Source: a virus. From it: a DNA stretch of 33,686 nt. The notes below the pieces were generated by a model. The model searched no databases and was not told the DNA's origin. It was given only the letters and a program-made list of their open reading frames with translations. The stretch lies in the IMG/VR virus record IMGVR_UViG_3300049914_000191, positions 1-33,686 of that record; one strand, 5' to 3'. Below are positions 1 through 33,686 of this stretch, one piece after another. The number at the start of each line of letters is the position of its first letter. Position 1 is the first letter of the stretch. A program made the position numbers and the translations under genes.

Positions 1-127
1 ATGATCCGGCAAAGTCCGGCATTATCGAAACGGGCCAAGATCCGTGAATCGATGAAAAAGATCATCGATAAGAAGACGGGCAGCATATACCGGGCGCAGA
101 GCTCGGAGGCATATACCAAGCATGGAT
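1..127. repeat. Terminal direct repeat, left copy (contig overlap)
   Basis: These 127 bases recur exactly at 33560-33686. The reading frame of the large terminase runs through the junction without a break, so the two ends are the same place on a circular map. A length of exactly 127 matches a common maximum assembler k-mer, so this is best read as an assembly overlap and not as a biological terminal repeat. Confidence 0.95.
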
Positions 128-1251
128 TAAACCTTAGCGCTTGCATCTTCGACGAGCTGCATGCCCAACCCAACCGTGACCTGTGGGACGTGATGACCTT
201 CGGGGCAGGCAGCGCACGCGAGCAACCGATCTGGTGGATCATAACCACATCAGGTGATGACCCAGATCGGGTAAGCGTGGGATGGGAACAGCATGAATAT
301 GCGATGCGCATCCTGGCCGGTGATATCGTCGACCCGACCTGGTATGTGGTGATTTTCAACTACGAAGGGGATGACATTTATAACGAGGATAACTGGGCAC
401 TGGCCAACCCCTCCCTGGGAACGACCATCCAGATCGAAACTTTGCGAGAAGAGGCAGCCAAGGCAAAACTTAATCCAGCCGATGAGCGGCTCTTCAGGTG
501 GCTGCGGCTTAACCAATGGATCACCACCAAGCTTACCACCTGGCTGCCGCTGGATCTGTTCGATAACACGATCGGTGCCTGGACCAGGGCAGACCTGCTG
601 GACAAGGATTGCTATATCGGGATGGACCTCTCCAGCACGACCGACCTGACCGCCCTGGCGTATATTTTTCCTCCGCAGGGCGAGCAGCTGGATTGGAGGG
701 TTGTCTGGGATTGTTTCATCCCCTCTGAAAACATGATTGAGCGGGTTAGGAAGGATCACGTACCCTATGACCAATGGCGAAAGGCGAACATGATTACGGT
801 CACGGAGGGAAACGTGGTGGATTATACGGTGCTCAGGGACAGAATCCTGGAGTTTGCCAAATTCCACAAGGTGAGGGAAGTATGTGCTGACCGGGCGTTT
901 GCCACCATGCTGATCCAGGAGCTCGAGCAGGCAGGTTTAACCTGCGTGGATATACCACAGACGTTCGTGAGCATGAGCAACCCTCTAAATGAGACCGAGC
1001 GCCTGCTGAAAGCTGGAAATCTGACCCATGAGGCCAACCAGGTAGCACGCTGGTGCTTCGGGAATGCCTCCGTGGCCAAGAATGGAAATGAGCAGATCAA
1101 ATTAGTGAAGGAACATAAGGGAAAATCGGTGGTGCGTACACGACGGATCGACTTGATCTCAGCCTGGATCGATGCAATGGCCCGGGCGGTTTCTTATAAA
1201 GGCAACGTGGATATCAGCGCTGAGATCCTGAACCCGGATTGGGGTTTGTAA
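1..1251 (+). CDS. terL: Terminase large subunit, C-terminal part (continues from the window end)
   Basis: Holds Walker B (ACIFDELH, acidic pair at residues 159-160 of the joined protein) and the RNase H-like nuclease domain that cuts concatemeric DNA. The nuclease acidic residues are visible in IGMDLSSTTD (about D317), VCADRAF (about D405) and a late RIDLISAWIDA segment (about D492/D499). The protein ends at TAA 1249-1251, which overlaps the next gene's ATG. The ATG at position 1 is an internal methionine, not the true start. Both enzymatic domains look intact. Confidence 0.95.
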   Translation: MIRQSPALSKRAKIRESMKKIIDKKTGSIYRAQSSEAYTKHGLNLSACIFDELHAQPNRDLWDVMTFGAGSAREQPIWWIITTSGDDPDRVSVGWEQHEYAMRILAGDIVDPTWYVVIFNYEGDDIYNEDNWALANPSLGTTIQIETLREEAAKAKLNPADERLFRWLRLNQWITTKLTTWLPLDLFDNTIGAWTRADLLDKDCYIGMDLSSTTDLTALAYIFPPQGEQLDWRVVWDCFIPSENMIERVRKDHVPYDQWRKANMITVTEGNVVDYTVLRDRILEFAKFHKVREVCADRAFATMLIQELEQAGLTCVDIPQTFVSMSNPLNETERLLKAGNLTHEANQVARWCFGNASVAKNGNEQIKLVKEHKGKSVVRTRRIDLISAWIDAMARAVSYKGNVDISAEILNPDWGL

Positions 1252-1811
1252 TGACTAAGATGAAAATGTCAGCACTCCAGAGCAAGTGGGAGGGAAAGGG
1301 GATCCCAGCTGCAATCCTGGGAGCTGGACCAAGCCTACCAGAGGATCTGACCAGGTTACCGGATCGATCTGTCCTGATCTCAGTCAATTATCACGCTATG
1401 AAAATAATCCCGTGTTTATTTATGGTTTATAACGATCAGCCGGAGAATGATCCAGAGATGCTGGAGGCGATCCGTGATCCTTCTGTGATCAAAGTCAGTC
1501 CAGAGCCGACGTCTGACATTGATTTCGATGTGAAAGTATGGACTGGATTTTATTCATCGAATACAGCTGCCTGGTTCGCTCTGTGGCTGGGTTTTGATCC
1601 TGTGATTCTGTGTGGGATGGATCTCTACCAGGGAGATCGAGTTTATTTTCATCCTACGGATCGAGATTGTCCAACCTTTCATTATCCCCTGGACCATCAC
1701 CTGAGACCCTGGATCGAGGATGGTCGAAATTTACTACCTCACCCAGAGCGATTAAAGGCTATGTCGGGACCATTGGTGAATGTATTTGGGGAGTATCGGA
1801 CGGCGTTATGA
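1251..1811 (+). CDS. DUF115 / MptE-like protein of unknown role in phage
   Basis: The start ATG 1251 overlaps the terminase stop (TAATG), giving 186 aa. An N-terminal AAILGAGPSL motif resembles the nucleotide-binding glycine turn of DUF115/MptE-like proteins, and the central GFDPVILCGMDL matches the conserved G(M/V)D segment of that fold. In cells such proteins include pyrophosphokinases and glycan or motility-linked enzymes; in phages they often sit between terminase and portal with no proven role. A role in modifying a surface or virion component is only a guess. Confidence 0.6.
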   Translation: MTKMKMSALQSKWEGKGIPAAILGAGPSLPEDLTRLPDRSVLISVNYHAMKIIPCLFMVYNDQPENDPEMLEAIRDPSVIKVSPEPTSDIDFDVKVWTGFYSSNTAAWFALWLGFDPVILCGMDLYQGDRVYFHPTDRDCPTFHYPLDHHLRPWIEDGRNLLPHPERLKAMSGPLVNVFGEYRTAL

Positions 1812-1969
1812 AGAGCTTTATTCAGAAATACATCGACGATCTACTCTTGCTGGCTGGGTGTGGGTGCATCCTATTTGGCCTGGCACAATGGAATGCGGCC
1901 ATCACCTGGATCGTGGCTGGAGTGATGCTGGTGGGGTTTGGGTTTTTGATCGGAAAGGCGAAGATATGA
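1808..1969 (+). CDS. Small two-helix membrane protein
   Basis: A 53-aa protein starting at ATG 1808, overlapping the previous stop (ATGA). It has a short charged N-terminus (MKSFIQKYIDD), a hydrophobic stretch at about residues 12-28 and a second at about 33-49, ending GKAKI. The pattern is a two-pass membrane hairpin. Position between terminase and portal suggests a co-translated accessory gene. No family is recognised; a holin-like role is possible, but a separate holin candidate lies at 30735. Confidence 0.65.
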   Translation: MKSFIQKYIDDLLLLAGCGCILFGLAQWNAAITWIVAGVMLVGFGFLIGKAKI

Positions 1970-2015
1970 TCCGGTACAAAGAACCTACCGGACCAGCACA
2001 AACAAGGAGCGCTGG

Positions 2016-3308
2016 ATGCTACTCGAGAAATTATTGAGCACCGACCAGAAAATAAATAATACTCCGGATAGCCCACGCCCGGATTATGAGCCATCATGGG
2101 GCTATAAAACCACCTCCGGAGAGCGGGTATCGGTGGAAGCATCCAAGGCCATCGCCACGGCTTACCGGGCGAAGAACGTCATCAGCAATCACGTGGCAAT
2201 AATGCCTTTTCAGGAGTTCGAGCGGAATGGCAAGATGATCGAGCAGGTACAACCGGATCCTATCACACGAAATAAGGCGTATTTACTACAGGTGAGCCCG
2301 AATTTATGGGGCTGGACGCCATTCCAATTCATGAAAGCCTTCATCGAATGGAAATTATTCTATGGCAATGCGTATATCTGGAGCCCGACCGAGGGACCAC
2401 CGCAGCACTTGATCCTGCCGGCGGATAAAACTGTGCCAGTTTTCGACCCGGAAGGGAACCTGTGGTACCAACATACCTTCAGCAACAGCAGCATACCGAA
2501 ATATATCCCTGCAGTAGAGGTCTTGCATGATCTGATCAACCCGGATTCGTCTGGTTTTATCGGCCGGGGAGTGATCGCGTATGCGAGAGATACCTTTGGG
2601 AGGCGGATTGCAGCCAATAAAACGCAATCGAAATTATACTCCCAGGGTTTTCTGCCAGCTGCAGCCATGACAATGGCGGGTGAAGTTAATAAAGATGCGC
2701 GGAAAAAGCTCAGGGATGAGTATGAGGAGCAAATGAGCGGGACTGAGAATGCCTACCGCCTGGCAATCCTAGACCCGAAAATCACCAAATATGAACCGAT
2801 CAATATCCAGATGAGAGACCAGCAATTTCTGGAGAGCATCGGAGCGACGGACGTCGACATCGCCAATTTCTTCGATCTTCCGTTGCATATGCTCAATATG
2901 GGCAAGGAAGCCTATAACTCGAACGAGCAAAAGTATATCGAATACCTGCAAGGAACCTTGAATGCGCATCTGGTGCCATTTGAACAGGCTGCCCGGATCC
3001 GTTGGCTGACCGAAGCCGAGAAACCCAATCGGTATTTCAAATTCATTCGCGAATCGCTACTTCAAATGGATGGGAAGTCAAGAGCTGAAGTGTATCAAAA
3101 ACGGATCCAGAATGGAACTTTGACGCCCAATGAAGCCCTGGAAAAAGAGGACATGAATGGGTACGCAGAGGGTGACCGGCATTACATGATGGGGAATGTA
3201 TCAGTAATTGGGCCCAACCCCCAGGTTGCGACCCCGACCACCCCCTCCCAACCTCCCCAAGATCCATCCAATCAGGATTCGGGGGAGGAGTTAAGCGAGG
3301 AAGGTTAA
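2016..3308 (+). CDS. Portal protein (HK97 type)
   Basis: 430 aa. Forms the dodecameric ring at one capsid vertex through which DNA enters and to which the tail attaches. ATG 2016 has AAGGAG at 2004-2009, six bases upstream. The early segment (AIATAYRAKNVISNHVAIMPF), the ATDVDIANFFDLPLHML region and the LVPFEQAARIRWL segment are typical of HK97-like portals. The last about 30 residues are a Pro/Thr/Ser/Glu-rich tail encoded by a C-rich hairpin element (3241-3290) also seen at 12141, so the 3' end may have been altered by a repeat insertion. Confidence 0.92.
   Translation: MLLEKLLSTDQKINNTPDSPRPDYEPSWGYKTTSGERVSVEASKAIATAYRAKNVISNHVAIMPFQEFERNGKMIEQVQPDPITRNKAYLLQVSPNLWGWTPFQFMKAFIEWKLFYGNAYIWSPTEGPPQHLILPADKTVPVFDPEGNLWYQHTFSNSSIPKYIPAVEVLHDLINPDSSGFIGRGVIAYARDTFGRRIAANKTQSKLYSQGFLPAAAMTMAGEVNKDARKKLRDEYEEQMSGTENAYRLAILDPKITKYEPINIQMRDQQFLESIGATDVDIANFFDLPLHMLNMGKEAYNSNEQKYIEYLQGTLNAHLVPFEQAARIRWLTEAEKPNRYFKFIRESLLQMDGKSRAEVYQKRIQNGTLTPNEALEKEDMNGYAEGDRHYMMGNVSVIGPNPQVATPTTPSQPPQDPSNQDSGEELSEEG
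3241..3290. repeat. C-rich hairpin element, copy 1 (inside portal 3' end)
   Basis: A C-rich left arm (CCCCTCC, ACCTCCCC, AGAT) faces a G-rich right arm (GGATTCGGGGGAGG). The left arm matches 12141-12160 almost base for base, so the two are copies of one element. This copy is translated as the low-complexity portal C-terminus. Confidence 0.55.
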
Positions 3309-3309
3309 C

Positions 3310-4506
3310 ATGCCGAAAGTGGGACGAGTAGCGCCGGATGAAGAGCATACCCAATCAGCGGTGTTAGAGAAATCTGCAGGATGGACCGCAGAAAGCTCAA
3401 ACAAGTGGTGTGAGGAGCATGATTATTACACCGATGGGATGGATGATACGGATACTCAATTCCGCTACCGGCAATATGACCCGGATTATGAGGCATTCAT
3501 TTACCGTAATAGGGAGATCGAGCCCAACTCGATCACATTCGTGCTGGGGATCCCCAAGAAGGATGCAGCCGAATTCCAGCAAAAGGAGAAGGTGATGAGA
3601 TATTCCTACGTTATGAAAGCATTCATCGAGACCCCGTGGGCGATCCTGCCCCATAAACTGGCAATCCTTGAAGAGATTGTTCTTAGGCATGCTGCAGGTG
3701 AGAAGCTGGACCCGGAAGAAGTGCAGATGCGCATCCACGGCGCCAAGAGGCCAGCTGACCAGCGATTGGGAAGCGTGGCCATACTGCCATTATTCGGCAC
3801 AATCTTCCCCAGGGCGAACATGATGACCCAAGTGTCAGGGGCGACCAGTGCGGAGATGTTCGGAAGACAATTCGACGAGCTGGTGAAGGACCCGGAAGTG
3901 AAGGGAATTGTGATGGATGTGGATAGCCCGGGCGGCCAGGTGGGAGGAATCGAAGAGCTGTCTCAGAAGATCTACCAGGCACGGGGAACGAAGCCGATCG
4001 TGGCAGTTGCCAACCATTCGATGGATTCAGCGGCTTACTGGATTGGATCGGCAGCGGATGAAGTGGTGATCACACCCTCGGGTGAAATGGGTGCCGTAGG
4101 CGTTTGGACTGCACATGATGATATCAGTGGAGCCTTAGCACAAGATGGCGTCAAAAGGACGCTGATCAGCGCGGGGAAATATAAAGTTGAGGGTAATCCC
4201 TGGCAACCACTGAGCGAAGAGGCGCGGGCAGCCATTCAGGTAGATGTTGATGCATCATATGATGCATTTCTCAAGAGCTTGGCACGTAATCGAGGAACTT
4301 CGCCGGATTTAGTGCGCAATGGTTTTGGCGAGGGACGAACAGTAGGTGCAAACCGGGCGGTGGAACTGGGGATGGCAGACAGAATAGGGACCCTGGATGA
4401 AACCGTGGACAGATTGATCATACAAACATTCACCCTATCGAATGATCAAAAGCAGGCGGCGGAAGCTCTCCGCCTCCAAGTAAATCAAATCTTAAAAAAG
4501 GAGTAA
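3310..4506 (+). CDS. Head maturation protease, S49 / SppA-like
   Basis: 398 aa. Expected to cleave scaffold and itself during prohead maturation. Residues about 200-365 form an S49 serine protease: DVDSPGGQVGG (about 203-213), the nucleophile Ser240 in DSAAYW, the ITPSGEMGAVGV strand, and the likely general-base Lys290 in SAGKYKVEGNP. An N-terminal domain (about 1-100) has the AGWT-x-ESSNKW-x-x-EH pattern and a following FRYRQ motif seen in other prohead-associated proteins. It sits between portal and coat genes, as expected. Confidence 0.85.
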   Translation: MPKVGRVAPDEEHTQSAVLEKSAGWTAESSNKWCEEHDYYTDGMDDTDTQFRYRQYDPDYEAFIYRNREIEPNSITFVLGIPKKDAAEFQQKEKVMRYSYVMKAFIETPWAILPHKLAILEEIVLRHAAGEKLDPEEVQMRIHGAKRPADQRLGSVAILPLFGTIFPRANMMTQVSGATSAEMFGRQFDELVKDPEVKGIVMDVDSPGGQVGGIEELSQKIYQARGTKPIVAVANHSMDSAAYWIGSAADEVVITPSGEMGAVGVWTAHDDISGALAQDGVKRTLISAGKYKVEGNPWQPLSEEARAAIQVDVDASYDAFLKSLARNRGTSPDLVRNGFGEGRTVGANRAVELGMADRIGTLDETVDRLIIQTFTLSNDQKQAAEALRLQVNQILKKE

Positions 4507-4510
4507 CAAA

Positions 4511-4876
4511 ATGGCAGATCTAAAGCCTTATTTGGATGCAGTGAACACAACCGAGTCGGAGGTGCAGCGCATTGCAAGCGAGCTGGATACGTTATTCAGC
4601 CAGGATACGGAAGATGCTCGAGCGCAGGCACTGGCCAAGAAAGCCGAATTAGACGAGGCGCTGAAAAAGAATGATGAGGCGGTCTCGATCTATGAAAGCA
4701 GGCTGAAAGCAATCCGGCCCAATACTGTGGCGAAGAACTTCGTTCCCGTTTCCACCACCCAGCCTGAGCCGGCAGAGGGCAGCCAGCCATCGGTGATCAA
4801 ACGCGAAGAATATGATGCGCTAAGCCTGGTTGACCGGGCGAGGTTCGTCAAATCTGGCGGGACGATCGAGGACTGA
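4511..4876 (+). CDS. Coiled-coil head protein, possible scaffold
   Basis: 121 aa, directly after the protease and before the coat gene. Residues about 5-70 are charged and heptad-like (LDAVNTTESEVQRIASELDTL and onward), predicting a long helix or coiled coil. A Pro/Glu-rich linker and a short C-terminal module (IKREEYDALSLVDRARFVKSG) follow; that ending recurs in small phage head proteins. Position and shape suit a small scaffold or a capsid assembly helper that is a protease substrate. Function is inferred from context only. Confidence 0.6.
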   Translation: MADLKPYLDAVNTTESEVQRIASELDTLFSQDTEDARAQALAKKAELDEALKKNDEAVSIYESRLKAIRPNTVAKNFVPVSTTQPEPAEGSQPSVIKREEYDALSLVDRARFVKSGGTIED

Positions 4877-4930
4877 AAGGTCCCCATAAAAAGCAATCAT
4901 TCAAATATCAAGAATTAAGGAGAAAATAAC

Positions 4931-6082
4931 ATGGCTAACACTTTAACTGGATTAATTCCAACCATCTATAAATCGCTGGATAATGTTTTGCGTGAACTGA
5001 CCGGGTTCGTCCCCTCAGTTATGCGCGATTCATCCGGCGAACAGGTGGCAAAAGATCAAACCATCGCCTGGCCTGTGGTACCTGCTTCCAGTGCAGGCAA
5101 TGTCACACCGGCAGTTTATGGCCCTACGCCGACCGATCAGACCATTCCTCCAATAACCATGACGATCAGCAAGAGCCGATCCGTGGTTTTTGGCTGGAAT
5201 GGTGAAGAGCAGAAAAGCCTGGGCGGGTTATTTAACCAGATCCTGGTGGACCAATTTTCCCAGGCAATGCGCACGCTGGTGAATGAGGTCGATGCTGACC
5301 TGGCGGCATTGTATATCTATGCAAGCCGGGCATACGGCACAGCCGGGACCACACCCTTCGACAGCACCAACAAGCTGAGCTTCCTGGCTCAACTGTATAA
5401 GATATTGGCGGATAACGGTGCTTCCCTGGGAGATCTGCAGCTTGTGCTCAATACAACAGCCGGAGCTGCGCTGCGCACTATGGTCGAGTTATGGCAAGCC
5501 AACACGGCGGGAAGTGATGATCTTCTGCGACGCGGCGTGCTGCTTGACCTGATGGGCTTTGCAGTGCATGAGAGCGCTCAGGTAAAGACCCATACCACCG
5601 GGGGATCGAGTGCGACTGCAGTCGATCTCACCGCCGGTTATGCGATTGGATCAACCACGATCCATGTGGATACGGTGACTGGGACCTGGTTGGCTGGTGA
5701 TGTCCTCAGCAACATTAAAACTGGACGTGACACCTCGAAATATGTCGTCGCGACTGGACTTGCATCTGCTGAAGGGGATCTGGTCCTGGCTAAGCCTGGG
5801 ATCCGGATCGCCTGGGCGAATAATGATCTTCTGACCCCCAGCGCCAGCTATGCAGCCAATATGGCATTCTCACGTTCGGCAATCGCATTGATGACCCGCG
5901 TGCCATTGATGCCGGATGGTGGAGATGCAGCCGAGGACGTGACCGTGATCACAGATCCGCAAAGTGGTCTCAGTTTCCAGGTGGCGATGTACCGCCAGTA
6001 CCGCCAAGTGGCCTTCGAAGTTGGGTTGGCCTGGGGCGTGAAGGCAGTGAAGTCAGAAGAGATTGCAATCCTGCTGGGATAA
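4931..6082 (+). CDS. Major capsid protein, P22-like coat family
   Basis: 383 aa, with AAGGAGAAAATAAC before ATG 4931. The N-terminus (MANTLTGLIPTIYKSLD) and the C-terminal segment (NMAFSRSAIALMTRVPLMP, then ITDPQSGLSFQVAMYRQYRQ) resemble the P22 coat protein family. Between about residues 215 and 305 a beta-rich, Gly/Thr-rich stretch corresponds to the insertion domain of that family. Hundreds of copies would form the icosahedral shell. P22-type coat with an HK97-type portal and a protease is a mosaic head module. Confidence 0.85.
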   Translation: MANTLTGLIPTIYKSLDNVLRELTGFVPSVMRDSSGEQVAKDQTIAWPVVPASSAGNVTPAVYGPTPTDQTIPPITMTISKSRSVVFGWNGEEQKSLGGLFNQILVDQFSQAMRTLVNEVDADLAALYIYASRAYGTAGTTPFDSTNKLSFLAQLYKILADNGASLGDLQLVLNTTAGAALRTMVELWQANTAGSDDLLRRGVLLDLMGFAVHESAQVKTHTTGGSSATAVDLTAGYAIGSTTIHVDTVTGTWLAGDVLSNIKTGRDTSKYVVATGLASAEGDLVLAKPGIRIAWANNDLLTPSASYAANMAFSRSAIALMTRVPLMPDGGDAAEDVTVITDPQSGLSFQVAMYRQYRQVAFEVGLAWGVKAVKSEEIAILLG

Positions 6083-6107
6083 TTCCTGGCCAGGGTGATC
6101 GGTGAAA

Positions 6108-6130
6108 AGGGGAGCGATATCAGCTCCCCT
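6108..6130 (+). other. Intergenic hairpin after the coat gene
   Basis: AGGGGAGC, a seven-base loop, then GCTCCCCT: a perfect 8-bp stem 25 bases after the coat stop. No T-run follows on the plus strand, so it is not a classic intrinsic terminator. It could protect mRNA ends or reduce read-through. Confidence 0.55.
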
Positions 6131-6160
6131 ATAGGATCTATAAAAAAAGAGAGGTTAAAA

Positions 6161-6526
6161 ATGGCCGAGAAATTGGAATATGCTTTAATGAAAAAAGGCG
6201 ACGAAAAGGTCGCAGTCGATAAGTCCCTGATCAATGATCATGAACTCCTGGGATGGAACGTGGTTGGTATTTGCGAGGTCGATAGTGATGACGTCGTGAC
6301 TGAGACCGGCAAGGTGATCGGGACTCCAGCTCACACGATCGTGACGACCGATGGATTCCTCAAGGTGCTGCCGGTCCAGGTGGATAATCCAGCTCCAGTC
6401 GCTGCCGTTGGTCCGGTGATCAAGGTCGAGCCTGCGAAAGTCGTCAAAGTCGTCAAAATTGCCAAAGTAGTTAAGCCAGCTCCGAAAGTCGAGCTGGTGG
6501 TTAAGCCAGCTGATAAGCCGAAATAA
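6161..6526 (+). CDS. Small head-region protein with KVVK repeats
   Basis: 121 aa from ATG 6161 (GAGAGG at 6149-6154). The first 75 residues are a mixed alpha/beta module. The last about 45 are a Lys/Val/Pro-rich tail (VEPAKVVKVVKIAKVVKP) of repeated KVVK units, strongly basic. Genes right after the coat often encode decoration or head-stabilising proteins; the basic tail could touch DNA or the capsid surface. No family is recognised. Confidence 0.65.
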   Translation: MAEKLEYALMKKGDEKVAVDKSLINDHELLGWNVVGICEVDSDDVVTETGKVIGTPAHTIVTTDGFLKVLPVQVDNPAPVAAVGPVIKVEPAKVVKVVKIAKVVKPAPKVELVVKPADKPK

Positions 6527-6551
6527 CGGCCGGACCTGGAGTTCAAATATA

Positions 6552-6579
6552 AGAGGGGCGATTCATAAATCGCCCCTCT
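6552..6579 (+). other. Strong 12-bp intergenic hairpin
   Basis: AGAGGGGCGATT, loop CATA, then AATCGCCCCTCT: a perfect 12-bp stem between two head genes. No U-tract follows on either strand. Placed like the 6108-6130 hairpin, it may set relative expression of the abundant coat protein and its neighbours by mRNA processing or partial termination. Confidence 0.7.
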
Positions 6580-6598
6580 GAAATAGAAAGGGATGAAA

Positions 6599-6976
6599 AT
6601 GTCACGTATTATTTCGCATACGGTGAAAATAACGACAACGGGTACGGCGGGATCGGCAAGCGGGAATGCCATAGTACAGCCTCCAAATGATCCACTGGAG
6701 GGTTTTCTTCTGGATATCAAACTTGATTACCATGCTAGTTGTCCAGCCACGGCGGATGTGACTATTTCAGACCCGACATTTGGAAACCTGGTGGTCAAAT
6801 CCAATAATTCCACGGATGTGGTGATCTCACCACGTCAGGCCACGGTGGATAACGCAGCTGCAGCGACAGGACTTTATGACCTAATACCATTAAATGGACC
6901 GCTTAATATTGCGATCGCTCAAGCAGATGCGCTGACAGATTGCCTGGTGGTTACCATTCGCTGGCTCACGCCATGA
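6599..6976 (+). CDS. Putative head decoration protein
   Basis: 125 aa. ATG 6599 is preferred over ATG 6593 because GAAAGGG then has usable spacing. The protein is Thr/Ala/Gly-rich and predicted all-beta, with no charged helices. Its last 56 residues (VKSNNSTDVVISPRQATVDN onward) are closely copied in the chimeric gene at 8193-8468. Place after the coat gene and the beta-rich makeup suggest a capsid decoration or fibre protein; no named family is recognised. Confidence 0.6.
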   Translation: MSRIISHTVKITTTGTAGSASGNAIVQPPNDPLEGFLLDIKLDYHASCPATADVTISDPTFGNLVVKSNNSTDVVISPRQATVDNAAAATGLYDLIPLNGPLNIAIAQADALTDCLVVTIRWLTP

Positions 6977-7764
6977 TCATTCTCCAGCTTGCAGAAACAC
7001 AATTGGTAGATTTTGTGCTGAAGGATTCCGGAGGAATCGAAGTGCTGGGGTTGGGTTCGACTTTCAGCGTGGAGATCTCCAAAAATGGAGGGGCATTTGC
7101 AGCCGGGACCGGTACAAAGGCGGAGATCAGCGATGGCTGGTACACCTATTTGCTGGATGCAGCCGAGACCGATACGGAGGGGCCGCTGGCGGTGAAGGTG
7201 ACCGGGGCGGGAGCAGTACAAAAAAATCTGCTATATGAGGTATCAGGTTCCATTTGGACAGCGCCGGCAGGAGATTATATTCTGACTGCCACAGAAGCCT
7301 CCAATGTGCTGAGATGTGAGATCGATGACCCGACCATGCTGGCGCTGCTGCCCCAAATCGATGCAGAAATATTCCGTGCCACGGGAAGGAAATGGGAAGA
7401 TGATAGCGTGATCTGCCCAGAAGCCAAGAGCCCTGCGTCAGATCTGTTGTACTGCCTGCATGAGGGTGGATGGCCATCTGAAGGGCTCCGTCAGCACTAT
7501 CTAGCGGGATTAACCCGGCTGGAGGCGATAGCGCAATATTATTACACCTTCGAGGGGCTGGATGAATCCGGCTATATTCACATCCACCATATCCACGAAG
7601 GCGATACGGTGGTGAGAGTGACGGGAAGAGTGGGTGCCACCGGTGACCAGAGCGCCAAATTCGAGACAGTGATCAGCGTGGATCATTCGATCCAGCAGAT
7701 ATCCAGCGATGACCTGGATGATAAATGGTTCACGGCGTATATCGTGCCGCCAGAAGAAATTTGA
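6973..7764 (+). CDS. Head-tail connector (gp6-like) with N-terminal beta domain
   Basis: 263 aa from ATG 6973, overlapping the previous stop (ATGA). Residues about 1-90 look like a beta-sandwich (VDFVLKDSGGIEVLG, SDGWYTYLLDAAETDTEG). Residues about 95-200 resemble the helical gp6-like adaptor that plugs into the portal (LLPQIDAEIFRATGRKWEDD, LTRLEAIAQYYY). A third beta-rich C-terminal part (VVRVTGRVGATGDQSAKF) follows. The family is usually about 100 aa, so this is an enlarged multidomain version. Function in head completion is inferred from fold hints and gene order. Confidence 0.6.
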   Translation: MIILQLAETQLVDFVLKDSGGIEVLGLGSTFSVEISKNGGAFAAGTGTKAEISDGWYTYLLDAAETDTEGPLAVKVTGAGAVQKNLLYEVSGSIWTAPAGDYILTATEASNVLRCEIDDPTMLALLPQIDAEIFRATGRKWEDDSVICPEAKSPASDLLYCLHEGGWPSEGLRQHYLAGLTRLEAIAQYYYTFEGLDESGYIHIHHIHEGDTVVRVTGRVGATGDQSAKFETVISVDHSIQQISSDDLDDKWFTAYIVPPEEI

Positions 7765-7797
7765 ACCGCAGATTACGCTGATTAGAGGATTATGCTT

Positions 7798-8142
7798 ATG
7801 AAGATCGGGAATGCGATCACCAACCCAAGCGAGCTGAACCAGCGGGTAACGCTTAAGAGCCGCACGGTGAGCACCGGCACGGGTGGCTTCCAGGCGCCCA
7901 GCTACACCACGATCGCCGTGGTGTGGGCCAAGTGGGTGGGGGTGCATGGCAGTGAAGCCTGGGCAGCGAACGCGGTAAATGCCATGCTGGCGGCCACGGT
8001 GACGATTAGATATAGAAATGACATTGATCCAACATGTATTTTAGGGTTAGATGGTGAGAATTACGAAATTGTCAGTCCAGATGATATTCGGATGCGACAT
8101 GAATATATCGAGTTGAAAGTTAAACGAGTGGTGCCGGGATGA
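7798..8142 (+). CDS. Head-tail adaptor (head closure) protein
   Basis: 114 aa from ATG 7798; ATG 7792 is in frame but too close to AGAGGA at 7784-7789. The sequence has the head-tail joining pattern: an opening loop with NPSELNQRVTLKSR, then TGGFQAPSYTTIAVVWAKWVGVHGSE, then the TIRYRNDIDPTCIL strand and a terminal ELKVKRV strand. SPP1 gp16 / HK97 gp9 relatives seal the capsid after packaging and connect to the tail. Order after the gp6-like gene agrees. Confidence 0.75.
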   Translation: MKIGNAITNPSELNQRVTLKSRTVSTGTGGFQAPSYTTIAVVWAKWVGVHGSEAWAANAVNAMLAATVTIRYRNDIDPTCILGLDGENYEIVSPDDIRMRHEYIELKVKRVVPG

Positions 8143-8192
8143 ACTATACCATGCCTCGCCAGACAACACTACACTACATCAGGAGGTGATTG

Positions 8193-8300
8193 ATGCCAGT
8201 ACGATCTAAGCTTGAGACAAATGGGTTTTCTGAATACCTGGAGCGCCTGGTCCAGGCTGGTAAGGATATCGACTTGGTGGCGGATGAGACCCTGGCGGTC
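8193..8300 (+). repeat. Diverged direct repeat, copy 1 (5' part of gp10-like gene)
   Basis: About 108 bases aligned codon for codon with 10431-10538, including the identical run GAATACCTGGAGCGCCTGGT. The two copies bracket the cargo gene. Differences lie mostly at third codon positions, so the copies diverged under selection or came from related phages. Confidence 0.8.
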
Positions 8301-8468
8301 AAAAGCAATAATGCTACGGATATAGTGATCGCACCACGCCAGGCCACGGTGGATAACGCAGCTGTAGCGACAGGGCTTTATGACCTGTATCCATTAAATG
8401 CACCATTGACGATCAGCATAGCACAGGCAGATGCATTGACAGCATGCCTAGTGGCAACCATCCGTTGA
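8193..8468 (+). CDS. Chimeric gene: gp10-like start fused to decoration-protein end
   Basis: 91 aa from ATG 8193, with an excellent AGGAGGTGA upstream. Residues 1-36 match the gp10-like protein at 10431 (28 of 36 identical). Residues 36-91 match the end of the decoration protein at 6599-6976 (46 of 56 identical). The frame is open through the join, so a product is likely made, but neither parent domain is complete. It most probably arose by illegitimate recombination when the cargo gene at 8502 entered. It may be a remnant with no function. Confidence 0.75.
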   Translation: MPVRSKLETNGFSEYLERLVQAGKDIDLVADETLAVKSNNATDIVIAPRQATVDNAAVATGLYDLYPLNAPLTISIAQADALTACLVATIR

Positions 8469-8501
8469 TTGGAATTCGATACGATGAGGAGATAGAGAAC
8501 C

Positions 8502-10373
8502 ATGTTGCCGATATTAATTAGAAGTAAAGGAAAATGGCACTGTTTAATTGATTTTTCCATAATACCCGATGGTGCATTGCCGTCTATTTTCACGGGTTCG
8601 ACCTATACGATTGCAACTGGCAAGGCGGTAAACACTCCTACATTTGGTACTGACCTCGTTTCAAATGGTAATATGGAAGCGGGTAATCCTCCGACGGATT
8701 GGGGATCGAATGGTTCAATACTTTCTAGCCAAGCCGATGAGCGCACTGGTGGGAGTGGCACTAAAAGTATGCAGCTTGCAAATGACGGAGCCAATTATGG
8801 TATTGCTTATCAGACCTTTGCGATTGCGGCAGATACTTGGTATTATATTTCTGCCTGGTTGAGAAAAGTAACTGCCGAAGTTAAATTAAGATTGTATGCC
8901 GGCACCTGGCCACCAATCGGTTCGCACGTTACAACGACGGATTGGACGAATGTATTTGCAGTGAGGCGCGGAGAACCGAACAGCTCTATATATACCGAGA
9001 ACCAGGACAATACAAACGGGCATACTGCAAGGGCGGATGACATTTCGGTAAAACCAATTACGGCAGCAACATTATTTAGTACACGCAAGGTCTCAAATCT
9101 GGTCGGTAAAATAAAAGCTCCCTGGACAATCATAGCGGCGACTCAAGCAGGCGTAGTCGGTTGGCTTGATAGTCAATCTAATCCTTTGTATTTTATTATA
9201 GCTTACCATGATGGGACAAACGCTGTTTTGGAGAAATGTGTCAATGGTACATATACCACATTGATTAATCAGATTGCGACTTATGGCTCAACCAAAAAAG
9301 TTGAGATAAGGAAAGTAGCAGCTACTACATATCAATTGTGGTATGGGGATGTTCAAATTGCAGCCGACCAGACGATATCAGATGCAGGCATTATTAGTAA
9401 TCAATATTTCGGACTATTCTCGACATACAGCGGAAATGGATGCGGAGGGTTAGAAGTGCTCCCTTTTGATGGAACTGGCGCAAATCCCGCCAACTCCTAT
9501 AATCCTAATACGGCGAGTGCATCAAATGCAGTTGCTCCTCTAAACACGCCGACCAGTGACACCAGTGGTGAGGCAGCCCATCCAGATGTTTATGATGCGG
9601 GATTAGGGCATACTTGGAATGGATATCGTTATTGGATGGCGATGACACCATTTCCCAATGATTTACCGACTTACGAATTTCCTGAAATACTTGCCTCAAA
9701 TGATAATGTAACATGGGTTGTGCCCGCAGGATTAACTAATCCGATTGATACACAATCTGGTGCAGAATTTGCCGACCCCGACCTAATTATGGATGGAACT
9801 ACATTGTGGTGTATATATTATGGCGATTTAGGCGGAGGGGTAACAAATATATTGGCCAAATATTCATCTGATGGTGTTAACTGGAGTGCTCGGCAAACAT
9901 TAGTGACTGTTATTTATCCGGCAGGAGCATCTCCAGCCATCGTCAAATATGGTAGTGAATGGTTAATGTTTACGACTGGGGGTGGAACTACGAATGAGTT
10001 GATTCGCAGAACAGCAAGCACATTGGCGGGGCCGTGGAGCGCACCTGTCGTTTGCAGTGTTCCTACACCCAATAATCGCTATATTTGGCATCAAGATGTT
10101 ATCAATGTCGACGGTGTATTATATGGCTTTTTCAATATAAATGGTACTCATATGTATTTTGGGACAAGTGTAGATGGAGGGCTGCATTGGCGCATGTCCG
10201 ATAATCCGATATTGTCTCCTACTGGTGACGATGGCGATTGGGATGGCGGGCAAATATATCGTGGCTCTGCTGTCGCAACAGGAACTGGGTTCGATTTTTG
10301 GTATTCGGCTTGTACTACTCACGCAAGAGTTTGGCGGATTGGGTTTACCACGATTTCTAATATAGAGAGTTAA
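8502..10373 (+). CDS. Carbohydrate-binding / beta-propeller glycosidase-like protein
   Basis: 623 aa, AT-richer than its neighbours. Residues about 45-130 look like a CBM4/9-type sugar-binding sandwich (LVSNGNMEAGNPPTDWGSN, DTWYYISAWLRK). Residues about 190-330 look like a lectin-type beta module. Residues about 345-623 show repeats such as SDGVNWS, ASNDNVTWV and SVDGGLHWR, like GH43/GH32-type or sialidase-like five-bladed propellers. It may bind or trim host-surface glycans. It sits inside the head-tail connector genes, not with tail fibres, and is flanked by duplicated sequence, so it is probably acquired cargo. No catalytic residues can be assigned safely. Confidence 0.6.
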   Translation: MLPILIRSKGKWHCLIDFSIIPDGALPSIFTGSTYTIATGKAVNTPTFGTDLVSNGNMEAGNPPTDWGSNGSILSSQADERTGGSGTKSMQLANDGANYGIAYQTFAIAADTWYYISAWLRKVTAEVKLRLYAGTWPPIGSHVTTTDWTNVFAVRRGEPNSSIYTENQDNTNGHTARADDISVKPITAATLFSTRKVSNLVGKIKAPWTIIAATQAGVVGWLDSQSNPLYFIIAYHDGTNAVLEKCVNGTYTTLINQIATYGSTKKVEIRKVAATTYQLWYGDVQIAADQTISDAGIISNQYFGLFSTYSGNGCGGLEVLPFDGTGANPANSYNPNTASASNAVAPLNTPTSDTSGEAAHPDVYDAGLGHTWNGYRYWMAMTPFPNDLPTYEFPEILASNDNVTWVVPAGLTNPIDTQSGAEFADPDLIMDGTTLWCIYYGDLGGGVTNILAKYSSDGVNWSARQTLVTVIYPAGASPAIVKYGSEWLMFTTGGGTTNELIRRTASTLAGPWSAPVVCSVPTPNNRYIWHQDVINVDGVLYGFFNINGTHMYFGTSVDGGLHWRMSDNPILSPTGDDGDWDGGQIYRGSAVATGTGFDFWYSACTTHARVWRIGFTTISNIES

Positions 10374-10430
10374 TCGAGTAAATATTATCGGAGATCTATT
10401 ATGACATCTAATATCTATAAGGATTGAATA

Positions 10431-10538
10431 ATGCCAATCCGATATAGGCTGGAGACAAAGGGATTTAGCGAATACCTGGAGCGCCTGGTGCAGGCAGGAA
10501 AAGATGTCGATGTGGTGGCGGATGAAGCCCTGGCAGCC
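10431..10538 (+). repeat. Diverged direct repeat, copy 2 (native gp10-like 5' end)
   Basis: Counterpart of 8193-8300. This copy continues into a full-length gp10-like gene, so it is the probable original. Confidence 0.8.
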
Positions 10539-10832
10539 GGAGGGGATGTGTTATTGGATGGAATGCTGCGGAGAGTGCCAAGGAAGACAGGCAACCTGGC
10601 TAACCACCTGGAGCGGACCGAGCCGGAGAGGGATGGGAACTTCCATTCGGTTATGGTGGGTCTTTCCAGGACTGCAGATTCGAACACAGCCCGATATGGA
10701 GGTGCCCAGGAATTCGGGACCAGCAGCATGCCGGCGCATCCATATATCCGACCGGCAATCGACGAGGATATGCGCTCAGCACGAGCGGCAATGAAAGCAA
10801 TCTTTGAAAATTTCTTAGGTGGTAAATTGTGA
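10431..10832 (+). CDS. HK97 gp10-like head-tail protein
   Basis: 133 aa from ATG 10431. N-terminal helical part (GFSEYLERLVQAGKDVDVVAD), central VPRKTGNLANHL motif, and the family's C-terminal GGAQEFGTSSMPAHPYIRPAID segment are all present. These proteins join the tail to the connector. This is the intact copy; a partial copy of its 5' end starts at 8193. The stop overlaps the next gene's GTG. Confidence 0.85.
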   Translation: MPIRYRLETKGFSEYLERLVQAGKDVDVVADEALAAGGDVLLDGMLRRVPRKTGNLANHLERTEPERDGNFHSVMVGLSRTADSNTARYGGAQEFGTSSMPAHPYIRPAIDEDMRSARAAMKAIFENFLGGKL

Positions 10833-11176
10833 CTTCGATCTGGGCACGAACTGAGACAGCATTAACCGGGTTAGCCGTGCCGATGGCAGCCAACCAATAT
10901 CTGGTGGCTACCAGCGCAGATCTGCCGGATCGATTTATGGTGTACCAGCTCATCTCGAGCCCACCTGAGCTGCATGCGGATAACGTGGAGAAATATCGCA
11001 CTTACCGGATGCAGGTGACGGTTTGGGACCGAGCCGGGCTGAATAGCCTGCCGGATGTGGCAGGATCAATGGTAGCCGCAGGCTTTTGTCGTGGTCCGAT
11101 ACGCGAATTACCTTATGAGGAATCTACGAGGCATTTCGGATTATCAATGGAATTTCTATACTTAGAAGAGGAGTAG
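10829..11176 (+). CDS. Tail terminator / completion protein
   Basis: 115 aa from GTG 10829, overlapping the gp10-like stop. Pattern is alpha/beta with a strand DRFMVYQLISSPPELHAD and YRMQVTVWDRAGLN, like DUF3168-type tail completion proteins. The place between gp10-like and tail tube genes is the standard slot for the ring that caps the tail tube and stops its growth. Confidence 0.7.
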   Translation: MTSIWARTETALTGLAVPMAANQYLVATSADLPDRFMVYQLISSPPELHADNVEKYRTYRMQVTVWDRAGLNSLPDVAGSMVAAGFCRGPIRELPYEESTRHFGLSMEFLYLEEE

Positions 11177-11183
11177 AAAAAAA

Positions 11184-12092
11184 ATGACAATCAATGCAGA
11201 TGAATATAAAAGTGTGATCGGACTGGATCAGATTTATTTTGCTCTGGTCACAGCAGATACCGCAGCTGCTTACACGGCAGGTACACCGGCAGTATTAGCG
11301 CCTGCAGCTGAGATCTCCATGAAACCGGTCAGCTCGCAGGAGACCCAGTATGCAGATAACCAGGCATATGATGTGTTTGCATCCGAGGCTGAGACCGACA
11401 TGGAGATCACCCTGACGGGTGTACCCAGTGCAACGATCTCCACGCTGCTGGGATCGACCCTCGATGTGGCTTCGGGGCGGGTATATGACAATGGCGGCAC
11501 ACCGCCTTATTGTGCGCTGGGTTTCCGGGCGATGAAATCAAACGGAAAATATCGCTATTACTGGTTCCAGAAGGTGCGCTTCAGCCCACCCGAAGAGGGA
11601 GCAGTCACCAAGGCGGATAAAGCCACGCCCAAGACGATCAAACTGGCGTGCAAGGCGATCAAGACGGTCTATAAGTGGAACCTGGGCAGCGTGACAGACA
11701 GCATTAAGCGTCTGTTTGGTGATGAGGACACGACTAACTTCTCAGCGACCAGCTGGTTCAGCCAGGTGCAGGTGCCGAGCATTTCCGCTCCGTCAGCTCT
11801 TGCGCTGAGCACGAGCGATCCAGCGGATGGTGCGTCTGGTGTGCTGACATCCAAGATCATCACATTAACCTTCAACAATGCTCTTACAGCGGATGCGATC
11901 TACAATGTGACCATTGCCACTGCAGCAGGCGTGCTAAAAGCATGCACGAGTGTCCTGGATGCGACCCTGAAGATCATGACGATCACACCGACCACAGCTC
12001 TTGCTGGTGGTACGACATATCTCATATCGATGGGTGTGACGGATATCTATGGTCAATCGCTGCTGAAGGTGAACGACTTCGCCACGGTATAG
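11184..12092 (+). CDS. Major tail tube protein with C-terminal Ig-like domain
   Basis: 302 aa. Residues about 1-180 resemble siphophage tail tube subunits (early YKSVIGLDQIYFALVTADT, then PVSSQETQYADNQAYDVF and the TDMEITLTGVP strand). Residues about 200-302 are a bacterial Ig-like (Big_5) domain: STSDPADGASGV, then the TLTFNNAL strand and TTYLISMGVTDIYG. Such add-on domains decorate the tail outside and may hold onto host-surface sugars. The tube polymerises around the tape measure. Confidence 0.8.
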   Translation: MTINADEYKSVIGLDQIYFALVTADTAAAYTAGTPAVLAPAAEISMKPVSSQETQYADNQAYDVFASEAETDMEITLTGVPSATISTLLGSTLDVASGRVYDNGGTPPYCALGFRAMKSNGKYRYYWFQKVRFSPPEEGAVTKADKATPKTIKLACKAIKTVYKWNLGSVTDSIKRLFGDEDTTNFSATSWFSQVQVPSISAPSALALSTSDPADGASGVLTSKIITLTFNNALTADAIYNVTIATAAGVLKACTSVLDATLKIMTITPTTALAGGTTYLISMGVTDIYGQSLLKVNDFATV

Positions 12093-12105
12093 AAGAATAG
12101 TTATT

Positions 12106-12129
12106 AGCATTCAGCAATCAGCGGTGAGC
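12106..12129 (+). repeat. AGCxxTCAGCAATCAGC repeat, copy 1
   Basis: 24 bases matching 19854-19877 at 19 or more positions, sharing the core TCAGCAATCAGC. Both copies are intergenic. Short repeats of this kind are often dispersed in bacterial genomes; here they may have come from the host. Confidence 0.5.
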
Positions 12130-12140
12130 TAGAAACTTAC

Positions 12141-12183
12141 CCCCTCCTACCTCCCCCAGATGGCTTTTCATCTGGGGGAGGGG
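12141..12183 (+). repeat. C-rich hairpin element, copy 2 (before tail chaperone gene)
   Basis: CCTCCCCCAGATG (12150-12162), loop GCTTTT, then CATCTGGGGGAGG (12169-12181): a perfect 13-bp stem. It ends a few bases before the AAAAGGA ribosome site of the tail chaperone gene, so it could limit entry or protect the mRNA. The left arm is nearly the same as 3241-3263, inside the portal gene. Confidence 0.75.
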
Positions 12184-12196
12184 AAAAGGATTAAAT

Positions 12197-12523
12197 ATGC
12201 CTATATCAGCCCCATTAAAGATCACTCTTTATGATCCAGAGACAAATGAGGTTAAAAAAGAATTCTCGCGCTCATTTGTACCTTGGAGGATATTAAAAAA
12301 GGCGATCCAGCTCTCCAAGACCCTGGCGAAAATTGACCGGGAAGATATCACTGAGGATGACATCGATGCGATCGCCGGCCTGGTCGTCGATGTTTTCGGG
12401 GATCAGTTCACGGTCGCTGAGTTAAATGACGGAGCTGACCTGTCCGAAATGATGACAGTGCTCCAGTCGATCATCTCGAAAGCTGAGGGCATGGTCCCAA
12501 ACGCTCCCCCCAGGGAGATGTAA
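12197..12523 (+). CDS. Tail assembly chaperone, short form (gpG-like)
   Basis: 108 aa, read in the zero frame to TAA 12521. Starts ATG 12197 after AAAAGGA. Mostly helical: LKITLYDPETNEVKKEFSRS, then an acidic helical segment. Sits between tail tube and tape measure, where lambda gpG-type chaperones lie; these coat the tape measure before the tube assembles. It ends soon after a slippery heptamer that gives a longer form. Confidence 0.8.
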   Translation: MPISAPLKITLYDPETNEVKKEFSRSFVPWRILKKAIQLSKTLAKIDREDITEDDIDAIAGLVVDVFGDQFTVAELNDGADLSEMMTVLQSIISKAEGMVPNAPPREM

Positions 12524-12723
12524 CCGAATCCGATCTCTCCCTGGATAATGATTGGATGGTCGATATGGAGATCAACCTGGTTAAAGCATTCGGTTGGGAT
12601 CTCCATTCGATCGATGAAACAGATATCGAGTCGCTGTTCCCATTTGTGAGCCGCTTTGCAGGGACAGATGAGAAAGTATCGGTGAATAAAAAAGTGTATT
12701 GTGATCAGGTGAATTGGTTATGA
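12197..12723 (+). CDS. Tail assembly chaperone, frameshifted long form (gpGT-like)
   Basis: The -1 frame is open from 12487 to TGA 12721-12723 and encodes a clearly protein-like stretch (LDNDWMVDMEINLVKAFGWD, then LHSIDETDIESLFPFVSRFAG). Slippery site CCCAAAC at 12496-12502 is read C CCA AAC in the zero frame and fits X XXY YYZ exactly. Slipping gives about 175 aa: 102 zero-frame residues plus 73. The -1 frame has no start codon of its own near its beginning and its stop overlaps the tape measure ATG. A second run, CCCCCC at 12506-12511, is a weaker alternative. The long:short ratio is not visible here. Confidence 0.85.
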
Positions 12724-15398
12724 GTGATCAAAATGACCTGAGTGGGAAAATCGGCCTGGATGTCACAGATTTTAAGGCTGCGATCTCATCTATTAATCGA
12801 GATATTCGGGTAGTCGAATCTGGATTTCGGGCCTCAGCTGCGAGTTTGGGTGACTGGTCAAAAAGTGCGAGCGGTCTCGAATCCAGGATGAAAGCCCTCT
12901 CGAGCGAGATCGAGCTGCAGCAAAAAAAGACCGGAGCTCTTAAAAACGAATACGAGAAGGTTGCGAAAGAAAAGGGGAATAATAGTCGGGCAGCTCAAGA
13001 ACTGCAGATCAAGTTAAATAAGGAAAATGAGACCCTGGGGAAGATGCAGGCTGAGCTCAAGGGGACCCAGACCTCCCTCGATAACATGGGGAAAGAGGAA
13101 AAGCAAACAAAGGATAAGACGGAAGATCTGGATAAGTCTGAGAAAAAGGCGACGACCTCGACCAATCAATTTGGATTGGCCATGAAAAATCTGACTGGCC
13201 ATTTAAAGGACGTCGGATCTGGGATAGCTGCAGTAGTTGGACACCTGGCAAAGCTCGCAGCCGGCCTGGCTGTTGGCCTGGTAGCTGCAGCGACCGGAGC
13301 TGCAGTGGCGATCGGGGCTCTGATGGTCAAGTCAGGGGAGTGGGCTGATCAATTTGCCACGCTGTCTGGAGTGACTGGGGTCTCCACGACCAGGCTCCAG
13401 GAACTCGATTATATTGGAAAAAAGCTGGATGTTGATCTCACGACCATGACTGGATCTATGTCGAAAATGATCCGAGCGATCAGCTCAGCGAAGGATGGGA
13501 CCGGACCTGCAGCTGAGGCATTTTCGAGCCTGGGAGTATCGATCAGGGATTCAAGTGGTAATCTCAGGGATTCGGAGGATATCTGGACCGATGCGATCAC
13601 GGCCCTGGGTGGAGTTTCGAATGAGACCGAGCGTGATACCCTGGCTATGACATTATTCGGAAAATCCGCAATGGAGCTTAATCCCCTGATCACGGCCGGC
13701 ACTGAGAAGCTGGCAGCTCTGGCAGATGAGGCCAATCGGGTCGGAGCTGTGATGAGTGAGCAAGATGTCGAGGCATTGGATAAATTCTCCGATTCCTCAG
13801 CTGCAATGGGAAACACAATCAAGGGGATAACTGGACACCTGGCAGCTGCTTTCGCTCCAGCTCTTAACACTGCTTTCACGGCCTTAAATAAATTCCTGGC
13901 CAATCCATCGACACAAAAAGGGCTGGAGAGTTTGAGAGATGGAATATCCAGGATCTCGTCGATTATCGTCGCTGCTTTCGGATCTTCGAATCCTTTTGCA
14001 TCAATCTCAGCTGGGATCGATAAGCTGGGATCCGGATCTGGGATCCTCAACGGGATCGGAGATGCCCTGGGGAGGTTTGCTGGGACCTTCGACCGGCTTA
14101 AGGCAGGTTTTAAGTCCGGTGGGATTGGAGGCCTGCTTAAGTCCCTGATCCCAGAGGGAGGGGTCTCTGGGATGCTTTCCGGCCTGGGTGGGACCATCGG
14201 AAAGGTCATGAGTGGGATGCTGACCAGTTTCGCAGCTCAGCCGGCCAAGTTACTCCAGATCGGTTTGGATATAATCCAGGGCCTGGCTTCCGGCTTGCTG
14301 GCTGCCATTCCGGCGTTATTACCAGTGTTCCTGCAGCTGATCACAAGTTTCGTCAATTTCATCACGACAACCCTCCCGACTTTGCTCCAGTTGGGCCTGA
14401 CAGTTGTCCTACAGGTGGCGATGGGGATCATGCAGGCGATCCCACAGCTGATCCCAGTGGTGCTCAAGATGATCACAAGTTTCGTTCAGTTTCTGATCAC
14501 TAATCTGCCGATGATCATCACTGCAGCTCTGCAGATGATCGTCACTCTGGCCAATGGGATCGCCTCAGCATTACCGACCTTAATTCCGACGGTCCTGGGG
14601 ATCATTCCAGTGATCATCGAAACCTTGCTCCAGAATTTGCCGCTGATAATCCAGGCAGCTCTTAACCTGATCATGGCCCTGATCCAGGGAATTATAGCGG
14701 CTCTGCCGATCCTGATCCCTGAGATCCCGAAAATAGTCCAGATGATCGTCGATATTATTGTCGAGAATTTTCCTCTGGTTATTGACACGGCATTAATGTT
14801 AATCACGACGATCGTCACGGCCCTGATCGATAATCTGCCAATGATTGGCAAGGCTGCGATCGATATCATCACGGCACTTCTGGATGGGATAGCAGAGCTG
14901 CTACCAGAGATCATCACTGCAGCTGGAGAGATTATCACGACGATCGTCCAGGCGATCACGAATCTTATCCCGACAGTTCTCCAGGTTGGAAAGGATATCG
15001 TCTCGGGGATCTGGCAAGGAATCCAGGATGCCTGGGCTACTCTGCTTGATAATATGGCCGGTGTGATTAATGGTCTGCCGGATTGGGTGAAGAAGCTGCT
15101 GGGGATTGCAAGCCCCTCCAAGGTATTTGCCGATATTGGCAAGAACATGGCACTTGGATTAGGCGCTGGATTTACCGATTCATACACCAAGATCCAGCAG
15201 CAGATCGGGCAAGCGATCGGAGGGCTATCCAGCCAGACGAGCATGGCGCTCAATGGAAACTATGCTTTTGGTGGCAGGCAGCTGCAGCCAGCAATGGCAC
15301 CGATCAGAATTACGATCCAGGGAGTGCCCGATAAAGAGATGGACATGCGGCGCCTGGCACGCTATGTGGCGACTGAGATCCAGAGGCGACAGACATGA
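12720..15398 (+). CDS. Tape measure protein
   Basis: 892 aa from ATG 12720, which overlaps the frameshifted chaperone stop. Residues about 1-150 are charged coiled coil (SRMKALSSEIELQQKK). A hydrophobic segment at about 170-205 (LAAGLAVGLVAAATGAAVAI) precedes the conserved region WADQFATLSGVTGVSTTRLQ. About 500-770 is a long series of repeated hydrophobic helices with LP-x-LI units. The end has the typical GIASPSKVFADIGKNMALGL motif. By the usual rule of about 0.15 nm per residue, a tail near 130 nm is expected, which fits a siphovirus. Confidence 0.93.
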   Translation: MSDQNDLSGKIGLDVTDFKAAISSINRDIRVVESGFRASAASLGDWSKSASGLESRMKALSSEIELQQKKTGALKNEYEKVAKEKGNNSRAAQELQIKLNKENETLGKMQAELKGTQTSLDNMGKEEKQTKDKTEDLDKSEKKATTSTNQFGLAMKNLTGHLKDVGSGIAAVVGHLAKLAAGLAVGLVAAATGAAVAIGALMVKSGEWADQFATLSGVTGVSTTRLQELDYIGKKLDVDLTTMTGSMSKMIRAISSAKDGTGPAAEAFSSLGVSIRDSSGNLRDSEDIWTDAITALGGVSNETERDTLAMTLFGKSAMELNPLITAGTEKLAALADEANRVGAVMSEQDVEALDKFSDSSAAMGNTIKGITGHLAAAFAPALNTAFTALNKFLANPSTQKGLESLRDGISRISSIIVAAFGSSNPFASISAGIDKLGSGSGILNGIGDALGRFAGTFDRLKAGFKSGGIGGLLKSLIPEGGVSGMLSGLGGTIGKVMSGMLTSFAAQPAKLLQIGLDIIQGLASGLLAAIPALLPVFLQLITSFVNFITTTLPTLLQLGLTVVLQVAMGIMQAIPQLIPVVLKMITSFVQFLITNLPMIITAALQMIVTLANGIASALPTLIPTVLGIIPVIIETLLQNLPLIIQAALNLIMALIQGIIAALPILIPEIPKIVQMIVDIIVENFPLVIDTALMLITTIVTALIDNLPMIGKAAIDIITALLDGIAELLPEIITAAGEIITTIVQAITNLIPTVLQVGKDIVSGIWQGIQDAWATLLDNMAGVINGLPDWVKKLLGIASPSKVFADIGKNMALGLGAGFTDSYTKIQQQIGQAIGGLSSQTSMALNGNYAFGGRQLQPAMAPIRITIQGVPDKEMDMRRLARYVATEIQRRQT

Positions 15399-16741
15399 GC
15401 ATGCAGCTGTATATCATCTATAACTCGATTACACTGGATTTCCAGGCCAATGGCTACAAGCTCATGGATGGCTTCTATCCTGAGACCCCCGATGAAGGCA
15501 TGGAGAGCATCACCGATCAATTTGATATTCTTATCACCGGCAGCTCTGCCAGCGATCTGCGCTCGAAGATCACAGCGGTCCGGCTGGCTTTCGAGCATGC
15601 CAGTCGGCACAAAGAGGATGCCCTGGCTGCCTGGCTTTACTACGACGTGGACAGCAGCGGGGATGCCTGGATGACCAAGCTGCTGGGTGGCAGCGTTATC
15701 TATAATGATAAGCTGGATCGCAACTGGCGGCAGAATAAGGTTGTGGCGACGATTATCGTCGAGCGCAAACCTTATTGGGATGCCAAGGATGAGCTGCAGG
15801 TTCCGCTGACCAATGGGAATGGCACGAATGATATCAGTGGATTGACGGTTTATAACCATGACGATGCTGGTACAAGCCCAGCGCATGATAATTGGGTCGA
15901 GATTGCTGCGGCGGATGTTCTGGGGGATCTACCAGGACCGACCCGTTTGGAAGTATTGAATACCTTTAATGATGTTAAAAAACTTGGGACCTTATGGATC
16001 GGTCAGAATTGGACTGATCCAGCCAATTTCAGCCATATCTTAGAGGCTGAAGACGCGTCAGGTGGATCGGATATCGGATCCGCGGCATGTTCAGGAGCAT
16101 ATTATAGCGAATATGCACTGGGTTCAGGCTCAGAAGTCGATATGTTCACCTGGACCTTAAGTGATAGCTTCCTGGATGCATGCCAGGGGCAATATTATAA
16201 ATTCCTTGCGCGGTTTTTTATAGGAGATCCGCCCAATGTGAAATTCAGGATCAAGTTGAAATATAACGCGGTAACGGTTTGGCAATCTGGACAGGTGACT
16301 TTGGACCAGAGCCGGGGATTGCAGATCCGGGATATGTTCACCTTGAGATTGCCTCCCTGGCTGCCCGGTCAGACAAATCTATCAGCCTTGAGCATGGTCC
16401 TGGTTGGCCAGCAAAGCACAGGATCTCCAATCAATGTGGATCTCGATTTCCTACAAGTAACTCCGCTAGATGGTTGGCGGATGCTCGAATGTGCCGGATA
16501 TGGGATAAGCTACACCGAAAGACTGATCGACGATGGGGTGAATGGGTATATCTATGTTGACAATGGAGCTGGTGACAATAAGATCGGGGACTTTGCTGGA
16601 TATGGCAATCCGATCGCACTCTATCCCGGGAAGAAACAACGCCTGTATTTCCTGATGCATACTACATCAATGGATGTAGCAGAAATCCTTCGAACGATCT
16701 CCGTGAAGCTTTATTATCACCCCCGAAGACGGACCCTATGA
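15395..16741 (+). CDS. Distal tail protein (Dit-like), enlarged
   Basis: 448 aa from ATG 15395, overlapping the tape measure stop. The N-terminal part (GFYPETPDEGMESITDQFDI, DLRSKITAVRLAFEHASRHK) resembles Dit/phage tail family belts and the C-terminal part contains jelly-roll-like strands (YKFLARFFIGDPPNVKFRIK, LDLDFLQVTPLDGWRMLECA-type region). The middle could be a carbohydrate-binding insert, as in evolved Dits. It would form the ring joining tube and tip. Assignment rests on order and general pattern. Confidence 0.65.
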   Translation: MSMQLYIIYNSITLDFQANGYKLMDGFYPETPDEGMESITDQFDILITGSSASDLRSKITAVRLAFEHASRHKEDALAAWLYYDVDSSGDAWMTKLLGGSVIYNDKLDRNWRQNKVVATIIVERKPYWDAKDELQVPLTNGNGTNDISGLTVYNHDDAGTSPAHDNWVEIAAADVLGDLPGPTRLEVLNTFNDVKKLGTLWIGQNWTDPANFSHILEAEDASGGSDIGSAACSGAYYSEYALGSGSEVDMFTWTLSDSFLDACQGQYYKFLARFFIGDPPNVKFRIKLKYNAVTVWQSGQVTLDQSRGLQIRDMFTLRLPPWLPGQTNLSALSMVLVGQQSTGSPINVDLDFLQVTPLDGWRMLECAGYGISYTERLIDDGVNGYIYVDNGAGDNKIGDFAGYGNPIALYPGKKQRLYFLMHTTSMDVAEILRTISVKLYYHPRRRTL

Positions 16742-17817
16742 ACCATCAGACCGTGGTTTTTTGGAACCGGGATTTCAATAGCATACTAACCCCGCTACAA
16801 GTCAAATATAAAGTAAAAAACTATTCTCATTCCGTGATCGGCGGTCCAAAGCAAGCGGAGATCTCCGCGATTGGTACCGAGCTGGACCTATGGGAGCTGG
16901 CTGAATATATTCGCCGGCCGGTACAGATATTTTCCGACAAGGGAGATCCGGTCTGGTGGGGCTTTGTAGCTGAGATCAAGATTGACGTGGGTCTTTGGTC
17001 GGTAGGTGTCAATATTGACTCGATGGCAAATTATGTTGGAGTAATTTACGAGGATGATGCTGATGAGGGGTTGCCAAAAATAACAGCCTGGACGGAGGCA
17101 GCTGATTCAACGGCTGAATACGGCCGGCGTGAGATCTTATTCACCTCCAGCGGATCCAATGCCACGCATGCCCTGGCAGCCAGGGATAAGTTCCTGGCGG
17201 AGAAGAAATATCCGACCCCGGTAATTACTCCGCGTGAGAAAGGCGAGAACGGCGCTACTATTTATTGCCGGGGCTGGTTTGACACACTGGCATGGCGCTA
17301 TTATGCCAATGCCGGGGTGAATTTAGTGGATACGGCTACCCAGATCGCGGCCATGACAACCAGTTGCGGAGAGTTCGTTGCTGGAATTAATCTGGAGACT
17401 ACCAGTGGAATTTCAACAGCTGAAACCCGCGATGGACAAGGTAATGGTTTATATGAGATCACTGAGCTTTTGACGATGGGAACCAGCAATTACCGGCGGA
17501 TGCTGTGCGAGGTAACGATGGGCCGCCAGCTGCGGGTCTATGAAGAGCCTATACTGGCAAGCAATGCCAGTATGATCCTGAAAGATGGATCTCTGCGCGA
17601 TTTATATGATATGCCGTTGCGCAAGGAAACCTGCCCCGTGGGGATCTGGACGCGCTTAAAGGATATTGTTCCAGCATCGGTGGATACAACCAAACTTTCA
17701 GATCCCAACATCATGTTCATCGACGAGGCGGAGTATATCCCAGCTGAGGACCGGCTTAATCTTACACCGAGAGGGTTTATCGATCCATTCCAGATAGGGA
17801 GACCAAACGATGGCTGA
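16738..17817 (+). CDS. Tail hub / baseplate protein (Tal-like)
   Basis: 359 aa, ATG 16738 overlapping the Dit-like stop. Early residues (FNSILTPLQVKYKVKNYSHS, then IGGPKQAEISAIGTELDLWELAEYIRRPVQIFSDKGDPVWWGFV) match the pattern of tail proteins that define a local coordinate frame (gp27-like hub fold). Third in the order tape measure, Dit, hub. No peptidase motif is seen. It overlaps the fibre gene by eight bases. Confidence 0.65.
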   Translation: MNHQTVVFWNRDFNSILTPLQVKYKVKNYSHSVIGGPKQAEISAIGTELDLWELAEYIRRPVQIFSDKGDPVWWGFVAEIKIDVGLWSVGVNIDSMANYVGVIYEDDADEGLPKITAWTEAADSTAEYGRREILFTSSGSNATHALAARDKFLAEKKYPTPVITPREKGENGATIYCRGWFDTLAWRYYANAGVNLVDTATQIAAMTTSCGEFVAGINLETTSGISTAETRDGQGNGLYEITELLTMGTSNYRRMLCEVTMGRQLRVYEEPILASNASMILKDGSLRDLYDMPLRKETCPVGIWTRLKDIVPASVDTTKLSDPNIMFIDEAEYIPAEDRLNLTPRGFIDPFQIGRPNDG

Positions 17818-19318
17818 CGAGAACAACCTGACCACATTGGCTAAACGATTGAGACCACTAATGAAAATGGCGATCGTAAATATGGGAGGTGGTGATTGCT
17901 GTTTTGTATGTGATGGAGATAACACATATGGTGGAGATGGAGCTCTGGCACTTCACTCAACTGCCAAAGACTGTGTTGCTATTGGATTTAACGCACTGGC
18001 TTTTGATACACAGGGTAGCCAATGTGTTGCTGTTGGATCAGGAGCATTGGAAAATAACCTTATTGGATTAAATCATATCGCAGTCGGGTTTCAAGCTCTG
18101 CACGATTGTACCTTTTCTGCTTGGCCAGAATATGCCAATATTGCTATAGGGACAGAGGCAGGAGCACATATTACAACTGGTTATGCAGACATAGCAATTG
18201 GTACGTTTGCTCTACATGATGTCACTACTGCCAGAGGAAATATTGCGATCGGAGATGAATGCCTTGTATTAGTCACAGAACGAGATAACATAGGCATTGG
18301 TCTTGCGGCACTTTACCAGGCAGACAATACCTATAACAACATCGGCATAGGCACAGATGCTTTGTGGTCTTTCCTGCATGGTCCTAACAACAGCAAAACA
18401 GGAGAAAATATAGCCATCGGGTCCTGTGCGTTATTTGACCTAGCCTATGGTGATGAAAATATAGGAATTAGCAAACAATTCTCATTTTATTATGGTGAAT
18501 ACTGTGTATTCATTGGGATGGAAGCGGGTGACGGTACAGAATGCGGCTCATATAATATTGGAGTTGGAGCATTCGCTTGTACAGGTGCTGCCGGAGAGGG
18601 AAATACTAGCATAGGTGAAAATGCCTTATGGCTAAATACTTATGGTGTAGGGGGTAACTGGATAGATGAATTTTCTGACTATAGTGGAACAGTACCCGGA
18701 ACAGTGAAAGCGCACAACAGTGACCCCTGGGGATTTAGTCTTGCTCCTGGTGTTTACACAGACATGCGAATAATGGGAGCTTACCACTACAACGGAAATT
18801 ACACTATCACAGTAATTGATGCACAGAACTTCTACTTCACTCATGCTTGGGCTGGTGATGATTTCGCTGCTGGTTACTATATGGCACTACTGAACTATGC
18901 GCTTTACGCTAATAATGATACTGCTATTGGTTATATTGCCGGGGTTTGGAATGATAATAATTCAGAATGTACCTATATTGGATATGCCGCTGATGCGGAT
19001 GGTCTGGGAGTTTACGTCAACAGCACGGCTCTGGGAGCGAATTCGGTTATAACCAAAAGCAATCAAATGGTTATTGGTGATAGCAATATTGTCGAAAATC
19101 TATTCAACGGCAGCGTTCTTATTGGTACAGTTACCGATGGCATGACCGAAGGAGGTAGTTTAGCAATCGCACAGGACTTAGCACATCGAGGCACAAAGAT
19201 TGGTTTCTTCAATACTGTTCCAATCGTAAAAGAATTGAAAGCTAATCATAACAACTGGGCAAATATTTCAGATATTGTTGCTGTTCTGCTCGCTTATGGA
19301 TTAGTTGATTCAGCATAG
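17810..19318 (+). CDS. Tail fibre with YadA-like head repeats
   Basis: 502 aa, ATG 17810. Residues about 55-430 hold about a dozen units built on (N/D)IAIG-x-x-AL or similar (for example IAIGTEAGAHITTGYADIAI, NIGIGLAALYQADNTYNNIG). This is the left-handed beta-roll repeat of trimeric adhesin heads. Residues about 270-365 break the repeats and may form a separate knob, then repeats resume and end with a short helical C-terminus. It is the best candidate for receptor binding. AT-richer than upstream tail genes, suggesting exchange. Confidence 0.85.
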   Translation: MADENNLTTLAKRLRPLMKMAIVNMGGGDCCFVCDGDNTYGGDGALALHSTAKDCVAIGFNALAFDTQGSQCVAVGSGALENNLIGLNHIAVGFQALHDCTFSAWPEYANIAIGTEAGAHITTGYADIAIGTFALHDVTTARGNIAIGDECLVLVTERDNIGIGLAALYQADNTYNNIGIGTDALWSFLHGPNNSKTGENIAIGSCALFDLAYGDENIGISKQFSFYYGEYCVFIGMEAGDGTECGSYNIGVGAFACTGAAGEGNTSIGENALWLNTYGVGGNWIDEFSDYSGTVPGTVKAHNSDPWGFSLAPGVYTDMRIMGAYHYNGNYTITVIDAQNFYFTHAWAGDDFAAGYYMALLNYALYANNDTAIGYIAGVWNDNNSECTYIGYAADADGLGVYVNSTALGANSVITKSNQMVIGDSNIVENLFNGSVLIGTVTDGMTEGGSLAIAQDLAHRGTKIGFFNTVPIVKELKANHNNWANISDIVAVLLAYGLVDSA

Positions 19319-19326
19319 GTGAAAAG

Positions 19327-19557
19327 ATGCGAAAAACAACTGATGAGGCACGACCTGTAAAGAAGACACCGGAAGAGTGGAAAGCGACACGCCACACTGA
19401 CCGTATTGAGCGCATGAAAGAACGCTTAGATGTGTTCAAGGAAATGGAAAAGAGGGTTGAGAATAATCCAGTTCTTCTTGAGCGTTTGAAGAAATATATC
19501 TCGCATCTGAATAAGAGAATCAAGGATTATAAAAATAAAATAAAGGGAATAAAATGA
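19327..19557 (+). CDS. Small basic coiled-coil protein
   Basis: 76 aa, very rich in Lys, Arg and Glu, predicted almost fully helical (ERMKERLDVFKEMEKRVENN, LLERLKKYISHLNKRIKDYK). Begins after GGTGAAAAG close to the fibre stop and overlaps the next gene by four bases. May be a fibre chaperone or small structural linker; no family recognised. Confidence 0.6.
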   Translation: MRKTTDEARPVKKTPEEWKATRHTDRIERMKERLDVFKEMEKRVENNPVLLERLKKYISHLNKRIKDYKNKIKGIK

Positions 19558-19793
19558 GCACAGGGAAGCCTAAGTCACTACCGCCAGGAACATCAGAAGT
19601 TGGCGTCGATAAAGAGATCACGGTTGCAGCTGCCAAGGCAGCTCTTCTCAAGGAAAAACAGGATCGCCAGGTGGCATGCATCCAGGAGATCGATAAGATC
19701 CTGAAAAAATATAATTGTGAACTGTTCGCCTTGCCGATGATTACCAAGGATGGCCGGATCACGGCCCAGGCGCAGATTGGATCGAAGGCTTAG
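19554..19793 (+). CDS. Small protein with Cys-rich-free helical core, unknown
   Basis: 79 aa, ATG 19554 overlapping the previous stop (ATGA). A Pro-rich start (TGKPKSLPPGTSEVGVDKEI) is followed by a helix (VAAAKAALLKEKQDRQVACI) and a short beta end (FALPMITKDGRITAQAQIGS). Proteins ending in a P-x-I/L-x-x-DGR-I pattern occur as small phage genes near fibres. Last gene of the late structural operon; function unknown. Confidence 0.6.
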   Translation: MSTGKPKSLPPGTSEVGVDKEITVAAAKAALLKEKQDRQVACIQEIDKILKKYNCELFALPMITKDGRITAQAQIGSKA

Positions 19794-19834
19794 GTGATAA
19801 AGCAATGCTGTAATGCGTTCTGCTAGAAAGTCTG

Positions 19835-19843
19835 TGCTATACT
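19835..19843 (+). promoter_or_regulatory. int: Extended -10 promoter for integrase
   Basis: TGCTATACT (extended -10, TATACT at 19838-19843), 91 bases before the integrase ATG, with no good -35. The same extended -10 style, TGCTATAAT, appears at 24608 and 30640. Confidence 0.45.
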
Positions 19844-19853
19844 GGAGAAAATA

Positions 19854-19877
19854 AGCGATCAGCAATCAGCAGAGAGC
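19854..19877 (+). repeat. AGCxxTCAGCAATCAGC repeat, copy 2
   Basis: Matches 12106-12129. Lies in the integrase leader right after its putative promoter. Confidence 0.5.
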
Positions 19878-19896
19878 CTTCAGCAAGGGCAAGAAA

Positions 19897-19918
19897 TCCG
19901 GTAAAAGAGAATACCGGA
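19897..19918 (+). other. Hairpin in integrase leader
   Basis: TCCGGTA, eight-base loop, TACCGGA: a perfect 7-bp stem directly before the AGGAGA ribosome site of the integrase. It could tune integrase translation. Confidence 0.45.
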
Positions 19919-19933
19919 CCAGGAGAGCACTGG

Positions 19934-21076
19934 ATGACTAAGAAAAGATCATCGGGTGAGGGGACGATCAACCAGCTGCCCAGCGGGAGCTGGAGGGCGC
20001 AGGTGAGCCTGAAGGGGCGGAGGTTATCGCATACTGCGAAGAGCCAGCAAGCAGTAAGGGAGTGGATCCGGAAGATCAAGGACCAGATCGACCAGGGGCT
20101 GACTTATGACGATGAGCGCACCACCCTGGGGAAGTTCATGAGAGGGTGGCTGGCAATGAAGAAAAGCCAGCTCAGGATGTCCACTTATGAGCAATACGCC
20201 TGGATCATCGGACTATATCTCGAACCTGCGCTGGGAAAGGTCAGGCTCAAGGATGTTTCAACCGGAATGGTCCAGGACCTATATGACCAGCTAGTCATGT
20301 CTGGCAAGGGTGTTCGCTCGATCAAGGTGGCGCATGCCGTGCTGCATGGCTGCCTGGAGCAGGCCAAGCATCTGGGGCTGATCACCCGCAATCCGACCGA
20401 GTTCTGCAGCACACCCAAACGAGAAGGGAAAAACCTGAATATCTGGAGCGAAGACCAGGTGGCAAAGTTCCTGGGCTTTGTTCGTGGCCACCGGCATGAG
20501 CATTTGTATGCCCTGGCGCTGGCCACCGGCATGCGGCGGGGGGAGCTGCTGGGTTTAAAGTGGCAGGATGTGGATTGGGTTAATAGGAAACTGCTCATCC
20601 GCAGGCAGTGTTTCAATCCCCACGGTGGCGGTTATATTTTCCAGCCGCCTAAAACCAAGTTGGGTATAAGGGTGATCCATCTTGGGTCTGGTTTGATAGA
20701 GCACCTGCGGTCTCAGCTCTACAATATTGATCTGATGCGCAAGATCTCCAAGGAACGCTGGATAGAAAATGATCTGGTATTCCCTTCGATGATTGGCACT
20801 CCATATCATGGGGATAATTTTACTTTTGATTTCAAGGATCTGGTCAAAAAGTCAGGATTGCCGATGATCCGTTTCCATGATTGCCGGCACACGGCAGCCT
20901 CGATCATGTTATCGCACGGGATCCCACCGGTGACGGTGGCAGGGATGTTGGGGCATTCGCTCTCGATCTTGCTGACCACATATGCCCACTTCATTCCGGA
21001 TTCGCAGGGAGAAGCAGCGCAGCTGATGGACGAGATCACGTCACCGATCGAGATCAAATTTAATCACCAGGCTTAA
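19934..21076 (+). CDS. int: Tyrosine integrase
   Basis: 380 aa, ATG 19934 after AGGAGA. Inserts phage DNA at the host tRNA-Arg site and, with an excisionase, removes it. N-terminal arm-binding part (GEGTINQLPSGSWRAQVSLK) about 1-60, SAM-like core-binding domain about 63-150, catalytic domain about 170-365. The residues are R201 in TGMRRGE, a Lys in PPKTKLG (K240 or K242), H315 and R318 in FHDCRHT, H341 in LGHS and Tyr350 in TTYAHF. All are intact. attP lies just downstream, as usual. Confidence 0.95.
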   Translation: MTKKRSSGEGTINQLPSGSWRAQVSLKGRRLSHTAKSQQAVREWIRKIKDQIDQGLTYDDERTTLGKFMRGWLAMKKSQLRMSTYEQYAWIIGLYLEPALGKVRLKDVSTGMVQDLYDQLVMSGKGVRSIKVAHAVLHGCLEQAKHLGLITRNPTEFCSTPKREGKNLNIWSEDQVAKFLGFVRGHRHEHLYALALATGMRRGELLGLKWQDVDWVNRKLLIRRQCFNPHGGGYIFQPPKTKLGIRVIHLGSGLIEHLRSQLYNIDLMRKISKERWIENDLVFPSMIGTPYHGDNFTFDFKDLVKKSGLPMIRFHDCRHTAASIMLSHGIPPVTVAGMLGHSLSILLTTYAHFIPDSQGEAAQLMDEITSPIEIKFNHQA

Positions 21077-21078
21077 TC

Positions 21079-21095
21079 CTGGTTGCACACGGATT
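21079..21095 (+). repeat. Integrase arm-type site candidate, left copy
   Basis: CTGGTTGCACACGGATT, 17 bases, exact copy at 21333-21349. It is followed by a degenerate half repeat (ACTCACGAA). The two copies bracket the tRNA-derived core, the arrangement expected of arm-type integrase sites. Confidence 0.65.
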
Positions 21096-21160
21096 ACTCA
21101 CGAAACCAGTCTCTGGAGGCAAAATCTGGAGACCGGTCGCTATTTTACTCGATGAAAAGG

Positions 21161-21207
21161 CGCCCCCGGCGGGATTCGAACCCACAACCGTCTGATCCGA
21201 AGTTAGA
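21161..21207 (-). other. attP core: 3' half of tRNA-Arg(TCG)
   Basis: Read on the minus strand: anticodon loop CTTCGGA (anticodon TCG), a 3' anticodon-stem strand TCAGA, a variable region, T-arm GTGGG-TTCGAAT-CCCGC, then acceptor strand CGGGGGC and discriminator G. The 5' half of a tRNA is absent (no matching GCCCCCG follows), so this is not a working tRNA but the part shared with the host gene. Integration here restores the host tRNA. CCA is not encoded. Confidence 0.85.
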
Positions 21208-21260
21208 AAGTAAGCTCATGCATAACCTGCAGTAGCATATTAGAACTGCATTCAGTCGCT

Positions 21261-21296
21261 AAAAAAGCCCAAAATTCAGAATTATCGGGCTTTTTG
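21261..21296 (+). terminator. Bidirectional intrinsic terminator
   Basis: AAAAAGCCC (21262-21270) pairs with GGGCTTTTT (21287-21295); the T-run on plus and the A-run on the other side allow use on both strands. It would end integrase transcription and stop leftward transcripts from the lysogeny module. Confidence 0.75.
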
Positions 21297-21332
21297 AACT
21301 GCAGAAGCTGCATTTCCTGCATGTCCTGCGAT

Positions 21333-21349
21333 CTGGTTGCACACGGATT
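21333..21349 (+). repeat. Integrase arm-type site candidate, right copy
   Basis: Second exact CTGGTTGCACACGGATT. Directly followed by GCACACGAG, so TTGCACACG occurs twice about 10 bases apart, one helical turn, as for paired binding sites. Confidence 0.65.
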
Positions 21350-21413
21350 GCACACGAGTTTGTTTTAAGGTTGTGATCACTGGATTATTTACGCTTCTCG
21401 TTGTAGAATGATT

Positions 21414-21561
21414 ATGCTGGTATCTATGCTGGTGGAGTTACGAGTTACGTCCCTGAAAGACAATAAACGTCGCCTAGCAAGCGGCGGCATGGATACCAGC
21501 ATCCATGCTTGACATTAATCTTATAATATTGTATGATAATAGGGTAACTCAGCAGTAACTC
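21414..21561. promoter_or_regulatory. Nested inverted repeats around a consensus promoter
   Basis: Two tandem GAGTTAC (21435-21448) face two GTAACTC (21544-21550, 21555-21561). Inside them ATGCTGGTATC (21414-21424) faces GATACCAGCAT (21492-21502), and GCATGGAT/ATCCATGC (21487-21508) makes a hairpin. A plus-strand TTGACA (21510-21515), 17-base gap, TATGAT (21533-21538) lies within. No plus-strand gene follows for several kilobases; the transcript would be noncoding or antisense to the small minus gene. It looks like a complex operator or a small RNA promoter. Confidence 0.6.
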
Positions 21562-21834
21562 TACCATGCTAGACGGAAATATATTGCGCCTCTGTCGGCC
21601 CCGCCCCAGAAATGGGGCGGTGTGCTTTAATTTAATGGTTAGTTTTTTATTTTGATGGATTGAATACAGCCTCGTGAGCTTGCTGTATAGCTTTATTATT
21701 AATTCAAGTTTTGCATCATAAGAGGAAATATTCCCAAAAAGAGCCGGAGCTGAAGTAATTGTCTTTATTACCATACTCCAGGCAATTGCCTCTTTCATCG
21801 TCATATTATCTATTCCGCTAGGTAGTTCATCCAT
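21445..21834 (-). CDS. Small unknown protein at the end of the lysogeny operon
   Basis: 129 aa at most, ATG at 21834 with AAAGGAG upstream, 28 bases after the methyltransferase stop. The first about 65 residues (MKEAIAWSMVIKTITSAPAL) are helical and look like a real protein. The second half overlaps a CCGCCCC/GGGGCGG hairpin (21601-21620) and the repeat-promoter cluster, and reads as low-quality sequence. The gene may be real only in its N-terminal half, or truncated by insertion of that cluster. No family recognised. Confidence 0.45.
   Translation of the reverse strand: MDELPSGIDNMTMKEAIAWSMVIKTITSAPALFGNISSYDAKLELIIKLYSKLTRLYSIHQNKKLTIKLKHTAPFLGRGRQRRNIFPSSMVELLLSYPIIIQYYKINVKHGCWYPCRRLLGDVYCLSGT
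21601..21620 (+). other. GC-rich hairpin
   Basis: CCGCCCC, loop AGAAAT, GGGGCGG. It is about 55 bases downstream of the expected start from the 21510 promoter and is followed by T-rich sequence, so it may end or shape a short transcript. Confidence 0.5.
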
Positions 21835-21861
21835 TTTATTATCTCCTTTTTGTTTTTCTGA

Positions 21862-23547
21862 TTAGAAATCTAGTCGATTTTGAGTTCCATCAAGTTTTTT
21901 TACTTTTTGAGCTGCCAGAAAAGTACCGGTCTCTGGAGGCATTTGGACCACCGATCCGGCCAGGATATGCTCGATGGTTAGGACCTGGAGGCGAGGAAAT
22001 GATTTTTGCCAGAATTGGGATTGATAAAAACCGGCAGTAGAGGCAGCTGTGATCATATCCCGAGTTGGATTGTCGAGGGTGATCAATACACCGATCTCAG
22101 CATGCTCATTATTCAGGGTGCCGATGAGATCTCGGATCGTGCTGGCGTTGACATGGCCTGATTTGACCTGGACCAGGACACGTTTGAGCTCTTGTTTAGC
22201 TGAGTCAATATAGTTTATTGCTCCATCGATGCCTTTGTCACTACCTTTTTTACCACTACCGCCCAATTCGAAGCCACCCAGGGGTTTTGCACCAACCAGC
22301 GAGAGCGCCCACCATTGGAATTGATACCGGTCCCGTTGGGCCAGGTCACGAGCTGAGCCAAGATCCTTAGGTTTACCGATCACCTCAAACTGAATACCTG
22401 GAAACATGGCTTTCATGCGATTTTCAATAAGGTTTATCGAGAGGTAAGTGATATCGATACCGATCCATTGCCGCCCCAGCTTTTCAGCTGCAGCGATGGC
22501 TGTACCACATCCGCAGAACGGATCAAGGATAATATCACCAGGATTAGATGATGCAAGAATGATTCGCTCAAGAAGGGCTATTGGTTTTTGTGTTGGATAA
22601 CCGAGAAGTTCTGCGTTTGATCCACGAATCTGAGAAATGTCAGACCATACATCTCCCAAAACAGCGCCAGCTTGTTCATCCAAATATCGTTTACGCATAA
22701 TACGCCCATCTGGATTTGCTGGAAAGATCAGAAGTCCTTGATTATCAAGGTCGCACATTTTCTCATAAGATACAGCCCATCCATTTCTATGTGGTTTGTA
22801 TCCTTTGTAGTCATACATAAGATTTGGTCTTGGATTAGGGCTGCGCAGATCGCCGGCATTAAACCTTCTTGCTCCTTCTGGAATTTTCTGGGTTTCTCGC
22901 TCTTCTTTTGTCATCCGACGAGTTGTACCATCGGGGAATTCGAGATATAAATACCAATCACGAAGTGTCTGTTCCTGGAATCCACTATACTGCCTGTGAA
23001 AAGTCATGTTTCTTGTTTTGTTATAAAATAAAAGGCGATCGCTTATTGTACCGAATTGATGTTTCGCATCATTATGGGCATCTGAACGTTTCCAAGTAAT
23101 TTCATTTTTAAAATTTTCAAAACCGAAAATAGTATCTAAAACGATTTTCAAATAATGGCTTGCAGATGGATCACAATGTAGATATAAGCTACCGGTAGGT
23201 TTAAGGACCCGATGAAGCTCAACAAGGCGGGCAGCCATCATGACCAGGTAAGCCAGCATCTGATTCTCACCGATGATAGTACGCAGGGCTGCCAGTAGAT
23301 CATCCACAGTGCCAGGATTGGCCTGGAGGATGTCGAGGTAAGCTTGCTCAGCTGAAGGTCCCCAGTGCCAAGTGTCATCGAAAGCGGTGATCTGTGCATC
23401 GGATGATATACCGCTTTCATTCTTGAAAAGGACGTTATAAGACCTGGAAGAGTTGAAAGGCGGATCCAGATAGATCAGATCGACCGAATTGGCCGGCATG
23501 GAGCGCAGGATGGGAAGGTTATCGCCAAAATAAAGAGTATTAGTCAT
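21862..23547 (-). CDS. DNA methyltransferase fused to Mrr-like nuclease
   Basis: 561 aa. Residues about 1-385 form a beta-class amino-methyltransferase: catalytic DPPF at 28-31 near the N-terminus, SAM-binding DPFCGCGTA at 342-350 near the C-terminal side, and YPTQKP just before it. Residues about 415-530 resemble the Mrr/restriction-endonuclease-4 PD-(D/E)xK fold: GSDKGIDG (D441), then VLVQVKSG (Q460-x-K462), then IGVLIT. So one chain may both methylate and cut, or the nuclease part may have another role. In the lysogeny operon it would be expressed by the prophage and could block incoming phages. The recognition sequence cannot be read from the protein. Confidence 0.88.
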   Translation of the reverse strand: MTNTLYFGDNLPILRSMPANSVDLIYLDPPFNSSRSYNVLFKNESGISSDAQITAFDDTWHWGPSAEQAYLDILQANPGTVDDLLAALRTIIGENQMLAYLVMMAARLVELHRVLKPTGSLYLHCDPSASHYLKIVLDTIFGFENFKNEITWKRSDAHNDAKHQFGTISDRLLFYNKTRNMTFHRQYSGFQEQTLRDWYLYLEFPDGTTRRMTKEERETQKIPEGARRFNAGDLRSPNPRPNLMYDYKGYKPHRNGWAVSYEKMCDLDNQGLLIFPANPDGRIMRKRYLDEQAGAVLGDVWSDISQIRGSNAELLGYPTQKPIALLERIILASSNPGDIILDPFCGCGTAIAAAEKLGRQWIGIDITYLSINLIENRMKAMFPGIQFEVIGKPKDLGSARDLAQRDRYQFQWWALSLVGAKPLGGFELGGSGKKGSDKGIDGAINYIDSAKQELKRVLVQVKSGHVNASTIRDLIGTLNNEHAEIGVLITLDNPTRDMITAASTAGFYQSQFWQKSFPRLQVLTIEHILAGSVVQMPPETGTFLAAQKVKKLDGTQNRLDF

Positions 23548-23560
23548 AATCTAACTATGA

Positions 23561-23695
23561 TCAGGTTAATGCCTGGAGGTAGTTCTGTCCGTCGAAGGCT
23601 ATGCCCCCAGCCAGGATCCATCCCTGGTGGAGAAGATCTTCTACCAGTTTCGTTAGGCGAGTTATATTATCGGCCTGAACTACCTTGTAAAACAT
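23561..23695 (-). CDS. DUF1737-like small protein
   Basis: 44 aa, starting at ATG 23695 with AAGGA upstream and ending at 23561, 13 bases before the methyltransferase start. Sequence pattern YKVV, then a helix LVEDLLHQGW, then LAGGIAFDGQNYLQAL fits DUF1737: a beta-alpha-beta unit with GW and a final QA. Function of the family is unknown; small versions are common in phages. Too short to be found by usual length limits. Confidence 0.75.
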   Translation of the reverse strand: MFYKVVQADNITRLTKLVEDLLHQGWILAGGIAFDGQNYLQALT

Positions 23696-23719
23696 ATTAT
23701 TCCTTGAGAGCAGGGTGTT

Positions 23720-24268
23720 TTAAGGTTCGGATAACCAGGTCCAGATGCCGCATTCGGTGTCAAGCTCGACCTGGAAATCAGAGGGGGATATATAGATGGT
23801 ACCACCACTGAGACCAAAAAAGTTATCTATGATATCACCTGTTTTCGTCGAGCGCTTCCAATAGCAGTCACTGGTTCCAGGCGTGGACCGCCAGACGCCT
23901 GGGGCAATATCCACGCCGACCAGGTAAATGCCTGGCTTGTGATCTTTTCTTAGCACCGCGTCCAGGGCAGCCTGGGCAGTGGCAGTCAGTACATAAGGGG
24001 GAATGGGTGTATGGGTAGGAGCGGTGGTATTTGTTGGCCCGTAGGTATTTGTGGGGGATGGTATTTGAGTTGCCGGCTTTGGAGTGGCGGTGATGATCAC
24101 ATTGTTGATCACGGTGCTGATCTGGGTGATCACTACGGTTCGCTCGACGATCCGGGTTACTTCAATCTCCTGGGTGACTACTTTCGTCACTTCGACATTT
24201 TGGATTACCGGGGTTTGTGAGCAGGACGCCAATAGCAAAATTAATAAGATACCAGCGATCACTTTCAT
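23720..24268 (-). CDS. Surface lipoprotein with EVT repeats
   Basis: 182 aa, AAGGAGGG before ATG 24268. Signal peptide with lipobox LASC (Cys16), so exported and lipid-anchored. Next come VEVTKVV / IEVTRIVERTVVIT repeats, a Thr/Pro linker (TNTYGPTNTTAPTHTP) at about 70-95, then a compact C-terminal domain (GIYLVGVDIAPGVWRSTPGT, CYWKR). The repeats and linker are typical of Anaerolineae lipoproteins. In a prophage operon it may alter the cell surface and exclude other phages, but this is inference. Confidence 0.85.
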   Translation of the reverse strand: MKVIAGILLILLLASCSQTPVIQNVEVTKVVTQEIEVTRIVERTVVITQISTVINNVIITATPKPATQIPSPTNTYGPTNTTAPTHTPIPPYVLTATAQAALDAVLRKDHKPGIYLVGVDIAPGVWRSTPGTSDCYWKRSTKTGDIIDNFFGLSGGTIYISPSDFQVELDTECGIWTWLSEP

Positions 24269-24335
24269 TGCACCCTCCTTATCTGGTTTTTATAATTTCA
24301 AAAGGCAGTTGATTGCTCTAAGTATTTAGTAAATC

Positions 24336-24572
24336 TTATTTAACTTTCCATGTATGACCGCAGTTCTGACAGACAGCCATTTTCACAGTCTTGCTGCGTG
24401 TTTTGCTGTTGGTGAGGAGGGGAATGATGATGATCAGGCCCAGGGTGAGAATTGCCAGGCATATCCAAATTGTCCAGGATATACACCCCCTGCGCTTGGT
24501 TTCAACTTTTTCGACGACCTGCACTTTTATATCATGGCTATGGCATTTGGAGCAAATCAATTCATCGGTCAT
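24336..24572 (-). CDS. Zinc-ribbon membrane protein
   Basis: 78 aa, AGGAGGG before ATG 24572. Cysteine pairs C7-x2-C10 and C68-x2-C71 together form one zinc ribbon; between them lies one membrane segment at about 32-53 (ISWTIWICLAILTLGLIIII). A ribbon split by a membrane helix puts both pairs on the same side only if the helix is a hairpin, or the ribbon forms between subunits. Unknown role in the lysogeny module. Confidence 0.75.
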   Translation of the reverse strand: MTDELICSKCHSHDIKVQVVEKVETKRRGCISWTIWICLAILTLGLIIIIPLLTNSKTRSKTVKMAVCQNCGHTWKVK

Positions 24573-24587
24573 TTTACCCTCCTGATA

Positions 24588-24616
24588 TTGCTATTCTAGA
24601 ACACTTGTGCTATAAT
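24588..24616 (+). promoter_or_regulatory. Convergent promoter facing the repressor gene
   Basis: TTGCTA (24588-24593), 17-base gap, TATAAT (24611-24616) with TGC before it (extended -10). It points rightward into the minus-strand repressor gene, so its RNA would be antisense to the repressor mRNA. Confidence 0.45.
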
Positions 24617-24671
24617 AATAATCATCATAATACGATAATCGAATGACAACAATAGAGTTTACTGAAGAAGA

Positions 24672-25089
24672 TTACGATCTGGTTGTCCGCGTGTATTTGA
24701 ACCCGTGCTTCTCAAAAATCTTAATAACTATATCTTCTGACTCAGGGGAATCACCGGATAAGCCGCGCAAAGCCAACTCTGAATTGACCTCATAAACAGC
24801 AGCAGTCAGGCGGTCTCGTACCGCATGGGGAAGCTGGTCAAGGGGGATAGTATCAGGCCGCGCCAATCCGAGCAGATCATAAATTTCATTTCCCAATTTA
24901 ATCGCAATTAGATCGGCGCTATGTTTATCAGGAGGTTGTTTGTCATTTATCCACATGCTGAATGTGGAGGCCTTAACTCCCAAAATAATTGGCAAATTCT
25001 TCCTGAGTTATGGTCTGTCCTTGGGATAATTGGTATTCATGAAATTTTTTAAATAACCAGCTCGCTACTTTTCCCTTTTTCATATTCAT
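24672..25089 (-). pseudogene. cI-like repressor gene with one frameshift
   Basis: The first segment starts at ATG 25089 (or 25083) and reads a helix-turn-helix beginning (QTITQEEFANYFG) but stops at TAA 24973-24975. Reading one base later at the GGG (24979-24981), the rest continues the same HTH smoothly (VKASTFSMWINDKQPPDKHS) and goes on for about 100 residues to 24672, ending DSPESEDIVIKIFEKHGF. Deleting one G would give a protein of about 138 aa. As read, the repressor is broken. Sequencing error, real mutation and +1 recoding are all possible. Confidence 0.8.
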
Positions 25090-25102
25090 CTCATTATTTT
25101 AA

Positions 25103-25109
25103 TTCATTA
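25103..25109 (+). promoter_or_regulatory. Operator half-site TTCATTA
   Basis: TTCATTA between the divergent genes; it is part of AATTCATTACG, whose exact reverse complement is at 25940-25950. Confidence 0.4.
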
Positions 25110-25119
25110 CGTCAAACCC

Positions 25120-25149
25120 TTGACAAGTTCATCATATTATATGTATAAT
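25120..25149 (+). promoter_or_regulatory. Early rightward promoter
   Basis: Perfect TTGACA (25120-25125), 18-base gap, perfect TATAAT (25144-25149), reading into the Cro-like gene. Expected start near 25156. Confidence 0.8.
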
Positions 25150-25150
25150 A

Positions 25151-25165
25151 TTCATTATTAATGAA
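25151..25165. promoter_or_regulatory. Palindromic operator TTCATTA-T-TAATGAA
   Basis: Perfect 7-1-7 palindrome just after the -10 box and overlapping the start codon of the Cro-like gene. A bound repressor would block transcription start. The half-site recurs at 25103 and 25942. Confidence 0.65.
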
Positions 25166-25439
25166 TAATAACGATGCAATGAAGCAATCCATATCTTTGA
25201 TCGTCGCTCGTTATCGGGGTGAAAAAACCCTGCGAGAATTTGCAGATGATCTCTCCGGTAAATTAATCGAGAAGATTTCATATCAGTCGATCAAAAACTG
25301 GGAGGATGGAGAAACCATCCCCTTATATTATCCGATGCTGGCGATCGCCCTCCAAAATGACGACTGGCGCCGGGATTTTGCTTTGGAGATCCTGGCTGTA
25401 TTGAAGCCGGACTATTACGCACCTGATCAACCCAAATAA
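25161..25439 (+). CDS. Cro-like helix-turn-helix regulator
   Basis: 92 aa from ATG 25161. With the -10 box ending at 25149 the leader is only about five bases, so the message is nearly leaderless; ATG 25179 is an alternative start. The HTH is TLREFADDLSGKLIEKISYQ followed by SIKNWEDGE, then a helical end. Divergent to the repressor gene and first in the early operon, it is the natural partner of the repressor in the lysis-lysogeny switch. Confidence 0.75.
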   Translation: MNNNDAMKQSISLIVARYRGEKTLREFADDLSGKLIEKISYQSIKNWEDGETIPLYYPMLAIALQNDDWRRDFALEILAVLKPDYYAPDQPK

Positions 25440-25460
25440 ATTCATAACCTGGAGGTTAAC

Positions 25461-25661
25461 ATGGCAGTCGTTATCCCAAATGACATTGCTCAGCGGATCA
25501 GCCAACTGGCGCAGAAGAACAACCGTAATTTCTATGACCAGCTGAAGGTTATGACCGAGACATTTGAGATCATGGATATCCAGAAGGTATCCACGCTGCC
25601 ACACCCTGTTGGTGGGCAGAAAGTGCCAGTGGTGGAAGTTTCGCAAGTCCGGAGGGGGTAA
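25461..25661 (+). CDS. Small early protein, possibly ribbon-helix-helix
   Basis: 66 aa, GGAGG before ATG 25461. Pattern AVVIPNDIAQRISQLAQKNN then FYDQLKVMTETFEIM: a beta strand and two helices, like RHH DNA-binding proteins. The C-terminal part (LPHPVGGQKVPVVEVSQV) is a short beta stretch. Likely a small regulator; uncertain. Confidence 0.6.
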   Translation: MAVVIPNDIAQRISQLAQKNNRNFYDQLKVMTETFEIMDIQKVSTLPHPVGGQKVPVVEVSQVRRG

Positions 25662-25665
25662 AAAT

Positions 25666-25899
25666 ATGCTCGAGAAAAATTCGATCACCAACGATATTTT
25701 GAGGGGGATTATGTGCCAACTGCCGATGGATAATTACGCTCAATTTATCGGCAGGCTGCCCGATGTTTTTTTTCAGATCCCAGATATCCACAGGCAGATT
25801 ATTTTAAAGCTGATCAGACGTACGATCGTCCTCGATGGTCAGATTGACCCGGTGATGCTGGCGGAGCTTGTGAATAAGTATATGGCTCAAATTTGTTAA
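25666..25899 (+). CDS. Small early protein, unknown
   Basis: 77 aa, GGAGGGGG before ATG 25666. Predicted mainly helical (DILRGIMCQLPMDNYAQFIG, IHRQIILKLIRRTIVLDG). Four bases after the preceding gene, so co-transcribed. No family recognised. Confidence 0.6.
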   Translation: MLEKNSITNDILRGIMCQLPMDNYAQFIGRLPDVFFQIPDIHRQIILKLIRRTIVLDGQIDPVMLAELVNKYMAQIC

Positions 25900-25939
25900 G
25901 GTTCAAGTTAATCACAGTCTTATATTAGCAGAATATTCA

Positions 25940-25950
25940 CGTAATGAATT
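25940..25950 (-). promoter_or_regulatory. Possible second operator CGTAATGAATT
   Basis: Exact reverse complement of AATTCATTACG at 25101-25111, placed just before the excisionase-like gene. Suggests the same regulator controls this gene. Confidence 0.45.
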
Positions 25951-25957
25951 AACTCAA

Positions 25958-26164
25958 ATGCAAACTAATAATCTTGAAAGGAACGGCAGTACTCTGGATC
26001 TGCTGACACTAAACGAAGTGGCTGCAATTCTGAGGTCGGACCCGACCACAGTGGGACGCAGGGTGAAGAGCGGGGAGCTGCCGGCAGTGCATATCGGCAG
26101 GCGGGTATTGATCCGCAGGCAGGACCTTGAGGTGTTCGTTGATGAGCACCTGGGCGGAGGGTAA
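25958..26164 (+). CDS. Excisionase-like MerR-type HTH protein
   Basis: 68 aa. LLTLNEVAAILRSDPTTVGR, then RVKSGELPAVHIGRRVLIRR and QDLEVFVDEH is the standard excisionase/HTH_17 winged helix. It may direct the integrase to excision or act as a regulator. ATG 25958 has no ribosome site; GAAAGGA lies just downstream of it, so a later non-ATG start near 25992 is possible. Confidence 0.75.
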   Translation: MQTNNLERNGSTLDLLTLNEVAAILRSDPTTVGRRVKSGELPAVHIGRRVLIRRQDLEVFVDEHLGGG

Positions 26165-26166
26165 TC

Positions 26167-26613
26167 ATGACCATACCGACGATGCCTGATAAAGATTTCA
26201 ATAAGGGTTTCGACCTGGATGAGATGATCGACAACCTGCCGGCGGGGTTGGAACGGGCAATCCGCAGGATACTCGAGTTTCACATCGGGAGGGAGAATGC
26301 GATCTCGAGGTCCCAATTAATAACAGACCTGGCAAGCATGGGTTTCAATTATATCGATAAAGATGACCGCCCGATAAGAGCATGCATCAACCAGATACGC
26401 AAATCGGGCATGCCTGGCTCTTGGATCTGTTCGACTGGCGGGGTTGGGGGCGGATATTGGATGGCTGAAACACAGGCGGAGCTGGAGGAGTTCATCGAGC
26501 ATGAGGAGGATAGCCGGTTGGGGGATTTTGCGAAACAAATGAAGGCAATGAGAATGGCAGCAGAGAAGAAGTGGGGAAAGTATTCCCCTGAAAAACAAGT
26601 TCCACTATTTTGA
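26167..26613 (+). CDS. Winged-helix early protein
   Basis: 148 aa. Residues about 40-100 fit a winged helix (ENAISRSQLITDLASMGFNY, DDRPIRACINQIRKSG, then the wing GGYWMAETQAELEEF). The end is charged and helical. Likely DNA-binding, in regulation or replication. Two bases after the excisionase-like gene. Confidence 0.65.
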   Translation: MTIPTMPDKDFNKGFDLDEMIDNLPAGLERAIRRILEFHIGRENAISRSQLITDLASMGFNYIDKDDRPIRACINQIRKSGMPGSWICSTGGVGGGYWMAETQAELEEFIEHEEDSRLGDFAKQMKAMRMAAEKKWGKYSPEKQVPLF

Positions 26614-26627
26614 AGAAGGAGAAAACA

Positions 26628-26945
26628 ATGAGCGAACGAACTATCGACTTCCCGACAGTAGACGCAAGCGAGGAACCAAAATTGACCGAACTGATCGGAG
26701 CGATTGCCGATCACCTGCACACCAATGTGGCGATCGAGACGGTGACGAGCTTGCGAGTGCGCTATGACGGAGGGTGCACCGACCTCGAGGTGATCCTGAA
26801 GCAACTGGCTGGGGACCCGGCTGGGATCAAGGTTAAGAGGGTCTATAAGAATAATAAGAACAAATCGCTCGATCTTCCTGGATCGAAACCATTTCGCCCA
26901 TCTGTTGATAATCTCGAAAAAGGTTTGGATCCTTCTGGGAGCTAA
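26628..26945 (+). CDS. Early protein, unknown
   Basis: 105 aa from ATG 26628 with AAGGAG six bases upstream; an upstream in-frame extension lacks a ribosome site. Alpha/beta core (LTELIGAIADHLHTNVAIET, VTSLRVRYDGG, DLEVILKQLA) with a basic disordered end (RVYKNNKNKSLD). No family recognised. Confidence 0.65.
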   Translation: MSERTIDFPTVDASEEPKLTELIGAIADHLHTNVAIETVTSLRVRYDGGCTDLEVILKQLAGDPAGIKVKRVYKNNKNKSLDLPGSKPFRPSVDNLEKGLDPSGS

Positions 26946-26947
26946 AT

Positions 26948-27145
26948 ATGGAAGAGCACACCATCCACATCACTATAGCTATTAGCCAGGAAGAAGAGGA
27001 AGCATTGTTTAAGCTGGCTAGACGACAGAGGCGGAACCCGCAAGACCAGGCAGAAATGCTGATCCGTCGTGAGCTTGAGGAATATGGATTGATACCCTGG
27101 CGACCTGATAGCCATATGCCGGTCGACGATTTTCCGGAGGAATGA
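26948..27145 (+). CDS. Small Arc/CopG-like protein
   Basis: 65 aa. A first strand (TIHITIAIS) and helices (EEEEALFKLARRQRRN, DQAEMLIRRELEEYG) resemble ribbon-helix-helix regulators. Its acidic end (PVDDFPEE) overlaps the ribosome site of the next gene. Confidence 0.6.
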   Translation: MEEHTIHITIAISQEEEEALFKLARRQRRNPQDQAEMLIRRELEEYGLIPWRPDSHMPVDDFPEE

Positions 27146-27146
27146 G

Positions 27147-27413
27147 ATGGATATCATTTTCAGCGGTGAAAGCATTTATGTTAAACCGATCAGGAAAGTT
27201 ACTGGCAAGATCGGGTATGGATTGTACCGACCTTATGGAAAGAAATCACCATTCATGGAATATGACAATGCAGATGAAGCGGTCTTTATTGCCAAATTCG
27301 TGGACGAGAACGGCGGTGATTTCGGAGCCGAGGCCCGCAGGACTGCATCTCTGGCATGGAAGGTCCATTTGCTGGTTCCCAGGCTAAATCGATTTGAGGA
27401 GGTGGTGAAATGA
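27147..27413 (+). CDS. Early protein, unknown (88 aa)
   Basis: ATG 27147 after CCGGAGGA. Beta-rich start (DIIFSGESIYVKPIRKVTGK) and a mixed end. The segment MEYDNADEAVFIAKFVDENG is helical. No family recognised. Stop overlaps the next ATG. Confidence 0.6.
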   Translation: MDIIFSGESIYVKPIRKVTGKIGYGLYRPYGKKSPFMEYDNADEAVFIAKFVDENGGDFGAEARRTASLAWKVHLLVPRLNRFEEVVK

Positions 27414-27496
27414 TCGTATGGGCATTATTTGTATTGACTATGGCTGGGATCGCTCTATATCTGGATAACAGGCACGGGGAGCCGGGCAAACCTTAA
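27410..27496 (+). CDS. 28-aa single-pass membrane peptide
   Basis: ATG 27410 overlaps the previous stop (ATGA) and has AGGAGGTGGTGAA directly upstream, a strong ribosome site. Sequence: one membrane helix (WALFVLTMAGIALYL) then a charged tail ending GEPGKP. Too short for normal gene calling but well supported by signals. Confidence 0.55.
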   Translation: MIVWALFVLTMAGIALYLDNRHGEPGKP

Positions 27497-27530
27497 GGAG
27501 GCCGTCGGGCAGGCGCTCGATGGATAGGCA

Positions 27531-27663
27531 GCACCGGCGGGATGTACATTTATGCGCCCCAAATACAGCTATAGATTGAAAGCTCACTGTGGTTTTTCCC
27601 GCAAAGGACAAGGATTGTGACCCGAATGGGCAAATGCCTGCGAACGTCAGGGACTGCCGGTGC
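27531..27663 (+). ncRNA. Possible structured RNA, class unknown
   Basis: In a 200-base gap without a convincing gene, GCACCGGC (27531-27538) pairs with GCCGGTGC (27656-27663), enclosing GCGGGA/TCCCGC (27537-27542 with 27597-27602), CCC-GAAT-GGG (27621-27630) and CCTG/CAGG (27637-27651). The first two stems share two bases, so one gives up its last pairs. It matches no riboswitch or ribozyme consensus that I can recall. It may act as a leader for the M23 gene or as a separate phage RNA. Confidence 0.4.
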
Positions 27664-27685
27664 AAAATTCAATGACTGAATTATA

Positions 27686-27719
27686 AAGGAATCATCATGA
27701 TCTTACAAAGTGAAAACCC
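27686..27719 (+). repeat. Direct repeat before M23 gene
   Basis: 34 bases with the ribosome site, start codon and first codons, 30 of 34 identical to 28127-28160. Confidence 0.75.
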
Positions 27720-28128
27720 ACACTTTCCCATAGACGGTGATCCCCACGTTTATCAAGTGTTTGGTCTCCTGGGGCACGTCGGCATAGACTGGGACGTTCC
27801 AGTAGGAACACCGATCCGGGCCATTCTAAACGGCACAGTGATATGGGCGGTCCAAGATAGCAAGGTTTATGGCAGGTACGTGACAATCCTGCACAATGAT
27901 GGTTATGCCAGTTTGTATGCACACTTGAGCAAAATACTGGCTCACAAAGATGACGTTGTGCAAGGCGGGACGGTCATTGGCTTATCTGGAGGCGCTGTCG
28001 GAGCGGACGGAAGCGGGCAGTCGACAGGATGGCATCTGCATCTCGAGGTTCGTGTGCCAGGTCATCTTGACCATAACAAATATAACGTTGACCCGATTTT
28101 GTACATCAAGTCTTACATGGAGCGATAA
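27697..28128 (+). CDS. M23-family endopeptidase
   Basis: 143 aa. A lysostaphin/LytM-type zinc peptidase that cuts peptide cross-links of peptidoglycan. All metal and catalytic residues are visible: H27 and D31 in HVGIDWD, H76 in YAHLS, H113 and H115 in HLHLE. No signal peptide, and it is placed among early genes and not in the lysis cassette or tail module. Its first eight residues (MILQSENP) copy those of the next protein (MIIQSENP), so it looks inserted. Could be an extra endolysin released by the holin. Confidence 0.88.
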   Translation: MILQSENPHFPIDGDPHVYQVFGLLGHVGIDWDVPVGTPIRAILNGTVIWAVQDSKVYGRYVTILHNDGYASLYAHLSKILAHKDDVVQGGTVIGLSGGAVGADGSGQSTGWHLHLEVRVPGHLDHNKYNVDPILYIKSYMER

Positions 28129-28160
28129 GGAATCAGCATGATCATCCAAAGTGAAAATCC
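28127..28160 (+). repeat. Direct repeat at replication gene start
   Basis: The probable original of the 27686-27719 copy, carrying the start region of the replication gene. Confidence 0.75.
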
Positions 28161-28917
28161 GATCCGCATGGTACGTGAGCTGAAGGGAGCGCCATTATCG
28201 ATCGTGATGGTGCTTAGCCTGGTGACCCAGAGGGTGACCCAGGAATTCCTGGAGCGGGCGACAGGATATACCGATAAGCCGGTGAGCCAGGCGCTGGCAT
28301 ATTTGCAGGAGGTGGGGCTGGCGGATCATACGCATGCAGGCTGGCAGTTGATCAAGGAGAACATCAAGCAGCTGCCGTTGACCATGCAGATCGAGGAAGA
28401 TGCTGTAGAAGAGCAGGGGATAGAGGAAGGAAATTGTCCGGTCGAAGATAGGCCGGATCAGCACCAAGAACAAAGCGTGCTGAGTCGGAATTATTCCGAC
28501 TCTCTTACTTACTTAAGTAAGGAAGTAGTAGTTAATATTAATAATATTAAGAATACTTCTACTAACTTACTTAACTTAACGGAAAAAGACGGAAAAATTC
28601 CGACCTCGGATGAAATCCAGAGGGTTTTGGATGCAGCTGCGGGCCTGTTTGGGCGGCCGATCATGGGGGATGTGCAGGATTATGCGGATATCGAGCGGTT
28701 ACTGAGCTGGATTGCTCAGGCTTTTAAGGGGTGTTACGAATCGGGCAGGTTGAAGATCATGAACCCGGCTGGGCTTGTGTATTGGGCATTCCACCAGGGG
28801 AAGGGTAAGGTGGCGGAAAAGAAATACCTGGAGGATCCTGGCGAGTATCTTCCGGAGAGCTTTTTGCGGGCCAGCGGGCAGTGGGAGTTTGAAGATGACT
28901 TACGAGGGGAGGCATAA
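28138..28917 (+). CDS. Replication initiation protein (winged-helix, DnaD-like)
   Basis: 259 aa. N-terminal winged helix at about 15-75 (SIVMVLSLVTQRVTQEFLER, PVSQALAYLQEVGL), a low-complexity linker (about 80-160) encoded by an AT-rich palindrome cluster, and a C-terminal helical domain (IERLLSWIAQAFKGCYESGR, MNPAGLVYWAFHQGKGK) resembling DnaD-type phage replication proteins. As in lambda O, the origin seems to lie inside the gene. It would bind these repeats and load the host helicase. Confidence 0.7.
   Translation: MIIQSENPIRMVRELKGAPLSIVMVLSLVTQRVTQEFLERATGYTDKPVSQALAYLQEVGLADHTHAGWQLIKENIKQLPLTMQIEEDAVEEQGIEEGNCPVEDRPDQHQEQSVLSRNYSDSLTYLSKEVVVNINNIKNTSTNLLNLTEKDGKIPTSDEIQRVLDAAAGLFGRPIMGDVQDYADIERLLSWIAQAFKGCYESGRLKIMNPAGLVYWAFHQGKGKVAEKKYLEDPGEYLPESFLRASGQWEFEDDLRGEA
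28482..28604. other. Putative replication origin inside the replication gene
   Basis: A 21-bp palindrome GAGTCGGAAT-T-ATTCCGACTC (28482-28502) at the left, CTTACTTAAGTAAG (28508-28521), a highly AT-rich centre with TTAATATTA units and inverted TTAAGTAAG (also on the other strand near 28568), and GACGGAAAAATTCCGAC (28588-28604) at the right, which repeats the left half-sites. Flanking CGGAA iterons around an easily melted core are what an origin needs. Confidence 0.65.
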
Positions 28918-29090
28918 TGGATACTCACGAGCTTGTCATAGCAATAATTTCATCATTGTGTGGTGTTGTTTGTGGTGCCAATATTGGCATATTTGTCATG
29001 GCGCTGATGGTGGCGGCTAAGAGGAAGATGCCGATCATGACAGAAGAAAATGGGGAAGAATCGCTCAGTAGGCTGGATGAGGTGAATTAG
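28917..29090 (+). CDS. 57-aa membrane protein
   Basis: ATG 28917 overlaps the previous stop (TAATG), with GGGGAGG upstream. One hydrophobic segment at about 6-33 (LVIAIISSLCGVVCGANIGI and on) and an acidic tail (TEENGEESLSRLDEVN) that would be cytoplasmic. Unknown; perhaps an inhibitor or replication anchor. Confidence 0.6.
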   Translation: MDTHELVIAIISSLCGVVCGANIGIFVMALMVAAKRKMPIMTEENGEESLSRLDEVN

Positions 29091-29092
29091 AA

Positions 29093-29641
29093 ATGAACTT
29101 CATACCCGAGCAACCAAGGGATAGCCAATTGGTGCCATTTTTCGATGATGTCACCAAGGAGGCTGGCTGGCAGGGACAATCGACGACTAAATCCATCAAA
29201 ACGCTGCAGGCGGAGATCATCGAGGCGATCAGCCGGCTTGGTGGTTTGGTGATCAACTTCCAGCGTGGCTCATTCCAGAGTGAAATTGGCAACCGGGATG
29301 GATTTCGGGTCCATTATGTGGTCCAGGCCGCAGATGGACGCCAGGTGGGTGGCAGGATCGATATTGCAGCCCTGCCTATTAAAATGGATTGGGCATTACG
29401 CCGATCGGAAGATAAGCGAAAGGATCAATCCCTAAAAATGGCGCTGTATATGCTCCGTCAGGCTTTAGACGGAACCTGGTTCTTGCAGCAGCTCAGCCCG
29501 GGGTATTCGGCATTGGTTCCGTTCATGCTGGGTCAGGGAGATAAAACTGTCTCGCAGATGTGGTCGGAGAGCTCGATCATGAATAATTTATTACCACCGG
29601 GGCAGGAAGAGTTTGTAGAGGGGGAGGCTAGGGAGGTATGA
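29093..29641 (+). CDS. Early protein, unknown (182 aa)
   Basis: The central part (AEIIEAISRLGGLVINFQRG, VHYVVQAADGRQVGGRIDIA, ALPIKM, then the helical SLKMALYMLRQALDGTWFLQ) looks like a compact alpha/beta enzyme or nucleic acid-binding fold, but no catalytic motif is certain. It overlaps the next gene by four bases (ATGA), so they are translationally coupled. Confidence 0.65.
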   Translation: MNFIPEQPRDSQLVPFFDDVTKEAGWQGQSTTKSIKTLQAEIIEAISRLGGLVINFQRGSFQSEIGNRDGFRVHYVVQAADGRQVGGRIDIAALPIKMDWALRRSEDKRKDQSLKMALYMLRQALDGTWFLQQLSPGYSALVPFMLGQGDKTVSQMWSESSIMNNLLPPGQEEFVEGEAREV

Positions 29642-30420
29642 GCAAAACTAAGATAGATTGGGCTGATAAGGTATGGAACCCGGTCACCGGCTGCACGAAG
29701 GTGAGTTCCGGTTGCAAGAATTGCTATGCAGAACGGGTAGCGAAACGCTTTTGGCGTGATGGAATAATCGGGGATAATTACCGACCATTCAGCGAAGTGC
29801 GTTGCCACACCGAGCGCCTGGAGCAGCCGCTGCACTGGAATAAGCCGGCCAGGATCTTCGTCGACAGTATGGGGGATTTGTTTCATAAGGATGTGCCCAA
29901 TACATTCATCAGCCAGGTCTTTTGGATCATGGAGATGGCGCCGATGCATACTTTCATGATTTTGACCAAAAGACCCAAGCGCATGCTGGAATGGGTGAAT
30001 CAAGATTATCAAAATCCATTGCCGAATGTGTGGCTGGGGGTCTCAGCTGAGGATCAAAAGACGGCGGATGAGAAGATCCCGATATTATTGGAGATGCCGG
30101 CGGTAGTGAGGTTCGTAAGCGTAGAGCCGATGCTGGGAAAGATAGACATCTGGCAATATCTCGGTGGCAACAGAAATCCAATTGGTGAAATATTCAATAA
30201 TAAAGGTCTCGATTGGATTATCTGTGGCTGTGAGAGTGGTCCGGGCGCCAGGCCGATGAAGATGAGTTGGGCAGCCGACTTGAAGCACCAATGCGTATTT
30301 GCCAGTGTGCCGTTCTTTTTCAAGCAGGCAATGATCGAGGGGAAACTGGTCAAAATGCCCAAATTAGATGGCAAAATATGGGATGAAATGCCAGGGATAA
30401 TTGCAGTAAAACAAGCATAA
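29638..30420 (+). CDS. DUF5131 (Gp37/Gp68-like) Fe-S protein
   Basis: 260 aa. KIDWADKVWNPVTGC, then C19-x6-C26-x2-C29 (GCTKVSSGCKNCYAE) marks the phage Gp37/Gp68 family, thought to be related to radical SAM enzymes. Also seen: DSMGDLFH, LTKRPKRM, VWLGVSAEDQ, VSVEPMLG and ICGCESGPGARPM, in family order and complete. Substrate unknown; often in phage early regions. Confidence 0.9.
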   Translation: MSKTKIDWADKVWNPVTGCTKVSSGCKNCYAERVAKRFWRDGIIGDNYRPFSEVRCHTERLEQPLHWNKPARIFVDSMGDLFHKDVPNTFISQVFWIMEMAPMHTFMILTKRPKRMLEWVNQDYQNPLPNVWLGVSAEDQKTADEKIPILLEMPAVVRFVSVEPMLGKIDIWQYLGGNRNPIGEIFNNKGLDWIICGCESGPGARPMKMSWAADLKHQCVFASVPFFFKQAMIEGKLVKMPKLDGKIWDEMPGIIAVKQA

Positions 30421-30424
30421 TATA

Positions 30425-30631
30425 ATGGATTCATGGCAGAAATTGACTGCGATTTTATTGGCAAGTGATCGGGAAGAACTGGCTTTAGCACTGCTGGAAG
30501 CATTAGCATCTGAGAAATGGCATCGGGTGGATATCGAGATCAGGGATCACAAGATGCATGCGGTGAATATCACCAAGAGAATCAATGTAAATAACAGTGA
30601 AAATAGAACAAAATTGCTAGATAAAAATTAA
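30425..30631 (+). CDS. Small early protein, unknown (68 aa)
   Basis: Last gene of the early operon. Helical start (WQKLTAILLASDREELALAL) then a beta end with a basic Asn-rich tail. ATG 30425 has no clear ribosome site, so translation may be weak or coupled to the preceding gene. Confidence 0.5.
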   Translation: MDSWQKLTAILLASDREELALALLEALASEKWHRVDIEIRDHKMHAVNITKRINVNNSENRTKLLDKN

Positions 30632-30639
30632 TAAAAACC

Positions 30640-30648
30640 TGCTATAAT
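30640..30648 (+). promoter_or_regulatory. Extended -10 promoter before the lysis cassette
   Basis: TGCTATAAT, TATAAT at 30643-30648, no good -35. It lies about 30 bases before a strong terminator, so most transcripts could stop after about 55 bases unless terminated transcription is overcome. Confidence 0.5.
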
Positions 30649-30675
30649 ATTTGTAACGTATTGCACGAAGCGATA

Positions 30676-30711
30676 AGCCGGGCAGTTCACGAGAACTGTC
30701 CGGCTCTTTTT
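30676..30711 (+). terminator. Intrinsic terminator before the holin
   Basis: AGCCGGGCAGTTC, loop ACGA, GAACTGTCCGGCT (13 pairs, one G-T), then CTTTTT. Ends early transcription and separates it from late lysis genes. Confidence 0.92.
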
Positions 30712-30734
30712 GTTTAACCCAAAAGGAGAACACT

Positions 30735-31058
30735 ATGGACTTCGGAAATTTCATCGTAAACCCGGTGACACTCATGATCATCGTCTTTGGATTGATCGAA
30801 TTCATCAAGCAGACAGGGGTCGAAGGCAACAAACTACGCTACATCAGTATAGGACTGGGAATTCTACTTGGCGTAGTTTACCAACTGCGCAGTGTATTCC
30901 TTGCAGCGCAAGTATGGATCGACATCGTCTTCTTTGGTATCGCTGTTGGTCTAGCAGCATCAGGTATCTTTACCTTCTTGAACAACCGCTTCCCTGCCAA
31001 GCCACCTGAAACACTGGTTGGCAATGGCAAGGTCGAAGACAACACACCAGTGGGATGA
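30735..31058 (+). CDS. Holin-like membrane protein
   Basis: 107 aa, AAAAGGAGAACACT before ATG 30735. Membrane segments at about 9-27 (NPVTLMIIVFGLIEFIK), 36-54 (YISIGLGILLGVVYQL) and 57-82 (AQVWIDIVFFGIAVGLAASG), with a charged cytoplasmic tail. First gene of a holin, XhlA-like, endolysin order, so it probably forms the lysis hole that lets the endolysin out. Confidence 0.7.
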   Translation: MDFGNFIVNPVTLMIIVFGLIEFIKQTGVEGNKLRYISIGLGILLGVVYQLRSVFLAAQVWIDIVFFGIAVGLAASGIFTFLNNRFPAKPPETLVGNGKVEDNTPVG

Positions 31059-31447
31059 ATATGTCACCCAATTCGGCCGAATATGAGGTTTTCCAGATGC
31101 AGCTAAAGGAACTAAAAGAGCGCATGGAGAAAGGTTTTGAGGACGTCAAAACCTTGCTGCGCTCTTTTGACGAGCGGGTAAGAAGTGTGGAAAACAATGA
31201 AGCGAAATGCCAACCAGTCTTAACAACCCGCGTTGATTTAGCCTGGCATGATTTGGATGAGCATGCTTTATCCATAAAAGATCTGACAGAGCTGGCTAAT
31301 GCGCAGGCAATAACGATAACGAAGGTGATCGAAGCCCAAAAGCATTTGAACACCCTACTAAAATGGGGGTTGGGCATTATCACGGCGGTGATCACCGTGT
31401 TCGTGGTCGCATTGATGACCGGGCAGGCGTATTTGGTGTTCAAATGA
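31055..31447 (+). CDS. XhlA-like coiled-coil membrane protein
   Basis: 130 aa, overlapping the holin stop (ATGA). Residues about 10-100 are coiled coil (MQLKELKERMEKGFEDVKTL), and one membrane segment lies near the end (LKWGLGIITAVITVFVVALM). This is the layout of hemolysin XhlA-type lysis helpers. Its stop overlaps the endolysin start. Confidence 0.65.
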   Translation: MNMSPNSAEYEVFQMQLKELKERMEKGFEDVKTLLRSFDERVRSVENNEAKCQPVLTTRVDLAWHDLDEHALSIKDLTELANAQAITITKVIEAQKHLNTLLKWGLGIITAVITVFVVALMTGQAYLVFK

Positions 31448-32322
31448 ATCCTACTGGAAAAGGCATGTTCATCTGGAGATTGGCTGTCTGCGCCGGTGGA
31501 GATATGACGCTGCTAGCAAGCATGGCTGTAAATGCCGGCTTGAGCTGGGTGGCAATCAAGGCAGCCGATGGAACGGATAATTTCAACCAGGCAATTCCAT
31601 CTTATTATGGTCCTAATCTGCTGCCAGATGCAATCGCTGCTTTAAGAGCGGTTGGGATCAAGATATGGCTCTGGCAATATATTTATGGGGCTAACTTTTT
31701 AAAGCAATCGATTGCAGCGGCTGAGGCCCAAAAGGCAGTTGAAAATATTAACCGCTTTAATCCAGATGGATGGATCATCGATCCTGAAAGCCAATATAAA
31801 CGCAGTGGAGCAGCTGCCTGGGCAGATACCTATATGAATTTGTTAAGGTCATCCTGCCCGACTATTCCCATTGGATTATGTTCTTATCGCTTTCCAACTC
31901 TTCACCCTGAGCTTCCCTGGCACAACTTCTTGAGGCATTGTGATTTCCATGCACCCCAGGTCTACTGGCTTCTGGCACATAACCCGGGTGATCAGCTGGG
32001 GAGATCTGTACGTGAGCTGCAGGCATTGGCCAACCTGCCAGTCATACCTGCGGGTTGCGCTTATTATGACACGGGTTACAAGTGGCAGCCTACTGTGGCA
32101 GAGATCAACGAGCTCGACCGTGTAGCACATGCATTGCATCTGCCTGGCATTACCTGGTGGGAATGGGGTGAGAACGGGCACGGCGCTCAGTACATTGCTC
32201 CATTCTGGGATGCAATCAAAGCGCATGATTGGGGCGTGCCTCCAGTGCCTCCACAGGATTGGGCACATGCAATCACTGATTGGGCACGCACTAAAGGTTA
32301 TGTCGGTCCGGCGCCTGGGTGA
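31444..32322 (+). CDS. Endolysin, glycosidase TIM-barrel type
   Basis: 292 aa from ATG 31444 (ATGA overlap). Start GMFIWRLAVCAGGDMTLLAS and then AGLSWVAIKAADGTDNFNQA is the opening of a GH25-like or related TIM barrel: strand, helix, strand with a conserved acid. GWIIDPESQY, HAPQVYWLLA and PGITWWEWGENGHG are further barrel strands with likely catalytic acids D/E. A Pro linker (VPPVPPQDWAHAITDWARTK) leads to a short truncated C-terminus, perhaps the beginning of a wall-binding domain. Confidence 0.75.
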   Translation: MNPTGKGMFIWRLAVCAGGDMTLLASMAVNAGLSWVAIKAADGTDNFNQAIPSYYGPNLLPDAIAALRAVGIKIWLWQYIYGANFLKQSIAAAEAQKAVENINRFNPDGWIIDPESQYKRSGAAAWADTYMNLLRSSCPTIPIGLCSYRFPTLHPELPWHNFLRHCDFHAPQVYWLLAHNPGDQLGRSVRELQALANLPVIPAGCAYYDTGYKWQPTVAEINELDRVAHALHLPGITWWEWGENGHGAQYIAPFWDAIKAHDWGVPPVPPQDWAHAITDWARTKGYVGPAPG

Positions 32323-32325
32323 GAT

Positions 32326-32757
32326 ATGCCATTCGCTGCGTTGAAGCCGTGCTCTTATTGTCACATAAGTTTAGAAGTGCCTGGTAATCATGGCAGGTGT
32401 AAGGATCATCCCTATGCTGATGCACATATTCAAGAGCATCAGAAGTTGTATGACACCAGGCTTTGGAAGAGGATCAGGGCAAGGCAACTGGCCAAGGAGC
32501 CTTGGTGTGCTGAGTGCCTGAAGGAGAATAGATATACGCCGGCGACGGATTGTGATCACATCGAGCCCCATCGAGGTGACCCTGCTAAGTTCTTTAAGGG
32601 ACCATTTCAATCATTGTGCCATCCCCACCACAGCCAGAAGACAGTTCAAGAGATTGGCTGGGGTAGGGGGGATCAAAATGTTTTAACTTGGGGAGTGACT
32701 AGCGGGCGGGGCCAGCAACGCGAAAAAAACTCCCCGATCGAAGCTGGAAATAGGTGA
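32326..32757 (+). CDS. HNH endonuclease
   Basis: 143 aa. C61-x2-C64, catalytic D77-H78 in CDHIEPH, and C98-HPHH (98-102) form a beta-beta-alpha metal site. HNH genes directly before small terminase are typical of cos phages, where they help the terminase to cut. Two extra Cys at the N-terminus (CSYC, GRC) add a zinc knuckle. Suggests cohesive-end packaging. Confidence 0.9.
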   Translation: MPFAALKPCSYCHISLEVPGNHGRCKDHPYADAHIQEHQKLYDTRLWKRIRARQLAKEPWCAECLKENRYTPATDCDHIEPHRGDPAKFFKGPFQSLCHPHHSQKTVQEIGWGRGDQNVLTWGVTSGRGQQREKNSPIEAGNR

Positions 32758-32759
32758 AT

Positions 32760-33230
32760 ATGCCCACTCCGCCTAAGACGCTTGAGAATATGAAAAAGCA
32801 CCTGACGAAGGCTGAGAGGGCGGCCAGGCAGGCTGCAGAGGGGGAGGTAACCCGCAAGAATAGACCCCAGCTGCGCTGCCCGAAGTGGCTGGATGATGAT
32901 GCCCGGAAAATCTTCGAGGAGACCAAGAAGAGGCTGAGAGGCCTGGAGATGCTGGATAGCGCTGACACAGATATGTTGGGGATCTACAGCGACGCGGTGG
33001 CCAAATATAGGGATGCCAGCCAGAGGTTGAGCAGTACCGATGAAGATGGTGTATTGCAGACGACCGAAGAGGACAGAAAGGATTGCCAGGCATGGTCCAG
33101 GATAGTGGCAGGGTATGCGGAGAAGTTGGGATTGACGCCAACAGCACGAGCACGCCTGGCGAAGCGTAAGGCTGAAAAGCAGGCTCCAGATGAGCTGGAG
33201 GAGCTGCTAGATAATCCGGAGAAATGGTGA
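32760..33230 (+). CDS. terS: Terminase small subunit (P27 family)
   Basis: About 156 aa from ATG 32760; GTG 32754 is an in-frame alternative that overlaps the HNH stop. It binds the packaging site and regulates the large subunit. LRCPKWLDDDARKIFEETKK, then LDSADTDMLGIYSDAVAKYR, and a final helix with KLGLTPTARARLAKRK are the standard P27-family segments. Confidence 0.88.
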   Translation: MPTPPKTLENMKKHLTKAERAARQAAEGEVTRKNRPQLRCPKWLDDDARKIFEETKKRLRGLEMLDSADTDMLGIYSDAVAKYRDASQRLSSTDEDGVLQTTEEDRKDCQAWSRIVAGYAEKLGLTPTARARLAKRKAEKQAPDELEELLDNPEKW

Positions 33231-33235
33231 TCGGG

Positions 33236-33686
33236 ATGTTTGATGAGAAGCGGGCTGACCGAGCAGTACGGATCTTCGAGCAGATGAAGCATACGAAGGG
33301 TAAATTTGCCGGACAGCCGTTCATCCTGCTGCCGTGGGAAAAGAAGATCGTGCGGGATGTGTACGGCACGGTCAAAGAGGATGGCACCCGGCAATATAAA
33401 TATGTATACATCGAAGTTGCTAAGAAGAATGGCAAAAGCGAGTTGGCCGCTGGAGCGGCAAATTATCACACATTTGCAGATGGCGAGATAAGTGGGGAGA
33501 TCTACGGATGTGCAGCGGATAAGGAACAAGCCAGTCTAGTATTCGATGTGGCTATAAACATGATCCGGCAAAGTCCGGCATTATCGAAACGGGCCAAGAT
33601 CCGTGAATCGATGAAAAAGATCATCGATAAGAAGACGGGCAGCATATACCGGGCGCAGAGCTCGGAGGCATATACCAAGCATGGAT
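33236..33686 (+). CDS. terL: Terminase large subunit, N-terminal part (continues at 1)
   Basis: ATPase half of the packaging motor, which translocates phage DNA into the prohead through the portal. Joined in frame to 1-1251 after removing the 127-base overlap, the protein is about 524 aa, normal for the HK97-like (Terminase_1) family. The Walker A-like motif VAKKNGKSE lies at residues 61-69. I chose ATG 33236; GTG 33227 and ATG 33224 are in-frame alternatives, and a GGAG at 33218-33221 fits GTG 33227 well. The small terminase ends at 33230, so the two genes touch or overlap and are co-translated. Confidence 0.93.
   Translation, partial: MFDEKRADRAVRIFEQMKHTKGKFAGQPFILLPWEKKIVRDVYGTVKEDGTRQYKYVYIEVAKKNGKSELAAGAANYHTFADGEISGEIYGCAADKEQASLVFDVAINMIRQSPALSKRAKIRESMKKIIDKKTGSIYRAQSSEAYTKHG
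33560..33686. repeat. Terminal direct repeat, right copy (contig overlap)
   Basis: Exact copy of positions 1-127. Removing one copy leaves a 33,559-base circle and restores a single intact large terminase gene across the junction. Confidence 0.95.

Follow-up and report, generated by a model that had tools for sequence, protein, structure and literature searches.

How did a 623-aa gene with a propeller domain come to lie inside the head–tail connector operon of a phage, between two genes that adjoin each other in most relatives? The phage has no isolate and is known from a virus record of metagenomic origin, the whole stretch of which (33,686 bases, hereafter the window) was analyzed. It is a temperate siphophage with an integrase and a P22-coat-like head module. 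In Chloroflexota, related capsid genes were recognized in prophages of 9 of 147 genomes of one family as compared with 1 of 400 genomes drawn phylum-wide, which points to this phylum as the probable source of the host. No match to the decoration-type gene described below (deco) was obtained in the 147 genomes of that family, in a search run without positive control, and neither deco nor the gp10-like gene had a match among GenBank phages.

Gene organization of the head–tail region

The features needed for the following discussion are listed here along the plus strand.

4931-6082 (+), major head protein (P22-coat-like family, PHROG 283)
6161-6526 (+), small gene of the post-capsid slot, function not assigned, with a weak relative in locus L058
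6593-6976 (+), deco, intact resident gene for a decoration-type protein, confidently modelled as a jelly roll (pLDDT 93.9); its stop overlaps the next start
6973-7764 (+), head-tail connector gene after the capsid slot (conn), named from its position and conservation among relatives
7798-8142 (+), head closure protein (HCP, Hc1)
8193-8468 (+), chimeric gene, 91 aa, in which the first 35 gp10 codons are in frame with the last 58 deco codons
8193-8297 (+), gp10' fragment, 81% nucleotide identity to 10431-10535
8291-8467 (+), deco' fragment, 79% nucleotide identity to 6787-6963; the joint CCTGG is in common
8502-10373 (+), cargo gene, 623 aa
8502-8531 (+), codons for the cargo N-terminal peptide MLPILIRSKG, common to genes after a full-length deco elsewhere
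9513-10370 (+), residues 338-623 of the cargo, forming a five-bladed propeller domain with homology to the F. plautii GalNAc deacetylase
10431-10832 (+), intact gp10-like tail completion/Neck1 gene, 133 aa (Pfam HK97-gp10_like; PHROG tail completion/Neck1)

The gene order is thus HCP, chimera, cargo and intact gp10.

A chimeric gene ahead of the cargo

The sequence-only reading had described the cargo as bracketed by duplicated gp10-like starts. Two direct repeats are indeed found, the first one pairing 8187-8296 with 10425-10534 (110 nt, 81%), but the left copy is limited to the first 35 codons of gp10, whereas the right one belongs to the working gene. The second repeat pairs 6787-6963 with 8291-8467 (177 nt, 79%) and bears out the further claim that the 3' end of the decoration gene had been copied before the cargo. 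Codon-shuffled copies of the same query were used as controls: gp10' matches gp10 at 85 of 105 nucleotides (46/105 for the best control), and deco' matches deco (6788-6961) at 137 of 174 (74/174 for the best control).

At the fusion joint, codon 35 of gp10 is joined to codon 66 of deco with the reading frame kept, and the CCTGG carried there is found in both parents. The chimera stops at a TGA where deco has TGG, so that the conserved C-terminal WLTP is lost. According to the predicted fold, the break at deco residue 66 of 127 would fall within a strand of the jelly roll, leaving the chimera with about half of the sandwich. With half a jelly roll and no WLTP, this 91-aa gene most probably represents a scar.

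The two duplicated pairs show similar dS values (0.63 and 0.57; dN 0.12 and 0.16), and within each pair the two members are more alike than either is to any relative found. Since gp10' and gp10 are equally far from the relatives, comparison does not distinguish the resident copy; deco' is no more distant from outgroup decos than the intact deco. A very short open frame of eight codons ahead of gp10 (10401-10427) could be the remnant of another gene.

The HCP–gp10 slot in related phages

All fetched loci were scanned with profile models of HCP and gp10, which gave 78 distinct loci for comparison. The gap between the two genes is at most 105 nt in 72 of these, which upholds the initial description of this place as almost always compact, and it measures 264 and 339 nt in two others. 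Long inserts are present in three loci only, namely the window, L020 and L152, and all three differ from each other. The L020 insert comprises a small gene (123 aa) and two further ones of 474 and 105 aa, with no truncated gp10 copy and no other repeat found in the gap, and that of L152 contains glycosyltransferase-like genes; the slot has been used independently in these two loci.

Empty sites, which the same reading had proposed to search for, were observed in L019 and L021, the closest gp10 relatives without insert, as well as in most other relatives, with HCP directly adjoining gp10. The same compact order is found in the Chloroflexota prophages L203, L214 and L216. The opposite picture, with all relatives holding the cargo in this place and no chimeric gene, was looked for and is not what these loci display. 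The cargo thus lies between genes that are adjacent in relatives, as is known for phage morons. Neither the window chimera nor the same cargo in the HCP–gp10 slot was found among the relatives; it is therefore the donor arrangement, rather than the donor of this exact cargo, that can be seen elsewhere.

The usual place for cargoes is the capsid–connector slot, which extends over 2.3-6.8 kb in 6 of 36 distinct loci, typically with one small and one large gene. The small gene in the HCP–gp10 gap of L020 resembles, by eye, the small genes in the capsid slots of L034 and L050, so that pairs of a small gene and a cargo appear to use both slots.

Two further observations were made during this survey. 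In one of the 78 loci, L170 (1195-3479), the connector operon is rearranged: gp10 has been relocated behind the major tail and chaperone-like genes, and the tail terminator comes directly after HCP. Glycosyltransferase-like and methyltransferase-like genes lie amid head genes in L020 (311-2418), L152 (303-4520) and the post-capsid region of L023/L024, which are the slots also used by the sugar-active cargoes.

The decoration gene and its partners elsewhere

The intact deco overlaps the following start (ATGA), and the resident slot therefore shows no trace of a lost cargo. The best matches of the deco model in fold searches are the phage cement proteins KHP40 (Z 8.7, rmsd 3.1) and KHP30 (Z 8.6), with a background near 8. 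A head role is supported by its position after the capsid gene, and this position, together with a jelly-roll match that lies near the background of the fold search, suggests that deco may act as a decoration protein. Tandem pairs of a full-length decoration-type gene were observed in L239 (5394-6145), L242 (2403-3154) and L247 (2334-3085), the first copy being more diverged from the family profile.

Relatives of deco were fetched by sequence search. The donor arrangement that the sequence-only reading had anticipated, a decoration gene directly before the cargo, could be recovered in six distinct phages (L103, L102, L109, L110, L111/L112 and L113): a full-length deco is followed, mostly less than 100 nt downstream, by a large gene with a cargo-like start. 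The cargo N-terminus in the window, MLPILIRSKG, is matched by MLPILTRSKG in L103, MLPILLHNRG in L109, MYPIILRSRS in L113, MQPLLIHSKA in L111, MSLFPTILRS in L102 and MLTNYLIRPRG in L110, from which a consensus M-x-P-I-L-x-R-S-K-G can be derived. Compared pairwise, the seven N-termini reach a mean score of 29.1, as opposed to 12.7 (sd 1.0) for random gene-start sets, none of 5000 scoring as high, and with 14.7 for shuffled copies of the same seven. In L103, the similarity of the gene start to that of the window cargo is also seen at the DNA level.

The cargoes of the sister cassettes carry a polysaccharide deacetylase (L113), a LamG module with a GDSL acylhydrolase (L111) and a calcineurin-like phosphoesterase (L110), domains that fit a polysaccharide-modifying role. 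L102 has a fused protease/major-head gene, as recognized with PHROGs, and its head module thus differs from that of the window. An upstream gene of the same kind was identified by sequence likeness in L103, L110, L111 and L113, and the head module is unlike that of the window in at least five of the six distinct phages.

A second, diverged deco 3' end of 49 aa is present in L109 between the full deco and the cargo, 2 nt before the latter. Among the deco-family loci examined, truncated deco copies occur only in the window and L109, each time directly upstream of a cargo with the shared N-terminus, and the L109 remnant breaks deco at another point than the window chimera. It provides independent support for the 3' end of deco plus cargo as a travelling unit. 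The initial proposal that both had moved together is also supported by the donor arrangement, the empty site and the chimera.

Another situation was noticed in L226 (8001-8366 and beyond), where a 609-aa gene starts 2 nt after deco. Its N-terminus is of a different, glycine-rich type (MGAIWLSLGMGIGGG) and somewhat resembles the start of the L056 cargo (MPLTPKLKLLLLAGMAIGG). This glycine-rich type is perhaps a second kind of plug, in the sense discussed below.

Structure and relatives of the cargo protein

The cargo had been singled out as AT-rich, and its GC content (44%, GC3 36%) is indeed lower than that of its neighbors (53-55%), but composition alone is no sign of foreignness, since the phage's own tail-fibre-like gene (17810-19318, 43% GC) is as AT-rich; a foreign origin deduced from AT content alone was thus rejected.

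The AlphaFold2 model, built with 19 sequences, is confident for residues 338-623 (pLDDT mostly >90), the rest being poorly modelled, with no confident model for the N-terminal half (residues 14-330). The modelled domain has the same propeller fold as the F. plautii N-acetylgalactosamine deacetylase (6n1a), with Z 37.5, rmsd 1.7 and 30% identity over 281 residues, and a profile E-value of 1.9e-47; the next fold family, GH43/GH130-type propellers, reaches Z values of at most 26. The active site of this enzyme reportedly consists of E64, H97, D100 and H252, in the numbering of the 2019 enzyme paper; these positions correspond to E, H, D and H in the 6n1a chain at a constant offset of 20. Three of them are kept at matching places in the cargo, as E392, D425 and H530 (for E64, D100 and H252, respectively). 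The second active-site His, H97, is replaced by Glu422 in the cargo and mostly by Tyr in phage relatives. The cargo also differs from the F. plautii enzyme in being phage-carried and in its other accessory domains. The search for a propeller active site, suggested from the outset, thus gave a mixed answer, the fold being that of a GalNAc deacetylase and one catalytic residue being missing. The cargo is not classified here as a deacetylase, and its modelled propeller may be a sugar binder, an altered esterase or inactive.

The propeller has relatives in L028, in the slot after the capsid gene, and among phage genes that are annotated as minor tail proteins. No relatives of the N-terminal half were detected by tblastn in viral contigs; only L056 shares it, with a relative of this half or its domains in the post-capsid slot. 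The cargo region contains 11 promoter-like sites, as compared with 6.8 ± 2.6 by chance, the promoter type of the host being possibly different, and no terminator-like site was found after the cargo.

Possible origin of the arrangement

The explanation favored here, with moderate confidence, is that a cargo cassette linked to a decoration gene entered the window phage by recombination inside deco, the chimera being the scar of this event and the cargo being probably displayed on the virion through the resident deco. Elsewhere, a small jelly-roll deco stands directly before a large exchangeable carbohydrate-active gene with the M-x-P-I-L-x-R-S-K-G start. If gp10 in one genome and deco in a second one crossed over at their common CCTGG, the product would be the gp10-5'::deco-3' fusion followed by the sequence lying behind deco in the second genome; the 3' end of deco and the cargo would thus be brought in, and an intact gp10 left behind the cargo. 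The parents could have been related phages differing by about 20% in their DNA, or else a single genome present in two copies. Two parents at such a distance would account for the similar dS of both pairs and for their members being mutually closest. The second genome would have had a deco–cargo pair ahead of gp10, in the place where L020 has a cassette, or conn and HCP would have been lost later. Transfer in this direction, into the window phage, is presumed.

The cargo is probably a virion-surface protein that would bind polysaccharide near the host cell, deacetylate it, or both. Attachment would involve its N-terminal peptide and the resident deco, which is undamaged, shares about 80% identity with the half that came in and could thus serve as its partner. 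Such a partnership would make the loss of a second deco tolerable.

A tandem duplication within the lineage is a less likely alternative. Unequal crossover would have doubled the block running from the 3' part of deco to the 5' part of gp10, the second conn–HCP segment being lost and the cargo gained or kept. The gp10-5'::deco-3' fusion is exactly the joint expected from such an event, and both copies are equally diverged. Extra precise losses are however needed, not only of the second conn and HCP but also of the cargo after the first deco, where the ATGA overlap is kept. A functionless half domain should moreover drift, whereas the distance of deco' to outgroup decos does not exceed that of its intact counterpart.

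A more speculative and rather doubtful view generalizes the docking idea: the jelly-roll deco would be a socket and the peptide M-x-P-I-L-x-R-S-K-G a plug on exchangeable polysaccharide-modifying enzymes, swaps would take place inside the socket gene, and the window chimera may re-route the enzyme to the neck. That the chimera is a working adaptor, with its gp10 N-terminus docked at the neck and its deco half holding the cargo peptide, so that the cargo would have moved from capsid to neck, is by itself improbable. The strand-internal break and the missing WLTP argue against it, although the open frame is kept, a good ribosome-binding sequence (AGGAGGTG) precedes the chimera, and its position directly ahead of the cargo is that of the small partner genes in other cassettes. 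The low dN/dS of both halves would agree with such a function but may predate the fusion.

An ancestral cargo in the HCP–gp10 slot, lost by the relatives, is strongly disfavored: L020 also has a small-gene and cargo pair in this gap, but its genes are unrelated to those of the window, the two flanking genes are adjacent in most relatives, including distant ones and the Chloroflexota prophages, and the fused gp10 fragment is the mark of an insertion. An assembly artefact joining two phages is conceivable for a metagenome-derived sequence with no isolate, but highly improbable here, the roughly 5 nt in common at the joint offering too little overlap for assembly across it, the fusion being in frame and an independent deco remnant accompanying a cargo in L109.

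Comparison with known systems

Illegitimate recombination and morons are part of the mosaicism of tailed phages, and such recombination in mycobacteriophages is reportedly discussed in PMC3029335. Under the favored explanation of a cassette acquired through deco, the type of event, mosaic exchange with gain of a cargo, is already known. The window shares with these cases an extra gene between structural genes adjacent in relatives, a short-homology joint and a differing base composition. It differs from them by a fused fragment of two named structural genes, which records the co-travelling neighbor, and perhaps by a cargo without promoter or terminator of its own beyond chance.

In 936 lactococcal phages, carbohydrate-binding decorations are found on the neck passage structure, MTP and Dit (PMC6669499). 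Sugar-binding modules are likewise optional and exchangeable virion decorations there, including at the neck (PMC6669499), but they are domains of a neck or tail protein, whereas in the window the deacetylase-like domain belongs to a gene of its own, with a small jelly-roll gene as its partner. Among capsid decorations, Hoc of T4 and gp12 of SPP1 bind host surface sugars (PMC7602432). The deco–cargo pair of the window would be similar to these capsid-added proteins in aiding cell binding via sugars. In contrast, its anchor and sugar-active part lie in two genes, and the N-terminal peptide conserved in deco-following genes is the presumed plug.

A search of an open-access library gave no description of a cassette of this type, in which two genes go with a common N-terminal peptide and exchange occurs through breaks within deco. 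The window catches modular exchange in the act, with a two-gene fusion scar that names the neighbor which travelled with the cargo. L109 adds a second, independent scar, and intact donor arrangements are provided by phages with a different type of head. Should the common N-terminal peptide act as a docking signal, it would provide a simple and testable rule for mounting exchangeable sugar enzymes on virions, as well as a sequence tag for finding such enzymes in metagenomes.

Other genes of the window

Several other genes of the window deserve mention. On the minus strand (21862-23547), a 561-aa product combines an N6/N4 DNA methylase domain with a downstream Mrr-like/NA-iREase domain; this could be a phage-borne one-chain protein for restriction-modification or defence. 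A protein with an MptE-like domain (1239-1811) is encoded between terminase and portal and is kept in most relatives with the P22-coat-like module, and a DUF5131 protein (E 2.4e-84) is found at 29638-30420. The fibre-like gene at 17810-19318 encodes 502 aa with short repeats of the VAVGSGAL/IAIGTEAL type, and its product matches tail spike and virion structural PHROGs.
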